From the NCBI RefSeq assembly GCF_026013525.1, contig NZ_JAPDRA010000002.1:124001-188000 (forward strand): 64,000 bases of DNA, given 5' to 3'. Below are positions 1 to 64,000 of the stretch, one piece after another (the stretch's first letter is position 1; each line of letters begins with the position of its first letter). The notes beneath the pieces were generated by a model that was not told where the DNA came from, did no database searches, and worked only from the letters and a program-made list of their open reading frames with translations. This stretch comes from Sphingomonas canadensis (GTDB taxonomy: Bacteria > Pseudomonadota > Alphaproteobacteria > Sphingomonadales > Sphingomonadaceae). Made by a program: the position numbers and the translations under genes.

Positions 1-912
1 GGCCGACTTCAGGTCCTTCGACGGGATCAGCGTGCCCAGGTTCGCCTCTGCCGGGGCGCTGCCGCCCGCACGGCCGGTGAGCGGGTTGGTGCAGACCATC
101 GCCGTCGCCGCGCGCGGCTTGCCGGTCAGCCCGGTGGTAGCGTCGAAGATGTCGGTCACCATCGCATGGTCGGCGGGCTCGGCGAAACTCTGCCACGAAA
201 GGATGCAGCCGGCCTGGTCCTCGCGCTCGCACGCGGGCAGCCCCAGCGCGGGCAGATCGGCGGTCAGCGAGATCGGCCAGCCGACGGCATAGGCGGCCAC
301 GATCCGCTTCGCGACCGGCTTGCCCGCCACCTGATCGGCCAGCAGCCGGGTGAGCATCAGCGCGCCCTGGCTGTGCCCGGCCAGGATGATCGGCCGGTCG
401 CCCGCCTGTTCCAGGAAGGCGGCGAAGGCGGCGGCCACGTCGCGATAGGCGAAGTCCAGCGCGCGGCTTGCCTCGGCCTGGCTGGTCAGGAAGGCGCCGA
501 ACGCCACCTGGCGATAGCGCGGCGCCCAGATCGCGGCGATGCCGTTGAACGCGCTTGCCTGGCCGCGCAGGAACAGCTCGGCGCGGGCATTCGCCTCGGC
601 ATTGTCCAGCGGCGCGTTCCAGTGCGTCGCCTCCAGGTATGAGGTCGGGTGGATGAAGAACAGCGCGGCGGGCGGATCGGCGGCCGTGCTCTGCCCGGCG
701 GGCACCCACAGCGCCGGATTGCCCGGCTTGTCCGGCCGCGCGATCCACATCTCGGCCCCCGCATAGGACGGCGGCGGCGCGAGCTGCTCAACGGCCACGC
801 GCGGCACCATGGCAAGGCGCAGAAGCTCCTTGCCCCAGAACCGGTAGGTCATGAGGGCGGCCCCGGCGAGCACGATCAATATGACGACGGCATAAAGGAA
901 CTTCCGGGCCAC
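1..912 (-). CDS. DUF3089 alpha/beta-hydrolase-like protein, 3' end cut by window edge
   Basis: The reading frame is open from a GTG at 912 to the window edge, giving 304 residues without the C-terminus. Residues 5-21 form a single hydrophobic N-terminal segment, so the protein is probably anchored in or exported across the inner membrane. A nucleophile elbow GHSQG sits near residue 180, and a later 'VCTNPLT' stretch is typical of DUF3089 lipase-like proteins. I chose the GTG start because GGAGA lies about 8 bases upstream and the nearby ATG is out of frame. It is divergent from the DUF4153 gene. The substrate is unknown; an esterase or lipase role is inferred only from the fold. Confidence 0.8.
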   Translation of the reverse strand, partial: MARKFLYAVVILIVLAGAALMTYRFWGKELLRLAMVPRVAVEQLAPPPSYAGAEMWIARPDKPGNPALWVPAGQSTAADPPAALFFIHPTSYLEATHWNAPLDNAEANARAELFLRGQASAFNGIAAIWAPRYRQVAFGAFLTSQAEASRALDFAYRDVAAAFAAFLEQAGDRPIILAGHSQGALMLTRLLADQVAGKPVAKRIVAAYAVGWPISLTADLPALGLPACEREDQAGCILSWQSFAEPADHAMVTDIFDATTGLTGKPRAATAMVCTNPLTGRAGGSAPAEANLGTLIPSKDLKSA

Positions 913-1049
913 GACCCAATCTCCATTGTGCAATGCAGCATTAGCGGCGCCGGGGCAACCGCGATCCCCGTGGGCGATGGTTGCGAACCATGCAACCGCG
1001 ATTGACGCGACGGGTTCCCGCGGAGGATATTCGCGCGGGGGAGAGGCCG

Positions 1050-3236
1050 ATGAATCTGCGCGAGCTGATCGGCGTGATCGGGTGGCAGGGCGGTGCCGCC
1101 GCCGATGCGATCGCGCGCGCCGCGCAGGGCCATCCCGAATGGCGGGATTTCGCCGATCCGGCCGCGGCCGACCCCGAAGCGCAACTCCCCGATGCGCTGG
1201 TTTCCGCGGCGCTTGCCCAGGCGGGCGTGCCGCTGGCGTGGCAGGGCGGCTTCCTTCGCCCGCGCGACTCCGCGCCGCGCGACGAATCGCTGGTGGCAAT
1301 CGAAGCCGCGATGGCCCGCACGAACCGCGAGGCGATGGCACAGTTGCAACACAAGCCGGAGATTGTCCCGCAACGGGACAAGGATCAACCGGCGCAGGTG
1401 GAGAGCAGGAGCATGGAAACGGCACAGGAAGCGGATTGGGAGGCGCATGACGACGGCGATGCCGAAGACGGCGGCCTCGACTGGAACTGGCGCCCCGTGG
1501 CGCTGGCGCTGCTCGGGCTGGCGACGGGCGTCGGCGTGCATCTGATCCTCCGGCAGGACTTCGATCCGGCCAGGACCCATTGGCAGCTCATCCAACTCGT
1601 CGCGCTGGTCGTCACCGCGGGCATGATCGGCTTCACCGTCGAGCGGCGAAGCTGGATACTTCCGCTGGTCTTCGCGGTCGCCACCGGCGCGGTCGCCGCG
1701 GCGGTCACCTGGTGGAACGGCCCGCCGCACCTGTGGGAAGGCAGCGACGGCTGGCGCCTGTTCGCGCTGTTCCTGGCGATCGCCATCGCCGCCCCGCTGT
1801 TCCAGGCCGCGCATGGAGAGGGGGCGCCGTCCTTCCCCTATCCCGCGGTCCACGATCATGCCTGGACCAATGTGGTGCTGTGGGTAGCCTGCTGGGTGTT
1901 CGTCGGTGTGGTGTTCCTGCTGATGTGGCTGCTCGCCGCGCTGTTCAACCTGATCGAGCTGACCTTCCTGCGCGAGCTGCTGGAGAAGGACTGGTTCATC
2001 CGCGCGCTGACCGGCCTGGCGTTCGGCACCGGGCTCGGCGTGCTGCGCGATCATGATGCGGTGGTGCGGCTGCTCCAGCGCGTCGTCGCGACGGTGCTGG
2101 CGGTGCTGGCGCCGGTGCTGGCGATCGGGCTGGCGGTGTTCCTGGGTGCGTTGCCCTTCACCGGGCTCAGCGCGCTGTGGGGCGCCACCGATCATGCCAC
2201 CCCGGTGCTGCTGAGCTGCGTGATCGGTGCGCTGATCCTGGCCAATGCGGTGATCGGCAATTCGGACGAGCAGGAATCGCGGATCGCGGTGCTGCGCTGG
2301 GGATCGCTGGCGCTGGCGGTGGTGATCCTGCCGCTGGTCGCGCTGGCGGCGCTGGGCACGGGGCTGCGCATCAGCCAATATGGTTTCACGCCGGACCGGC
2401 TGTGGGCCGCCACCTTCGTCGGGATCGCGGCGCTCTATGGCATCGCCTATTGGGTGTCGCTGGTCCGCGGGCGGCTGGAATGGCAGGAAAGCGCGCGGCC
2501 CGCGAACCTGGGGCTGGCGTTCGTGGTGCTGCTGGTGTCGCTGGTGCTGGCGACGCCGCTGGTCAGCTTCAACGCGATCTCGGTGCAGGATCAGCTCGCC
2601 CGGCTCGAATCGGGCAAGGTGGCGCCGGACAAGTTCGACTGGGCGGCGCTGGCATTCGATTTCGGCCAGCCCGGCCGCGACGCGCTGGAGAAGCTGAAGG
2701 CATCGCCCAATGCCGCGATCAAGGCGAAGGCGGTGGAAGCGGCGAAGTCAGACAATCGCTGGGGCCTGGATATGGCCCGGCAGCAGGTTGAGAATGCCGG
2801 GAAGGTGACGGTCAACGCGCGTATGCTTCCCGCCGGCGCCAAGCTGCCTGACGGGCTGCGCGACACGCTGGCCGATGCCTTTGACTGCGTGCGCGACAGC
2901 AAATGTACCGTGCTGATGGTATCCCCGGCCGAGGCGATCGTGCTGAGCGATTCCTGCTACGCCGTGCCGGAACCGGAGCCCACGCCGGCCCCGGCGCCGG
3001 ACAAGAGTCAGCCGAAGCTGTCGGTGGCCATGCCGGTGATCGCCAATTCCGGCTGTCAGGGCGGCACCCGGTATCGCTTCGACGGCAAGGCGTGGGAACG
3101 CGCCAACTGGCAGCCGCAGCCCGGCCAGCCGGCAACCGCCGCCGCGGGCTTCAAGGACGGCAAGGTCGAGGTGCGCACGGTGCCCCGGCGCCAGCTTTTC
3201 GTCGGTGGCGTGCCGGTTGGCGAACCGTTCGAATAG
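1050..3236 (+). CDS. DUF4153 domain-containing polytopic membrane protein
   Basis: This 728-residue protein has about 11-13 hydrophobic segments between residues ~145 and ~515, followed by a soluble C-terminal part of about 200 residues with four Cys and a Pro-rich 'PEPTPAPAP' linker. The membrane part matches the DUF4153 family, whose function is unknown. The first ~120 residues are an extra soluble region rich in Ala, Asp and Arg. An internal ATG at 1413 has a strong ribosome site (GGAGAGCAGGAG) and would give a more usual ~607-residue DUF4153 protein. I kept the start at 1050 because codon use upstream of 1413 also looks coding and GAGAGG precedes it. Confidence 0.75.
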   Translation: MNLRELIGVIGWQGGAAADAIARAAQGHPEWRDFADPAAADPEAQLPDALVSAALAQAGVPLAWQGGFLRPRDSAPRDESLVAIEAAMARTNREAMAQLQHKPEIVPQRDKDQPAQVESRSMETAQEADWEAHDDGDAEDGGLDWNWRPVALALLGLATGVGVHLILRQDFDPARTHWQLIQLVALVVTAGMIGFTVERRSWILPLVFAVATGAVAAAVTWWNGPPHLWEGSDGWRLFALFLAIAIAAPLFQAAHGEGAPSFPYPAVHDHAWTNVVLWVACWVFVGVVFLLMWLLAALFNLIELTFLRELLEKDWFIRALTGLAFGTGLGVLRDHDAVVRLLQRVVATVLAVLAPVLAIGLAVFLGALPFTGLSALWGATDHATPVLLSCVIGALILANAVIGNSDEQESRIAVLRWGSLALAVVILPLVALAALGTGLRISQYGFTPDRLWAATFVGIAALYGIAYWVSLVRGRLEWQESARPANLGLAFVVLLVSLVLATPLVSFNAISVQDQLARLESGKVAPDKFDWAALAFDFGQPGRDALEKLKASPNAAIKAKAVEAAKSDNRWGLDMARQQVENAGKVTVNARMLPAGAKLPDGLRDTLADAFDCVRDSKCTVLMVSPAEAIVLSDSCYAVPEPEPTPAPAPDKSQPKLSVAMPVIANSGCQGGTRYRFDGKAWERANWQPQPGQPATAAAGFKDGKVEVRTVPRRQLFVGGVPVGEPFE

Positions 3237-3280
3237 GCGGCGCTTGATGATAGGGGGGCGTGGCTGCTAGTCGCGCCCCC

Positions 3281-3568
3281 ATGTCCGTAGACAAAGACAC
3301 CGTGAAGAAGGTCGCGAGCCTCGCGCGCATCGCCATCGACGATGCCGCTGCCGAGCGCCTCGTGCCGGAGCTCAACAACATCCTGGGCTGGATCGAGCAG
3401 CTCGGCGAGGTCGACACAGCGTCGGTCGAGCCGATGACCGCGGTGATCCCCAACCGGATGCAATTGCGCGAGGACGTCGTCACCGATGGCGGCATCCGCG
3501 ACGCGGTCCTCACCAACGCGCCGCAGGGCGAGCACGGCTTCTTCACCGTGCCGAAGGTGGTCGAATGA
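3281..3568 (+). CDS. gatC: Asp-tRNA(Asn)/Glu-tRNA(Gln) amidotransferase subunit C
   Basis: This 95-residue protein has the GatC pattern: '[14 protein letters not shown]' at the start, then '[11 protein letters not shown]' and '[19 protein letters not shown]'. GatC wraps around GatA and stabilises the GatCAB complex, which amidates misacylated Glu-tRNA(Gln) and/or Asp-tRNA(Asn) in the cytoplasm. gatA follows after 70 bases that hold a palindromic repeat. gatB is about 1.2 kb further on, beyond an opposite-strand gene. I chose the ATG at 3281 because the family starts here; the ribosome site is weak. Confidence 0.97.
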
Positions 3569-3600
3569 TGGCCGCCCCGTACAGTTCCGCTCGCTCCGGG

Positions 3601-3629
3601 CAGCGCTTCGACGGGCTCAGCGCGAACGG
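3601..3629 (-). repeat. REP-like palindromic intergenic element, copy A
   Basis: Read on the minus strand, this segment has the pattern CCGTTCG-n2-CTGAGC-n2-G-n-CGAAG. It shares that core with the element at 7826-7858. It sits in the short gatC-gatA gap and ends against the gatA ribosome site. It looks like one copy of a dispersed intergenic element of the REP type known in sphingomonads. A role in mRNA 3'-end stability or attenuation between gatC and gatA is possible but is not shown by the sequence. Confidence 0.6.
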
Positions 3630-3638
3630 AGGCAAGCT

Positions 3639-5123
3639 GTGACCGACGTTACCGAACTCGGCGTCGCCGCGATCCGCGATGGCGTCCGCAAGGGGGATTT
3701 CTCCGCGCGCGAGGTGGCCGACGCCTTCATCGTGAAGGTCAGCCGCGCCAAGGCGCTGAACGCCTTCATCGTCGAGACGCCCGATCACGCGCTGGCCGCC
3801 GCCCGCGCGGCCGACGAGGCGGTGGCCCGAGGCGATGCGCTGAAGCCGCTGGCCGGCGTGCCCATCGGCATGAAGGACCTGTTCGCCACCAAGGGCGTGC
3901 AGACCACCGCGGCCAGCCACATGCTGGAGGGGTTCAAGCCCGTCTATGAATCCACCGTGTCGCAGCGACTGTTCGATGCCGGCGCGGGGATGCTGGGCAA
4001 GCTGAACCTGGATCAGTTCGCGATGGGATCGTCGAACGAGACCAGCTATTTCGGCAACGTCATCTCGCCGTGGCGGCGCGGCGGCGGCGACAATGCGCCG
4101 CTGGCCCCCGGCGGCAGCTCGGGCGGCAGCTCCTCGGCGGTTTCGGCGCGGCTGTGCCCTGGCGCCACCGGCACCGATACCGGCGGATCGATCCGCCAGC
4201 CCGCGGCCTTCACCGGCATCAGCGGGATCAAGCCCACCTACGGCCGCTGCTCGCGCTGGGGCATCGTTGCCTTCGCCTCGTCGCTCGATCAGGCCGGGCC
4301 GATGGCGCGCGACGTGCGCGATTGCGCGATCCTGCTGGAGGCGATGGCGGGCCACGACGCGAAGGATTCGACCTCGCTGAACCTGCCGGTGCCCAAGTGG
4401 GAGGAGAATCTCTCCGCCGACCTGCGCGGCAAGCGGGTGGGCGTGCCCGCCGAATATCTGGTGGACGGCATGCCGTCCGAGATCGCGGCGCTGTGGCAGC
4501 AGGGCATAGACTGGGTGAAGGACGCTGGCGCCGAGGTGGTGGAGGTGTCGCTGCCCCACACCAAATACGCGCTGCCGACCTATTACATCATCGCGCCCGC
4601 GGAGGCCTCGTCCAACCTCGCGCGCTATGACGGCGTGCGATACGGCCTGCGCGAGCTGGCCGAGGGCGCCAACCTTCAGGAGATGTATGCCGCCACCCGC
4701 GCCGCCGGATTCGGCGCCGAGGTGCAGCGCCGCATCCTGATCGGCACCTATGTGCTGTCGGCAGGCTTCTACGACGCCTATTTCACCAAGGCGCAGCGCG
4801 TCCGCGCCCTGATCGCGCGCGATTTCGACAATGCCTGGTCGCAGTGCGATCTGCTGCTGACGCCCACCGCGCCCTCGGCCGCGTTCGCGCTGGGCGAGAA
4901 GCAGGCCGATCCGATCGCCATGTACCTGAACGACGTCTTCACCGTGCCCGCCAGCCTGGCCGGGCTCCCGGCGATGAGCGTGCCGGGCGGGCTGGACAAG
5001 GACGGGCTCCCGCTGGGGCTCCAGATCATCGGCAGGCCGCTCGACGAACAGGGCGTGCTCAACGCGGGCCTTGCGATCGAGCAGCGCGCGGGCTTCACGG
5101 CACGGCCGGACGCCTGGTGGTAA
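3639..5123 (+). CDS. gatA: Asp-tRNA(Asn)/Glu-tRNA(Gln) amidotransferase subunit A
   Basis: This 494-residue amidase-signature enzyme is the glutaminase subunit of GatCAB and frees ammonia for transfer to tRNA-bound Glu or Asp. The catalytic Ser-cisSer-Lys triad is visible: Lys79 in 'GMKDLF', the Ser-rich 'PGGSSGGSS' near residue 160 and the nucleophile Ser184 in '[11 protein letters not shown]'. The frame is open upstream, but the GTG at 3639 is the better start because GGAGG precedes it by 6 bases and the length then matches the family. Its 3' end overlaps the convergent acyltransferase by 29 bases. Confidence 0.97.
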
Positions 5124-6201
5124 GCGGGGCGGGGCGCGCGAGCCTCGCCTTCAGCCAGGCCCTTGCGGGCGTGTCGATCCAGCGCGTCGCGGCCCATGCC
5201 GCGGCGAGCGCCAGCGCGGCGAACAACAGGGCTCCGGCATAGCCCAGCGAAGCCAGGGGCGGGCCGCCGGCCGCGCTTAGCGCGCGTTCCAGCATCAGCA
5301 GCACCGGCCCGTGCAGCACATAGACGCCATAGGAACAATATCCCAGCCATCGCCCGGCCGCGCGCGGCACCGCCGGATCGTGCGCGTCCGCCGCCAGCAG
5401 CACCAGCAACGGAAACCCGATCGCCGCGCAGGCGAAATCATAGGCCGCGCCGCCCGGCATCGTCATCGGTACCGAGAACAGCAGCAGCATCGCGCAGGTC
5501 GTCAGCCACCCCGGCACACGGAATCCGGGCCTGAGGCGTGGCCGCCACCGGTACAGCGCCACGCCCGCGAAGAAGCTCCACACCACCCGCGCCGCGCCGC
5601 CGGAGAAGCTGGACCAATAAGGACCGGTGTCGAGCGATCCATGGCTGGCCGCCGCCACGGCCAGAAGCGCCAGCCCCGCTGCCAGTACCCGGGCGATCAC
5701 GCGCCTGCTCAGCCGCAGCGCCAGCACGGCGAACGCCAGGTTCACCGCCAGCTCCCAGAACAGTGACCAAGCGGGGCCGACGAAGGGATAGGGCACGTCC
5801 GCCAGCGCCGCGCTCATCGGCGGGGCGGGCAGCATCAGCAGGTTGGGGATCAGCGCCGCGATCCAATGGCCCGGCGCAGGCGCGGCCGGATCGCCCGCGG
5901 CCATCGCGGCGAGCCACACCGCCGCGCCCGCCAGCGTCGCCAGCAGGTACAGCGGCCCCAGCCGTGCCAGCCGCTGGAGCATGAACGCGCGCACGCCCAT
6001 CCCCCCGGCCAGCGCCCGGCCATATCCGTGCGCGATCACGAATCCGCTCAGCACGAAGAACAGGTCCACCGCCAGATAGGAACGCGGCAACGCCACCGGG
6101 GCATCGCCCAGCCAGGGAAAGTGGCGCGTCACGATCGCCAGCGCCGCGATCCCGCGGAGCATGTCCAGTGCCTCGAAGCGTTCGGATCGCACGTCCCCCA
6201 C
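5095..6201 (-). CDS. Acyltransferase 3 family membrane protein
   Basis: This 368-residue integral membrane protein begins with the family hallmark '[18 protein letters not shown]' and has about 10 hydrophobic segments. Members O-acylate sugars of polysaccharides, lipid A or other periplasmic or surface glycans. The start is a GTG at 6201; no clear ribosome site is seen, so the start is uncertain by a few codons. The gene sits on the opposite strand between gatA and gatB, and its end overlaps the gatA end. The XrtA polysaccharide locus near the right end of the window is a conceivable target, but 50 kb separates them and nothing in the sequence links them. Confidence 0.85.
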
Positions 6202-6291
6202 GATCGCGGTTGATCATGCCCGCGATTAAGGCCGCGTGCGGCAACATCACTGTGATTTCCCTAATGCCCCCGCCGTGCTAGTCGGCCCGGC

Positions 6292-7803
6292 ATGACTGAA
6301 TCGGCTGCTTCCACTTATCGAATCCAGGGCGACACCGGCGAATGGGAGGTCGTGATCGGCCTTGAGGTCCATGCCCAGGTCACTTCCAACGCCAAGCTCT
6401 TTTCCGGCGCCGCCACCGCCTTCGGCGCGGAGCCGAACACGCAGGTGTCGCTGGTCGACGCCGCGATGCCCGGCATGCTGCCCGTGCCCAACAAGGAATG
6501 CATCCGCCAGGCGGTGCGCACCGGTATGGCGCTGGGCGCGGTGATCAACAAATGGTCGCGCTTCGATCGCAAGAACTATTTCTACGCCGATCTGCCGCAG
6601 GGCTATCAGATCAGCCAGCTCTATCACCCGCTGGTGGGCGAGGGCGCGATCGAGATCAGCCTGGACGAGAAGGACCCCGATGCCGAGGTGAAGACCATCG
6701 GCATCGAACGCATCCATGTGGAGCAGGACGCCGGCAAGCTGATGCACGATCAGCATCCGACGCGCAGCTATGTCGATCTCAATCGCGCGGGCGTGGCGCT
6801 GATGGAGATCGTGTCGCGGCCCGACATGCGATCGCCGCAGGAGGCCGGGGCCTATCTCAGCAAGCTGCGCTCGATCCTGCGCTATGTCGGATCGTGCGAC
6901 GGCAACATGGACCAGGGATCGATGCGCGCCGACGTGAACGTCAGCGTGCGCAAGCCCGGCGAGGAATTGGGTACGCGCACCGAGACCAAGAACGTCAACT
7001 CGGTCCGCTTCGTGATGCAGGCGATCGAGACCGAGGCGCGCCGCCAGGTCGAGGTGCTGGAGAGCGGCGGCCGCATCGTCCAGGAAACCCGCCTGTTCGA
7101 TCCCGATCGCGGCGAGACGCGATCGATGCGTTCCAAGGAGGATGCGCACGATTATCGCTATTTCCCCGATCCGGACCTGCTGCCGCTGGAGCTGGACGAC
7201 GCCTTTCTGGCGGAGTGCGAGGCGAGCCTGCCCGAGCTGCCCGACGCCAAGCGCCGCCGCTATGAGAGCGATCTGGGCCTGCCCGCCTATAACGCCGCGG
7301 TGCTGACCGCCGAGGCGGAGACCGCGCGCTGGTTCGAGGCGCTGCTGGCCGAAAGCGCGCGCATCCAGAAGAAGGGCGAGCAGGAGGTGGCGCGCGCCGC
7401 ATCCAACTGGCTGATCGGCGACCTCTATGGCGCGCTCAACAAGCTGGGCCGTGGCATCGACGAAAGCCCGGTAAGCCCAGAGCGCGGCGCCGAGTTGCTC
7501 GCGCTGGTGGCGGACGGCACCATTTCCGGCAGCCTGGCCAAGCAGGTGTTCGAGATCATGCTGGAAACCGGCGAGGCGCCCGGCTGGATCGTCGAGGAGC
7601 GCGGGCTGAAGCAGACCAGCGACACGGGCGCGATCGAGGCCGTGATCGCCGAGGTGATGGCCGCGAACGAGGACAAGGTGATCGAATACCGTTCGGGCAA
7701 GGACAAGCTGTTCGGCTTCTTCGTCGGCCAGACGATGAAGGCGATGGGCGGCAAGGCCAACCCGGCGGTGGTCAACGAGCTGTTGAAGAAGGCGCTGGGC
7801 TAA
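6292..7803 (+). CDS. gatB: Asp-tRNA(Asn)/Glu-tRNA(Gln) amidotransferase subunit B
   Basis: This 503-residue protein is full length for GatB. It has the N-terminal kinase-like catalytic part ('[13 protein letters not shown]', '[16 protein letters not shown]', '[14 protein letters not shown]') and the C-terminal YqeY-like tRNA-binding domain ending in '[16 protein letters not shown]'. It phosphorylates the misacylated tRNA and transfers ammonia supplied by GatA. It is transcribed in the same direction as gatCA but is cut off from them by an opposite-strand gene, so it probably has its own promoter in 6202-6291. Confidence 0.98.
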
Positions 7804-7825
7804 AGCGGGGCGCGGATGATCTGAC

Positions 7826-7858
7826 CCGTTCGGCCTTCGGCAAGCTCAGGCCGAACGG
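7826..7858 (-). repeat. REP-like palindromic intergenic element, copy B
   Basis: This is a hairpin with 8-base arms CCGTTCGG and CCGAACGG flanking a 17-base centre that contains CTGAGC and CGAAG on the minus strand. It shares its core with copy A at 3601-3629. It lies 22 bases after the gatB stop, in the gap before the convergent gene at 7948. The position suits a 3'-end mRNA stabiliser or a weak terminator, although there is no T tract. Confidence 0.65.
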
Positions 7859-7947
7859 TCGATCAGGCCGATTCGGGTTTGAGGCGCGATGCTCCCAAGG
7901 CGCGGCGCCGCCACCGGGGGTTCCGCGGGTTCCGGCGTGCGTCCGCC

Positions 7948-8565
7948 TCAGCGCGGGGCGGTGGCGGTCAGATAGGCGCGCAGGTCCGTGGCGATCGCGC
8001 GTGAAGCGGTCCGCTCTTCCAGGTCGGCCTCCAGCCGGGCGACCTCTGCCTCAACCGCCGCGCGGCGCTGTTCCGCAGGCTGGGCCGAAAGCGGGCCATA
8101 GATCTCGGCGGCGCGCGCCCACAGTCCGTCGCGGCTCTCCACATCCTCCATCGTGCGGGCGAAGGGGGCGGGCAGGGGTACGAAGCCCTCCGGCGTCGCC
8201 TTGAACGCCGCCACCACCAGCGTGCCGCGCGAGAAGGCGGTGCGCTGGCACGATCCCCAGGAAACCGAGGGGTGCGCCTTGTCCAGCGGGGTCACGTTCG
8301 GCGCGGCGGTGGCGGTGCCGCGCACGCGGATCGCATCGCCGGGCGCCTGGCCCTTGTAGGTGCGCACCGGCTTGAGCGCGATGTGGCTCAGATACTGCGG
8401 ATCGTTCTTCTTGAGCTGCTCGACGCGGGCCAGCACGACCAGGTCCGCGGATTCGACCAGCTCGAAATTGGTCGGCGTGCGATACCCCGGCTGCACGGAG
8501 CAGGCGGTCGCGGCGGGCGCGGCGAGCGGGGCCAGGAGGGCGGCGGCAAGGATCAGGCTTCGCAT
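7948..8565 (-). CDS. Secreted protein of unknown function
   Basis: This 205-residue protein opens with a signal peptide (residues 1-20, ending 'APAATA') followed directly by Cys-22, so periplasmic export is likely. The mature part has the start 'CSVQPGYRTPTNFELVESADLVVLARV', a pattern like small secreted proteins whose N-terminal Cys pairs with a later one ('WGSCQRT'). A C-terminal Ala/Glu/Arg helix, possibly coiled coil, ends the protein. The ATG at 8565 was chosen over an upstream start because it opens the signal peptide and AGGGA precedes it. I do not recognise a named family. Confidence 0.75.
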   Translation of the reverse strand: MRSLILAAALLAPLAAPAATACSVQPGYRTPTNFELVESADLVVLARVEQLKKNDPQYLSHIALKPVRTYKGQAPGDAIRVRGTATAAPNVTPLDKAHPSVSWGSCQRTAFSRGTLVVAAFKATPEGFVPLPAPFARTMEDVESRDGLWARAAEIYGPLSAQPAEQRRAAVEAEVARLEADLEERTASRAIATDLRAYLTATAPR

Positions 8566-8863
8566 GCGGTCCCTAATTTCACCGTGGGCGCCGCGGCGCA
8601 AGTACATGGTGCCGCCGCTGCGCGGCTTATCCCCAAATGAGGCCGATTGCGGCTGTGCGGGTACCCGGTATCTAATTGCCGGCGGGGAGGTGCCGATTCG
8701 GCGCCGGATTTGGAGGAAATCAGGGGCGCGCGACCGGGAGGGGAGGCCAGCCCGGGCATGAAATAATCCGTTCCGGCGGAGAATTTTGAGTTTTCACTTG
8801 TCGGCCAATTGCGTGGCGATAAGTGTTTCGTGGCGCGCCGCTGGTGCGAATGGGGGGCTTACT
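8566..8863. other. 298-base intergenic region between divergent secreted-protein genes
   Basis: There is no convincing gene here; the longest plus-strand start-to-stop runs are a dozen codons. It is visibly richer in A and T than the surroundings, notably around 8761-8800. It contains a perfect 10-base palindrome CGGGTACCCG at 8657-8666. It must hold the promoters for the minus-strand gene starting at 8565 and the plus-strand triad starting at 8864. I could not fix -35/-10 boxes with confidence. Confidence 0.5.
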
Positions 8864-9604
8864 GTGATTCTTCGTTGCCTCGCGGCATTGGCTGCGATCT
8901 TTCTTGTGATGCCAACAGTAGCCGCGGCTCAGGAACGGCACGCGGTTCGTCCGGGTTTCGCCTATCCCAAGGATCGCGAAGTAAAGATCGTTGTGTTCCG
9001 CCCCGACGTCCGCGTCGGGACGCTTACCGCTGGCGGTCTGGACGAGCCGAATGCGGACTGGACCGCGACCGCGCGCACCTTGATCGCCGCGGAGATCGAA
9101 CGTGCCCATGGCGTGCAGGGCGCGACGGTTTCGTTCGTTGGCGAGCCGGAGGGCGAGGACGGCGTTCGTCTGGCGCAATATCGCGCCTTGTTCGGCGCGG
9201 TTGCTGACGCGATCATGATTCACCGGCTGTTTGTCGGAAACCGGCTGCAATCCAAGAAGGAAGGGCTGGATTGGACGCTCGGCGAGGGCGTGTCGGCGCT
9301 GGCCGACGCGACGGGCGCGGACTATGGGCTCTTCCTGTTCACGCATGATGCCTATGGGTCCAGCGGGCGCAAGGCCGCGCAGATTTTCGGGGCGATGTTC
9401 GGGGTCGCCGTGATACCGGGAATTCACGTCGGCTATGCCGGCTTGATCGATTTGAAGACCGGCGATGTCATCTGGCTGAACGCCGATCCCCAGATGGGCG
9501 GTGACGTGCGCACGCCCGAGGGTGCTCAGAAGCGGGTCGGCCAGCTTCTCGATGGGCTGCCCGGGCGCCCCGTAGAGGCGCCGGCCACGGCAAAGCGCAA
9601 CTAG
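8864..9604 (+). CDS. Secreted protein of unknown function, first gene of an M48-protease triad
   Basis: The 246-residue protein begins at a GTG with GGGGGG 6 bases upstream. It has a clean signal peptide ending 'PTVAAAQE' at about residue 23. The mature part is soluble, with one mildly hydrophobic Gly/Ala stretch near residues 175-195 ('IFGAMFGVAVIPGIHVGYAG') and a 'GLIDLKTGDVIWLN' strand pattern. This could be a lipoprotein-like envelope factor, but no lipobox Cys is present. Its stop touches the start of the M48 gene, so the two are translationally linked. Family not recognised. Confidence 0.75.
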   Translation: MILRCLAALAAIFLVMPTVAAAQERHAVRPGFAYPKDREVKIVVFRPDVRVGTLTAGGLDEPNADWTATARTLIAAEIERAHGVQGATVSFVGEPEGEDGVRLAQYRALFGAVADAIMIHRLFVGNRLQSKKEGLDWTLGEGVSALADATGADYGLFLFTHDAYGSSGRKAAQIFGAMFGVAVIPGIHVGYAGLIDLKTGDVIWLNADPQMGGDVRTPEGAQKRVGQLLDGLPGRPVEAPATAKRN

Positions 9605-10786
9605 ATGTTTCGCCGCGGGACCGCCATGCTGGCGGTGTCCTCGTTGCTGGCGGGTTCGATGGTGCCGCAGTCCTCGGCCGCGCCAGGGCAGGAGGCCTCG
9701 CCGCCTGTGACCCAGGCCGCCTATGTCCCAAAGGACAAGGACGAACGCGGTCTATGGATGATGGCGGACGAGGAAGAGCGCCAGTTGCGCACCTCGAACT
9801 TCGTGATCCGCGATCCGGCGATCAACGCCTATGTGCGCGACGTGCTGTGCAGAACGATCGGCCAGGCCGAATGCGCGCCGATCAGGCTATATGTCGTCCG
9901 CACTCCATATTTTAACGCGACGAGCGCGCCGAACGGCATGATCCAGGTCTGGTCGGGCCTGTTCCTGCGCGTTCGCAACGAAGCGCAGTTGGCGGCCGTG
10001 CTGGCGCATGAATATGTCCATTATCGCGACCGCCATTTCCTGCTGCTGTGGCGCGAGCTCCGGGCCAGGGCGGGATCGGCCACGTTTCTGTCGATGTTCG
10101 GATTGATCGGTTCGCTGGTGGCGATGGGACAGCTCTCGACCGTCTTCAGCTTTTCGCGGGATCAGGAGTCCGCTGCCGATTCCGGGGCGGTCTATATGCT
10201 TGCGAACGCGGGCTACGATACCCGCGAAAGCGCGCTGGTGTGGGGGCAGATACGCGACGAGGCGGATGCCACCGCGGCCGCACGCCAGGCAAAGAGCCGC
10301 AAGGATAAGAACGGCGGCATCTTCGCGACGCATCCGCCCACGGCGGATCGCATGACCGCGCTCTTCGCCTTGTCCGAAAAGGTGAAGGCGAACGGCGAGC
10401 CGGTTAACGGGGTGGACCGCTATCATGCCATGCTCGCCACCCTGTGGCCCAGCCTGATTGATGACCAGATCAAGCTGAACGATCTGGGGGCCACCGAATT
10501 CCTGCTTGCCAGCCTTGCCGGCGGCACCTGGACCGCCGATCTTCTGTACGCCCGCGGCGAAACCTATCGCGCGCGCGGCGCCGCTGGCGATTTCGAGAAG
10601 GCCGCGGGTTTCTATCGCGAGGCGATGGCGCAGGCGCCGGCGAACCCCGAGGTGCGCCGTGGCCTGGGCCTGTCGCTGCTGCGGCTGGATTCTGCGGACG
10701 AGGGCAGGGAGCAACTGAAGGAATATCTTAGACTCAAGCCGGACGCGGTCGACGCGCCGATGATCCGGATGCTTGCTGGGGGATGA
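9605..10786 (+). CDS. Exported M48-family zinc metalloprotease with TPR-like C-terminus
   Basis: The protein has 393 residues. An N-terminal signal-like segment (residues 5-26) precedes an M48 peptidase domain with the zinc motif HEYVH (His135, Glu136, His139) and a downstream 'DQESAAD' that supplies the third ligand Glu. The last ~120 residues resemble the tetratricopeptide region of BepA/YfgC-type periplasmic proteases ('AAGFYREAMAQAPANPEVRRGLGLSLLRL'). Such enzymes degrade or help assemble outer-membrane proteins such as LptD. It starts immediately after the stop of the upstream secreted gene and ends 1 base before the next start, so the three genes form one operon. Confidence 0.9.
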   Translation: MFRRGTAMLAVSSLLAGSMVPQSSAAPGQEASPPVTQAAYVPKDKDERGLWMMADEEERQLRTSNFVIRDPAINAYVRDVLCRTIGQAECAPIRLYVVRTPYFNATSAPNGMIQVWSGLFLRVRNEAQLAAVLAHEYVHYRDRHFLLLWRELRARAGSATFLSMFGLIGSLVAMGQLSTVFSFSRDQESAADSGAVYMLANAGYDTRESALVWGQIRDEADATAAARQAKSRKDKNGGIFATHPPTADRMTALFALSEKVKANGEPVNGVDRYHAMLATLWPSLIDDQIKLNDLGATEFLLASLAGGTWTADLLYARGETYRARGAAGDFEKAAGFYREAMAQAPANPEVRRGLGLSLLRLDSADEGREQLKEYLRLKPDAVDAPMIRMLAGG

Positions 10787-10787
10787 A

Positions 10788-11405
10788 ATGATACGTCGAA
10801 TTCTGTCTTTCGCGGCTGCGGCCGCGCTGTTGCTGGCGCCACAGAGCGCGACCGCCGGGTGGAAGGCCATTGCCCAGGGCAAGCCGATCGCTGTGGCGAA
10901 GACCGGCCTGACCGTCACGGCGCCCAGCGGGGTGTGGAACAGGTGGTCGCTGCGGCCGTCGAAAAAGTCCGAGCTGTGGACGAAGGACGGTTTGGCGCTG
11001 AACGAGCTGGCTTTCTACTCGGGCGTCACCAGCGGCGAACCGATCTTCCGGGAGGTGGACAAGAAAAATAGCCCGCTGCCGAAGTTCAACTCGAAAATGC
11101 TCGCGCCGGACGTGGTGGCGCTGTTCGAGGCTTCGAACCGCATTGCGTTGAAGACGTCGCTCTTCAGTGTCGATTCGGTTGAGCCCGCGCAGTTCGTGGG
11201 GCAGCCCGGGGTGCGTTTCACCTTCACCTACAGTGTCCAGAACAACGATCTGGTGCGAAAGGGGGAGGCGCGTGCTGCTGTGCTACGCGGGCAGCTCTAC
11301 ATGATCACCTTCATCGCGCCGTCGATCTATTACTTCGACAACGGCATCGCGGATGCCCGCGCGATCATGGATAGCGCCGTCCTGCTGCCGGTGGCCGCGA
11401 AGTAG
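10788..11405 (+). CDS. Secreted protein of unknown function, third gene of the M48-protease triad
   Basis: The 205-residue protein starts at the ATG at 10788 with GGGGGA just upstream, inside the end of the protease gene. A signal peptide ends at 'SATAG' (residue 23). The remainder has alternating strand-like segments such as 'GVRFTFTYSVQNNDLVRKGEARAAVLRGQLYMITFIAP', and it recalls small secreted domains of the PsbP/DUF1795 kind without a firm match. It has no Cys in the mature part. Context suggests that it acts in the envelope with the M48 protease. Family not recognised. Confidence 0.75.
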   Translation: MIRRILSFAAAAALLLAPQSATAGWKAIAQGKPIAVAKTGLTVTAPSGVWNRWSLRPSKKSELWTKDGLALNELAFYSGVTSGEPIFREVDKKNSPLPKFNSKMLAPDVVALFEASNRIALKTSLFSVDSVEPAQFVGQPGVRFTFTYSVQNNDLVRKGEARAAVLRGQLYMITFIAPSIYYFDNGIADARAIMDSAVLLPVAAK

Positions 11406-11541
11406 GCCCCGCACGGGCGGCTTTCGGGGAGCGTTTGCCCCGATCGAGGCGCGGGAAATCCGGCGCGGGTGTGGGCATTCGCTTCTTGCCTTGCCCCGCG
11501 CCACCCGGTTGCTATAGAGCCCGCCGACCGGCGGTGCCCAT

Positions 11542-11626
11542 GCGGGCGTGGCGGAACTGGTAGACGCGCTGGATTTAGGTTCCAGTATCGCAAGATGTGG
11601 GGGTTCGAGTCCCTTCGCCCGCACCA
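11542..11626 (+). tRNA. tRNA-Leu (anticodon UAG)
   Basis: The 85-base cloverleaf has acceptor arms GCGGGCG and CGCCCGC and a 5-bp anticodon stem CTGGA/TCCAG around loop TTTAGGT (anticodon TAG). It has the long variable arm expected of tRNA-Leu, a T arm with GGTTCGAGTCC, and an encoded CCA at 11624-11626. It precedes the trigger factor gene by 67 bases. Confidence 0.97.
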
Positions 11627-11693
11627 GCCCGTCGCTCGTGACCCGCGCAACCGGGCACGTGATTCCCATTCGAATAGTTGGAAGCCTGAAAGA

Positions 11694-13253
11694 ATGCAGA
11701 CTGTCGAGACGTTGAACGAGGGCCTGAAGCGCGCCTACACGCTGACGATCACCGCCAAGGACATCGACGCGATGGTCGATGCCGAGGTTGCGCGGGTTGC
11801 CCCGCAGGTGCGCATGCCGGGCTTCCGCCCCGGCAAGGTGCCCACCAACCTGATCCGCAAGATGCACGGCGAGGCGCTGGCGCAGGACGCGCTCAACAAC
11901 TCGATCCGCGACGGCGTCCAGGCGCTGATCACCAAGCACAAGCTGCGCCCGGCGATGCAGCCGGCGGTCAGCCTGGCCGACGGATATGAGAACGGCAAGG
12001 ACGCCGAGATCACCGTCGAGCTGGAGGTGCTGCCCGATGTGCCCGCGCCGTCGATCGAGGGCATCAAGCTCGAGCGTCTGGTGGTCCCGGTCTCTGACGA
12101 GGCGGTGGAGGAGCAGCTCGCCCAGCTCGCGCGCCAGTCGCGCCGGTGGGAGGATGCGCCCAAGGATCACGCCGCCGCCGAGGGCGACCAGGTGGTGATG
12201 GACTTCGCCGGATCGGTCGACGGCGTCGCCTTCGAGGGCGGCACCGGCGAGGGCATGGTGGTCGAGCTGGGCTCGGGCCGCCTGATCCCGGGTTTCGAGG
12301 AGCAGCTCTCCGGCGCCAAGGCGGGCGACGAGCGCACCATCGAGGTGACCTTCCCCGCCGATTATCCCGTCGAGAACCTGGCCGGCAAGGCGGCGAGCTT
12401 CGCGGTGAAGGTGACGGTGGTGCAGACCGCCATCCCGACCCCGATCGACGATACGCTGGCCACCGGCCTGGGCCTCCAGAGCCTGGAGCAGCTCAAGGGC
12501 CTGCTGAAGGGCCAGCTCGAACAGCAGAGCGCGGGCCTCACCCGCACCCATATGAAGCGCAAGCTGCTCGATCATCTGGCCGCCGGCCATGATTTCCCGG
12601 TCCCGCCCTCGATGGTGGACGCCGAGTTCGAGCAGATCTGGGCGCAGCTCACCCATGAGGCGGGCCATGAGGAAGATCCCGCCGCCGCGATGGCCGAGCT
12701 CGAGTCCGAGCGCGGCGACTATGTCGCCATCGCGGAGCGCCGCGTGCGCCTGGGCCTGCTGCTGTCGGAAATCGGCACCGCCAACGGCGTCGAGGTTTCC
12801 CCGCAGGAGATGAACCAGCTCATCGGCCAGGCCGCGCAGCAATATTCGCCGGCCGACCGCGAGCGCTTCATCCAGATGCTGCGCGAGCAGCCGATGGCCG
12901 CCGCGCAGCTCCGCGCGCCACTGTTCGAGGACAAGGTCGTCGAATTCCTGTTCGGCAAGGCCGAGGTGACCGAGCGCGAAGTGACGCGCGAGGAGCTGGA
13001 AGCCGCGATCGAGAGCGAGGACGGCGCCATCCCGCACGTCCATGGCCCGGATTGCGATCACGGCCATGATCACGCCCCGGCCAAGCCGAAGAAGGCCGCC
13101 AAGGCGAAGGCCGAGGAAGCTCCCGCCGAGGAGAAGCCCGCCAAGAAGCCGGCCGCCAAGAAGGCGAAGGCAGAGGAAGCCGCCCCCGCCGAGGAGGCTG
13201 CCGCCGAGAAGCCGAAGAAGAAGGCCCCGGCCAAGAAGAAGTCCGAGGACTGA
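11694..13253 (+). CDS. tig: Trigger factor, ribosome-associated chaperone and peptidyl-prolyl isomerase
   Basis: The 519-residue protein has the ribosome-binding N-domain with the signature 'MPGFRPGKVP' near residue 43, the FKBP-type domain ('GDQVVMDFAGSVDGVAFEGG', 'LIPGFEEQLSGAKAGDERTI') and the helical C-domain. It binds nascent chains at the ribosome exit. After about residue 445 comes an unusual tail: a His/Asp/Cys cluster 'HVHGPDCDHGHDH' followed by about 60 residues of Lys/Ala/Glu/Pro repeats. The tail makes it longer than the ~430 residues usual in E. coli; Lys/Ala tails occur in other sphingomonads. Start chosen at 11694 by family alignment. Confidence 0.97.
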   Translation: MQTVETLNEGLKRAYTLTITAKDIDAMVDAEVARVAPQVRMPGFRPGKVPTNLIRKMHGEALAQDALNNSIRDGVQALITKHKLRPAMQPAVSLADGYENGKDAEITVELEVLPDVPAPSIEGIKLERLVVPVSDEAVEEQLAQLARQSRRWEDAPKDHAAAEGDQVVMDFAGSVDGVAFEGGTGEGMVVELGSGRLIPGFEEQLSGAKAGDERTIEVTFPADYPVENLAGKAASFAVKVTVVQTAIPTPIDDTLATGLGLQSLEQLKGLLKGQLEQQSAGLTRTHMKRKLLDHLAAGHDFPVPPSMVDAEFEQIWAQLTHEAGHEEDPAAAMAELESERGDYVAIAERRVRLGLLLSEIGTANGVEVSPQEMNQLIGQAAQQYSPADRERFIQMLREQPMAAAQLRAPLFEDKVVEFLFGKAEVTEREVTREELEAAIESEDGAIPHVHGPDCDHGHDHAPAKPKKAAKAKAEEAPAEEKPAKKPAAKKAKAEEAAPAEEAAAEKPKKKAPAKKKSED

Positions 13254-13272
13254 TAGCCCGTTCAGGGCGGTG

Positions 13273-13320
13273 GACCGGCGCCCGGCTTCCCCGTTTCGGC
13301 GGGGCGGCCGGACGCCGGTC
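13273..13320. terminator. Long GC-rich hairpin after tig
   Basis: Arms 13273-13286 and 13307-13320 are complementary over 14 bases with one mismatch, and an inner CCCCG/CGGGG stem extends the hairpin. It lies 20 bases after the trigger factor stop and 72 bases before the end of the convergent gene. It probably ends transcription from both sides, although no run of T is present. Confidence 0.55.
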
Positions 13321-13391
13321 TCGTTTCCGGCTGCGCGCCTTTGCGGGATATGTCCGCGCGGGTGCGGGCTGGCGTTCCCCCGGCCGGGGCC

Positions 13392-13967
13392 TCAGCGGGG
13401 CTGCGCGGCGCTCCGGCGGCGCAACTCCAGGTAGCGGATCAGCGCCGCGGCCTCGGGCGGGGGCGCCTGTTCGCGGCGGCAATAGATGCGGCCGTCGCGC
13501 GTGCGGGTCATCAGCCCGTTCTCGCTCAGCACGCGGCGCAGGATCGCCGCATCGCCGAAATTGTGGAGCGTGTTGAGCAATAGGCTGATCTGCCGCTCGC
13601 TGAACACCTCGCCCGGCGGGACCTGAGCCCATAGCGCCCAGACGCACAGGTGCTGCAGCCCCGTTCGTGCGGGCCATTGCGCCAGCTTTCCGTCTGCGTC
13701 GAAATAGCGCGCGGCGCGCTGCACCAGCACATGGTCCAAGGGCACGGCCGCGGGCGGGGCGGGGCGTTCCAGCGCGTCGCGGGCGTTGGCCTGCGCGCGC
13801 AGGTGCTGGAAATTGCGGTGCCCGGCCGCGCGGGCCAGGATGTTGAGCATCTCGACATGGCCCGGCGGGGCTTCGCGCGCGGCCATCTGGGCGCGCAGCG
13901 ACTTGGCCAGCGCGGATATGTCGGAAACCGAATAGGCGATCACTTCTCTGGACACGTCATCCTCCAT
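13392..13967 (-). CDS. DUF2087 domain-containing protein, possible regulator
   Basis: The 191-residue cytoplasmic protein carries a C-terminal DUF2087 domain from about residue 85. The visible marks are 'YFDADGKLAQWP', a helix-turn-helix-like stretch 'SERQISLLLNTLHNFGDAAILRRVLSENGLMTR' and a terminal 'YCRR'. DUF2087 occurs alone or attached to ArsR-type or acetyltransferase domains. The N-terminal ~70 residues ('LRAQMAAREAPPGHVEMLNILARAAGHRNFQHLRA') form helices of unknown type. The wHTH-like look suggests nucleic-acid binding; this is inference. It is convergent with tig. Confidence 0.75.
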   Translation of the reverse strand: MEDDVSREVIAYSVSDISALAKSLRAQMAAREAPPGHVEMLNILARAAGHRNFQHLRAQANARDALERPAPPAAVPLDHVLVQRAARYFDADGKLAQWPARTGLQHLCVWALWAQVPPGEVFSERQISLLLNTLHNFGDAAILRRVLSENGLMTRTRDGRIYCRREQAPPPEAAALIRYLELRRRSAAQPR

Positions 13968-14189
13968 GTGCCTGATCCTGGGCGGATGTCGGGGGTCACC
14001 GGCTTGCGACGCGGCACGGGAAGGGACGTTTGGCCCGAAGTGCGAGTGGCAGGTTTAGCTCCCCTTGCGGGGCGGTGACGCCTGGGTGGACTGCTGACCC
14101 TTGCCGCCAGATAGGCCCGGCGCGGCGCGCAGGCAACCGGGATCGCCGCCGCCCGCCGAAAATCGTCGAATCCTCCTGCGATCCGCCCT

Positions 14190-15128
14190 ATGAGCGGGCG
14201 CATGACGCCCCGCATCGCCGTCCTGCTCCCTTGCTACAACGAAGAAGCCGCCATCGCGCAGACCGTTGCGGGTTTCCGCGCCGCGCTGCCCGGCGCCACC
14301 GTCTATGTCTATGACAACAACAGCGGCGACCGCACGATCGAGGTAGCGCGCGCGGCGGGCGCCGTGGTGCGCAGCGAGCGGACGCAGGGCAAGGGCAACG
14401 TGGTCCGCCGCATGTTCGCGGATATCGAGGCGGACGTCTATGTGATGGCCGACGGCGACGCGACCTATGACGCCGCCGCCGCCCCGGCGCTGGTCGGGCG
14501 GCTGTTGGAAGAGGGGCTCGACATGGTCGTCGGCACCCGCGTGCATGAGGAGGCGCAGGCCTATCGCCGCGGCCATGTGCTCGGCAACCGGATGATGACG
14601 GGCATTCTCACCAGCCTGTTCGGGCGCAGCTTCACCGACATCTTCTCGGGCTACCGCGTCTTTTCCCGCCGGTTCGTGAAGAGCTTTCCGGTGCTGTCCG
14701 CCGGGTTCGAGATCGAGACCGAGATCAGCGTCCACGCGCTGGAGCTGAAGATGCCGGTGGGCGAGGCGGAGACGACCTATTTCGCCCGGCTGGAAGGTTC
14801 GCATTCGAAGCTTTCGACCTATCGCGACGGCTTGCGCATCCTGGGTACGATCCTGACGCTCTATCGCATCGAGAAGCCGCGGCTGTTCTTCGGCACGATC
14901 GCGGCGGTGTTCGCGCTGCTGTCGCTCGCGATCGCGCTGCCGCTGGTGCCGACCTATCTCAAGACCGGGCTGGTGCCGCGCTTCCCCACGGCCATCCTGG
15001 CGACGGGGCTGATGATCCTGGCCTTCCTCAACTATTTCACCGGGCTGATCCTGGACACGGTGGTGCGCGGGCGGCGCGAGGTGCGGCGGCTGGCCTATCT
15101 GGCGGTGCCGGGGCCGCTGGCGGACTGA
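14190..15128 (+). CDS. Family 2 glycosyltransferase with C-terminal membrane anchor
   Basis: The 312-residue protein has a GT-A fold: 'IAVLLPCYNEEAAIAQTV' at the start, 'VYDNNSGDRTIE', the metal-binding 'MADGDATYD' near residue 90 and 'RTQGKGNVVRRMF'. Two hydrophobic helices at about residues 235-255 and 268-290 anchor it in the membrane. The pattern fits dolichol-phosphate-mannose-synthase-like or undecaprenyl-phosphate glycosyltransferases, which load a sugar on a lipid carrier. The start could instead be the ATG at 14202. No sugar pathway genes are adjacent. Confidence 0.88.
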   Translation: MSGRMTPRIAVLLPCYNEEAAIAQTVAGFRAALPGATVYVYDNNSGDRTIEVARAAGAVVRSERTQGKGNVVRRMFADIEADVYVMADGDATYDAAAAPALVGRLLEEGLDMVVGTRVHEEAQAYRRGHVLGNRMMTGILTSLFGRSFTDIFSGYRVFSRRFVKSFPVLSAGFEIETEISVHALELKMPVGEAETTYFARLEGSHSKLSTYRDGLRILGTILTLYRIEKPRLFFGTIAAVFALLSLAIALPLVPTYLKTGLVPRFPTAILATGLMILAFLNYFTGLILDTVVRGRREVRRLAYLAVPGPLAD

Positions 15129-15219
15129 GCGCCGCCGTTCACCGTGATCCCCCCTTGCGCGCGGCAACCCGAGCGCCGATGTAAGGCCCGGGCAAAACAG
15201 AAATACGAGATATCCTGAA

Positions 15220-15867
15220 ATGCATCCCCTGAGCGACAGCCGCATCACCGACGGCCTGGTTCCCATCGTCATCGAACAGTCGAGCCGCGGCGAGCGCAGC
15301 TTCGACATCTATTCGCGCCTGCTGCGTGAGCGCATCGTGTTCGTGACCGGGCCGATCGAGGATCACATGGCCTCGCTGATCACCGCCCAGCTCCTCTTCC
15401 TCGAGTCCGAGAACCCGAAGAAGGATATCTGGATGTACATCAATTCGCCGGGCGGCGTGGTGACCGCCGGCATGGCGATCCACGATACCATGCAGTATAT
15501 CCGGCCCAAGGTCGGCACCGTCTGCATCGGCCAGGCGGCGTCGATGGGCAGCTTCTTGCTGGCGTCGGGCGAGCCGGGGATGCGCGTGGCGCTCACCAAC
15601 GCGCGGATCATGCTGCACCAGCCCTCGGGCGGCGCGCAGGGCATGGCCAGCGACATCGAGATCCAGGCGCGCGAGATCCTGCGCATCCGCGCGCGGATGA
15701 ATGCGCTCTATTCAAAGTACACCGGCCAGCCGATCGAGGAGATCGAGCGGGTGATGGATCGCGACAGCTTCTTCGAGGCGCCCGAGGCCAAGAAGTTCGG
15801 CGTGGTCGACGAGGTGTTCGAAAAGCGCCCCGTTCCGGCCGAGGATGCGTCGTCAGGAGCTGCTTAA
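15220..15867 (+). CDS. clpP: ATP-dependent Clp protease proteolytic subunit
   Basis: The 215-residue protein carries the complete triad: Ser108 in 'GQAASMGS', His133 in 'MLHQPSGG' and Asp182 in 'MDRDSFF'. It forms the tetradecameric chamber that degrades proteins unfolded by ClpX or ClpA. clpX follows in the same direction after 103 bases, so the two may be co-transcribed or separately driven. No strong ribosome site is seen before the start; the start fits the family. Confidence 0.98.
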
Positions 15868-15970
15868 GGAAGCTGGGTTATACGCCCAGATTCTGGATTG
15901 CCGGATAAACCCCCGCGTGTAGGATGGCGGGTGGTGTAACGCGCCCCTCAAGGCGCCAAGGATGGATTGA

Positions 15971-17236
<1,266 letters not shown>

Positions 17237-17276
17237 TCCGCGGACGGCCTGATCCACGGACGGACTGGATTGCGAA

Positions 17277-17304
17277 GGGGCGCCGCGATTGCGGCGCCCC
17301 TTTT
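17277..17304 (+). terminator. Rho-independent terminator of clpX
   Basis: A perfect 10-base-pair stem GGGGCGCCGC/GCGGCGCCCC closes a 4-base loop GATT and is followed by TTTT. It lies 40 bases after clpX and 22 bases before the end of the convergent SDR gene. The plus strand has the T run. Confidence 0.9.
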
Positions 17305-17325
17305 CGTTGCGGCCGGCGCGGCGCG

Positions 17326-18156
17326 TCAGGCCGGTTCGGGCTGCGGCTCGAACATCGCGCGCATCCGATCGGCATAATGCGCCTCTGATGTGGACCAGCG
17401 TAGCGCCGCCAGCATCTTCGTGTCGGCGCCCGCCGGGAAGCGCAGCCTGCGCCCGTTCTCCGTCGCGGCGGCATGCACGGCCTCGGCGACTTCCGCCTCG
17501 GTGCAATAGGCGGTGGGATAATCGGCCATCCGCGCGAAACAGCCCTGGGCGAACGCGGCGTAGTCGGCGGGTATCAGCCCCTGCATCCGCGGCCCGCCGT
17601 TGGCGGTGAAGGCGGTGGTGGGCGCATAGCCGGGCTCCACGATCCGCGCCGCGATCCCGAAGGGGTGCAGCTCATAGGCCAGCGCCTCGGTGAACCCCTC
17701 CACCGCCCATTTGCTCGCGGTATAGGCGGCCACCAGCGGCATCGGCGCGATCGCCGCGCTGGAGGTGAGGTTCACGATCGTCCCCCCGCCCTGGCGCCGC
17801 ATCAGCGGGATGATCGCGCGGCACATGGCGAAGGTGCCGAAGCTGTTGGTCTCGAACAGTTCGCGCACCGTGGCGTCGGGCGTCGCCTCGTACGCGGAGG
17901 CCAGCCCGATGCCCGCGTTGTTCACCAGCACGTCGATCGCGCCGAAATGCGCTGCGCCCCCGGCGATGGCCGCGGCGATGCTGTCCGCGCCGGTCACGTC
18001 GAGTTGCAGCAGCTTCAGCCGCGGGCTCGGCGCGAAGACGGCCGGATCGGGCCGCCGCATCGTCGCGATCACATTCCATCCGCGATCGAGGAACAGCCCG
18101 GCGATCGCCTTGCCATAGCCTGAGGAAGTGCCGGTAATCAGAACGGTCTTAGTCAT
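17326..18156 (-). CDS. SDR-family oxidoreductase
   Basis: The 276-residue classical short-chain dehydrogenase/reductase has a modified cofactor motif '[12 protein letters not shown]' at residues 8-19, 'NNAG' at 79-82, and catalytic Ser132/133, Tyr145 and Lys149 ('YTASK'). An NADP(H) preference is plausible because an Arg pair follows strand 2 ('ATMRRPD'). The substrate is unknown. The ATG at 18156 was chosen because GGAGG lies 6 bases upstream; an in-frame start 12 bases earlier overlaps that site. It is divergent from an AraC regulator with which it shares an inverted-repeat operator. Confidence 0.9.
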
Positions 18157-18197
18157 GCGAGCCTCCATTGTCGAAAGCCTGCATAGACAGACCGTTT

Positions 18198-18241
18198 GGA
18201 TGATCTATAATCATAGCTCTAGAATTGATTATGGATCGTCC
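18198..18241. promoter_or_regulatory. Inverted-repeat operator between the SDR and AraC genes
   Basis: Half-sites 18198-18213 and 18226-18241 are inverted copies, 14 of 16 bases identical, separated by 12 bases. The right half-site runs into the start of the AraC gene at 18244. The segment is A/T-rich against its surroundings. AraC-family proteins often bind such sites between themselves and their target, so I infer autoregulation plus control of the SDR gene. Confidence 0.65.
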
Positions 18242-18243
18242 AG

Positions 18244-19155
18244 ATGGACCCGCTCAGCGACCTGATTGCCCTGCTCCGCCCGCACACCGCGCTTTCAAAG
18301 GCGATCACCGGGCGCGGCACATGGGGCGTGCGCTATGCCGCGCAGGACGTGCCCGGCTTTGCGCTGGTGATCGAGGGGGGCTGCTGGCTCACGCTGGCGG
18401 GGCAGGCGCCGGTGCGGCTGGCGGCGGGCGATTTCGTGCTGCTCCCCTCCACCCCGGCGTTCGAGATGGCGAGCAGCCCCGGCGCCGCCTGCGTTCCCGG
18501 CGTGCCTGCGGGCCTGCCGGTGCGGCATGGCGATCCGGCGGGCGACCCCGATTTCCGCATGCTGGGCGGCAGCTTCGAGATCGACCGGGTCAATGCGCCG
18601 CTGCTGCTCGCGCTGCTGCCCGCGATGATCCATGTCCGCGCCGGCGAGCGGGACACGGGGCGGCTCTCGCGCATCGCGGCGCTGATCCTGGACGAATGCG
18701 ATGCGGACCGGCCCGGGGGCGACATGATCCTGGGCCGCCTGCTGGAGGTGCTGCTGGTTGAGGCATTGCGCGAGCAGCCGGTGGCCGGGGGCGGCGCGGT
18801 GGCCGGCCTGCTGGCGGGGATGCGCGATCCCGCGCTCGCCCGCGCGCTGGGCGCGATCCATGCCGAGGTGCGCGCGTCCTGGACGGTGGCCGGGCTGGCG
18901 CGCGTGGCGGGCATGTCGCGATCGGCGTTCGCGGCCCGCTTCGGAACGGCGATGGGCTGCGCGCCGATCGAATATCTCGCGCGGTGGCGGATGGCGCTGG
19001 CGCGGCATGCGCTGAGCCTGGGCGGCAAGACGCTGGACCGGATCGCGGAGGAGATCGGCTATGAATCCGCCAGCGCCTTCAGCACCGCGTTCCGCCGCCG
19101 CATGGGCTGTTCGCCTGGGGCCTTCGCGCGCAGTCCCGCCGCGGCCGTTCCCTGA
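18244..19155 (+). CDS. AraC-family transcriptional regulator with Cupin_6 sensor domain
   Basis: The 303-residue protein has an N-terminal Cupin_6-type domain ('DPLSDLIALLRPHTALSKAI...WGVRYAA') that likely senses a small molecule. The C-terminal double helix-turn-helix covers about residues 195-290 ('LARVAGMSRSAFAARF', 'IAEEIGYESASAFSTAFRRRMGCSPGAF'). It is divergent from an SDR oxidoreductase, the usual arrangement for a regulator of that gene. The effector is unknown. Confidence 0.92.
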   Translation: MDPLSDLIALLRPHTALSKAITGRGTWGVRYAAQDVPGFALVIEGGCWLTLAGQAPVRLAAGDFVLLPSTPAFEMASSPGAACVPGVPAGLPVRHGDPAGDPDFRMLGGSFEIDRVNAPLLLALLPAMIHVRAGERDTGRLSRIAALILDECDADRPGGDMILGRLLEVLLVEALREQPVAGGGAVAGLLAGMRDPALARALGAIHAEVRASWTVAGLARVAGMSRSAFAARFGTAMGCAPIEYLARWRMALARHALSLGGKTLDRIAEEIGYESASAFSTAFRRRMGCSPGAFARSPAAAVP

Positions 19156-19167
19156 GGCGCACGCCCC

Positions 19168-20319
19168 TCAGTCCAGCGTCGTGCGGTATCGGGCCAGCGC
19201 CAATGCGGTGACGGTGCATACGAACACCGCCAGCGCCAGGATGCTCGGCGCCATCTCCGCCAACGTCTGCCCCTTCAGCAGCGCGCCGCGCACCACGCGC
19301 AGGAAATGCGTCACCGGGATCACCGTGCCGATCGCCTGTGCCCATTCGGGCATGCCACGGAAGGGGAACATGAAGCCCGAAAGCAGGATCGAGGGCAGCA
19401 TGTAGAAAAACGACATCTGCATCGCCTGAAGCTGCGTCCGCGCGACCGTGGAGATCAGGAAGCCCAGCGCCAGGCTGCCGATGATGAACAGCAGCAGTCC
19501 CAGCGCCAGCCCGGCCCAGCCGCCCGCCATCGGCACCCCGAACAACAGCCGCCCCAGCCCCAGGATCACCATCGCCTGAACGGCGCCCACCGCGACATAG
19601 GGCGCCAGCTTGCCGATCATCACCTCGATCGGCTGGGCGGGGGTGGCGAGCAGGCTTTCCATCGTGCCGCGCTCATGCTCGCGGGTTACGCCCAGCGCGG
19701 TCATCATCACCAGCGTGAGCGACAGGATCACGCCCAGCAGCCCGGGGACGATGTTGTAGGCGGTGATGTTCTCCGGGTTGAAGCGGCGGTGGACCACCAG
19801 CTCGAACGGCGGCGCCGATCCGGGCGAGCGGGCCAGCGCGCCGGTCAGCTCGCGCTTCAGCGCCTCCTGCGGCAACTGGGCGAGCGCGGCGAGCGCGCTG
19901 CCGGTGGCGCTGGGATCGGCGGCGTCGGCCTCGATCAGCACCTGCGCCCCGTCGCCGCGCACCACGCGGCGGCCGAAATCGCCGGGGATGGTGATGGCGA
20001 ACTGCACCTCGCCGTCGCGCACCAGCCGGTCCAGCTCGGCGGGGGTGCGCGCCTGATGCTCGATGCGGAAATATCCGGTGCGCGCGATCGCGCTCAGCAC
20101 CGATCGCGACATCGCCGAATTCTCCTGCACCAGAACGGCGGTGGGCAGGTTCTTCGGATCGTTGTTGATCGCATAGCCGAACAGCAGGAGCTGGACGAGC
20201 GGCACCGCCAGCAGCATCGCATAGGTCAGCTTGTCGCGGCGGAGCTGGGTGAACTCCTTGACCAGCACCGCCCAGATGCGGAGCCACGAAAAGCTGCTGC
20301 GGCGGCGCGGGGCGCTCAT
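19168..20319 (-). CDS. ABC-2 type exporter permease (YhhJ/YbhR-like)
   Basis: The 383-residue permease has one N-terminal hydrophobic segment ('LTYAMLLAVPLVQLLLFGYAI'), a periplasmic domain of about 140 residues and five C-terminal segments from about residue 185. The 'EFTQLRRDKLT' start and the 'TREHERGTMESLLATP' cytoplasmic loop are typical of ABC-2 drug-type exporters. Its ATG overlaps the stop of the ATPase gene (ATGA). Only one permease is present, whereas ybhGFSR-like operons have two, so it probably acts as a homodimer. Confidence 0.9.
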   Translation of the reverse strand: MSAPRRRSSFSWLRIWAVLVKEFTQLRRDKLTYAMLLAVPLVQLLLFGYAINNDPKNLPTAVLVQENSAMSRSVLSAIARTGYFRIEHQARTPAELDRLVRDGEVQFAITIPGDFGRRVVRGDGAQVLIEADAADPSATGSALAALAQLPQEALKRELTGALARSPGSAPPFELVVHRRFNPENITAYNIVPGLLGVILSLTLVMMTALGVTREHERGTMESLLATPAQPIEVMIGKLAPYVAVGAVQAMVILGLGRLLFGVPMAGGWAGLALGLLLFIIGSLALGFLISTVARTQLQAMQMSFFYMLPSILLSGFMFPFRGMPEWAQAIGTVIPVTHFLRVVRGALLKGQTLAEMAPSILALAVFVCTVTALALARYRTTLD

Positions 20320-21236
20320 TGGAAATTGTCCCGGGCGTGCGCCATCAGGTGGATGAACACGTCCTCCAGCGTCGGCTCGGCAGGGGACCAGCGCAGCGGC
20401 GGCTGACGGTAGGGGGCGATCGCGGCCTCCAGCGCGGCGGGATCGGTGCCGCTGATGTGGAGCGCCAGGCCGAAGGGCGCGACCATCTCCACGCCCGGCT
20501 TGCCCGCGATCTCGCGCGCCAGCCGGTCGATGCCGGGGCCTTCGCCACGCCAGGTGTGGAGCTGAGACTGCGCGATCACCTCATCCGCGGTGCCGCGCGC
20601 GATCAGCTCGCCATAGGCGATATAGGCGATGTCGTGGCAGCGCTCGGCCTCGTCCATATAATGGGTGGAGACCAGCACGGTCAGCCCGCGCCCGGCCAGC
20701 GCGTGGATCTCGTCCCAGAAGGTGCGCCGCGCCAGCGGATCGACGCCCGCGGTCGGCTCGTCGAGCAGCAGCAGGCGCGGCTCGTGCAGCGTCGCGGCGG
20801 CCAGCGCCAGCCGCTGTTTCCATCCGCCAGAAAGCGTGCCCGACAGTTGCGCGCGCCGCTCCGCCAGCCCGAGCTGTTCCAGCGCGGCGTCCACCCGCTC
20901 GCTGCGCCGGTCCAGCTCGTGGACGCGCGCCGCGAACATCAGGTTCTCCGCCACCGTCAGATCCTCGTAGAGCGAGAAGCGCTGGGTCATATAGCCGGTC
21001 TGGCGCTTGATCTCGGCGGCGTCGGCGATGATGTCGAGGCCGAGCGCGGTGCCGCCGCCGCTGTCGGGCGTCAGCAGGCCGCACAGCATGCGCAGCGTGG
21101 TGGTCTTGCCCGAACCGTTGGGACCGAGGAAGCCGGTGATCCGCCCTTCGCCGACGCGGATGGCGACGTCCTTCACCACGCGACGCCCGCCGAAGCTCTT
21201 GTTCAGCCCCTGGACGTCGATCGCCGCGGCGCTCAC
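20316..21236 (-). CDS. ABC exporter ATPase subunit
   Basis: The 306-residue ATPase has Walker A 'GPNGSGKTT', signature 'LSGGWKQRLALA' and Walker B 'RLLLLDEPTAGVD', followed by a C-terminal DrrA-type regulatory tail. It powers the adjacent permease. The GTG at 21236 overlaps the stop of the HlyD-like gene as GTGA, and this start gives the family-typical 'IDVQGLNKSFGG' near the N-terminus. The in-frame upstream extension lies inside the HlyD gene and is not expected to be coding. Confidence 0.93.
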   Translation of the reverse strand: MSAAAIDVQGLNKSFGGRRVVKDVAIRVGEGRITGFLGPNGSGKTTTLRMLCGLLTPDSGGGTALGLDIIADAAEIKRQTGYMTQRFSLYEDLTVAENLMFAARVHELDRRSERVDAALEQLGLAERRAQLSGTLSGGWKQRLALAAATLHEPRLLLLDEPTAGVDPLARRTFWDEIHALAGRGLTVLVSTHYMDEAERCHDIAYIAYGELIARGTADEVIAQSQLHTWRGEGPGIDRLAREIAGKPGVEMVAPFGLALHISGTDPAALEAAIAPYRQPPLRWSPAEPTLEDVFIHLMAHARDNFQ

Positions 21237-22204
21237 AGCGGGACCACGTCGACCGGCAACCCCGGGTTCAGCCGCGTCACGTCGCCCTCCGGCCGCGCCT
21301 CGACCAGGAACACCAGCCGGTCGCGCGATTCGCGGCTGTAGATCACCGGCGGGGTGAATTCCGGCCGTGGGCTGACATAGGCGATCACCGCCGTCAGCCC
21401 CGCCGGGCAACCGTCGCACGCGAAGCGGACGCGGGCGCCGGGCCGGTATTTCGCCACCTGCGCCTCAGGCACGAAGAAACGCACGAACACCCGGTTGTCG
21501 GGGATCAGCGCGACGATCGGCTGGTTGGCGGCGGCATATTCGCCGGTCTGGTAGAACACATCCTCGATCCGGCCGGCGGCGGGGGCGTTTGGCGACATAG
21601 TGGCGGTGCGCGCGCTGGTCTGGCGCAGCGCCGCCTGGGCCTGGGCGACGCGGGCGTCGGCGGCGCGCACCTGATCCTCGCGCGCGCCCAGCGTCGCGGC
21701 TTCCAGCCGCTGGCGGGCGGCGGTGACCTGCGCGGCGGCGGCGTCATGCGCGGCCTTCGCGTCGTCCAGCCGCGCGCGCGGATAGAAGCCGCGGGTCACC
21801 AGCGGCTGCACCCGTGCCAGCGTGGCGCGGGTCTCGCGCTCCTGCGCCTCGGCGGCGTTCAGCTCGGCGCGGTACACGCCCAGCTCGGCGGGGCGCTGGC
21901 CCTTGCGGACGTCGTCGGCCTGGGCCAGCGCGGCGCGATATTCGGCCGCGGCCTGATCGTCCTGCGCCGCCTGCTGCTCGGGCTCGACGGCGAACAGCGG
22001 CGCACCCGCCGCCACCCGGTCGCCGCGCCGCACCGACACACGCGCCACCGATCCCGAAACGGGGGAGGCGAGGTACAGCGACTCGCCCTCGATATAGCCG
22101 GACAGCGACTGGGCGGGCTGGAACTGCGGGCTCAGCAGCCGCCACGCCAGAAAGCCCAGCGCCAGCGCGGCCAGCACGAACACCACGGCGCGTTGCGGCT
22201 TCAT
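21233..22204 (-). CDS. HlyD-family membrane fusion protein of an ABC exporter
   Basis: The 323-residue periplasmic adaptor has an N-terminal anchor (residues 6-23), a barrel/lipoyl start 'GYIEGESLYLASPVSGSVARVSVRRGDRVAAG' and a long Ala/Gln/Arg coiled-coil hairpin at about residues 85-205. A C-terminal barrel follows. It links the ABC pump to an outer-membrane channel not encoded here. The ATG at 22204 has GGAG 8 bases upstream and overlaps the TetR stop (ATGA). It belongs to the YbhG/EmrA type. Confidence 0.9.
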   Translation of the reverse strand: MKPQRAVVFVLAALALGFLAWRLLSPQFQPAQSLSGYIEGESLYLASPVSGSVARVSVRRGDRVAAGAPLFAVEPEQQAAQDDQAAAEYRAALAQADDVRKGQRPAELGVYRAELNAAEAQERETRATLARVQPLVTRGFYPRARLDDAKAAHDAAAAQVTAARQRLEAATLGAREDQVRAADARVAQAQAALRQTSARTATMSPNAPAAGRIEDVFYQTGEYAAANQPIVALIPDNRVFVRFFVPEAQVAKYRPGARVRFACDGCPAGLTAVIAYVSPRPEFTPPVIYSRESRDRLVFLVEARPEGDVTRLNPGLPVDVVPL

Positions 22205-22827
22205 CGGCGCGTCTCCATTCCGGCAAGCACGGTTTCGACATGCTGGCGCGCCACCGCCGGCAAGTCCACATCGCCGGCGCCCAGCGGGGTGAAGGTCTCG
22301 CGCCAGATCACGCCCAGCAGCATCGGCGCCATCAGCGAAAAGGCGTGGGTGCGCGGATCGCCGGGGCGCAGCTCGCCGCGCGCCTGCCCCTCGGCGATCA
22401 GCCGCATGAGCAGCGACAGCGCGGGCTGGACCACCTCGTCGTGCCACACGCGCGCCAGTTCCGGGAAGTTGCGCGATTCGCCGATCACCATCTTCAGCAC
22501 CGCGCCGACCGGCAGCTTCATCGCCAGCCCGGCGACGGTGGGCAGCAGCATGCGCACCAGATCGGGCACGCCCCCCTGCCATGCGGCGGCGGTGTCCAGC
22601 ACCTTGCGCACATTGGGGCGCACGGCATCGGTGACGACCGCGCGGAACAGCGCCTCCTTGGTGTCGAAATAGCGGTAGATCGCGCCCTTCGAGAGCCCGG
22701 CGCGCGCGGCGATCTCGTCAATCCGTGCCGCCGCGAAGCCGCGTTCGGTGAACACCGCGATCGCCGCCGCGACGATCTCGCCGGGCCGGTCCGCCTTGCG
22801 GCGGCGCCATCTGGGTTCGGCGTTCAC
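22201..22827 (-). CDS. TetR/AcrR-family regulator of the ABC exporter operon
   Basis: The 208-residue protein has a TetR DNA-binding domain at residues ~16-62 ('IVAAAIAVFTERGFAAARIDEIAARAGLSKGAIYRYFDTKEALF') and a ligand-binding helical domain. It is first in the operon TetR-HlyD-ATPase-permease, all coupled by 4-base overlaps. It therefore likely represses its own transcription together with the exporter until a substrate binds. The ligand is unknown. Confidence 0.93.
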   Translation of the reverse strand: MNAEPRWRRRKADRPGEIVAAAIAVFTERGFAAARIDEIAARAGLSKGAIYRYFDTKEALFRAVVTDAVRPNVRKVLDTAAAWQGGVPDLVRMLLPTVAGLAMKLPVGAVLKMVIGESRNFPELARVWHDEVVQPALSLLMRLIAEGQARGELRPGDPRTHAFSLMAPMLLGVIWRETFTPLGAGDVDLPAVARQHVETVLAGMETRR

Positions 22828-22846
22828 GGGAACTCCTTGCTGAACA

Positions 22847-22874
22847 GCTGGTCACTAACCATTGATGACCCAGC
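22847..22874. promoter_or_regulatory. Possible TetR operator
   Basis: GGTCA and TGACC half-sites at 22850-22854 and 22866-22870 are inverted, 11 bases apart, just upstream of the TetR start. Flanking GCTG and CAGC extend the symmetry imperfectly. The position and half-site suit a TetR-type operator covering the operon promoter. Confidence 0.4.
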
Positions 22875-22975
22875 GGTCAACAAGTCGCGGGGTGCTTCCT
22901 TGTGGCACGCGGACGTTTCGCTTCCGCGTATTTGGCGGCTGCGAATCGCGCCTGGGGCAATTATGCTGCCTATCC

Positions 22976-23683
22976 GTGAGCCACGAACCGACAGATCCAG
23001 CCGGGACGGTCCACGATCCGCGTGAGAGATGGTATTCGCCCTATGGCGGGATCGAATTCGGGCTCAGCCTGCGCTGGCTGCTCGCGGGCACCTTGCTCTA
23101 TGCGGTGCTGCTGCTGGTCGCGATGGCGGGGAGGCCGGATATCGCGACCTATCCGCTGATCGGCCCCAGCCTGTACCTGACGCCGGTGTTCGGCCTGCCG
23201 TTCGTGCTGGGCACGCTCAACCGGCCGGGGCGCACGCGGCGGATCGGCTATTTCCTGGTCCTGCTGCCCCTGGCGCACGTCGCGGCCAACTATGCCGCCT
23301 GGTATTACGCATCGAGCAGCTTCGATCTCGCCAATCCGGGCCTCGACCCGCAGCGAGACCGGATCGCGGGTGCGATCGGCGGGACGACCGGTGCGGCGCT
23401 GAGCCTGGGTCTCCTGCGGCTGGTGCAGCTCACCACGCCGGGCAGGCGCCACCTGGTCGCGATCCTGATCGGCATCGCCGCGCTGGGCGCGCTGGGGGCG
23501 GAGGCGATGGCGCGCGGGCTGCAATGGACCGACGCGCTGCGCCGCCTGGACGATCCCGGCCGCGCGATCCTGTGGTATGAGGCGGTGCATCTGCCCTGGC
23601 AGGCGCTGTTTGCGCTGTGGCTCGCCTGGCTGATGCGCAGGCCGCGCGAGCCGCGCCCGCCGCGCCCCGCGCTCGACGGCTGA
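22976..23683 (+). CDS. Polytopic membrane protein of unknown function
   Basis: The 235-residue protein has about six hydrophobic segments ('WLLAGTLLYAVLLLVAMA', 'LYLTPVFGLPFVLGT', 'YFLVLLPLAHVAANYAAWYY', 'GAIGGTTGAALSLGLL', 'LVAILIGIAALGALGAEAMA', 'WQALFALWLAWLM') and a basic/Pro C-terminus. I start it at the GTG at 22976; the longer frame from 22862 crosses the TetR operator region and looks non-coding. The ribosome site is weak. I do not recognise the family. Confidence 0.65.
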   Translation: MSHEPTDPAGTVHDPRERWYSPYGGIEFGLSLRWLLAGTLLYAVLLLVAMAGRPDIATYPLIGPSLYLTPVFGLPFVLGTLNRPGRTRRIGYFLVLLPLAHVAANYAAWYYASSSFDLANPGLDPQRDRIAGAIGGTTGAALSLGLLRLVQLTTPGRRHLVAILIGIAALGALGAEAMARGLQWTDALRRLDDPGRAILWYEAVHLPWQALFALWLAWLMRRPREPRPPRPALDG

Positions 23684-23746
23684 GGCCGCCCCGCTTCGCA
23701 CAGCTCCTCGCTTTCGCATCCGCGCCGGATCGCGTAGCAATTCGCG

Positions 23747-25006
23747 ATGCTTGCCTGGATCGATGAGCCGATGCGCGCGCTGGCCGCGGCGCTGGCGGTG
23801 GGACTGCTGGTGGGGCTGGAGCGCGGTTGGCATCAGCGCGGCGAGCCCGACGGCGGCCGCGTCGCCGGTTTCCGCACCTTCGGCCTGATCGGGCTGGGCG
23901 GCGGCATCGCGGCGATGCTGCCCGATCTGGTCGCGGCGATGATCGCGGCGGGCACGGGCGCGGCGCTGGTGGCGGGCTATGCCGCGGCGCTGCGGCGCGA
24001 CGAGAGCCTGTCGGCCACCACCACCGTCGTCGGGCTGATCACCTTCGGCCTGGGCTATCTCTCCGCGCGCGGAATGGCGGTGCAGGCGCTGGCGGCGGCG
24101 GCGGTTGTGATCGCCGTGCTGGCGGCGCGCACGCGGCTCCACGGCCTGCTCAAGGGGCTGTCGGAAAAGGAGATCGAGTCCGCGGTCCGCTTCGCGCTGG
24201 TGGCGCTGGTGGTGCTGCCGCTGCTGCCCGACACCGATTTCGGCCCCTATGACGCATGGAACCCGCACCGGATCTGGCTGGTGGTGGTGATCGTGCTGGG
24301 CCTGTCCTTCGCCGGTTACGTCGCCGCGCGCCGCTTCGGCCCGGAGCGGGGGCTGCTGGTGACCGCGCTCACCGGGGCGCTGGTCTCCTCCACCGCGGTC
24401 ACCGCCACCTATGCGCGGCGGCTGCGCGAGAAGAGCGGGGCGGAACATGCGCTGGTCGCCGGGATCGCGCTCGCCTCCACGGTGATGCTGGTGCGCGTGC
24501 AGGTGCTCACCTTCATGCTCGCGCCCTATGCCAGCCTGTCGCTGGCGCTGACGATGATGCCGGCGCTGGTGGTGGCGCTGGCGCTCGCCGCGCTGGCGCT
24601 GCGCCGCAAGGGGGAGGGCGGCGAGACGGGCGAGGTCAAGCTGGGCAACCCGCTCGATTTCGGGCCGGCGCTGCTGCTGGCGGGGCTGGTGGCGGTGCTG
24701 GCGGTGGTCGGCCGCTGGGCGCTGGAACGCTGGGGCAGCCATGGCGTTGCGGCGCTGCTGGGCATCACCGGCATGGTGGACGTGGACGCCGCGGTGCTGA
24801 CGCTGGCGGGATTCCCGCCGGGCACGATCGACGGCTGGACGGCAGGGGTGGTGCTTTCGATCCCGATCCTGGTGAACACCGCGATCAAGGGGCTGATGGC
24901 GCTGACCATCGCCGGGGGCAGGCAGGGCGTGCGCGCCTCCGCCCCGCTGTTCGCGGCGGTGCTTGCCTCGCTGGCGGGGATGCTGGCGGTGTGGCTGCTG
25001 GCGTGA
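23747..25006 (+). CDS. MgtC/SapB-family membrane protein with DUF4010 domain
   Basis: The 419-residue protein starts with the MgtC-like motif 'ALAVGLLVGLERGWHQRG' and 'GGRVAGFRTFGLIGLGG'. The DUF4010 half follows from about residue 180, for roughly 12 hydrophobic segments in total. MgtC-like proteins are linked to low-Mg2+ survival and pH or membrane-potential control, but the fused DUF4010 form has no defined substrate. The gene is convergent with the NCS1 transporter, with only 9 bases between their stops. Confidence 0.9.
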   Translation: MLAWIDEPMRALAAALAVGLLVGLERGWHQRGEPDGGRVAGFRTFGLIGLGGGIAAMLPDLVAAMIAAGTGAALVAGYAAALRRDESLSATTTVVGLITFGLGYLSARGMAVQALAAAAVVIAVLAARTRLHGLLKGLSEKEIESAVRFALVALVVLPLLPDTDFGPYDAWNPHRIWLVVVIVLGLSFAGYVAARRFGPERGLLVTALTGALVSSTAVTATYARRLREKSGAEHALVAGIALASTVMLVRVQVLTFMLAPYASLSLALTMMPALVVALALAALALRRKGEGGETGEVKLGNPLDFGPALLLAGLVAVLAVVGRWALERWGSHGVAALLGITGMVDVDAAVLTLAGFPPGTIDGWTAGVVLSIPILVNTAIKGLMALTIAGGRQGVRASAPLFAAVLASLAGMLAVWLLA

Positions 25007-25015
25007 CGGCGCGGA

Positions 25016-26464
25016 TCAGCGGCGAAGCTTCATCAGCCCCGTGTAGACCAGCAGCGCGATCGCCAGCCCGATGAACCAGGCATAGGGATAGGCCGCCGTC
25101 CAGAAGCCGCCGATCCAGCCGAAAGCGTCCGGCGCCACCGTCGCCAGGAAGCCGGGCAGGTTCGGCAGCACGCCCGCCGCAAAGGCGACCAGTGCCGCCG
25201 GGTTCCATCCGCCGCGATAGGCATAGGCGCCGTCGGCCCGATAGAGCGCTTCCACGTCGATCCGGGTGCGCCGCACGATCCAGTAATCGGCGATCAATAT
25301 CCCGGCGATCGGGCCGAGCAGCGCGCTGTATCCGATCAGCCAGACGAAGATGTAGCCGCCGGTCGATTCCAGCAGTTTCCACGGCATGATCAGGATGCCC
25401 AGCGCCGCGGTGATCATCCCCCCGGTCCGGTAGCTGATCCGCGCCGGCCACAGCGACGAGAAGTCGTAGGCGGAGGAGACCAGGTTCGCGGCGATGTTGC
25501 ACGAAACGGTGTCCACCGTGATCACGATCAGCCCCAGCAGCACGAACGGCCCCGCCAGCGTGCCCGCCAGCGCCACCGGGTCCCAGATCGCCGTGCCATA
25601 GATCACCACGGTCGCGCTGGTGGTGATCACGCTGGCCAGCGCGATCAACCCCATCATCGGCGGGAGGCCGATCGCCTGGCCCAGCGCCTGATCGCGCTGG
25701 CTGCGCGCGAAGCGGGTGAAATCGGGGATGTTCAGCGCCAGCGTGGCCCAATAGCCCACCATCGCGGTGAGCGCGGGCCAGAACACGCTCCAGAACTGCC
25801 CCTCCTTCGCCCCGCCGGGGCCGAAGGCAGAGGGCGTGTGGAAGATCGGGCCGAAACCTCCCGCCGCGCTCACCGCCCACCACACCAGCGCCGCGCAGAT
25901 CAGGATCTTGGCCGGCGCGGTCCAGGTCTCCAGCCGCCGGATCGTCAGCAGCCCCTTGCGCACGAAGAAGAGCTGGATGCCCCAGAAGGCGATGAAGGCG
26001 GCGAACTGGGGGAAGCTGATGCCCAGCAGCGGCATCGGCGTGCCGCGCAGGTCCTGCCCCAGCAGCACGCCCAGCAGCGTCAGCAGCGCCGATCCGCCGA
26101 TCCAGGTCTGGATGCCATACCATCCGCACGCCACCAGCGCGCGGGCCAGCGCGGGCAGCCGTGCGCCCGTGGTGCCGAAGGATGCGCGCACCAGCACGGC
26201 ATAGGGGATGCCGTATCGCGCGCCCGCATGGCCGATCAGCAGCATCGGGATCAGCACGATGACGTTGCCCAGCAGCACCGTGAACGTTGCCTGCCCGGCC
26301 GACATGCCCTGTTCGACCAGCCCCGCCGCGAGCATCCAGCCCGAAACGGCTATGATCATGCCGATCCACAGCGCGGCGTAATGATACCAGATCCAGGTCC
26401 GCTGATCCGGCCCGGTAGGGGCCAGATCGGGGTTCCACAGGCTCGAATCCGTCGTGTCGTTCAT
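25016..26464 (-). CDS. NCS1-family nucleobase/allantoin-type cation symporter
   Basis: The 482-residue protein has about 12 hydrophobic segments. It has the NCS1 features 'WYHYAALWIGMIIAVSGWMLAAGL' near the start, 'ASFGTTGARLPALARALVACGWYGIQTWIGG' and 'GPIAGILIADYWIVRR'. NCS1 proteins take up nucleobases, hydantoins, allantoin or thiamine precursors with Na+ or H+. No catabolic genes are adjacent, so the substrate is open. GGGGGGA precedes the ATG. The M1 peptidase gene lies 48 bases upstream on the same strand, so they may share a transcript. Confidence 0.92.
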   Translation of the reverse strand: MNDTTDSSLWNPDLAPTGPDQRTWIWYHYAALWIGMIIAVSGWMLAAGLVEQGMSAGQATFTVLLGNVIVLIPMLLIGHAGARYGIPYAVLVRASFGTTGARLPALARALVACGWYGIQTWIGGSALLTLLGVLLGQDLRGTPMPLLGISFPQFAAFIAFWGIQLFFVRKGLLTIRRLETWTAPAKILICAALVWWAVSAAGGFGPIFHTPSAFGPGGAKEGQFWSVFWPALTAMVGYWATLALNIPDFTRFARSQRDQALGQAIGLPPMMGLIALASVITTSATVVIYGTAIWDPVALAGTLAGPFVLLGLIVITVDTVSCNIAANLVSSAYDFSSLWPARISYRTGGMITAALGILIMPWKLLESTGGYIFVWLIGYSALLGPIAGILIADYWIVRRTRIDVEALYRADGAYAYRGGWNPAALVAFAAGVLPNLPGFLATVAPDAFGWIGGFWTAAYPYAWFIGLAIALLVYTGLMKLRR

Positions 26465-26512
26465 GCCGTTTCCCCCCTTCGGCCTGCCGGGGCGCCAGCC
26501 CGCGGCGCCGGA

Positions 26513-28177
26513 TCATCGCTTGAGCAGCTTCGCCTCCGGGTCCACCACCGGGATCACCCCGGCCGGCACCTTCACCACGCCCGTGCCGCCCTGCATCCCC
26601 ACCTTGATGATGCTGCCGCGCACCGCGACCTCCACCGGCAGCGGGAAGGGCTTTCCGCCCGGCGCCTTCCACGCCAGCTTCAGCACGTCGCCCGTATGCA
26701 CCGCCTCCAGCCGCGGCAGCGCGGCCTGGCGCAGATAGACGTCGAAGAACCAGCCATAGTCGCGCCCGGTGACCTGGTTCACGATGGCGACGAACTCGGC
26801 GGTGGAGGCGAAGCGCGGCTTGAAATTGCCGGGCCTGGGATCGGGGCGGCCATAGACGATGCGGCGCGTCACCTCCCAGAAGGCCTTGTCGCCGATCGTG
26901 TTGCGCAGCGTGTGGAGCATCCACGCGCCCTTGTAATAGATGTCGCCGGCCGGGCCGCCCAGCGCCTCTTCATAGACCTCTTCCTCGATCCGGACGCGGC
27001 CGGAAACGAGCGGGGCGTTGTTGACGATCATCGCGCGGAACTCGGCCATCATCCGCTTGTACTGTGCCTCGCCGCCGATGGTGCGGCCGTACAGCGGCTG
27101 CATGTACTGGGCATAGCCCTCGTGCAGCCAGAAATCGTCCCAGTTGGCCACCGTCATCTGGTTGCCGAACCATTCGTGCGCCAGCTCGTGCTGGAACAGC
27201 CAGTCGAAGCCGTTGCCGTCGTTCGCGTAGTTGTTGCCATAGGCGTTGAGCGTCTGGTGCTCCATGCCCAGGTGCGGCGTCTCGACGATCGCCAGCTTCT
27301 CCTTGCCCCAAGGATAGGGGCCGACGAACTTCTCGAAGAAATCCAGCGTCGGCCGGAATTCGGCGAACAGCTCGCGCGCCTGCGCGTCGCGGCCGATGTG
27401 CCAGAAGCTGAGCGGGATGAAATTGCCGAAGCGGCTGCGATAGCGCGCGCTCAGCTCGCTGTAGGGGCCGGCGGCCAGCGTGATATTGTACGGATTGATC
27501 GGCCCGCTCTTCCAATGCCAGGTGGAGCGGCCGTCGGGCAGACGGTCCACCCCGGTCAGCACGCCGTTGGAGGGCGCGGAAAGGCCGGCGGGCACGGTGA
27601 CGTGGATCGTCGCGCCGCCCGGCTCGCCCTGCGGGAAATCCAGGCAGGGCCAGAACAGGTCGCAGCCATAGCCCTGCGCGGTGGTGGCCACCCATGGCTT
27701 GCCGTCGGCGGTGCGCGCCCATACCAGCCCGTCGTCCCAGGGCGGGTTCACCGCCACATGCGGGCGCCCGCCATAGGCGATGCGCGCGACCAGCTTCGCG
27801 CCCGCCGCCGCGGGGCGGGGCAGCGTGATGACGAGCTGGCCGTCCGGGTTCGTCCATGCGCCGGGGGCCAGCGCCTTCCCGTCGATGCTAACCGCGCTCA
27901 CCGGCAGGTTGCGGTCCAGGTCGATCAGCAGCCGCGTCTGCGGCGCGGAGGTGGTGATGGTCAGCGTCGCGACGCCCTTCAGCGCCTCTTCGCCGGGCAG
28001 TATCTCCACCGCCAGATCGACATGGTCCAGCCGCAGCGCCGCGCGCTCGGGCACCAGCACGCCGCCGGATCGCATGGTCACCTCGGTCAGCGGCAGCGGC
28101 CCCGGATCGGGCGCGGCGGCGGCAAGCGGCAGCGCCGCGACGGCGAGCAGCAGCGGGGCGAGCGGCCGTGCGGTCAA
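26513..28177 (-). CDS. M1-family zinc aminopeptidase, exported
   Basis: The 554-residue protein has a signal peptide (residues 1-21). Its catalytic domain has HELAHEW (His330, Glu331, His334) and a third zinc ligand Glu353 in 'LHEGYAQYM'. The substrate-binding GxMEN motif is altered to 'GMEHQ' at residues 304-308, as in some divergent M1 enzymes. It probably trims peptides in the periplasm. It lacks the large C-terminal helical domain of PepN. The TTG start at 28177 is supported by GGAAGGAAAG upstream and by the signal peptide. It is divergent from lon. Confidence 0.9.
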   Translation of the reverse strand: MTARPLAPLLLAVAALPLAAAAPDPGPLPLTEVTMRSGGVLVPERAALRLDHVDLAVEILPGEEALKGVATLTITTSAPQTRLLIDLDRNLPVSAVSIDGKALAPGAWTNPDGQLVITLPRPAAAGAKLVARIAYGGRPHVAVNPPWDDGLVWARTADGKPWVATTAQGYGCDLFWPCLDFPQGEPGGATIHVTVPAGLSAPSNGVLTGVDRLPDGRSTWHWKSGPINPYNITLAAGPYSELSARYRSRFGNFIPLSFWHIGRDAQARELFAEFRPTLDFFEKFVGPYPWGKEKLAIVETPHLGMEHQTLNAYGNNYANDGNGFDWLFQHELAHEWFGNQMTVANWDDFWLHEGYAQYMQPLYGRTIGGEAQYKRMMAEFRAMIVNNAPLVSGRVRIEEEVYEEALGGPAGDIYYKGAWMLHTLRNTIGDKAFWEVTRRIVYGRPDPRPGNFKPRFASTAEFVAIVNQVTGRDYGWFFDVYLRQAALPRLEAVHTGDVLKLAWKAPGGKPFPLPVEVAVRGSIIKVGMQGGTGVVKVPAGVIPVVDPEAKLLKR

Positions 28178-28196
28178 GCTTTCCTTCCTTCCATGA

Positions 28197-28223
28197 TTGA
28201 TGCCGCGGCGGCACTACCCATAT
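28197..28223 (+). promoter_or_regulatory. Possible heat-shock (RpoH-type) promoter of lon
   Basis: TTGATG at 28197-28202 and CCCATAT at 28217-28223 are 14 bases apart. This resembles the sigma-32 pattern TTGAA with CCCATnT, and it ends about 40 bases before the lon start. A CACTA-n6-TAGTG inverted repeat overlaps the -10 element (28212-28227). lon is a heat-shock gene in many bacteria, so the assignment is plausible but rests on two short matches. Confidence 0.4.
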
Positions 28224-28264
28224 AGTGGTCAAGTGAGGCCCGGAATCGGGCCGCCGGAGTACCC

Positions 28265-30676
<2,412 letters not shown>

Positions 30677-30813
30677 AACGGTTGGGCTTTTCGCCGTTCC
30701 GGGCGGAAACAAGGCGGAATTGCGTTGACGGCGGCGGCGCCGCCGTGCTTGCTGGCGTATCCGCCGCGAGCATGGAGTCACGGCGCCGCCGCCAAAAAGG
30801 GGATCCCCGGAAG

Positions 30814-31086
30814 ATGAACAAGCAGGAGCTTATCAGCCAGGTCGCGGAGACCTCTGGGCTCGGAAAGGGCGACGCCACCCGCGCCGTCGAGGCTGTGTTC
30901 GAAGCGATCCAGACCGCCCTGAAGAAAGGCGACGAGGTGCGTCTCGTCGGTTTCGGCACCTTCTCGGTCAGCAAGCGCAAGGCCTCGATGGGCCGCAACC
31001 CGCGCACGCGCGAGCCGATGCCGATCCCGGCCACCTCGCAGCCCAAGTTCAAGGCGGGCAAGGGCCTGAAGGACGCGGTCAACTGA
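30814..31086 (+). CDS. hupB: DNA-binding protein HU
   Basis: The 90-residue protein is full length for HU. It has 'MNKQELISQVAETSGLGKGDATRAVEAVF', 'GFGTFSVSKRKA' and the DNA-contact arm 'GRNPRTREPMPIPA'. It bends and compacts DNA as a dimer. It follows lon after 137 bases, with its own probable promoter there (a TTGACG at 30725-30730). I put the start at 30814 by family; the frame is open further upstream over non-coding GC repeats. Confidence 0.97.
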   Translation: MNKQELISQVAETSGLGKGDATRAVEAVFEAIQTALKKGDEVRLVGFGTFSVSKRKASMGRNPRTREPMPIPATSQPKFKAGKGLKDAVN

Positions 31087-31162
31087 TATGGCGAACGGGG
31101 GGCTGGACAGGCGGCTGCGCGCCGCCTAAAGGCCCGCTTCCCGCTTCGCCCGAATGGGCAAT

Positions 31163-31237
31163 GGGCGCGTAGCTCAGTGGTAGAGCACTGTGTTCACACC
31201 GCAGGGGTCGCAAGTTCAATCCTTGCCGCGCCCACCA
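31163..31237 (+). tRNA. tRNA-Val (anticodon CAC)
   Basis: The 75-base cloverleaf has acceptor arms GGGCGCG/CGCGCCC and an anticodon stem CTGTG/CGCAG around loop TTCACAC (anticodon CAC). The T arm is GCAAGTTCAATCCTTGC, and CCA is encoded at 31235-31237. The loop-facing pair T30-G40 is a wobble. A strong terminator follows at 31244. Confidence 0.96.
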
Positions 31238-31243
31238 TATAGA

Positions 31244-31279
31244 AAGGCCCGCCGGTCCCCCCAGACCGGCGGGCCTTTT
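31244..31279 (+). terminator. Rho-independent terminator after tRNA-Val
   Basis: Arms 31244-31257 and 31264-31277 form a 14-base-pair stem (AAGGCCCGCCGGTC with its complement) around a 6-base loop, and the stem runs into TTTT. It starts 7 bases after the tRNA and would end tRNA-Val and possibly HU transcription. Confidence 0.93.
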
Positions 31280-31508
31280 GCTTGTGGCGATGGCGCGGCG
31301 GCGCCGCCCGCCGGGCCGCATCCGGCGCATGTTGCCCCGCAGCATCGTCATAATCCCGTCATTTTACTGACCCGCTAGAGTCTTCGAACTCGCACGCCCG
31401 AGTCATGCTCCGTCCGTAGCGCGGCCCTTGCGATCGGCAGGGGGAACCGAGTCGATCCCGCACGACCCGCACCCGCTCAACCCGGCCTTCCGCCGGAACG
31501 GAGATTTT

Positions 31509-33188
31509 ATGGCAAGCATGCACCGCCGTCTTGGCCTCATCCTCATGACAAGCTGCGCCGGCGTAGCGCTGAGCGCCTGCGATGGCGCCGTGAGCGTCGG
31601 TTCGCCCGGTGAGGGCGTGATCGTCGTTCCCGCGCCGGCTCCCGCGCCGACCCCGACGCCGACCCCGACCCCGACGCCGACCCCGGGTACTCCGGCCGCG
31701 TCCTGCCCGTCGGGCACCACCGACGTGGGCGTCGTCGGCTCGTTCCGCGGCTGCCGCCTGCCGTCGCTGATCACCGGCACGACCACGCTCGCGAAGCTCC
31801 CGGGCGTCGCCTATGAGATCAACAGCCGCGTCGACGTGGGCATCGACATGGGCGGCGCCGGCACCGCTCCGGGCGGGTCGAGCGCGATCCTGACCGTGCA
31901 GCCCGGCGTGATCCTCTATGCCAACGCCTCGAACGCCGACAATGACTTCATGGTCATCAACCGTGGTTCGCGCATCCTGGCCGAGGGCACCGAGACGCTG
32001 CCGATCATCTTCACCTCGCAGCAGAACCTGGCCGGCACCGCGACCGAGGAGTCGCAGGGCCAGTGGGGCGGCCTGATCCTGGCCGGCCGCGCGCCTGTCT
32101 CGAACTGCAACCTGGGCGGCACCACCGGCGGCGCCGCGAACTGCGAGAACGTGGTCGAAGGCACCGGCACCGCGCTGTACGGCGGCAACGCGCCGGCCGA
32201 CAACAGCGGCACGCTGCGCTACGTCCAGTTCCGCTTCTCGGGCACCACGCTGGCGCCCGACGTCGAGCTGCAGAGCCTGACGCTGGGCGGCGTGGGCTAT
32301 GGCACCACGATCGATCACGTCCATTCGCACAACAGCTCGGACGACGGCATCGAGATCTTCGGCGGTCGCGCGAACATGAAGTATGTGGCGATCACCGGCG
32401 CCGATGACGACAGCTTCGACTTCGATGTGGGTTGGCGCGGCCAGGTGCAGTTCCTGCTGGCGGTGCAGAAGCCGACGAACACCCAGTCGGACAACTACAT
32501 GATGGAGATCGACTCCAACAACAACGACGACGCGCTGCCGCGCACCTGGGGCCAGATCGCCAATTTCACGTTCGTCCACACCAACTCGAACGCCAACCAG
32601 CCGGCGCTTCGCATCCGCGGTGCGGCCGATGTCCGCCTGGTGAACGGCATCGTCGTGACGCCGAACGCCTGCATGGTCACCGCGGCCAGCGCGGTCGTGG
32701 GTGCCGACAAGACGACGATTCGCCCGGCGGACTCGACGCCCTCGAGCACCTCGCCGAGCGCCGCCGAGAGCCTGGGCGCGCTGGCCGACTTCGGCCCGCC
32801 GAAGCTCCAGTCGATGTACTTCGCCTGCGGCGCGACCAAATATGCCACCACCACGGTGAACGGCGTCAGCGTCACCGCGGCGGAGCAGCAGGCCTTTACC
32901 GAAATCCCGGGCAACAATGTGGAGATCAACGGCACCGCGGCGAACGCGCTGACCAGCGGCTTCCTGCCCGGCACGGGCGCCGCGGGCATCACCGCGGTGA
33001 ACGCTGCGAACTTCAACCCGCAGCCCGCGTCCGGCCTGGCCGCGTTCTTCGTCAACGCCGCCTATCTCGGCGCGATCTCGCCGACGGCGGGCGATCCGAA
33101 CGCGACCTGGTTCCAGAAGTGGACCTGCAACTCCAACCGGGCGAACTTCGGCTCGGCGAGCGGCAACTGCACCGCGCTGCCGCTCTGA
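31509..33188 (+). CDS. Surface/secreted lipoprotein with Pro-Thr linker, partner of a TonB-dependent receptor
   Basis: The 559-residue lipoprotein has a lipobox 'ALSAC' (Cys24) and then a low-complexity Ala-Pro/Pro-Thr linker at about residues 41-58. The rest is a repetitive, strand-rich domain with 'ILTVQPGVILYANASNADNDFMVINRGSRILAEG', 'GQWGGLILAG' and 'HSHNSSDDGIEIFGG'. It looks like a right-handed beta-helix, and proteins of this look commonly precede a TonB-dependent receptor gene, as here 82 bases downstream. Several Cys pairs suggest disulfides. I know no defined function. ATG at 31509 with GGAG 5 bases upstream. Confidence 0.8.
   Translation: MASMHRRLGLILMTSCAGVALSACDGAVSVGSPGEGVIVVPAPAPAPTPTPTPTPTPTPGTPAASCPSGTTDVGVVGSFRGCRLPSLITGTTTLAKLPGVAYEINSRVDVGIDMGGAGTAPGGSSAILTVQPGVILYANASNADNDFMVINRGSRILAEGTETLPIIFTSQQNLAGTATEESQGQWGGLILAGRAPVSNCNLGGTTGGAANCENVVEGTGTALYGGNAPADNSGTLRYVQFRFSGTTLAPDVELQSLTLGGVGYGTTIDHVHSHNSSDDGIEIFGGRANMKYVAITGADDDSFDFDVGWRGQVQFLLAVQKPTNTQSDNYMMEIDSNNNDDALPRTWGQIANFTFVHTNSNANQPALRIRGAADVRLVNGIVVTPNACMVTAASAVVGADKTTIRPADSTPSSTSPSAAESLGALADFGPPKLQSMYFACGATKYATTTVNGVSVTAAEQQAFTEIPGNNVEINGTAANALTSGFLPGTGAAGITAVNAANFNPQPASGLAAFFVNAAYLGAISPTAGDPNATWFQKWTCNSNRANFGSASGNCTALPL
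31647..31684 (+). repeat. CCGACC/CCGACG tandem repeat encoding a Pro-Thr linker
   Basis: About six copies of the hexamer CCGACC or CCGACG encode alternating Pro and Thr just after the lipobox of the lipoprotein. The unit is in frame, so slippage would lengthen or shorten the linker by Pro-Thr pairs without breaking the gene. Confidence 0.85.
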
Positions 33189-33270
33189 GCTGACGCGCAT
33201 CGCGGGGCGCGGGGCGGCCATGGCGCCGCTCCGCGCCTCGTTTCCAAATGACCACAGCCGGGATACGCCG

Positions 33271-36018
33271 ATGAAAAAGCCGCTCGCCTTGGGGAGCCTT
33301 CTCCTCGCAACCACGCAGTTGGTGGCGCCCGCAGCGCTCGCCCAGCAGGTCCAGGACGCGACCGCTCCCGCCACGGAGGATGCCCCCGCCACGGAAGAGG
33401 CGCCGCAGGAAGCACCCGCCGACGAGGGTGTCGATATCTCCGCGCCCGGCATGGACATGCAGGGAACCGACGAGATCGTCGTCGTCGGCCGCAACATCCC
33501 CAATGTGGTGCGCGCCACGCCGCAGGTCGTATCGGTGCTTTCCACCGAGGAGATCGCACGTACCGGCGAAGGTGACATCGCGGGCGCGCTGACCCGCGTG
33601 ACCGGCCTCAGCGTCGTCGGCAACGGCTTCGTCTATGTCCGCGGCCTTGGCGACCGCTATTCCTCGTCGATGCTCAACGGATCGCCGCTGCCCAGCCCGG
33701 AGCCGCTGAAGCGCGTCGTGCCGCTCGACATCTTCCCGACCAACGTCGTCGCATCGGCGCTGGTGCAGAAGAGCTATTCGGTGAACTATCCGGCCGAGTT
33801 CGGCGGCGGCGTGATCAACCTCACGACCCGCGCCGTGCCGCGTGAGGCGTTCATCACCGCCGGCGCGTCGGTGGGTTTCGACACGTCCACCACCAGCGAG
33901 CTGGGCTATGTCTATGACGGCGGCGAAGCCGATTTCTTCGGCTATGACTCGGGCGAGCGCGACGTTCCGTCGGTGATCCTGGACGCGGGGCGCAACCGCA
34001 CCGCGATCCTGACGTCGAACCAGATCACCGGCCTGACCAACGCCGAGACGACGCTGGTCCAGACCAACTACCACATCCCGCCCAATCTTTCGTGGGACCT
34101 GAGCGCGGGCGGATCGATCGACGTCGGCACCGTGCGCCTGGGCGCGATCGCGGCAGGCGGCTTCAGCAACTCGTGGCGCACGCGCGATGCGATCCAGCAG
34201 TTCGCCGGCGACAACGACGGCGGCCTGACCAAGGATTTCCGCACCGTAACCACCGACAACCGCGTGCTGGTGAACGGCCTGCTGGGCCTGGGCGCGGAGT
34301 TCGGCGAGCACAAGATCCGCCTGACCAACGTCTACATCCACGACACGATCAAGCAGACCAGCCTGGGTGCGGGCGGCGAAGGCAACAACTTCGACGTGAT
34401 CAACGGCAACCAGCCGTTCATCGACCAGTCGACCAACTGGTTCGAGCGCCAGCTCATCAACTCGCAGATCGCGGGCGAATTCCGCTTCGGCGATCTCTCG
34501 GTCGATGCGCGCGGCTCCTATGCCAACACCAAGCGCAAGTCGCCGTATGAGCGCTATTTCCGCTACCAGTTCATCGAATCGATCTTCTCGACCCCGGTGA
34601 ACGACTACGTCAACACGCTGGGCACGCTGACCCCGGCGACGGTGGCGTTCAGCGATCTGGACGAGACGCTGTGGGGCGGCCAGTTGGACCTCGCCTACCG
34701 CATCCCCACCGATTTCCCCTTCTCGGTCTCGGCGGGCTATTATTACAGCGACACCGACCGCTTCTCGAGCCGTTACCAGTTCCAATATTACGGCCCGAAC
34801 GGCAGCTCGCTGCCGCTGGTGCTCGGCCAGCTCCGGCCCGATTACCTGCTGTCGGACGATACCATCCTCAACGGCTGCTCGCGCTGGATCCCGGGTTTCA
34901 CCGGAACGAGCTGCATCGAGCTGCACAACACCACCGCGGCCTCGGGCGCGGCGGAATATGAGGGCGCGCTGACGATCAACGCCGGCTATGGCCAGGTGGA
35001 GATCGAGCCGATCGCCGATCTGCGCGCCACCGTGGGCGTGCGTTACGAGGATGCGGTGGAGAGCGTCGACACCAGCGGCCTGCTCAACACGCGCCTCGCC
35101 AACGGCTACTGGCTGCCGGCGGCGACGCTGACCTGGGGTTTCCGCGAGAACTGGCAGCTTCGCCTGCATGCGTCGAAGACGATCGCGCGCCCGCAGTTCC
35201 GCGAGCTCGCGCCCCAGCTCTACACCGATTACGACACGGGCCGTCAGTTCTTCGGCAACCCGCTGCTCAACGACTCGCAGCTCTACAACTATGAGGCGCG
35301 GCTCGAATGGTTCTTCGGGCGCGACCAGCGGGTGACCGCGGCGGGCTTCTACAAGAAGATCAAGAACCCGATCGAGACGGTGGCCTTCTTCCCCGGCGGC
35401 GCCAACTCGCCGCAGGTCGGCTTCTCCTATGCCCCCGGCGCGATCCTGTGGGGCGGCGAGGTCGATGTGCAGAAGTATTTCCCGCTCGACTTCCTCGGTT
35501 CGGGCTTCGAGACGCGGCGCCTGCTGCTGGCGGCGAACTATACCTACACCAAGTCGGAGCTGCAGGTCGGCACCGAGCTGGTGCCGAGCCCGCTGCAGGG
35601 CGCGGTGGCGACCTATGTCCCGGCGAACAACCTGTTCGTCGACGGCGATCCGCTGGTCGGCCAGTCGAACCACATCGCCAACTTCCAGTTCGGCATCGAG
35701 GACAAGGAAACCACCTCGCAGCTCACCTTCCTGGCGACCTACGCCAGCGAGCGCGTGACCACCCGCGGCCCCGTGCCGCCGAGCGGCACCGGCGTTCCGG
35801 AGCCGAACATTGTCGAGCTGCCGGGCTGGCGTTTCGACATCGTCGCGCGTCAGGGATTTCGCGTGCTGGGCACCGATCTTGAGATCAAGTTCGAGGCGCG
35901 GAACATCACGCGGCGGAAGTATGAGGAATATCAGGTCTTCCCGAACGGTGTGCGGCGTGACATCAATAGCTACGCGCTGGGCCGGAACTTCTCGATCGGG
36001 CTTAGCGCGACCTTTTGA
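33271..36018 (+). CDS. TonB-dependent outer-membrane receptor
   Basis: The 915-residue protein has a signal peptide ending 'PAALAQ' and a Pro/Glu/Ala-rich spacer (residues ~30-60). A TonB-box-like 'DEIVVVGR' follows, then a plug domain ('VVSVLSTEEIARTGEGDIAGALTRVTG', 'VYVRGLGDRYSSSMLNG') and a 22-strand-type barrel ending in Phe. It imports a substrate with TonB energy. The immediately upstream lipoprotein is likely its surface partner or substrate-binding component. The ligand is unknown. ATG at 33271 chosen because it opens the signal peptide. Confidence 0.93.
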   Translation: MKKPLALGSLLLATTQLVAPAALAQQVQDATAPATEDAPATEEAPQEAPADEGVDISAPGMDMQGTDEIVVVGRNIPNVVRATPQVVSVLSTEEIARTGEGDIAGALTRVTGLSVVGNGFVYVRGLGDRYSSSMLNGSPLPSPEPLKRVVPLDIFPTNVVASALVQKSYSVNYPAEFGGGVINLTTRAVPREAFITAGASVGFDTSTTSELGYVYDGGEADFFGYDSGERDVPSVILDAGRNRTAILTSNQITGLTNAETTLVQTNYHIPPNLSWDLSAGGSIDVGTVRLGAIAAGGFSNSWRTRDAIQQFAGDNDGGLTKDFRTVTTDNRVLVNGLLGLGAEFGEHKIRLTNVYIHDTIKQTSLGAGGEGNNFDVINGNQPFIDQSTNWFERQLINSQIAGEFRFGDLSVDARGSYANTKRKSPYERYFRYQFIESIFSTPVNDYVNTLGTLTPATVAFSDLDETLWGGQLDLAYRIPTDFPFSVSAGYYYSDTDRFSSRYQFQYYGPNGSSLPLVLGQLRPDYLLSDDTILNGCSRWIPGFTGTSCIELHNTTAASGAAEYEGALTINAGYGQVEIEPIADLRATVGVRYEDAVESVDTSGLLNTRLANGYWLPAATLTWGFRENWQLRLHASKTIARPQFRELAPQLYTDYDTGRQFFGNPLLNDSQLYNYEARLEWFFGRDQRVTAAGFYKKIKNPIETVAFFPGGANSPQVGFSYAPGAILWGGEVDVQKYFPLDFLGSGFETRRLLLAANYTYTKSELQVGTELVPSPLQGAVATYVPANNLFVDGDPLVGQSNHIANFQFGIEDKETTSQLTFLATYASERVTTRGPVPPSGTGVPEPNIVELPGWRFDIVARQGFRVLGTDLEIKFEARNITRRKYEEYQVFPNGVRRDINSYALGRNFSIGLSATF

Positions 36019-36037
36019 CCAGGCCAAAAGGGGGATC

Positions 36038-36073
36038 AGGCCCGGGCTCCGCAACGGCGGGCCCGGGCCTTTT
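36038..36073 (+). terminator. Rho-independent terminator of the TonB-dependent receptor gene
   Basis: A 10-base-pair stem AGGCCCGGGC/GCCCGGGCCT around a 13-base loop is followed by T residues. It begins 20 bases after the receptor stop. Confidence 0.85.
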
Positions 36074-36133
36074 CCGTTGCGGGACCATCGTTTTCGTTCC
36101 GAATACTGGCGGGCGGGGACGGTTACCGGCGGC

Positions 36134-36832
36134 TCACCAGCCCCAGGGGCGCTCGCGATACCATTTGGTGATCACATATTTCCGCCCGGCGCGGACCTTC
36201 ATCGCATGATGCAGCGTCGAAGGGTTCGGCGTGCCGTTGGGACGCAGGTTGTTCCAGGTGACCAGCTTGCCGGTTTCCGGCTGGATGATCTTGTCGAGCG
36301 CCTTGAACCGGGTCGCGCCGCCGGCCTCGACATCGTTGAGATAGACCATCGCCGTCCAGGTCCGCTGGCCCGCGATCGTGCAGAATTTGGCGAAATCGGC
36401 GCCCGAGGGCTCGAAATAGTCGGTGTGCGCCTTGAACTCCTGCCCGATCTCATAGCGCTGGCCCTGGAGCGGCTCGCCGTGCGCGGGATCGAGGCCCAGG
36501 AAGTCCGCGATCCGCGCCTCCACCCCGGCGACAAGCGGGTCGGCCGGGTCCAGGTCGCACGTCTCGCTGGTGCGGAAGGCATAGTCGCCATTGTGATCGG
36601 AGATGGTGGACGGGCGCCGGTCCGCCTCGATCCGCTCGACCAGCGCGGCACAGGCCTCCGGCGTCAGGAAGTCGCGGACGACGAACAGCGAAACCTTGGG
36701 GCTGGGCACGCGCTGAACCCCGGGGTGGGCGGCGATGCGCGCCACCACCGGCTCCGAAGGGTGCCCCGAACCGAAGTTCGCGCCCATGTCGGCTGGCGTG
36801 GCGGCGGGCGTAGCGGCGGGAATCTCGGCCAT
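36134..36832 (-). CDS. 2-oxoglutarate/Fe(II)-dependent prolyl 4-hydroxylase-like dioxygenase
   Basis: The 232-residue protein has the P4Hc domain. The visible iron ligands are His136 and Asp138 in 'AHTDYF' and a distal His208 or His209 in 'TLHHAMKV', and the 2-oxoglutarate-binding Lys is in 'RKYVITKW'. Such enzymes hydroxylate prolines or other residues in proteins. The nearby tyrosinase and lipoprotein have Pro-rich stretches, but a link is only speculation. I take the ATG at 36832; a longer frame to 36958 encodes a basic stretch with no family match. Confidence 0.88.
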   Translation of the reverse strand: MAEIPAATPAATPADMGANFGSGHPSEPVVARIAAHPGVQRVPSPKVSLFVVRDFLTPEACAALVERIEADRRPSTISDHNGDYAFRTSETCDLDPADPLVAGVEARIADFLGLDPAHGEPLQGQRYEIGQEFKAHTDYFEPSGADFAKFCTIAGQRTWTAMVYLNDVEAGGATRFKALDKIIQPETGKLVTWNNLRPNGTPNPSTLHHAMKVRAGRKYVITKWYRERPWGW

Positions 36833-36972
36833 CGCGGGCTTCTTGCCAAATCGCCGGAGCCGTTTCCAGTGCCGCCCGCAACTGCCATCGCGACGTAACA
36901 AAAGCGCAAGCGGCACGTCACAAAACCGCCCTACGCGGAACGCTCCAAAGGTAATCACGGCAAAGCTGCGGC

Positions 36973-38133
36973 ATGGAGCTGGAAACCCAAGCGCTGGTGC
37001 TGGAACCGGAGGCGCGCCCCGCAGGCGCGCGCCCGGGCGGCGGCGCCGTGTCCGGGCTGGTCGGCACGATCCTGGCGGAAGCGGTCGCGCGCGAGGCGAC
37101 CCATGTTCATCTGGAGCTGGGCGCGGAGGCGGCGCGCGTGCGCATGCGCGTGGCGGGGCGGCTGACCGAGCCGATGCCGGTGGCGGGCGGCGCCGAAGCC
37201 GCGGATGCGCTGCGCAGGCTGGACCTTGGCGGGTTGCGCGTCGCGGGCCGCGAGGTGAGCGTGGCGACGCTGGCCACGCCCGAGGCCGATCGCATCGTGC
37301 TTCACCTGGGCGCCCTGGCGCAGGGCAACGGCGCGCTCGAGGCGCTGGGCATGCGCGCGCCGCTGATCCAGTCGCTGGAGCCGCTGTTCGAGCGGCCGGA
37401 GGGGCTGGTGCTGGTGGCGGGGCCTCCCAAATCGGGCAAGCGCACCACGCTGCGCGCGCTGTTGCACCGGCTGGACAATGGCGCGCGCAACCTGCTGGCG
37501 GTCGAGGATTTCGATGGGCCGCCGATGCCGGGCGTCGGCCGGGTGATCGCCGATCCCGCGCGCGGATGCCGCGTGGCGGAGGGATTGCACGCGCTGCTGC
37601 GGCAGGATCCGGATGCCGTGCTGGTAAGCCGCGTCGCCGATCGCGAGACCGCCGCGGCGGCCCTGCAGGCGGCGCAGAGCGGCCGGCTCGTCCTTGCCGG
37701 CGTGCCTGCGCCGAACGCGGTGGGCGCGATCCGGCTGATGCGCGAGCTGCGCATCGAGCCCTTCCTGCTGGCCTCCACGCTGCGCGCGGTGATCGCGCAA
37801 CGGCTGGTGAAGCGGCTGTGCCGTGAATGCCGCCAGCCGGTGCAGGCGCAGGGATCGGTATCGTCGCTGCTCGGCTTCGATCCGGGCGTGGTGGTCTATG
37901 CGCCGGCCGGCTGCGATGCGTGCGGCGGCACCGGCTATGACGGCATGACCGGGGTGTTCGAAGGGATTGTGGCCGATTCGGCGCTGCGCCGCCTGATCAA
38001 TGACGGCGGCGATGAGGCGATCATCGCCCGCCACGCATTCCTGAACGCGCCGAACCTGGGGTCGGCCGCCCGCGCGCTGGCGCGCGAAGGCGTCACCACG
38101 CCCGAGGAAGCGGTGCGCGTGTCGCGCGGCTAG
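36973..38133 (+). CDS. Degenerate GspE/PilB-type secretion ATPase, stand-alone
   Basis: The 386-residue protein aligns with the C-terminal ATPase half of GspE/PilB, including the zinc Cys pairs 'CREC' and 'CDAC' near residue 305 and the end pattern 'DGMTGVFEGIVADSALR'. Key catalytic parts are altered. Walker A reads GPPKSGKR with Arg where Thr is expected. The Walker B region reads 'LVSRVADRE' where LVGEIRD is usual, so the Glu is lost. The His box 'STLH' is replaced by 'AGVPAPN'. The N-terminal domain that binds the inner-membrane platform is missing. No other secretion or pilus genes lie nearby. Confidence 0.75.
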   Translation: MELETQALVLEPEARPAGARPGGGAVSGLVGTILAEAVAREATHVHLELGAEAARVRMRVAGRLTEPMPVAGGAEAADALRRLDLGGLRVAGREVSVATLATPEADRIVLHLGALAQGNGALEALGMRAPLIQSLEPLFERPEGLVLVAGPPKSGKRTTLRALLHRLDNGARNLLAVEDFDGPPMPGVGRVIADPARGCRVAEGLHALLRQDPDAVLVSRVADRETAAAALQAAQSGRLVLAGVPAPNAVGAIRLMRELRIEPFLLASTLRAVIAQRLVKRLCRECRQPVQAQGSVSSLLGFDPGVVVYAPAGCDACGGTGYDGMTGVFEGIVADSALRRLINDGGDEAIIARHAFLNAPNLGSAARALAREGVTTPEEAVRVSRG

Positions 38134-38225
38134 GGCCTGTTTCCCGGCCCCGCGAAACAGCGTTCGCAGGGCATGACATTATCTTGCGCTCGGCTGCGCC
38201 TGCGGCTAAGCGCGCATCCTTCGCG

Positions 38226-38302
38226 GCGATCGTAGCTCAGTTGGTTAGAGCACCGGTTTGTGGTACCGGGGGTCGCGGGTTCAAGTCCCGTCGATCGCCC
38301 CA
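38226..38302 (+). tRNA. tRNA-His (anticodon GUG)
   Basis: The 77-base cloverleaf has the extra 5' G(-1) opposite C73 that is specific to tRNA-His. The acceptor stem is GCGATCG/CGATCGC, the anticodon stem CCGGT/ACCGG surrounds TTGTGGT (anticodon GTG), and CCA is encoded at 38300-38302. The amino acid dehydrogenase start is 60 bases downstream on the same strand. Confidence 0.97.
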
Positions 38303-38362
38303 TTATCTTCCGAATCAGCGTTGGCTGACCATGCGGCGCGGCCGCATCCGCAGGAATGGATC

Positions 38363-39412
38363 GTGATCACCGACTGGGGCTTCCCCGATTTCGATGCCCA
38401 TGAGGGCGTTCACCTGTTTACCGATCGCGAATCGGGGCTGAGCGCGGTCGTCGCGGTGCATTCCACCGCGCTGGGGCCGGCCGCGGGCGGCGTGCGCTTC
38501 TGGCACTATGCAGATTCGCGCGGCGCCTTCACCGATGCGCTGCGCCTGTCGCGGGGCATGAGCTACAAGAACGCGATGGCCGGGCTGGCGCTGGGCGGGG
38601 GCAAGGGCGTGATCCTGGCCGACGCCGCGCGCACCAAGACGCCGGAGATGCTCCGCGCCTTTGCCCGCGCGATCAACACGCTCGGCGGCCGCTATGTCAC
38701 CGCGCAGGACGTTGGGATGAGCGCGGCGGACATCGCGGCGATCGCTTCGGACACGCGCTATGTCTCCGGCCTTCCGGCCGAGGCGGGCAAGCCGGGCGGC
38801 GATCCGGGGCCGACCACCGCGACGGGCGTCTACCTGGGTATCAAGGCGGCTGCGAAGCGCGGGCTGGGCGCCGATACGATGGCGGGTGTGCGCGTGGCGA
38901 TCCAGGGCGTGGGCAGCGTGGGCGGCGGCGTGGCACGCAAGCTGGCGGCCGACGGCGCCCGGCTGATGCTGGCCGATGTGGACACCGCGCGCGCAGCCGC
39001 GCTGGCGGCGGAGCTGGGCGCGGATACGGCGGATACGGCGGAGATTCTGTCGCTGGAAACCGACATCGTCAGCCCCAACGCGCTGGGCGCGATCCTGACC
39101 GAATCCGCGATCGCGGGGCTGCGCTGCCAGGTGGTGGCCGGCGGCGCGAACAACCAGCTCGCCACCGCCCAGGACGGGCGCCGGCTGCACGAGCGCGGCA
39201 TCCTCTATGCCCCCGATTACGTGATCAACGCGGGCGGCATCATCAACGTCGGGCTCGAGTATCTGGGCGTCGAGGACCGCGCCGAGGTGGACCGCAAGGT
39301 GGAAGCCATCCCCGCGCGGCTGAACCAGGTTTGGGACGAGAGCGAAGCGAGCGGCGACCCCGCCAGCCTGGTCGCCGACCGGATCGCCCAGCGGCTGATC
39401 GGCCGGGGCTGA
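38363..39412 (+). CDS. Leu/Phe/Val-type NAD-dependent amino acid dehydrogenase
   Basis: The 349-residue protein of the Glu/Leu/Phe/Val dehydrogenase family has active-site Lys69 ('SYKNAMAGLALGGGKG') and Lys81, the positions used in leucine dehydrogenase (Lys68 and Lys80 there). The NAD-binding 'IQGVGSVGGGVARKL' follows. It reversibly deaminates a branched-chain amino acid to the 2-oxo acid. The GTG at 38363 has AGGA upstream and gives a family-typical length. It probably has a promoter in or after the tRNA-His gene. It is convergent with the gene at 39474. Confidence 0.9.
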   Translation: MITDWGFPDFDAHEGVHLFTDRESGLSAVVAVHSTALGPAAGGVRFWHYADSRGAFTDALRLSRGMSYKNAMAGLALGGGKGVILADAARTKTPEMLRAFARAINTLGGRYVTAQDVGMSAADIAAIASDTRYVSGLPAEAGKPGGDPGPTTATGVYLGIKAAAKRGLGADTMAGVRVAIQGVGSVGGGVARKLAADGARLMLADVDTARAAALAAELGADTADTAEILSLETDIVSPNALGAILTESAIAGLRCQVVAGGANNQLATAQDGRRLHERGILYAPDYVINAGGIINVGLEYLGVEDRAEVDRKVEAIPARLNQVWDESEASGDPASLVADRIAQRLIGRG

Positions 39413-39473
39413 ACGGCCCCGGCGCTTGCGCGGCGCGATCGCTGGCGTTGATTTCGGTTAGAGTCCGTCCTGT

Positions 39474-40163
39474 TCAGGCGGCACCAGCCCGCTCCTGGGC
39501 CGGGAACGCCGGGACGCCGGGTTGCGCCTGGCCGCGTTCCACCACGAAGATCGTCGCCGGGTGCTCGTCGCAGCGAAAGACGGCGGCGGGCGGGTCTTCG
39601 GCGGAACGGTCCCAGGCAGGGACCAGGCCGTACCAGCCCGGCCGCGCGAGCGCGAAGCGCTGATCGAGCGCCGCTTCGTCCACCACGCATTGGGCGTGCA
39701 GGATGCCGGGCTGCTGGAGCTTCACCGCGATCCCCTGGCGGCGCATCGCCCGTTCGATCGGGGCGAGATGGCTGCAGGTCGTGACGGCATCGGGATCGCG
39801 ATCATAGGCGATCTGGTCTTCGTTCCAGCTTTCGCCGGCGCGCATCCGGGCGGCATAGGCGTTCAGTTGCGGATCGGCCTCCAGGCGGGCGATCAGCGCC
39901 TCGCGTTCGCGGCGCCAGCCATCGGCGTCCCGGCGCAGCGCGCGTGCGGCGCGGCGGCGCGTTCCCGCCTGCCCGGCGTTGCGGAACAGCGCGGCGGCGC
40001 CCCATAGCGCCAGCACCGCGAACAGGGCGGCGGCGAACGGGAAGGCGGCGGCGATCGCGGGCGGGGCGGCATCGCCATGCCATATGAAGCCGAGCTGGAT
40101 CAGCACGATGAAGCCGGCGGCAACGCCGGCCGCGGCGATCAGCAGCCCGATTGGTCGCGACAT
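39474..40163 (-). CDS. Membrane-anchored protein of unknown function
   Basis: The 229-residue protein has two N-terminal hydrophobic helices (residues ~5-26 and ~33-55). A soluble, Arg/Ala-rich helical segment and a C-terminal domain with three Cys ('TTCSHLAP', 'ILHAQCVVDEAALDQRF', 'VFRCDEHPATIFVVERG') follow. The orientation is not clear. The ATG at 40163 was chosen over the longer frame because GGGGGAGAG lies upstream. It is divergent from the ccm operon but I see no link to haem assembly. Family not recognised. Confidence 0.7.
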   Translation of the reverse strand: MSRPIGLLIAAAGVAAGFIVLIQLGFIWHGDAAPPAIAAAFPFAAALFAVLALWGAAALFRNAGQAGTRRRAARALRRDADGWRREREALIARLEADPQLNAYAARMRAGESWNEDQIAYDRDPDAVTTCSHLAPIERAMRRQGIAVKLQQPGILHAQCVVDEAALDQRFALARPGWYGLVPAWDRSAEDPPAAVFRCDEHPATIFVVERGQAQPGVPAFPAQERAGAA

Positions 40164-40351
40164 GGCCCCGTCTCTCCCCCGAATCGACGCCCGTGGCGCC
40201 GTGGCGGTTATTCCACGTCCGCGGCGGGCGGCAAATCGCGAAGGGCCTGCCGCGTCCGCGCGGGGCAGTGGCGCGGGAAGGGCCGCGGGGGCGTCCATTG
40301 AGACAATCCCGGACGTAGATTCCGCGCGCGAACCCCGCTATCCCCCCGCCC

Positions 40352-41077
40352 GTGCCTGCGCTCCACGCCTTCGCCAACCCTGCGCGTTTCCTGAAGATCG
40401 CGCGGCCGCTGACGCCGGTCCTGTTCTGGGCGGGTGTGGTGCTGGCCGCGTTCGGGGCCTTTGCCGGGCTGACGCTGACCCCGCCCGACTATTTGCAGAA
40501 GGAGAGCGTGCGCATCCTCTACATCCATGTTCCCGCGGCATGGCTGGGGATGGCGGGATGGAGCGGGATCGCGCTTTCCAGCCTGGTCTATCTGGTATGG
40601 CGGCATCCGCTGGCGGCGATAGCGGCGCGGGCCTGTGCCCCGGCGGGGGCGGTGTTCGCGGCGATCTGCCTGATCACCGGTTCGATCTGGGGGCGGCCGA
40701 CCTGGGGAACCTGGTGGGAATGGGATGGGCGGCTGACCAGCATGCTGCTGCTGTTCTTCGTCTATCTTGCCTATATCGCGCTGGCCCGCGCCGATGCCGA
40801 TCGCGGCGGCGACGGGCGCGTGCCGGCGCTGTTCGGCGTGGCGGGCAGCGTGCTGCTGCCCGTAATCCGCTATTCGGTGGTGTGGTGGAACACGCTGCAC
40901 CAGGGGCAGAGCATCGGGCTGACCGGATCGAAGATCGACGGATCGATGCTGTGGCCGCTGGGCTTTACCGGCATCGGCTTCACGCTGTTCTTCGCGGGCG
41001 TAGTGCTGATGCGGATGCGCGCGCTGCTGGCCCAGCAGAAGGTGGAAGCAAGGATGAAGCGGATGGCCGCGCGATGA
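40352..41077 (+). CDS. ccmC: Haem exporter/lyase subunit CcmC
   Basis: The 241-residue inner-membrane protein has six hydrophobic segments and the tryptophan-rich haem motif 'WGRPTWGTWWEWDGRLTS' near residue 110. It presents haem to CcmE in cytochrome c maturation system I. It is first in the run ccmCDEFGHI, all coupled by overlaps. The start is a GTG. ccmA and ccmB, which normally precede it, are not in this window. Confidence 0.96.
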   Translation: MPALHAFANPARFLKIARPLTPVLFWAGVVLAAFGAFAGLTLTPPDYLQKESVRILYIHVPAAWLGMAGWSGIALSSLVYLVWRHPLAAIAARACAPAGAVFAAICLITGSIWGRPTWGTWWEWDGRLTSMLLLFFVYLAYIALARADADRGGDGRVPALFGVAGSVLLPVIRYSVVWWNTLHQGQSIGLTGSKIDGSMLWPLGFTGIGFTLFFAGVVLMRMRALLAQQKVEARMKRMAAR

Positions 41078-41205
41078 ACCATTGGGCATTCATCACCGCG
41101 GCCTATGCCGTGACGCTGGCCGGCGCCGTGGGGCTGGCGGTGCAGAGCTGGCTGGCGATGCGCGCGGCCGAGGCGGCGGCAGAGGCGCTGGGGCGGCGGC
41201 AATGA
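41074..41205 (+). CDS. ccmD: Haem exporter protein CcmD
   Basis: This 43-residue single-helix protein ('HWAFITAAYAVTLAGAVGLAVQSW') has a basic end. It overlaps ccmC by ATGA and ccmE by ATGA. CcmD holds CcmE in the CcmABC complex. It was identified from position, length and one membrane helix, since CcmD sequence is poorly conserved. Confidence 0.9.
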   Translation: MNHWAFITAAYAVTLAGAVGLAVQSWLAMRAAEAAAEALGRRQ

Positions 41206-41642
41206 TGGTGAAGCCGAAACACCAGCGGCTCGTACTCGCGCTGCTCGGCGTCGCCGCGGTGGTGGGGGCGGGGCTGCTCGCGCTTTCCGCGCTGCAGGAC
41301 CAGGCGGCGTTCTTCTATGCCCCGGCGGACGTGAAGGGGCAGGAGCTGCCGCTGGGCCGCGCCGTGCGGCTGGGCGGGATGGTGGCGGGCGGATCGATCC
41401 AGCGCGCCGCCGACGGCGTGACCGTCCATTTCACCGTGACCGACGGCAAGGCGACCGTGCCGGTAAGCTTCCGCGGCGTGACCCCGGACCTGTTCAAGGA
41501 AGGATCGGGCGTGGTGGCCGAAGGCAAGTTCAACCCCGACGGCAGCTTCACCGCCGACAACCTGCTGGCCAAGCACGACGAACGCTATATGCCGCCGCAG
41601 ATGGCCGGAAAGATGTACAAGACGGACAGCCTGAAGCAATGA
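41202..41642 (+). CDS. ccmE: Cytochrome c-type biogenesis haem chaperone CcmE
   Basis: The 146-residue protein has an N-terminal anchor (residues 10-30) and an OB-fold domain. The haem-attaching His125 and Tyr129 lie in 'LLAKHDERYMPP'. It carries haem covalently from CcmC to CcmF in the periplasm. Two start codons ATGATG overlap the ccmD stop. Its own stop overlaps the ccmF start. Confidence 0.97.
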   Translation: MMVKPKHQRLVLALLGVAAVVGAGLLALSALQDQAAFFYAPADVKGQELPLGRAVRLGGMVAGGSIQRAADGVTVHFTVTDGKATVPVSFRGVTPDLFKEGSGVVAEGKFNPDGSFTADNLLAKHDERYMPPQMAGKMYKTDSLKQ

Positions 41643-43564
41643 TCGCCGAAGCGGGCCTGGCCGCGCTGTGGCTCGCCGCGGGGCTGGCGCTCGTCCAGCT
41701 CGCGCTGGGCTGGGGCGCGGCGCGATCGGGGTCGGCCGAGCTGCTGGCGGCCACGCGCCGCGTTTCGGTGGCGCAGGGCGTGCTGGCGATGCTCTCGTTC
41801 GGCGTGCTGATCCTGTTGTTCCTGCAATCGGACATGTCGGTGCAGCTCGTCGCGCAGAACAGCCATTCCGAGAAGCCGTGGCTGTACAAGTTCGCGGGCG
41901 CATGGGGAAACCATGAAGGCTCGATGCTGCTGTGGGTCACCGTGCTGGCCATGGCCGGAGGCGGCGTGGCGCTGGTGGAGCGGCGGATCGACGGCAAGAC
42001 GCTGGCCGCGACGCTGGGCGCGCAGGCGGCGATCGCGATCGGCTTCTATGCCTTCATCCTGATCGCCTCCAACCCCTTCCTGCGGCTGAACCCGCCCGCG
42101 CCGGAGGGGATGGGGCTGAACCCGCTGTTGCAGGACCCCGGCCTCGCCTTCCACCCGCCGACGCTCTACTTCGGCTATGTCGGGCTTTCGGTGGCGTTCA
42201 GCTTCGCGGTGGGCGCGCTGCTGACGCGCGAGGTGGGGCCGGCGTTCGCGCGGGCGATGCGGCCCTGGGTGCTGATCGCCTGGGTGTTCCTGACGATCGG
42301 CATCACCGCGGGCAGCTATTGGGCCTATTATGAGCTCGGCTGGGGCGGCTGGTGGTTCTGGGACCCGGTGGAGAACGCATCGCTGATGCCGTGGCTGGCG
42401 GCGACGGCGCTGCTCCATTCGGTGACGGTGCTGGCGACGCGCGACGGGCTGCGCGCCTGGACGCTGATGCTGGCGGTGGTCGCCTTCTCGATGTCGATGA
42501 TCGGCACCTTCCTGGTGCGATCGGGCATCCTGGTGAGCGTCCACGCCTTTGCGGTGGACCCGACGCGGGGCAGCTTCATCCTGGCGCTGCTGGGCATCTA
42601 TATCGGCGGGGCGCTGGCGCTGTTCGGCGCGCGGGTGAGCACGGTGACGCAGGGATCGACCTTCCAGCTCGTCAGCCGCGAGGGCGCGCTGGTGCTCAAC
42701 AACCTGCTGCTCAGCGTGATCCTGGGCATCGTGTTCATCGGCACGCTCTATCCGTTGCTGGCGCAGGCGATGGGGCAGCAGCTTTCGATCGGCGCGCCCT
42801 TCTTCAACAAGGCGAGCGTGCCGGTGGCGCTGGTGCTGGTGGTAGCGACGATGGCCGGGCCGCTGCTGAAGTGGCGGCGCGACCGCTGGGGCGCGCTGGG
42901 GCGGCAGATGGCGCTGCCGGGGGTGGTTTCCGTGCTGGCGTTCGCTGCGCTGGCGGCGCTGAGCGGCAGCAGCGACTGGGTGGCGCTGATCGGGCTCGCG
43001 CTGGCGGCGGGGCTGGCGGTGGCCAGCGTGCTGCCGCTGTGGAAGCGCAACCTGCGCCGCACTCCGCTGCACATCTGGGGCATGGTGATCGCGCATGTCG
43101 GCATCGCGGTGAGCATCGCCGGCATGGCGAGCGATGCGGCGTTCAAGCAGGAACGGCTTGTGGCGCTGCGTACCGGCGAGGCCACCACGGTAGGCCCGTT
43201 CCAGGTGAAGCTGGCCGATGTGCGCCCCGCGATCGGGCCTAATTATTCCGCGATGCAGGCGCATCTGGATGTCACCCGCAGCGGCGGTGCGCCCTTCGTG
43301 CTGTTCCCCGGCCAGCATTATTTCAGCTCGCCGGTGACCACCACCAGCGAGGCCGCGATCAAGACCATGGCGGACGGCCAGCTCTACACCGTGCTGGGTG
43401 AAGGCACCGGCGATGGGCGCTGGCAGGTGCGGCTGTGGTGGAAGCCATGGATCACGCTGATCTGGTTCGGCGGCGCCCTGATCGCGCTGGGCGGGCTGAT
43501 GGCGATGATCGGGCGGTTGCGGCGCGAGCGGCGTCCGGCAGCCGGGGCGGAGGACGGCGAATGA
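41639..43564 (+). CDS. ccmF: Cytochrome c haem lyase subunit CcmF
   Basis: The 641-residue protein has about 14-15 hydrophobic segments. It has the WWD haem domain 'WGGWWFWDPVENASLMPWL' near residue 240 and conserved His in 'HEGSMLLWV' and 'AFHPPTLYFGYVG'. With CcmH and CcmI it joins haem to apocytochrome c. It overlaps ccmE and ccmG by ATGA. Confidence 0.97.
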   Translation: MIAEAGLAALWLAAGLALVQLALGWGAARSGSAELLAATRRVSVAQGVLAMLSFGVLILLFLQSDMSVQLVAQNSHSEKPWLYKFAGAWGNHEGSMLLWVTVLAMAGGGVALVERRIDGKTLAATLGAQAAIAIGFYAFILIASNPFLRLNPPAPEGMGLNPLLQDPGLAFHPPTLYFGYVGLSVAFSFAVGALLTREVGPAFARAMRPWVLIAWVFLTIGITAGSYWAYYELGWGGWWFWDPVENASLMPWLAATALLHSVTVLATRDGLRAWTLMLAVVAFSMSMIGTFLVRSGILVSVHAFAVDPTRGSFILALLGIYIGGALALFGARVSTVTQGSTFQLVSREGALVLNNLLLSVILGIVFIGTLYPLLAQAMGQQLSIGAPFFNKASVPVALVLVVATMAGPLLKWRRDRWGALGRQMALPGVVSVLAFAALAALSGSSDWVALIGLALAAGLAVASVLPLWKRNLRRTPLHIWGMVIAHVGIAVSIAGMASDAAFKQERLVALRTGEATTVGPFQVKLADVRPAIGPNYSAMQAHLDVTRSGGAPFVLFPGQHYFSSPVTTTSEAAIKTMADGQLYTVLGEGTGDGRWQVRLWWKPWITLIWFGGALIALGGLMAMIGRLRRERRPAAGAEDGE

Positions 43565-44094
43565 AGCGCGGGCTGCTGATCTGGGCGCCGCTACTGGCGT
43601 TCGCGGTGGTCTTCGGCTTCGCCGCGCGCGAGCTGTGGAAGCCGTCCGATCGCACGATCGCTTCGGGCATGGTCGGCAAGCCGCTGCCGCAGATGGCGCT
43701 GAAGCCGCTATTGCTCGACCGGCCGGGCTTCACCACCGCCGAGCTGGCGACGGGCAAGCCGCGGCTGCTCAACGTCTTCGCGAGCTGGTGCATCCCCTGC
43801 ATCGCCGAGGCGCCGCAACTGATGAAGCTGAAGGCGGCTGGCGTCGAGATCGACGCGGTGGCGGTGCGCGACAAGCCGGAGGCGGTGGAGGCGTTCCTGA
43901 GCCGCTATGGCGACCCCTATGCCCGTATCGGCGACGATCCGCGCAGCGCCGCGCAGCTCGCGCTCGGATCGTCGGGCGTGCCCGAAACCTTCGTGATCGA
44001 CGGCAAGGGCCGGATCGTGAAGCAGCACATCGGCGATATCCGCGAGGAAGATGTGCCGGAGATCCTCGCCGCGCTGGCGGAGGCGGCGCGATGA
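43561..44094 (+). CDS. ccmG: Periplasmic thiol:disulfide oxidoreductase CcmG/DsbE
   Basis: The 177-residue thioredoxin-like protein has an N-terminal anchor and active site WCIPC (Cys77, Cys80) followed by 'IAEAP'. The cis-Pro region is 'SSGVPETFVID'. It keeps apocytochrome haem-binding Cys or CcmH reduced. It overlaps ccmF and ccmH. Confidence 0.96.
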   Translation: MKRGLLIWAPLLAFAVVFGFAARELWKPSDRTIASGMVGKPLPQMALKPLLLDRPGFTTAELATGKPRLLNVFASWCIPCIAEAPQLMKLKAAGVEIDAVAVRDKPEAVEAFLSRYGDPYARIGDDPRSAAQLALGSSGVPETFVIDGKGRIVKQHIGDIREEDVPEILAALAEAAR

Positions 44095-44525
44095 GGCTGC
44101 GCCACCTGATCGCCGCGCTGCTGGCGATGATCGCGGTGCCGGTGCTCGCCGATTCGGCGCTGCCCCCGGCGGAGCTGGCCTATTCCCAGCTCAAGGACCC
44201 GGCGAAGGAGGCCGAGGCGCGCAAGCTGATGGAGACGCTGCGCTGCCTGGTGTGCCAGGGCCAGTCGATCGCCGATTCGGACGCGGAGATGGCCGGCGAC
44301 ATGCGCGCGCTGGTGCGCGAGAAGATCGCAGAGGGCCAGCAGCCCGCCGAGGTGCGCAAATGGCTGGTCGAACGCTATGGCGACTATGTGACCTATGATC
44401 CGCCGTTCAGTTGGCTGACGGCGCCCTTGTGGCTGCTGCCGCTGCTGCTGATCGCCGCCGGGCTGCTGATCGCGCGGCGCAGCTTCGGCAAGAGCGACCC
44501 CACGATCGAGGGGGAGGAGGCCTGA
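44091..44525 (+). CDS. ccmH: Cytochrome c-type biogenesis protein CcmH
   Basis: The 144-residue protein has a signal peptide ending near residue 20, the redox motif 'LRCLVCQGQ' (Cys52, Cys55) and a C-terminal membrane helix ('LTAPLWLLPLLLIAAGLLIARR'). It handles the apocytochrome Cys pair before haem attachment. This is the short CcmH form, with the TPR part encoded separately by the next gene. Its stop overlaps the ccmI start by one base (TGATG). Confidence 0.96.
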   Translation: MRLRHLIAALLAMIAVPVLADSALPPAELAYSQLKDPAKEAEARKLMETLRCLVCQGQSIADSDAEMAGDMRALVREKIAEGQQPAEVRKWLVERYGDYVTYDPPFSWLTAPLWLLPLLLIAAGLLIARRSFGKSDPTIEGEEA

Positions 44526-45217
44526 TGGGCTGGGCGATGCTGTTGGGGCTGGCGGTGCTGGCGTTCGCCGGGCTGTGGTTCGGCGGCTTTCCGCGGCGGT
44601 TGTGGACGATCCCGGCCACCGCGCTGACGCTGGGCGCGGCCGGCTATGCCTGGCAGGGGAGCCCGGATCAGCCGGGGCATCCGGTGGCGGCGGTCGAGCG
44701 CAAGGGCGAGATCGACCCCGGGCTGATCGAGATCCGCGAGACGATGTTCGGCCGCTACAACACCGCCTACAGCTATTTCGGCATGGCGGATGCGATGACG
44801 CGGATCGGCGCGCGCGATTCGGCCGTGCGGGCGATGCTGGGCGCGGTGCAGAAAGAGCCCAAGAACGCCGGGCTGTGGACCTGGCTGGGCGTGACGCTGG
44901 CCGAGCATGACGGCGGAATGGTGTCGCCCGCCTCGGCCTATGCCTTCCGCCGGGCGATGGAACTGGCGCCGGATCACCCCGGGCCGCCCTTCTTCATGGG
45001 GCTGGCTCAGGTGAAATCGGGGCAGTTCGCCGCCGCGCGCCCGTTGTGGGAACGCGCGGTGGCGCTGTCGCCCGCCGACGCGAGCTACCGTTCGCTGCTG
45101 GAAGCCCAGCTCGCGCGGCTGGACGAGGTGCTGGCGGCCGGCGCGGGGCAGGGTGCCCCGGCCGGGCCGCCCGAGCCGGCCGCTCCCGAACCCGCGAACG
45201 GCCAGGCCGCGCCCTGA
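44525..45217 (+). CDS. ccmI: CcmI/CycH-like TPR protein of cytochrome c maturation
   Basis: The 230-residue protein has two N-terminal hydrophobic segments with a basic loop. A TPR-like region from about residue 75 follows ('NTAYSYFGMADAMTRIGARDSAVRAMLGAVQ', 'PGPPFFMGLAQVKSGQFAAARPLWERAVAL'), and the tail is Ala/Pro-rich. It probably presents apocytochrome c to CcmF. It is shorter than the usual CcmI of about 400 residues. It is last in the ccm run and convergent with ald. Confidence 0.85.
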   Translation: MGWAMLLGLAVLAFAGLWFGGFPRRLWTIPATALTLGAAGYAWQGSPDQPGHPVAAVERKGEIDPGLIEIRETMFGRYNTAYSYFGMADAMTRIGARDSAVRAMLGAVQKEPKNAGLWTWLGVTLAEHDGGMVSPASAYAFRRAMELAPDHPGPPFFMGLAQVKSGQFAAARPLWERAVALSPADASYRSLLEAQLARLDEVLAAGAGQGAPAGPPEPAAPEPANGQAAP

Positions 45218-45223
45218 AGGGGT

Positions 45224-45247
45224 TTCCCCCGGCCCGCGCCGGGGGAA
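45224..45247. terminator. Perfect hairpin between ccmI and ald stops
   Basis: A 10-base-pair stem TTCCCCCGGC/GCCGGGGGAA encloses the 4-base loop CCGC. It fills almost all of the 34-base gap between the two convergent stop codons. It likely serves both transcripts, although neither strand shows a T run. Confidence 0.65.
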
Positions 45248-45251
45248 TCGA

Positions 45252-46355
45252 TCAGTTCCAGGCCTCGAACGGCAGTTCCAGCGCCTCGGCCACCGCGGCG
45301 TGGCGGATCTTGCCGGCCGAGACGTTCAGCCCCGCCGCCAGGTGGCGATCGGCGCGCATCGCGGCTTCGGCGCCCTTGTTCGCCAGCTTCAGCACGAAGG
45401 GCAGGGTGGCATTGTTGAGCGCGAAGGCCGAGGTGCGCGCCACCGCGCCGGGCATGTTCGCCACGCAATAATGGATGATGCCATCCACCTCATAGACCGG
45501 ATCGGCATGGGTGGTGGCGTGGCTCGTCTCGAAGCAGCCGCCCTGATCGATCGCGATATCGACCAGCACCGATCCGCGCTTCATCGTCTTCAGCATCTCG
45601 CGCGTGACCAGCTTGGGCGCGGCCGCGCCGGGCACCAGCACCGCGCCGATCACCAGATGCGCACGCGCCACGGCGGCCGCGACGGCGGCCTTGCTGGCAT
45701 AGGCGGTCTTGATCTGGCTGCCGAAATGGAGATCCAGCTCGGCCAGGCGATCGTTGTTGATGTCATAGATGGTCACGTCGGCGCGCTGGCCGACCGCGAT
45801 CTGCGCGGCGTTGATGCCCGCCACGCCGCCGCCCAGGATCGCGACTCGCGCCGGAGCCACGCCGGGCACGCCGCCCAGCAGCACGCCGCGGCCACCCTGT
45901 TCCTTCTCAAGATAGTGCGCGCCGACCTGGATCGACATGCGGCCCGCGACCTCGCTCATCGGCTTAAGCAGCGGCAGGCTGCGCGCGTCGGAGGTGACGG
46001 TTTCATAGGCGATGCAGGTCGCGCCGGACTTCATCAGCCCCTCGGCCTGCGCCTTGTCGGCCGCCAGGTGGAGATAGGTGAACAGCGTGTGGCGCGGCTC
46101 CAGCAGAGCGATCTCCTGCGGCTGGGGCTCCTTCACCTTCACGATCATGTCGGCGCCCGCGAACACCGCCGCCGCGCTTGGGGCGATGGTGGCGCCGGCC
46201 GCGACATAATCCGCATCGGTGAAGTCGATGCCGATGCCGGCGTTGGTCTCGATCAGTACCGAATGGCCCGCGGCGGTCAGCTCCGCCACCGACGCCGGAG
46301 TGAGCCCGACGCGATATTCGTGGTTCTTGATCTCCTTCGGAACGCCGACGCGCAT
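45252..46355 (-). CDS. ald: Alanine dehydrogenase
   Basis: The 367-residue protein is typical of Ald. It has 'MRVGVPKEIKNHEYRVGLTP' at the start, the active-site 'TLFTYLHLAAD' (His about 95), the NAD-binding 'VAILGGGVAGINAAQIAVG' and 'DQGGCFETSHATTH'. It reversibly deaminates L-alanine to pyruvate and ammonia with NAD. The ATG at 46355 has GGGGAGA 6 bases upstream. The divergent Lrp-type gene is its likely regulator. Confidence 0.97.
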   Translation of the reverse strand: MRVGVPKEIKNHEYRVGLTPASVAELTAAGHSVLIETNAGIGIDFTDADYVAAGATIAPSAAAVFAGADMIVKVKEPQPQEIALLEPRHTLFTYLHLAADKAQAEGLMKSGATCIAYETVTSDARSLPLLKPMSEVAGRMSIQVGAHYLEKEQGGRGVLLGGVPGVAPARVAILGGGVAGINAAQIAVGQRADVTIYDINNDRLAELDLHFGSQIKTAYASKAAVAAAVARAHLVIGAVLVPGAAAPKLVTREMLKTMKRGSVLVDIAIDQGGCFETSHATTHADPVYEVDGIIHYCVANMPGAVARTSAFALNNATLPFVLKLANKGAEAAMRADRHLAAGLNVSAGKIRHAAVAEALELPFEAWN

Positions 46356-46445
46356 TGCCTGTCTCCCCAAATGCTTCGTGGCAGTGGCCATACACTGGGG
46401 CTGGGGTGCGAGTCTCTGCAAGTTGCCGCGCAGACCGGGGCAATC

Positions 46446-46492
46446 GCGCATATATCCATATCATATCTAGGAATTATGAGATATTCATGCGC
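46446..46492. promoter_or_regulatory. A/T-rich palindromic region between ald and the Lrp-type gene
   Basis: Ends GCGCAT (46446-46451) and ATGCGC (46487-46492) are inverted and frame an A/T-rich core with repeated ATAT/ATTC elements. This is the only strongly A/T-rich stretch for several kilobases. It lies between an Lrp/AsnC gene and alanine dehydrogenase, where an AldR-type activator binds in other bacteria. I infer an Lrp-family operator. Confidence 0.55.
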
Positions 46493-46493
46493 A

Positions 46494-46964
46494 ATGGACA
46501 GAATTGACGCAGCGATCCTCCGGCGGCTGGTGGCCGATGCGCGCGCGCCGGTAAGCCAGATCGCGGGCGAGGTGGGGCTTTCGCAATCGGCCTGCACGCG
46601 GCGCATCCAGGCGCTGGAGGCGAGCGGGCATATCCGCGGCTATTCGGCGCGGCTGGGGCTGCGGCGGCTGGGATACCGGGTGACGGCGCTTGTCGATATC
46701 ACGCTGGGCACCCAGGCCGAGGAGGATCTGGCGCTGTTCGAGCGCGCGGTGGAGCAGATCGACGGGGTGGTGGAATGCGCGCTGGTTTCGGGCGGGCAGG
46801 ATTACCGGCTGAAGATCCTGTGCCGGGATCTGGACGATTACGAGCGGCTGCACCGCGAGCAGCTCGGGCGGCTGCCGGGGGTGGTGACGATCAACTCCAG
46901 CTTCGTCCTGCGATCCGTGCCGACCCGCAGCGAGGGCGATGCGATCTTCGCCGGGCTGCGCTGA
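46494..46964 (+). CDS. Lrp/AsnC-family regulator, probable activator of ald
   Basis: The 156-residue protein has an N-terminal winged helix ('MDRIDAAILRRLVADARAPVSQIAGEVGLSQSACTRRIQALEASGHIRGY') and a C-terminal RAM ligand-binding domain ('ECALVSGGQDYRLKILCRDLDDYERL'). Alanine or leucine is the usual effector. It is divergent from ald, so it likely controls it. An in-frame ATG at 46476 could add six residues, with AGGA too close to it to be ideal. Confidence 0.92.
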   Translation: MDRIDAAILRRLVADARAPVSQIAGEVGLSQSACTRRIQALEASGHIRGYSARLGLRRLGYRVTALVDITLGTQAEEDLALFERAVEQIDGVVECALVSGGQDYRLKILCRDLDDYERLHREQLGRLPGVVTINSSFVLRSVPTRSEGDAIFAGLR

Positions 46965-47110
46965 CGCGCTGGGCTGCGCGGTGCCGCGCCATAGGAAGAG
47001 CGCCCATTGCGGCGGCATGTTGCACGTGCTAACGGCGCGCCACATTTACGAGGGCTAAGCTGGTCTCGCATGACCCATCCTCTTGAACTCCCGGCACGAC
47101 AGCCTCTCCC

Positions 47111-49036
47111 GTGACAGATAGCCCGCAGGGCGTGGCGCAGGACCACGCGCAGGACGATTCGCACGCCGGCCACGGCCATGCGCAGGACGCGACCTGGAAG
47201 CTCGCGCTCGGCGCGATCGGCATCGTCTTCGGCGATATCGGCACCAGCCCGCTCTATGCGTTCCGCGAGACCTTCGCCGGTCATCACCCGCTGACGCTGG
47301 ACCAGCTCCACATCATGGGCGTGATCAGCCTGATGTTCTGGTCGATGATGGCGGTGGTGACGCTGAAATATGTCGTCGTCATCATGCGCGCCGACAACAA
47401 GGGCGAGGGCGGCAGCCTGGCGCTGCTCGCGCTGATCTCCGGCAGCGGATCGGAGAAGCGCTGGACGGCGGGCATCGTGCTGCTGGGCGTGTTCGCCACC
47501 GCGCTCTTCTATGGCGATTCGATGATCACACCGGCGGTGTCCGTGCTGTCGGCGGTGGAAGGCATCGCGGTGGCGGCACCGAACCTGTCGGGGCTGATCG
47601 TACCGTTCGCTGTGGCGATCCTTGTGCTGCTGTTCTCGATCCAGCGGACCGGCACGTCGCGCGTGGGCGCGCTGTTCGGCCCGATCATGATGCTCTACTT
47701 CCTCGTCATCGCGACGCTGGGGGTGCTGAGCTTCATCAAGACGCCCGAGGTGCTGTGGGCGCTCGATCCGCTCTATGCCGTGGCCTTCTTCGCAGACGAT
47801 CCGCTGGCTGCCTTCCTGGCGCTCGGCTCGGTCGTTCTGGCGGTTACGGGTGCTGAGGCGCTCTATGCCGACATGGGGCATTTCGGCCGCAAGCCGATCC
47901 GCGTGTCGTGGCTGTGGTTCGTCCTGCCGGCGCTGATGTGCAACTATATGGGGCAAGGCGCGCTGCTGATGCGCGACGCGGCGGCGCTGAAGAGCCCCTT
48001 CTACAATCTGGCGCCCGAGGCGCTTCAGCTTCCGCTGGTGGGCGTGGCGACGATGGCGGCGATCATCGCCAGCCAGGCGGTGATCTCCGGCGCATTCTCG
48101 GTGACGCAGCAGGCGATCCAGCTCGGCTTCATCCCGCGCCTGCGCATCGAGCATACCAGCGCGGCGACGGCGGGGCAGATCTATATCCCGATCGTCAACT
48201 GGGCGCTGATGGTCATGGTGATCCTGCTCGTGCTGACCTTCCAGACCAGCTCGAACCTGACCGCGGCCTATGGCATCGCCGTCACCGGCGCGATGTTCAT
48301 CGACAACTGCCTGCTCGCGGTGGTGCTGTTCTCGTTGTGGAAGTGGCAGAAGCGGTACGCGCTGCCGCTGCTGGCGCTGTTCTTCACCGTGGACCTGGCC
48401 TATTTCGCCGCGAACCTGACCAAGGTTCCGGACGGCGGCTGGTTCCCGCTGCTGGTGGGCTTCATCGTCTTCACCCTGCTGACCACCTGGTCGAAGGGCC
48501 GCAAGCTGATGCTCCAGCGGCTGCGCGAGAGCGCGATGCCGATCAAGATCTTCATCGATTCGGCCGCCAATTCGGCGACGCGCGTGCCCGGCACCGCGGT
48601 GTTCATGACCTCCACGCCCGAAGGCGTGCCGCACGCGCTGCTCCACAATCTGAAGCACAACAAGGTGCTGCACGAGCGCGTGATCCTGCTGACCGTGAAG
48701 ATCAGCGATTCGCCCTTCGTGCCCGACGAGAAGCGGATGCAGATCGAGGATCTGGGCAAGGGCTTCCACCGCATGGTGCTGAAATACGGCTTCATGCAGG
48801 AAGCCGACGTGCCCGCCGCGCTGAAGCAGGTGAACGATTGCGGCGCCGAGTTCCGGATGATGGACACCAGCTTCTTCCTGGCGCGGCAGACGCTGCTGCC
48901 CTCGTCGCGGCCGGGGATGATGATCTGGCGCGAGAAGCTGTTCGCCTGGATGCTGCGCAACGCGGAAAGCGCGATGGAGTTCTTCAAGCTGCCCACCAAC
49001 CGCGTCGTGGAGCTGGGCAGCCAGGTGGAGATCTGA
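47111..49036 (+). CDS. kup: KUP/HAK/KT-type potassium uptake protein
   Basis: The 641-residue protein has a His/Asp-rich N-terminus (residues 8-25), about 12 membrane segments starting with '[19 protein letters not shown]', and a C-terminal cytoplasmic domain. It takes up K+ with H+. The start is a GTG. The region before it (46965-47110) holds no other gene. The 2H phosphoesterase follows after 5 bases and may be co-transcribed. Confidence 0.96.
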
Positions 49037-49041
49037 CGCGG

Positions 49042-49557
49042 GTGGAGCCGGAACGGCCCGCCCCGCTGATCGTCACCGCGCTGTTCGGCAGCGAGGATTT
49101 CGCCCGGCTGGATGCGCTGCGCCGCCGCTATTATCCGGCCGCGCACAATGTGGTGCCCGCGCATTGCACGATGTTCAGCCACCTGCCGCCCTCCGCCGCC
49201 GCCGAGGTCAAGCGCCGGCTGGCGGGCGAGACGCGGGGGGTGAAGCCGCCGCAGGCGCGGCTGAGCGGGCTGATGGACCTGAACGACGGCGTCGCCATCC
49301 GCATCGAATCGCCGGGCCTGCTGGCGATCCGCGCGCGGCTGGCGGAGGCGCTGGCCGGGCTGTTGGGCCCTACCGACAGCGCCGGATGGGCGCCGCACGT
49401 CACCATCCAGAACAACGTGCCGCGCATGACGGCGATCGCGACCCGGACCGAGCTTGCGGCGACCTTCGAGCCGCGCCCGCTGGCGATCGCGGGGCTGGCG
49501 GCATGGTGGTATCGCGGCGGGCCTTGGGAGCCGCTGTCGCGCCACATGTTCGGCTGA
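49042..49557 (+). CDS. 2'-5' RNA ligase-like 2H phosphoesterase
   Basis: The 171-residue protein has two H-x-T motifs: 'AHCTMF' near residue 41 and 'PHVTIQ' near residue 120. These define the 2H phosphoesterase superfamily, which cleaves or forms 2',3'-cyclic or 2'-5' phosphodiester bonds in RNA and nucleotides. The GTG at 49042 is close behind the kup stop with no clear ribosome site. The substrate is not predictable. Possible co-transcription with kup. Confidence 0.85.
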   Translation: MEPERPAPLIVTALFGSEDFARLDALRRRYYPAAHNVVPAHCTMFSHLPPSAAAEVKRRLAGETRGVKPPQARLSGLMDLNDGVAIRIESPGLLAIRARLAEALAGLLGPTDSAGWAPHVTIQNNVPRMTAIATRTELAATFEPRPLAIAGLAAWWYRGGPWEPLSRHMFG

Positions 49558-49624
49558 TCCAATTGGCTTGACCGGTGCGCGGCACTTACCTATGTCGCGC
49601 GCTCGCCGTAAGGCCGGGTGCCGG

Positions 49625-49701
49625 GGCGGAGTAGCTCAGCTGGTTAGAGCAGCGGAATCATAATCCGCGTGTCGGGGGTTCAAGTCCCTCCTCCGCTACC
49701 A
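49625..49701 (+). tRNA. tRNA-Met (anticodon CAU), elongator type
   Basis: The 77-base cloverleaf has acceptor arms GGCGGAG/CTCCGCT, an anticodon stem GCGGA/TCCGC around loop ATCATAA (anticodon CAT), and an encoded CCA at 49699-49701. The 1-72 pair is G-U, unlike initiator tRNA, which has an unpaired 1-72. Sequence features favour elongator Met; the lysidine-modified Ile type cannot be fully excluded without comparison. Confidence 0.93.
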
Positions 49702-49730
49702 CCTCATCGCCCGGAAACGGGCCTCGCCCG

Positions 49731-50333
49731 TCAGGGCAGGCGCCGCGCGCGGATGATCTTCACCGGCGTGATCAGTTCCTCGTTCTTGAAATAGCCGGTG
49801 GGGCTCTTCGGGCCGTCCAGGATCGCGTGGACCACCTCCATCCCCTCCACGACGCGGCCGAAGGCGGCATAGCCCTCCTTCTCCTCGGCGCGCGCGGGAT
49901 CGGCGTCCATATAGAGCTGGTCGCCGACCATGATGGTGAAATCGCCCTGCGCGGTGCCGGGGGCCAGCCGCGCGGTGGATAGCGTGCCGTTCAGGTGCGA
50001 AAGGCCGGTCTCGCTGGTGGGTTCGTGGCGGATCGGGGGAAACACCTTCTTCGGATTGGCGCGCACGCCGAACTGGACGAAGCCCCAGCGATGCTCGACC
50101 TGCACGGCGCGATAGAAGCTCATCCCGTTGAGCCGCCCCGAATCGACATAGCGCAGGAAGTTGCCAGCGGAGACCGGCGCCTGGGCGACGAAGATTTCCG
50201 CGACGATGGTGCCCGCGTCGGTCTCGATCGCGACGCGCACCGGGGCTGGGGGCGGGGAGGGCGCCGGAGGCTGCGCCGCCGCGGGGATCGCGCAGGCCAG
50301 CGCCATCAGCATCGCCAGCAGATACCGGATCAT
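49731..50333 (-). CDS. Exported cyclophilin-type peptidyl-prolyl cis-trans isomerase
   Basis: The 200-residue protein has a signal peptide ending 'PAAAQ' at about residue 21, a Pro-rich spacer and a cyclophilin domain ('IETDAGTIVAEIFVAQAPVSAGNFLRYVDSG', 'FTIMVGD', 'AAFGRVVEGMEVV'). It would speed proline isomerisation in the periplasm. It lacks some canonical catalytic residues: the usual FHR is 'FYR' and the usual GT..G..F is changed, so activity may be low. The ATG at 50333 opens the signal peptide. It is divergent from the tyrosinase. Confidence 0.88.
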   Translation of the reverse strand: MIRYLLAMLMALACAIPAAAQPPAPSPPPAPVRVAIETDAGTIVAEIFVAQAPVSAGNFLRYVDSGRLNGMSFYRAVQVEHRWGFVQFGVRANPKKVFPPIRHEPTSETGLSHLNGTLSTARLAPGTAQGDFTIMVGDQLYMDADPARAEEKEGYAAFGRVVEGMEVVHAILDGPKSPTGYFKNEELITPVKIIRARRLP

Positions 50334-50454
50334 CCTCTCAGTCCCCCCTATTGCCATTGCGGGACTATAGCCCGCCATCCGGCGCGTGGAACGGATTTCA
50401 CGCGGGCACGGGCGCGTTATGATCGCGCGGGGCGAATCGGGATTGGGGGGAAGG

Positions 50455-52098
50455 ATGATCGACCGGCGGGGCGTGCTCGCGGTGCTGGCGCTGATGGGCA
50501 GCGGCGCGGCCTTTGCACGGGCGGTGCCCGAATTGCCGGGCGTGCGCCCGCGCGAGCCGTGGAATCGCTTCGCCAAGGGGCCGATGTTCGCCCCTTTCGT
50601 GAAAGCCATCGCCCGGCTGAAGCGCGAGCCCAATATCGAGAGCGCCGATTCCTGGCTGTTCTGGGCCAATATCCACGCCACCCACTGCCCGCACGGCAAG
50701 CCCTATTTCCTCGCCTGGCACCGCGGCTATCTGGCGCTGTTCGAGCGCAAGCTGGCCGAACTGACCGGCAACGGCAATTTCCGGCTGCCCTATTGGGACT
50801 ATTACCGCGATCCGCGCGTGCCCGAGGAGGTGACCCGCGGCGACGCGGCGACCAATCCGCTGTGGGAGCCGCGCAAGGGCAGCACCATCGCCCCCGCGCT
50901 GGGCTTCACCGCCTATGATCCGGGCCTGGGCAAGTTCGAGCGCGGTGTGGGCAACAGCTTCGAATCGCGGATCGAGGCTTCGCCCCATAACAACATCCAC
51001 AATCTGGTTGGCGGCCGGATGGCGACGATGCAATCGCCGCAGGACATCGTGTTCTGGCTGCACCACGCCAATGTGGACCGGCTGTGGGCGGCGTGGCTGG
51101 CATCGGGCCATGCGGGGGCGATGCCGCCCGAGAGCGCGTCCTATTGGGCGGGGCGCTTCGCCTATACCGGGACGATGGACCTGGCCAAGGCGGATACGAT
51201 CGCGTGCGAACGGCTGGGCTATCGCTACGAGGATCTGGTGCTGCCTTCCCAGGCGCCGCCGGTCGAGATGGCGGCCCCGGCGGACGAGGCGCCTGTGGTG
51301 GGCGCTCCGCCGCCCGTGACCGCGGGCGACGCCGAGGGCGGCAGCGGAAGGCGCCCGCCGCGCAAGGCGACCCGCAGCAGGGCGCCGCGTCCCGCCGCCG
51401 CGCCGCCCGCTCCGGTAGCGGCCGCTCCGCCGCCGCCGCAGGTGATGCCCGACGGCAGCATCGCGCTGGGGTCCGATCCGGTGCTGGCCAGCGCCACCTT
51501 CGCGGTGGAGATGCCGGTGGTGGAGGAGGCGCCGATCGTCGGCGCACCCGCTCCGGCTCCACGCAAGCGGACGCGGCGCGGCGCCCCGCGCGCGCCTGCC
51601 GCGGCGGCGCCTCCGCCGCCCGCCGCCGCTCCGCCGCCGCCCCCTCCAGAGGCGATGGGCGACAATATGGAGGGCGGATCCGGCATGCGGCCCGGCCACA
51701 GCGGCCATGGCGCGCAGGACGGTCCTCCCGGCCCCGACCAGCTCGTGCTGGTGCTGAACGACGTCTCGCTGACAGCCGCGGGCGCAGAGGGCGGCTATTT
51801 CTTCCGCATCTATGCCAACCTGCCCGGCATGGGGCCGGTGCAGGACGACAGCCGCCTGATCGGCACGATCGGCCCGTTCCAGATCGCCGCCGCCATGCAC
51901 AATGCGGTGGACGGCAAGGTGCGGCTGGAGCTGCCGGTCACCGATGTCGTGCGGCGGCTGCGCGACGAGAACTGCATCGGCTCCACCGCGCTCGACCTGG
52001 CCTTCGTCCGCGTCGATGCGGAGGATGCGCCGGGCGGCCAGGTGATCGCGATCGGCCGCTATTCGATCGAGGGGGTGCTGACCGAACCTACGGGATAA
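50455..52098 (+). CDS. Exported tyrosinase-family copper oxidase with Pro/Ala-rich basic linkers
   Basis: The 547-residue protein has an 'RR' containing export signal (residues 1-22, Tat-like). CuA ligands lie among His74, His77, His80 and His89 ('HGKPYFLAWHRGYLALFE'). CuB ligands are His178, His182 and His203/204 ('SPHNNIH', 'FWLHHANVDRLW'). Tyrosinases oxidise phenols to quinones. From about residue 268 two low-complexity blocks repeat the theme 'EAPVVGAP'/'EAPIVGAP' followed by basic Pro/Ala stretches. A jelly-roll-like C-terminal domain follows ('LVLVLNDVSL...GYFFRIYANLPG'). GGGGGGAAGG precedes the ATG. Confidence 0.88.
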   Translation: MIDRRGVLAVLALMGSGAAFARAVPELPGVRPREPWNRFAKGPMFAPFVKAIARLKREPNIESADSWLFWANIHATHCPHGKPYFLAWHRGYLALFERKLAELTGNGNFRLPYWDYYRDPRVPEEVTRGDAATNPLWEPRKGSTIAPALGFTAYDPGLGKFERGVGNSFESRIEASPHNNIHNLVGGRMATMQSPQDIVFWLHHANVDRLWAAWLASGHAGAMPPESASYWAGRFAYTGTMDLAKADTIACERLGYRYEDLVLPSQAPPVEMAAPADEAPVVGAPPPVTAGDAEGGSGRRPPRKATRSRAPRPAAAPPAPVAAAPPPPQVMPDGSIALGSDPVLASATFAVEMPVVEEAPIVGAPAPAPRKRTRRGAPRAPAAAAPPPPAAAPPPPPPEAMGDNMEGGSGMRPGHSGHGAQDGPPGPDQLVLVLNDVSLTAAGAEGGYFFRIYANLPGMGPVQDDSRLIGTIGPFQIAAAMHNAVDGKVRLELPVTDVVRRLRDENCIGSTALDLAFVRVDAEDAPGGQVIAIGRYSIEGVLTEPTG

Positions 52099-52186
52099 CC
52101 CGGAGCGAGGGTTTCCCGAACAGACGCGCGTTCAGCAGTTGTTTTAGAAGCTGGGCGTAGAGAACGAGTCTGTTGGGGAGGGGAGT

Positions 52187-52333
52187 ATGAAGTCGCTCAA
52201 CCACCTGCCTTCTGGATTGGCCTCGCATGACCGCGAGGGTCGCCTGCCGCCCGGCAGCGGGCTGTTGATCGCGCTGGCGGTGTCGATCGCGTTCTGGGGC
52301 ATCCTTGCCGTGGCGGTGTTCGCCGCGCGCTGA
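52187..52333 (+). CDS. Small single-helix membrane protein
   Basis: The 48-residue protein has a soluble N-terminus 'MKSLNHLPSGLASHDREGRLPPG' and then one hydrophobic helix 'LLIALAVSIAFWGILAVAVF' ending in Arg. Its ribosome site GGGGAGGGGAG is among the strongest in the window, which makes it a real gene despite its size. It lies between the tyrosinase and trxB. Function unknown. Confidence 0.75.
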   Translation: MKSLNHLPSGLASHDREGRLPPGSGLLIALAVSIAFWGILAVAVFAAR

Positions 52334-52469
52334 TCGCAAGCGGGGCTATCGCGCCCGCCAGTAAAGCTGTCTGGCTTTCGCCGTTGTCCGATTGCGCGCG
52401 CAACCTATGTTGCGCCGAACGGGGCGCTCCCCCTAGAAGCGCCCGACGCAACTTCGGAAACGGACGAGA

Positions 52470-53444
52470 ATGACCGCCACCCACTCCACGCGCATGCTGA
52501 TCCTGGGCTCCGGCCCCGCGGGCCTCACCGCCGCCATCTATGGCGCGCGCGCCGGGCTGGCGCCGATCGTCGTCCAGGGCATCCAGCCGGGCGGCCAGCT
52601 CACCACCACCACCGATGTGGAGAACTACCCCGGCTTCCGCGAGGTGATCCAGGGTCCGTGGCTGATGGAGGAGATGCAGGCCCAGGCCGAGCATGTCGGC
52701 GCGCAGATGATGTGGGACACGATCACCCAGGTGGACCTGACCCAGCGCCCGTTCCGCCTGACCGGCGACAGCGGCACCGTGTATCTGGGCGACGTGCTGG
52801 TGATCGCCACGGGCGCGCAGGCCAAGTGGCTGGGCCTTGATTCCGAAGATCTGCTGAAGGGCAAGGGCGTGAGCGCCTGCGCCACCTGCGACGGCTTCTT
52901 CTATCGCGGCAAGAAGGTGGCGGTGATCGGCGGCGGCAACACCGCGGTGGAAGAGGCGCTGTACCTCACCAACCACAGCCATGACGTGACGCTGATCCAC
53001 CGCCGCGACAGCTTCCGCGCGGAGAAGATCCTGCAGCAGCGCCTGTTCGCCAACGAACGGATCAAGGTGCTGTGGAACAAGCAGGTCAACCGCTTCATCG
53101 ACGGCGGCGGCACCGCGGGGCTGGTCGGCATCGAACTGGAGGATACCCAGACGGGCGAACTTTCGACGATCGAGGTCGACGGCGGCTTCGTGGCGATCGG
53201 CCACCATCCGGCGACCGAGCTGTTCCGCGGCCATGTCTCGCTCGACGACGACAGCTATATCAAGGTCGAGCCGGGCAGCACGCGCACCAGCGTGCCGGGC
53301 GTGTTCGCCTGCGGCGACGTGATGGACAAGACCTATCGCCAGGCGGTGACCGCGGCAGGCACCGGCTGCATGGCCGCGCTCGACGCCGAGCGCTTCCTGG
53401 CCGAAGCGGATTTCGAGACGAAGGCGCACGAAGCGGCGGAGTAA
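52470..53444 (+). CDS. trxB: Thioredoxin-disulfide reductase
   Basis: The 324-residue FAD/NADPH enzyme has 'ILGSGPAGLTAAIYGARAGL', the redox pair CATC (Cys137, Cys140), the NADPH-binding 'VIGGGNTAVEEALYL' and the FAD end motif 'GVFACGDVMDKTYRQAVTAAGTGCMAALDAE'. It passes electrons from NADPH to thioredoxin. A small hairpin of CCCCCTG/CAGGGGG follows the stop (53446-53470). Confidence 0.97.
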   Translation: MTATHSTRMLILGSGPAGLTAAIYGARAGLAPIVVQGIQPGGQLTTTTDVENYPGFREVIQGPWLMEEMQAQAEHVGAQMMWDTITQVDLTQRPFRLTGDSGTVYLGDVLVIATGAQAKWLGLDSEDLLKGKGVSACATCDGFFYRGKKVAVIGGGNTAVEEALYLTNHSHDVTLIHRRDSFRAEKILQQRLFANERIKVLWNKQVNRFIDGGGTAGLVGIELEDTQTGELSTIEVDGGFVAIGHHPATELFRGHVSLDDDSYIKVEPGSTRTSVPGVFACGDVMDKTYRQAVTAAGTGCMAALDAERFLAEADFETKAHEAAE

Positions 53445-53576
53445 ACCCCCTGTACTCCCGCGCCAGGGGGGAGGGGGGCCAACGCCCCCGTCACGCATCT
53501 ACGGAACACGGCGCTCAATCTGGCGAGGATCGCCATTCAGCTTTGCCGCGCGATGCGCAACCACGCCTGAGTCGTC

Positions 53577-54389
53577 CTATCCGCCCAGCGCGTCCTTCAC
53601 CCGATCGAACAGCCACGCCTCGTCGCCCGGACCGGCGAAGCTGTGGCTGGCGGTGTCGCGCTCGACGGGGGTGATCGCGGTGCGGGCGGCGGCGAAGGCC
53701 TCGCCCTTCCATGCGTCCATGAAGGCGATGGCGGTATTGTCGCGCCGCGCGATCAGCAGCGTCACCGGCACCTGCGCCGATCCCAGCGCCGCGCCCAGCC
53801 GCGCGGCCAGGCTATCGGGCGATGCGGCGGCGGCAGGACCCGTGCGGCTGCCGATCACCTTGCCGATGCCCTTCAGCACCTTGCCGATGTTCACGCCGCC
53901 GCGCAGCAGCCGCAGCCATTCGCGGGGGTCCTTCAGCCGCTCGGCATAGCGCGCGCGGATGGCGGCGGCGTGGGGCAGGTCGCTCGCGGCGGATTGCTCG
54001 ATCGTCCAGGGATTGGCGATCAGCAGCGCGTCGATGCCAGCCGCGCCATGGAACAGCGCCAGCGCGGTGGCGGCGTCGCAGTTTCCGAAGGCGACGATGC
54101 GGCGCATGCCAGGCACCTCCGCCGCGAAGGTGGCAGCGGCGGCGGCGATATCCTGCGCGCTGTGTTCGAACCCCTGGTTGGCGCCGGTCGAATCGCCCAC
54201 GCCGCGCCGGTCATAGCGGAACACGGGTACGCCCAGCTCAGCCGCGGTCTGTTGCGCGAGCCGCGCCATGCCGCGATGCGATCCGCTGCGAATCTCGTTG
54301 CCGCCGGATATGATCAGCAGCCCGGATTGGCCCGCGCCTTCGTCGAGCGTGCCGAACAGCGTCTCGCCGGCGCAGGCGAAAGCGATCAT
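53577..54389 (-). CDS. Exosortase A system-associated hydrolase 1
   Basis: The 270-residue alpha/beta hydrolase has 'LLIISGGNEIRSGSHRGMARLA' and 'VFRYDRRGVGDS'. Its elbow is 'FGNCDAATAL', with Cys where Ser is usual, as in this XrtA-linked family. It ends with a likely catalytic His in 'TASHSFAG'. The ATG at 54389 overlaps the hydrolase-2 stop. It is last in the minus-strand set ACP-hydrolase 2-hydrolase 1, divergent from the XrtA ligase. The substrate is unknown; release of an acyl or peptide intermediate from the ACP is a guess. Confidence 0.85.
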   Translation of the reverse strand: MIAFACAGETLFGTLDEGAGQSGLLIISGGNEIRSGSHRGMARLAQQTAAELGVPVFRYDRRGVGDSTGANQGFEHSAQDIAAAAATFAAEVPGMRRIVAFGNCDAATALALFHGAAGIDALLIANPWTIEQSAASDLPHAAAIRARYAERLKDPREWLRLLRGGVNIGKVLKGIGKVIGSRTGPAAAASPDSLAARLGAALGSAQVPVTLLIARRDNTAIAFMDAWKGEAFAAARTAITPVERDTASHSFAGPGDEAWLFDRVKDALGG

Positions 54390-55093
54390 CCTTCGCATGC
54401 GCGCACCCAATCGGCGATGTCGGCGGCGAGCAGCGCGGCAAGCGCGGGATCATTGTCCGGCTCCGCACGGCGCCACAGCGGGCTGGCGTCGATCTTCCGG
54501 TCGGCGGGCCGTGCGTCGGTCTCCAGCCGCACGGTGCGCACGCGGGGGCCATCGGCGGGCTGGGCGGCGGCCAGCTCGCGCAGTAGCGCGGGGGCGATGC
54601 GGTTGCCCGCGATCTCGACCGGACCGGCGGCGTCGGTCAGCGCGGCGGGATCGAAGGCCGTGCCGCCCTCGCGCGCGCCGGCCTGGGCGATGCGCGTCAG
54701 CTCGCGCAGCAGGTCCGGCCCGGGCTGGGGCGACAGATACCAGCGGCCGTCGGGCTCCGCGCGGGCGTCGATCAGCGCGCCGCTGCGGATCGCTGCGACA
54801 TAGCAGCTCCGGCCTTCCCATTCGAAGGCGAGGGTGGCGGAGGCAAAGGCCTCGCGCATCCGGCCGAGCGTCGCCTCTTCGGTCGGCACCAGGCTCTCGT
54901 TTGTGCCGGGAAGATCGGGCAGCGCGCCGCCGATGCCGTGCCCGGCCAGCAGGCGCAGCAGCGTGACGGCGAAGGCGCGGGTACGGTTCGCTTCCTCGAA
55001 CAGCGGCAGCGCGGCCACCACGACCGGACCTTCGGACGGACCGAAGCGAAGCATCGCCTCGCGCCCGCCGGGCCAGTCGTAGCCCGATATCAC
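54386..55093 (-). CDS. Exosortase A system-associated hydrolase 2-like protein
   Basis: The 235-residue protein has an alpha/beta-hydrolase outline ('VVVAALPLFEEANRTRAFAVTLLRLLAGHGIGGALPDLPG') but no clear GxSxG elbow. The matching place reads 'VAAIRSGALIDAR', which suggests that it is inactive or uses another residue. The family is assigned mainly from neighbours: it lies between the ACP and hydrolase 1, overlapping both (GTGA, ATGA). The GTG start at 55093 overlaps the ACP stop. Confidence 0.65.
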   Translation of the reverse strand: MISGYDWPGGREAMLRFGPSEGPVVVAALPLFEEANRTRAFAVTLLRLLAGHGIGGALPDLPGTNESLVPTEEATLGRMREAFASATLAFEWEGRSCYVAAIRSGALIDARAEPDGRWYLSPQPGPDLLRELTRIAQAGAREGGTAFDPAALTDAAGPVEIAGNRIAPALLRELAAAQPADGPRVRTVRLETDARPADRKIDASPLWRRAEPDNDPALAALLAADIADWVRACEG

Positions 55094-55362
55094 GTGCCCG
55101 CCTTTTCCGCGGCGAAGCGCTTCAGCGAACCGAAGGTCTCCAGCATCTCGCCGTCCACCTCGTCATCCTCGATCAGGATGCCCAGCCGGTCCTCAAGCTC
55201 GGTCAGCAGCCCGGCGACCGCGAGCGAATCGAGCTCGGGCAGCGCGCCGAACAGCGGCGTATCATCGGTGAAGGCGGCGACGCGCGCCGCATCCAGGCCC
55301 AGCACGTCGGCCATCACCGCGCGTACCGCCTTGTCGATCCCGGCTGTTCCCTTGGACTGCAA
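55090..55362 (-). CDS. Acyl carrier protein of the exosortase A locus
   Basis: The 90-residue acidic helical protein has the phosphopantetheine site Ser46 in 'ELDSLAVAGLL'. It would carry an acyl or aminoacyl group for the neighbouring AMP-forming ligase, which is divergent with 72 bases between starts. I chose a TTG start at 55362 because AGGGGGCC lies 7 bases upstream. No ATG is well placed. The upstream frame is antisense to the ligase gene. Confidence 0.85.
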   Translation of the reverse strand: MQSKGTAGIDKAVRAVMADVLGLDAARVAAFTDDTPLFGALPELDSLAVAGLLTELEDRLGILIEDDEVDGEMLETFGSLKRFAAEKAGT

Positions 55363-55434
55363 TTGAGGCCCCCTGAACCGTTTTTTGGTTCCCGTAAGAC
55401 TTGGCGGGGGCGCTGCCAAGACTATGCTGGCGCC

Positions 55435-56955
55435 GTGCCCCCCGATCCGAGACCCTATCCCATCGACACGCTGCCCCTGCGCGGCGGCGCGGCGGCGCCC
55501 GCGCTGGAGGATCGCGCGGGCACGCTGGACTATGCGGGGCTGGAGGCGGCGGTGGGCACGCTGGCGCACTGGCTGGCGGGCCAGGGGTTCGCGCCGGGCG
55601 ATCGGGTGGCGAGCTGGCTGCCCAAGACGCGCACCGCCTGCCTGATGCCGCTGGCGGCGCCGCGCGCGGGGTTGGTGCATGTACCGGTGAACCCGGTGCT
55701 GAAGCATGCGCAGGTGGCGCATATCCTGGCCGACAGCGGCGCGCGGCTGCTGCTCACCCAGGCGGCGCGCATCGCCGCGCTCCAGCCCGGAGACGTCCCC
55801 GCAGATTGCCGCGTGGCGACCGAGGAGGAGGCGCGCGGGGCGGATGCGCTGCCGCCGTCCTCGGCCGATCCGGCGGCGCTGGCGGCGATCCTCTATACCT
55901 CCGGCTCCACCGGGCGGCCCAAGGGCGTGATGCTGAGCCACGCCAACCTGTGGCTGGGCGCCGCCAGCGTGGCGCATTATCTGAAGCTGACGCCCGCGGA
56001 TCGCGTGCTGGGCGTGCTGCCGCTCAGCTTCGATTATGGGCAGAACCAGCTCCTATCCACCTGGCACGCGGGCGGATGCGTGGTCCCGCTCGACTATCTG
56101 ACCGCGCGCGACGTGGTGAAGGCGGTCGAGCGGTTCGGCGCGACCAGCCTGGCGGGGGTGCCGCCGCTGTGGGTGCAACTGCTGGAGGCGGAGTGGCCGG
56201 CGGAGACGGCGGCCCGGCTGCGGCGGCTGACCAATTCGGGCGGCGCGCTCACCCCGCGCATGGTGACGGGCCTGCGCGAACGGTTCCCGGCGGCGGACCT
56301 CTATCCGATGTACGGGCTGACGGAGGCGTTCCGATCGACCTATCTCGATCCCGCGCTGGTCGACGCGCACCCGGATTCGATCGGCCGCGCGATCCCCTTT
56401 GCCGAGGTGATGGTGGTGCGCCCCGGCGGCGGCCCCGCCGCGCCGGGCGAGCCGGGCGAGCTGGTCCATGCCGGGCCGCTGGTGGCGCAGGGCTATTGGC
56501 GCGATCCGGAGCGGACGGCGCAGCGGTTCCGCCCCGCGCCAGACTTCGCCGAAAGCGGGGGCATGGCGGTGTGGTCCGGCGATACGGTGGTGGCGGATGC
56601 CGATGGGCTGCTGCGCTTCGTCGGCCGCGACGACGAGATGATCAAGTCGGCCGGCAACCGCATCAGCCCGACCGAGATCGAGGAGGCGGTGCTGGCCTGC
56701 GGCGTGGTGGCGGAGGCGGCGGCGTTCGGCGTGCCCGACGCGCGGCTGGGGCAGGCGATCGTGGTCATCGCACGCGCCAAGGGCGATGCGGCGGCGGCCG
56801 AGGCCGCGCTGCGCGACCGGCTGCGGCGCGACCTGCCCAGCTTCATGCAGCCCGCCCGTTACGAGTGGCGCGCGGCGATGCCGCACAATGCGAACGGCAA
56901 GCTGGACCGCACCGCGCTGCGCGCCGGCCTGAACAGTGTGGGAGAAGGACAGTGA
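55435..56955 (+). CDS. AMP-forming acyl-CoA ligase, exosortase A system-associated
   Basis: The 506-residue ANL-superfamily enzyme has the P-loop 'YTSGSTGRPKGVMLSH' and 'YGLTEAFRSTY'. The hinge region is 'FVGRDDEMIKSAGNRISPTEIEE' and the catalytic Lys is in 'NANGKLDRTAL'. It activates a carboxylate as adenylate and may load it on the adjacent ACP. It is the first plus-strand gene of the locus and shares a GTGA overlap with the decarboxylase. The start is a GTG with no clear ribosome site. Confidence 0.9.
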   Translation: MPPDPRPYPIDTLPLRGGAAAPALEDRAGTLDYAGLEAAVGTLAHWLAGQGFAPGDRVASWLPKTRTACLMPLAAPRAGLVHVPVNPVLKHAQVAHILADSGARLLLTQAARIAALQPGDVPADCRVATEEEARGADALPPSSADPAALAAILYTSGSTGRPKGVMLSHANLWLGAASVAHYLKLTPADRVLGVLPLSFDYGQNQLLSTWHAGGCVVPLDYLTARDVVKAVERFGATSLAGVPPLWVQLLEAEWPAETAARLRRLTNSGGALTPRMVTGLRERFPAADLYPMYGLTEAFRSTYLDPALVDAHPDSIGRAIPFAEVMVVRPGGGPAAPGEPGELVHAGPLVAQGYWRDPERTAQRFRPAPDFAESGGMAVWSGDTVVADADGLLRFVGRDDEMIKSAGNRISPTEIEEAVLACGVVAEAAAFGVPDARLGQAIVVIARAKGDAAAAEAALRDRLRRDLPSFMQPARYEWRAAMPHNANGKLDRTALRAGLNSVGEGQ

Positions 56956-58196
56956 ACGGCGCAAAGGCATCCGGCCCGATCCCGCCCGAATTCGCCGGGG
57001 CGCCGGAGCTGACCGTGGCGGGCCGCCCGTTCGGCGCATGGATCGCGCAGGCGGGCGGGACGCCGCTGTATCTCTATGATTTCGGGATGATCGCGGCGCG
57101 GCTGGCGCGGCTGCGCGCGGCGATGCCGGAGATCGTGGACATCCATTACGCGATCAAGGCCAATCCGCTGCCCGCGCTGCTGGCGGCGGTGGCGCCGCTG
57201 GTCGGCGGGTTCGACGTCGCGTCGGGCGGCGAGCTGGAGAAGGCGCTGGCGGCGATGCCCGCGGACCGCATCAGCTTCGCAGGCCCCGGCAAGCGCGACG
57301 GCGAGCTGGAGGCGGCGATCCGCGCGGGCGCGACCGTCAACCTGGAATCGGAGGGCGAGGCCCGGCGCGCGCTGGCGATCGGCGATCGCACCGGCATCCG
57401 CCCGCGGCTGGCGGTGCGGGTGAACCCGGATTTCGAGCTGCGGGGATCGGGGATGAAGATGGGCGGGCGCGCGTCCCCCTTCGGCATCGACGCCGCGCGC
57501 GTGCCCGCGCTGGTGCGTCAGATCGTCGCGGCGGGGGCGGACTGGCGCGGCTTCCACATCTTCGCGGGATCGCAGGCGCTCGATTCGGGCGCGATCACCG
57601 AGACGCAGGCGGCGACGGTGACGCTCGCCGCACGGCTGGCGGGGGAGGCGGGGGCGGTGCCGCCGCTCGTCAACCTGGGCGGCGGCTTCGGCATCCCCTA
57701 TTTCGCCGGCGACCTGCCCGTGAATGTGGAGGGCGTGGGCATGGCGCTGGGCCAGCGGCTGGCGGCGCTTCCGCCCGAGCTGGCGGGCAGCCGCTTCGCG
57801 ATCGAGCTGGGCCGCTGGATCGTGGGCGAGGCGGGCGTCTATCTGGTGCGCGTGGTGGACCGCAAGGAGAGCGCGGGCGAGGTCTTCCTGGTCACCGACG
57901 GCGGGCTGCACCATCACCTGGCGGCGACGGGCAATTTCGGGATGGTCGTGCGGCGCAACTATCCGGTGGCGGTGGCCGGCCGCATGGCCGATGCGGCCGA
58001 GGAGGTGGTGACGGTGGTCGGCCCGCTCTGCACCCCGCTGGACCGGCTGGCGGACCGCGTCGCGCTGCCGCGCGCGGAGGCGGGTGACGTTATCGCGATC
58101 TTCGCTTCCGGCGCCTATGGCCCCAGCGCGAGCCCCTCCGCGTTTCTGGGACATGGTCCCGCAATGGAACTTCTGGCGGGCGCCATAAACTCCTAA
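56952..58196 (+). CDS. PLP-dependent decarboxylase, exosortase A system-associated
   Basis: The 414-residue fold III PLP enzyme of the LysA/ornithine decarboxylase group binds PLP through Lys69 in 'DIHYAIKANP'. It has 'GGGFGIPYF' and a Cys in 'GPLCTPLD' near residue 358 that usually completes the partner active site in a dimer. It would decarboxylate an amino acid, perhaps to give an amine for the exopolysaccharide or a carrier-bound group. The GTG start overlaps the ligase stop. Confidence 0.9.
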   Translation: MNGAKASGPIPPEFAGAPELTVAGRPFGAWIAQAGGTPLYLYDFGMIAARLARLRAAMPEIVDIHYAIKANPLPALLAAVAPLVGGFDVASGGELEKALAAMPADRISFAGPGKRDGELEAAIRAGATVNLESEGEARRALAIGDRTGIRPRLAVRVNPDFELRGSGMKMGGRASPFGIDAARVPALVRQIVAAGADWRGFHIFAGSQALDSGAITETQAATVTLAARLAGEAGAVPPLVNLGGGFGIPYFAGDLPVNVEGVGMALGQRLAALPPELAGSRFAIELGRWIVGEAGVYLVRVVDRKESAGEVFLVTDGGLHHHLAATGNFGMVVRRNYPVAVAGRMADAAEEVVTVVGPLCTPLDRLADRVALPRAEAGDVIAIFASGAYGPSASPSAFLGHGPAMELLAGAINS

Positions 58197-58300
58197 CTCC
58201 ATCTTAACCTCTTCACCCCATAGCTGGTCCCCGATCCTGCGCGGGCATGCATCCGAGACGTCGGCTGCGCCTCCACCCGCGCCAGGAGGGAGGCTCGAGC

Positions 58301-58945
58301 ATGCGTTTTCAGGGTATTCGCTTGGGGATTTGGGCGCCGGTTGCGGCGGCGCTGCTGCTTTCCGGCTGCATGGGCGGCGGAAGCGGGCAGCAACTGCCCC
58401 CCGCCACCTTCGTCGCCAGCCGCGAAGGGCCGGGCGAGGAATATGTCATCGGCCCGATGGACCAGCTCCAGGTCTTCGTATGGCGCAACCCCGAGCTTTC
58501 GGCCGAGGTGCAGGTGCGCCCGGACGGCCGCATCACCACCCCGCTGATCAACGACATGCCCGCCGTCGGCAAGACCCCGGCGATGCTCGCGGACGACCTG
58601 AAATACGCGCTGAGCGAGTATATCAAGGACCCGATCGTCTCGGTGATCGTCAAGAATTTCTCCGGCACCTACAGCCAGCAGATCCGCGTCGTCGGCGCGA
58701 CCGAGAAGCCGGCCTCGATCCCCTATCGCGCCAACATGACCGTGCTGGACGCGATGATCGCGGTGGGCGGGCTTTCCGAGTTCGCCTCGGGCAACGGATC
58801 GCGGCTGGTGCGTGTCGACAAGCAGACCGGCCGCCAGCGCGAATATAAGCTGCGCCTCTCCGACCTGCTCAAGAAGGGCGATACCAGCGCGAACGTGAAG
58901 CTGGAGCCGGGCGATGTGATCATCATCCCCGAGAGCATGTTCTAA
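58301..58945 (+). CDS. Wza/GfcE-type exopolysaccharide export lipoprotein, XrtA system
   Basis: The 214-residue protein has lipobox 'LLLSGC' (Cys23), a Poly_export domain ('EYVIGPMDQLQVFVWRNPELS', 'VRPDGRITTPLI') and a SLBB domain ('SIPYRANMTVLDAMIAVGGLSEFA'). It forms the outer-membrane export channel for the polysaccharide. AGGAGGGAGG precedes the ATG. 104 bases separate it from the decarboxylase, so a second promoter is possible here. The chain-length gene follows after 14 bases. Confidence 0.93.
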   Translation: MRFQGIRLGIWAPVAAALLLSGCMGGGSGQQLPPATFVASREGPGEEYVIGPMDQLQVFVWRNPELSAEVQVRPDGRITTPLINDMPAVGKTPAMLADDLKYALSEYIKDPIVSVIVKNFSGTYSQQIRVVGATEKPASIPYRANMTVLDAMIAVGGLSEFASGNGSRLVRVDKQTGRQREYKLRLSDLLKKGDTSANVKLEPGDVIIIPESMF

Positions 58946-58959
58946 AGGGGCCGCGCGGG

Positions 58960-60465
58960 ATGGGGAGCCTCTACGACGAAATCCGGGCAGCGATCCACGC
59001 CGTATGGATGCGGCGCTGGATAGCGCTGGCCGTCGCCTGGGCGGTGTGCCTCGCGGGCTGGCTCGTCGTGTCGCAGATGCCGAACAAATATGAGTCGCGC
59101 TCGCGCGTCTCGATCCAGTTCCGCGAGCTGCTGCCGATGCAGAATGGCGCCGCGGCGGCCGATCAGCAGAAGGAGATCGATCGCGTCCGCCAGACCTTCA
59201 CCTCCGCGGTGAACCTGGAAAAGGTGGTGCGCGGCACCGACATCGCCCGCACCGTCGCCACCGATCGCGACGTCGCGGACCGGATCGCCTCGCTCCAGGG
59301 CATGATCAAGCTCACGGCCCAGCAGGACAATCTGTTCGAGATTGCGGTCACCGCCGGCAACGGCAAGCTGGCCAAGCAGATCAACCAGAAGCTGATCGAC
59401 GTGTTCGTCGAGGGCAACCTGGCCGAGACGCGCGACGAGACCGGCCAGTCGCTGCGCTTCCTGGACGATCAGATCGCCGCGCGGCAGAAGGAGTTGCAGG
59501 AGGCGGAGGCCAAGAAGGCCGATTTCCAGACGCGCTACCTGGGCAACCTGCCCGGCACCGGATCGCTTGCCGACCGGATGAGCGCGGCGCGCACCCAGCT
59601 CGCCCAGGTCGAATCCGATCTCGCCGCCGCGCAGAGCGCGCTCAGCACCGTCAACGCCCAGATGGCGGGAACCCCCGCGAACGTGGCCGGAGCGGCCGGA
59701 ACCGCCGGCCCGGCGCGCGCCCGTCTGGGCGCGATCCAGGGCCAGATCGCCGAGGCGCGGGCACGCGGCTGGACCGACAGCCACCCCGACATGGTGGCGC
59801 TGAAGGGCCAGCTTGCCGCCGCCCAGGCTGCGGCGCGCAACGAGCCGATCTCCGGCGGCGGCAGCGCCAGCAACCCGCTGTACCTCAGCCTCCAGTCGAT
59901 GCGCGCGGACAAGCAGGCGCAGGTCGCGGCGCTGATCCAGCGCAAGTCCGCGATCGACGCCGATCTGGCCAAGATCCAGGCGGCGATGACCGACAATCCG
60001 GCCCAGGCGGCCGAGATGGCGACGATCGACCGCGATTATCAGGTGCTGAAGGACCAGTATGACAAGCTGCTCGCCGATCGCGAGCAGGTGAAGCTGAAGA
60101 GCCAGGTGCAGTCGAGCACCGAGGGGGCGAAGTTCAGCGTTATCGATCCGCCGACCCAGCCGCGCGCGCCGGCCGCGCCGAACCGGCCGCTGCTGCTCAC
60201 CGGCGTGCTGATGGCCGGCCTGTTCGCCGGGCTGGGCGCCGCGTTCATGCTCGGCCGGCTCCAGACGACCTTCTCCACCGCGCGGCGGCTTGAGCGCGCC
60301 AGCGGCATGCCCGTGATCGGATCGATCGGCGAGGTGATCTCCTCCGCCCAGCGCGCGATGCGGCGCAGGCGGCTCGTGCTGTTCGCGGGCGGCGTCGCCG
60401 CGCTCGGCTTTGCCTGGGTGGGGCTGGTGGGCGTCGATTTCATCCAGCGCGGATTGGGGGCCTGA
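58960..60465 (+). CDS. XrtA-system polysaccharide chain-length determinant (Wzz-like)
   Basis: The 501-residue protein has a cytoplasmic start and a membrane segment at ~22-38. A large periplasmic coiled-coil region (residues ~150-390, Ala/Gln/Lys-rich heptads) follows, and two C-terminal hydrophobic segments at about 406-426 and 468-490. It lacks a kinase domain, which is encoded separately by the next gene. It controls polymer length and couples to the export channel. It starts 14 bases after the export gene; the kinase follows after 4 bases. Confidence 0.92.
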   Translation: MGSLYDEIRAAIHAVWMRRWIALAVAWAVCLAGWLVVSQMPNKYESRSRVSIQFRELLPMQNGAAAADQQKEIDRVRQTFTSAVNLEKVVRGTDIARTVATDRDVADRIASLQGMIKLTAQQDNLFEIAVTAGNGKLAKQINQKLIDVFVEGNLAETRDETGQSLRFLDDQIAARQKELQEAEAKKADFQTRYLGNLPGTGSLADRMSAARTQLAQVESDLAAAQSALSTVNAQMAGTPANVAGAAGTAGPARARLGAIQGQIAEARARGWTDSHPDMVALKGQLAAAQAAARNEPISGGGSASNPLYLSLQSMRADKQAQVAALIQRKSAIDADLAKIQAAMTDNPAQAAEMATIDRDYQVLKDQYDKLLADREQVKLKSQVQSSTEGAKFSVIDPPTQPRAPAAPNRPLLLTGVLMAGLFAGLGAAFMLGRLQTTFSTARRLERASGMPVIGSIGEVISSAQRAMRRRRLVLFAGGVAALGFAWVGLVGVDFIQRGLGA

Positions 60466-60469
60466 TCCG

Positions 60470-61507
60470 ATGAACGACCAGACCCCGCGCCGGTACAAGG
60501 GCACGCTGCTGGAGCGCGCAGCCGCGCAGTTCCATTACGGCGCGCCCCAGGTCCCGCAGCAGCCTCAGCAGCAGATCCCGGCGGAGCCCGCGCAGCCGCG
60601 CATGGCGCCCGCCGCGCCCGCCTATCCGCTCGACGGGCTGGAGCTTCCGCGCCTGCGCCGCGGCCATCCGCTGGACGGCCCCGCCTTCGCGCCCGCCGCT
60701 CCGGTGGCGCCCGAGGTGCTGGCGGTGCCCGAGGTTCCGCCGGTGCCCGAGGCGCCCGCGCCGCGCCCCGGCCGCCGCATTGCCCCGGTGGACCGCACGT
60801 TGCTGGCGCAACAGGGGATGATCGTCCCCGGCAGCCATGTGACCACGCTGGCCGAGGAATTCCGGCTGGTGAAGCGCCAGTTGCTGCTCACCGCGCGCGC
60901 GGTGGCGGGCGAGGATGCGATGCGTTCGCGCATGATCCTGGTCTGCTCGGCGCAGCCGGACGAGGGCAAGACCTTCTGCGCGATCAACCTCGCGCTTTCG
61001 ATGGCGGCCGAGAAGGACGTCGAAATCCTGCTGGTCGACGCCGATTTCGCCAAGCCCGACGTGCTCCAGCGGCTGGGCATTCCGGCCGGGCCGGGGCTGC
61101 TCGATGCGCTCTCCGGCGCGGTGGCGCATGTCGAGGATTGCATCATCGACACCGATATCCCGCAGCTATCGCTGCTGCCCGCGGGCACGCGCACCGCGAG
61201 CGACACCGAACTGCTGGCCAGCGACCGCGCGCGCGCGATCCTGGACGGGCTGGCGGCGGCCAATCCGCGCCGCATCGTGATCTTCGATTCGCCGCCCGCG
61301 CTGGCCGCCTCGCCGGCTTCGGTGCTGGCGCTGCACGCCGGGCAGGTGATGCTCGTCGTCCGCGCCGACAAGACCACCGAGAGCGACCTGCGCGAGGCGA
61401 CCGCGATGCTGGATGCCTGCGAGCATATCCAGCTTCTGCTCAACGGGGTTTCGTTCCAGCCGGGGGGCCGGCGCTTCGGAAGCTATTATGGGGAGGCGGG
61501 GAAGTGA
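60470..61507 (+). CDS. XrtA-associated tyrosine autokinase (BY-kinase)
   Basis: The 345-residue protein has a Pro/Gln/Ala-rich N-terminal ~110 residues. Its kinase domain has Walker A 'SAQPDEGKTFCAINLA' (Lys167), A' 'ILLVDADFAKPDV' and B 'RIVIFDSPPAL'. The C-terminal Tyr cluster is short, with two Tyr in 'GSYYGE'. It phosphorylates itself and tunes polymerisation with the chain-length protein. Its stop overlaps the next start by GTGA. Confidence 0.92.
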   Translation: MNDQTPRRYKGTLLERAAAQFHYGAPQVPQQPQQQIPAEPAQPRMAPAAPAYPLDGLELPRLRRGHPLDGPAFAPAAPVAPEVLAVPEVPPVPEAPAPRPGRRIAPVDRTLLAQQGMIVPGSHVTTLAEEFRLVKRQLLLTARAVAGEDAMRSRMILVCSAQPDEGKTFCAINLALSMAAEKDVEILLVDADFAKPDVLQRLGIPAGPGLLDALSGAVAHVEDCIIDTDIPQLSLLPAGTRTASDTELLASDRARAILDGLAAANPRRIVIFDSPPALAASPASVLALHAGQVMLVVRADKTTESDLREATAMLDACEHIQLLLNGVSFQPGGRRFGSYYGEAGK

Positions 61508-63123
61508 CCCGGCTGTTCGTCACCACATCGGCGGCTGCGCTGGTCCTGGGCTGCGGCATCGCCGCCCCGGCCCAGGCGCAGGAGCGCCGCAACGACATCA
61601 CGCCCTATATCGAGGTCGGCCAGGTGGCCACCGCGGACCTGAACGGGGGCGACGTGCTGACCTATACCACGGTCGCGGCGGGGATCGACGCATCGATCCA
61701 GACGCGGCGCGTGGAGGTGCAGGTCTCGTACAAGTACGAGCATCGCTTCGACTATCAGAAGAACGTCGCGGACCAGGATATCCACAGCGGCATCGCCCGC
61801 GTGCGCGGCCGGGTGACCCCGGACCTGAGCATCGAGGCGGGGGGCATGGCGGCGCGCGCGCGTTCCGATTCGCGCGGCCCCGTTCCGGCCACCGGGGCGG
61901 GCAACGTATCGAACACCAGCCAGGTCTATTCGGCCTATATCGGCCCGAACCTGGCGACCAACGTCGGCCCGGTCTTCGTCAACGGCGCCTATCGCTTCGG
62001 CTATACCAAGGCGGAGGCGCCCGACATCCCCAGCACGGTGCCGGGGCAGCCGCCGCTCGACGTCTATGACGATTCGAAGGTGCATGTCGCGACGCTGAGC
62101 ACCGGCGTGAAATCGGGCACGGTGCTGCCCGTCGGCATCACCGCCAGCGCGAGCTGGACGCGCGAGGACGCGGGGCAGCTCGACCAGAAATACGACGGCA
62201 AATACGCGCGCGGCGACGTGGTGCTGCCGGTCGGCCGCGGGTTCGCGCTCGCGGGCGGCGTGGGATATGAGAAGATCGAGATCACCCAGCGCGATCCGCT
62301 GCTCGACGGCACGGGCGCCCCGGTGCGCGACGCGGCCGGACGGATGGTGACCGATCCCGCATCGGCGCCGCGCATCGCCTATGATTTCGACGGCATCTTC
62401 TGGGATGCGGGCGTGATCTGGCGCCCCAGCCGCCGCACCTTCCTGGAGGCGCGGGTCGGCCAGCGCTATGACTCGATGAGCTATACCGGCTCGTTCAGCT
62501 ATCAGATCGGCCCGCAGAGCGGCATCCAGATCGGCGTCTATGACTCGGTCGAGAGCTTCGGCCGCCAGATCAACGGCGGGCTGGCGGCGCTGCCGACCGA
62601 TTTCGTGACCACCGTCGATCCGTTCGGCAATCAGTATAGCGGCTGCATCTTCGGCACCACGGGCGGCGCGGCGGGAAGCTGCATGAACGGCATCCTGGCC
62701 TCCACCGCCACCGCCAACTATCGTGCGCGCGGCGCGACGGGCGTGGTGGTGCTGGCGCGCGGGCCGATCCGCATGGGCCTGGGCGGCGGATATCAGCGCC
62801 GCAACTATATCGCGCCCGCCACGGGCTTCGGCACCGGGGTCAACGTCAACGGATCGTTCGACGAAAGCTATTACATCCAGGCCTTCGCCTCGCGCGAGCT
62901 GGGGCGGAATGCGGCGATCAGCGGCAGCGTTTTCGGAAATTATTCGAATTCGGACCTGCCGGGTGCACGCGGCCTTTACGGTTGGGGTGCGAATGCGATG
63001 TACTCGCACCGCTTCGGCAAGCTCAGCGGCACCGCGGCGGTGGGGGTTTACGGCTCGGAAGACGAGACCGGGAATTCGATCACCGCCGCCCAGGCGTTGC
63101 TGGGCCTCAGGTACGGCTTCTAG
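61504..63123 (+). CDS. XrtA-associated outer-membrane beta-barrel protein
   Basis: The 539-residue protein has a signal peptide ending 'PAQAQE' near residue 31 and many amphipathic strands ending in Phe. It fits the XrtA/PEP-CTERM outer-membrane family seen in this position next to the ATPase gene. It may be a pore or scaffold for polymer export. The GTG start overlaps the kinase stop. It has one Cys pair region ('SGCIFGTTGGAAGSC'). Confidence 0.85.
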   Translation: MTRLFVTTSAAALVLGCGIAAPAQAQERRNDITPYIEVGQVATADLNGGDVLTYTTVAAGIDASIQTRRVEVQVSYKYEHRFDYQKNVADQDIHSGIARVRGRVTPDLSIEAGGMAARARSDSRGPVPATGAGNVSNTSQVYSAYIGPNLATNVGPVFVNGAYRFGYTKAEAPDIPSTVPGQPPLDVYDDSKVHVATLSTGVKSGTVLPVGITASASWTREDAGQLDQKYDGKYARGDVVLPVGRGFALAGGVGYEKIEITQRDPLLDGTGAPVRDAAGRMVTDPASAPRIAYDFDGIFWDAGVIWRPSRRTFLEARVGQRYDSMSYTGSFSYQIGPQSGIQIGVYDSVESFGRQINGGLAALPTDFVTTVDPFGNQYSGCIFGTTGGAAGSCMNGILASTATANYRARGATGVVVLARGPIRMGLGGGYQRRNYIAPATGFGTGVNVNGSFDESYYIQAFASRELGRNAAISGSVFGNYSNSDLPGARGLYGWGANAMYSHRFGKLSGTAAVGVYGSEDETGNSITAAQALLGLRYGF

Positions 63124-63134
63124 GGGGCCGAGTG

Positions 63135-64000
63135 ATGTACGACGACCATTATGGGTTGCAGGGCCGGCCGTTCCAACTGACCCCCGACCCCAGGTTCTGG
63201 TTCGATACCGCCACGCACCGCAAGGCGATGGCGTACCTCGGCTATGGCCTGAGCCAGGGCGAGGGCTTCGTCGTGATCACCGGCGATCCGGGCGCGGGCA
63301 AGACCACGCTGATGGGTCACCTGCTCAGCCAGATCGACCCCGAGCAGCTCAACGTCATCAAGATCGTCTCCACCCAGCTCAGCCCGCAGGATCTGTTGCG
63401 GCTGGTGGCGGCGGGGCTGGATATCGACGCGGGCAACGCATCCAAGGCGAGCATGCTCGCCGCGATCGAGCGCGGGCTCCACGCCGTCGCGCGTAGCGGG
63501 CGGCGCACGCTGCTGGTGGTGGACGAGGCGCAGGCGCTGCCGTTCGAGACGCTGGAAGAGCTGCGCATGCTCTCCAACTTCCAGGCCGGCGGCTATCCGC
63601 TGCTCCAGATCTTCCTGCTCGGCCAGCCCGAGTTCCGGCTGACGCTGCAGGACCCGCGGCTGGAGCAGTTGCGCCAGCGCGTGATCGCCATGCACCATCT
63701 GGCGCCGATGGATGCCGACGAGGTGGAACCCTATCTGATCCATCGCCTCTCCTGCGTGGGCTGGCGGGGCAAGCCGCGCTTCACCAACGACGCGGTGGCG
63801 ATGATGTATCGCTGGTCGGGCGGGTCGCCGCGGCGGCTGAACCAGCTCGCCAGCCGCGTGCTGCTGTTCGGCGCGGTGGAGGGTATCGAGACCTTCGGCG
63901 GTGAAGAGGTGGCGAACGTGATCGCCGATCTGGACGGCGACACGCCCGAAAGCACGCTGCGCCCGCGCGCCGCGCCCCAGCCGGTCGCGCCCGCCCCGGC
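63135..64000 (+). CDS. XrtA/PEP-CTERM-associated ATPase, 3' end cut by window edge
   Basis: The first 288 residues are present. It is an ExeA/GspA-type AAA ATPase with 'MYDDHYGLQGRPFQLTPDPRFWF' at the start, Walker A 'GDPGAGKTT' at residues 50-58 and Walker B 'LLVVDEAQALP' near 131. 'SGGSPRRLNQLASRVLL' follows. It is expected to control or energise the XrtA system. GGGGGC precedes the start; a GTG one codon earlier is an alternative. Further locus genes including XrtA should follow outside the window. Confidence 0.9.
   Translation, partial: MYDDHYGLQGRPFQLTPDPRFWFDTATHRKAMAYLGYGLSQGEGFVVITGDPGAGKTTLMGHLLSQIDPEQLNVIKIVSTQLSPQDLLRLVAAGLDIDAGNASKASMLAAIERGLHAVARSGRRTLLVVDEAQALPFETLEELRMLSNFQAGGYPLLQIFLLGQPEFRLTLQDPRLEQLRQRVIAMHHLAPMDADEVEPYLIHRLSCVGWRGKPRFTNDAVAMMYRWSGGSPRRLNQLASRVLLFGAVEGIETFGGEEVANVIADLDGDTPESTLRPRAAPQPVAPAP

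Follow-up and report, generated by a model that had tools for sequence, protein, structure and literature searches.

The window, a 64,000-nucleotide stretch of the Sphingomonas canadensis genome, contains at positions 36973..38133 of the plus strand a stand-alone gene (386 aa, ATG start, TAG stop) whose product is descended from GspE but does not pass as a working one; it is a pseudoenzyme. Judged from its sequence and surroundings, the gene is the last gene of a lost type II secretion system (T2SS-A) operon, left in its original place. We call this gene and its counterparts at the same site gspE relics. On balance, we consider it probable that the T2SS-A gspE remnant has been kept as a non-catalytic docking module, with a second secretion system (T2SS-B) tentatively named as the likeliest single partner. 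A relic lies at the same site between the same flanking genes in 69 of 295 genomes of the genus, and the view taken of it in the preliminary description, that of a conserved pseudo-ATPase, is well supported by these 69 syntenic copies, which share the same three catalytic losses and have dN/dS values well below 1.

The GspE/PilB C-terminal domain order and the zinc Cys pairs recognised in that description were confirmed. The Pfam T2SSE profile matched residues 26-382 of the window protein at 189.7 bits (cut-off 24.9), and Cys283, Cys286, Cys314 and Cys317 are kept. The NCBIfam GspE equivalog model (TIGR02533) scored 250.6, below its cut-off of 630.25, and the NCBIfam PilB model 193.7 bits, far below its cut-off of 675.65. 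With phmmer, residues 27-385 aligned to EpsE (E 7.4e-60), and identity to full-length GspE proteins of T2SS-A (GspE-A) was 43-55%. The N-terminal region had been described as absent, which is true of the N1E domain but not of the N2-like part. The Pfam profile search matched no N1E model in the window protein, while the same library found GSPE_N1E (PF22341) in the T2SS-B GspE of locus L170, which served as a positive control. The N2-like part is present in shortened form, at about residues 26-110, as seen in alignment with EpsE and full-length relatives. A single-sequence AlphaFold2 model of the window protein had a mean pLDDT of 38.1 and a pTM of 0.23 and was set aside.

The loss of the catalytic motifs also stood as described. 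Walker A reads GPPKSGKR (residues 150-157; 37420..37443, plus strand), with Arg for Thr and the Lys retained; Walker B reads VLVSRVADR (residues 216-224; 37618..37644, plus strand), with Arg220 in place of Glu; and the His box reads LAGVPAPN (residues 241-248; 37693..37716, plus strand), with Pro245 in place of His. Of the Asp box (VED...E), Glu178 and Asp179 are retained and the later Glu is not. From these residues we infer that the window protein no longer hydrolyses ATP. The catalytic losses recur in all 69 copies of the genus. No relic combines the Walker A Lys with Ser/Thr, none of the 68 relics with a residue in the relevant column has the Walker B Glu, and none of the 69 has the His of the His box, for which Asp or Glu is a regular replacement (58/69). 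The Asp box retains its Glu in 6/53, its Asp in 3/53 and its later Glu in 2/19 relics. As 68 further genomes carry a same-site relic with catalytic residues lost, the sequencing error that the preliminary description had allowed for does not account for the substitutions. Orthologues with intact boxes, which it had also named as counter-evidence, do literally exist as the GspE of T2SS-A species, but they do not refute the pseudo-ATPase state because intact GspE is the ancestral form. The retained Walker A Lys leaves room for a protein that might bind ATP without hydrolysing it and act as a nucleotide sensor. This reading would apply to the three copies with the Lys (the window, L163 and L164) among the 55 relics with a residue in that column; the other 52 have lost it, 37 of them to Arg, and the column is absent in 14 further relics. 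Given also the lack of a Lys and Ser/Thr pair in any relic, we regard a sensor as very unlikely.

The part of the protein that has been kept is its tail. This consists of a CM zinc module, Cys283-x2-Cys286-x27-Cys314-x2-Cys317 with the loop motif QA-x(4-6)-LLGxDxG (37819..37923, plus strand), and a conserved C-terminal extension (CTE; residues 326-386; 37948..38130, plus strand). All four Cys are present in 69/69 relics, and the x27 spacing of the window protein conforms to the rule for GspE, CXXC-x(21-40)-CXXC, in the portion of PMC5061722 available to us. The loop motif was found in 69/69 relics as opposed to 23/45 full-length GspE-A proteins. The entropy of the CM loop was 1.08 bits in relics versus 1.23 in full-length GspE-A, so that the loop is slightly more conserved in relics, in a set that is far more diverse (about 41 versus 4 effective sequences). 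Every other part compared was less conserved in relics than in full-length GspE-A, including the CTE (1.12 versus 0.73 bits), which counts against a docking role. The 45 GspE-A proteins are a biased sample because they were drawn from the best matches to the window; together with 11 relics they make up the 56 loci L002-L030 and L044-L070. Their Walker A is intact by construction because the filter required GPTGSGKTT, and no non-relic failed this filter. In 15 relics (L117-L131), most of the RecA part has been lost and the tail kept; their frames have 175-280 codons in 11 cases and are over-long at the N-terminus in the other four. Over-long N-termini occur in several relic frames, as the first start after a stop was used. 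In-frame TAGs in five relics were rejected, the TAGs lying outside the frames used.

That the gene stands alone was rightly noted, and would follow from its being the last gene of a T2SS operon whose remainder has been lost around it. To its left lies a gene for a 2OG-Fe(II) oxygenase (prolyl-4-hydroxylase-like; 36134..36958, minus strand; the true start may be later), and to its right a tRNA-His gene (38226..38302, plus strand) and a Glu/Leu/Phe/Val dehydrogenase gene (38363..39412, plus strand). The hydroxylase and dehydrogenase genes are the left and right flanks of the old T2SS-A operon. In loci L042 and L043 (genomes G003 and G033), about twelve genes stand in a row between these two flanks, and gspE lies within the row in the same orientation as the relic. 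Here the T2SS-A genes C to N were named by order and BLAST, and profile checks were limited to GspE and to the secretin and GspF of T2SS-B. Among seven full-operon loci read, both flanks were present in L042, L043 and L169, the dehydrogenase in L167, the hydroxylase in L168, and neither flank in L091 and L166. Of the 30 full-length GspE-A genomes tested, 28 have the dehydrogenase on the contig of gspE at a distance of 7.6-8.5 kb; in G287 the two are 1.49 Mb apart, and in G134 the dehydrogenase was not found.

At the relic loci, these flanks enclose nothing but the short gene, in some cases with a small insertion beside it. The dehydrogenase was in the stretch read at all 69 loci (inverted in L031, L101-L103, L105 and L108) and the hydroxylase at 67, with none found in L032 and L104. 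No match to type-A GspC, D, F, G, K, L, M or N was obtained in the relic loci. Genome-wide, the best match to GspF-A was of type B (38-42% identity) in all 69 relic genomes and likewise in all 36 relic-free genomes with T2SS-B, while control searches in two T2SS-A genomes gave 100% and 80% identity. The earlier statement that no pilus or type II secretion gene is nearby is correct for the locus, where no other T2SS-A gene was found, but T2SS-B lies about 219 kb from the relic on the same contig, outside the window. L091 and L132 were rejected as relics because other T2SS-A genes adjoin. In L111:4025-5143, L112:4050-5147 and L113:3794-4897, the relic frame lacks its usual stop and seems to enter the start of tRNA-His, ending in ...GDRSSIG or ...GDRGAIG. 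Another conserved neighbour encodes a TonB-dependent receptor (33220..36018, plus strand). It is adjoined by a gene for a 586-aa protein with no Pfam or NCBIfam match (31428..33188, plus strand), and the pair is found in the window and in all 10 other long loci compared, with identities of 37-91% between loci. The L042 homologue of the 586-aa protein has, judged by eye, a lipoprotein-like start. This protein may be a former T2SS-A substrate.

The 69 relics were collected by a genus-wide search (best 150 matches listed), rescans of 76 and 12 genomes with a relic profile, and reading of loci. GspE of type B (76-83% identity) is present in 105 of the 295 genomes, comprising all 69 with a relic and 36 without, and no full-length GspE-A or GspF-A was found in these 105. 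The 190 genomes without T2SS-B comprise about 182 with GspE-A, seven with neither system (among them G007 and G035, which are incomplete) and one with an unclear fragment (G291). All of the 182 except G012 and G211 match GspE-B at E 1e-128 or better, a level reached by full-length genes and not by relics; G012 and G211 are contig-edge fragments that were counted as GspE-A. T2SS-A and T2SS-B were never found together in these genomes. A search of the window's own genome and 60 relatives found full-length GspE frames in most of 36 same-genus genomes and short ones in some. In an order-wide search of 346 genomes, each of the best 150 matches that comes from beyond the genus has a frame of at least 493 codons, and a search of wider genome contigs returned three distant loci in other phyla at 29-39% identity.

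No relic was seen in the 34 relic-free loci that were read, 28 with T2SS-B and six with neither system; eight of the 36 relic-free T2SS-B genomes fall outside this set. The hydroxylase was found in 31 of the 34, 7-206 bp from tRNA-His. In relic-free genomes, tblastn matches to the 'E' query were rejected, as they overlap the hydroxylase gene on its opposite strand and arise from relic frames that are too long. Tail-only queries gave weak matches in nine of the 34 loci (E 4e-5 to 0.009), which were also rejected as relics. Eight of these end in the start of tRNA-His read in frame (coordinates were checked for five, and the other three have the same letters), and the ninth (L157) is located elsewhere and looks like chance.

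All 69 relics fell to the same side of one branch (SH-aLRT 100) in a quick GspE tree, the relic of the window coming closest to GspE-A, but this tree is unsure because long branches meet in it. A single-gene tree of the dehydrogenase needed 10 label changes. In it, three relic genomes including that of the window descend from a common fork (SH-aLRT 82) together with two T2SS-A genomes, and the T2SS-free genomes group with T2SS-A genomes. Relic-free T2SS-B genomes are scattered among relic genomes, for example L134 with L125 and L192 with L113, which suggests several losses. From these trees, the relics likely had one origin followed by several losses.

Repeated loss could also befit a pseudogene left over from the lost operon, decaying but still open by chance, as could the 36 T2SS-B genomes without a relic, the varying lengths and a motor that is strongly relaxed. 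We therefore turn to dN/dS, which is the real test, since relic frames were chosen stop to stop, without internal stops, and their openness says little. Using the Nei-Gojobori method on disjoint pairs with dS below 0.9, we compared 26 relic pairs with 21 pairs of full-length GspE-A; some pairs are distant and their dS is rough, and the closest pairs agree. Median dN/dS in relics was 0.22 for the whole gene, 0.28 for N2 (20 pairs), 0.21 for RecA and 0.12 for CM plus CTE, versus 0.07, 0.03, 0.02 and 0.11, respectively, in full-length GspE-A. Constraint is thus weakened about tenfold in the motor (N2 and RecA) but not in the tail. Whole-gene dN/dS was below 1 in all 26 relic pairs (0.07-0.70), and the RecA part exceeded 1 in one pair. 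A tail constrained as in working GspE, together with four Cys kept in every relic, leaves very little probability for a decaying pseudogene. We are highly confident that the relic is under selection, and we think it quite probable that CM plus CTE is its working part. Selection on the DNA rather than on the protein, for example to control tRNA-His or the dehydrogenase, would fit with the relic adjoining both in relic loci. However, fourfold sites vary over the CM loop about as elsewhere, if at the low end (1.22 bits versus 1.21-1.44 in other parts), so that the constraint is on the protein; moreover, the 34 relic-free loci keep tRNA-His or the dehydrogenase. A DNA element is therefore extremely unlikely.

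The question is then which partner such a protein would have. The window's own genome contains five T2SSE-family matches, namely the T2SS-B GspE, the relic and three others. Apart from the relic, the T2SS-B GspE alone has a match that extends over the tail; the three others do not cover it, and together with two T2SSF genes on another contig they presumably resemble Tad and type IV secretion ATPases. Among the T2SSE-family matches of this genome we recognised no type IVa pilus ATPase. T2SS-B is thus the likeliest single partner, and we name it as such tentatively, at less than even odds. T2SS-B is present in all 69 relic genomes, and its association with the relic (69/105 versus 0/7, Fisher 0.0009) deserves no weight, as the test ignores shared ancestry, which may be all that the association reflects.

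The gene content of T2SS-B did not separate 11 stretches with a relic from 12 relic-free ones. The set D, E, F, H, I, J, K, L, M and N was complete in 9/11 and 9/12, respectively; the two relic and three relic-free incomplete stretches lack a block of N, a binding-protein gene, J and K, and one of them also F, and this block may be located elsewhere. The GspG query frame was poor, and GspG misses carry no meaning. No component was consistently missing across the 12 relic-free stretches, which means that T2SS-B does not seem to need the relic and that any role of the relic would be accessory. A place for the relic in the hexamer is spoken against by the loss of N1E and much of N2, the parts that hold GspE in the machine. 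Docking to T2SS-B also has against it that the loops of EpsE and XcpR could be exchanged with no sign of a species-specific partner, as far as the accessible part of PMC5061722 goes.

Some T2SS-B clusters have features of their own. In some genomes gspF lies away from gspE, on another contig, about 165 kb away or about 3 kb away (G027:C1/C2, G316:C1 and G282:C5), and there the operon is broken up. A gene resembling those for periplasmic binding proteins (Peripla_BP_6, with a weak LppC match) is found in the cluster in 18/23 stretches (for example L039:11482-12552). A few T2SS-B genomes have a third, distant GspE-like gene of about 590-640 codons (G004:C23:59092-60231, G097:C1:44319-45458 and G151:C1:4760438-4761577) and/or an extra GspF-like gene at 35-36% identity (G115:C2:1192121-1193113, G210:C2:143928-144932, G212:C68:16814-18010 and G281:C4:27495-28469).

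The relic might instead have acquired a job outside secretion, as a small zinc-binding scaffold or regulator in the cytoplasm that serves, for example, the hydroxylase, receptor or dehydrogenase genes, its link to T2SS-B being one of ancestry. The near-constant presence of the dehydrogenase and hydroxylase beside it would fit, as would its survival without N1E and the maintenance of T2SS-B without it in other species. Yet these neighbours also occur in relic-free genomes, as the hydroxylase does at 31 of 34 such loci, and hence do not need the relic, and its fixed position may be mere inertia. We consider such a job unlikely.

In the explanation that we prefer, a docking module derived from T2SS-A GspE, the T2SS-A operon would have stood between hydroxylase and dehydrogenase in ancestors. 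Its other genes would have been deleted and gspE left in place, to lose the GspL-binding N1E domain and the residues for ATP hydrolysis without being discarded. The CM loop and CTE would then offer a conserved surface to a partner, which we guess to be a T2SS-B component, and the relic would modulate T2SS-B activity or substrate choice. It might do so by occupying or capping the GspE/GspF contact without ATP turnover, which is likewise a guess. That the CM zinc module and CTE are now a free-standing, selected docking protein, independent of the motor and perhaps acting in trans on a separately encoded secretion system, is a proposal to which we give slightly less than even credence. If true, a domain best known to date for stabilising the hexamer would prove to have a separable function. 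In dozens of species the motor has been disabled or removed and the CM domain retained, and some stretches of its loop vary less than they do in working GspE. With so clean an evolutionary pattern, the function of this domain becomes open to testing, and the relic would clearly exemplify the loss of a secretion operon with the reuse of one of its parts. The preliminary interpretation as a whole is partly supported: its pseudo-ATPase stands, and the regulator of a remote secretion machine or the scaffold that it proposed may apply.

Pseudoenzymes have lost catalytic residues and kept the fold for regulation. The relics resemble them in that the losses occur in all 69 while the protein is under selection, but they differ in that much of the fold has also gone in some relic species and the part kept is a zinc-binding tail. 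A literature search, part of whose results were off-topic, returned no report of a stand-alone gspE relic of this kind; PMC13217887, seen in part, was set aside as a precedent because it concerns another receptor locus. Non-catalytic roles have precedents in type IV pili: PilT subunits inactivated by Walker-box mutations still act by way of PilU, and mutation of Walker A in PilB alters exopolysaccharide production (both in the part of PMC11656802 at hand). Unlike the relics, however, PilT/PilU have no CM domain, the very part kept here, according to the sections of PMC5061722 seen. PilB shares the superfamily and the tail, but the window protein scores lower for PilB than for GspE. The closest comparison is with the ancestor itself, GspE/EpsE (PF00437; structure 1P9R), from which the relic has the order N2, RecA, CM and CTE and the CXXC-x27-CXXC motif, and from which it differs in having no N1E, Walker A Ser/Thr, Walker B Glu, His box or operon. 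In the portions of PMC5061722 available, the CM domain of EpsE lies on the outside of the hexamer and needs zinc, and its loop is poorly conserved; EpsE without CM is dominant negative; the loop can be exchanged for that of XcpR, with secretion more variable unless the hexamer is stabilised; and the role of the domain in GspE/PilB ATPases beyond hexamer stabilising is described as open. EpsE thus combines a poorly conserved loop with a motor, whereas in the relics the loop is fixed and the motor is gone.
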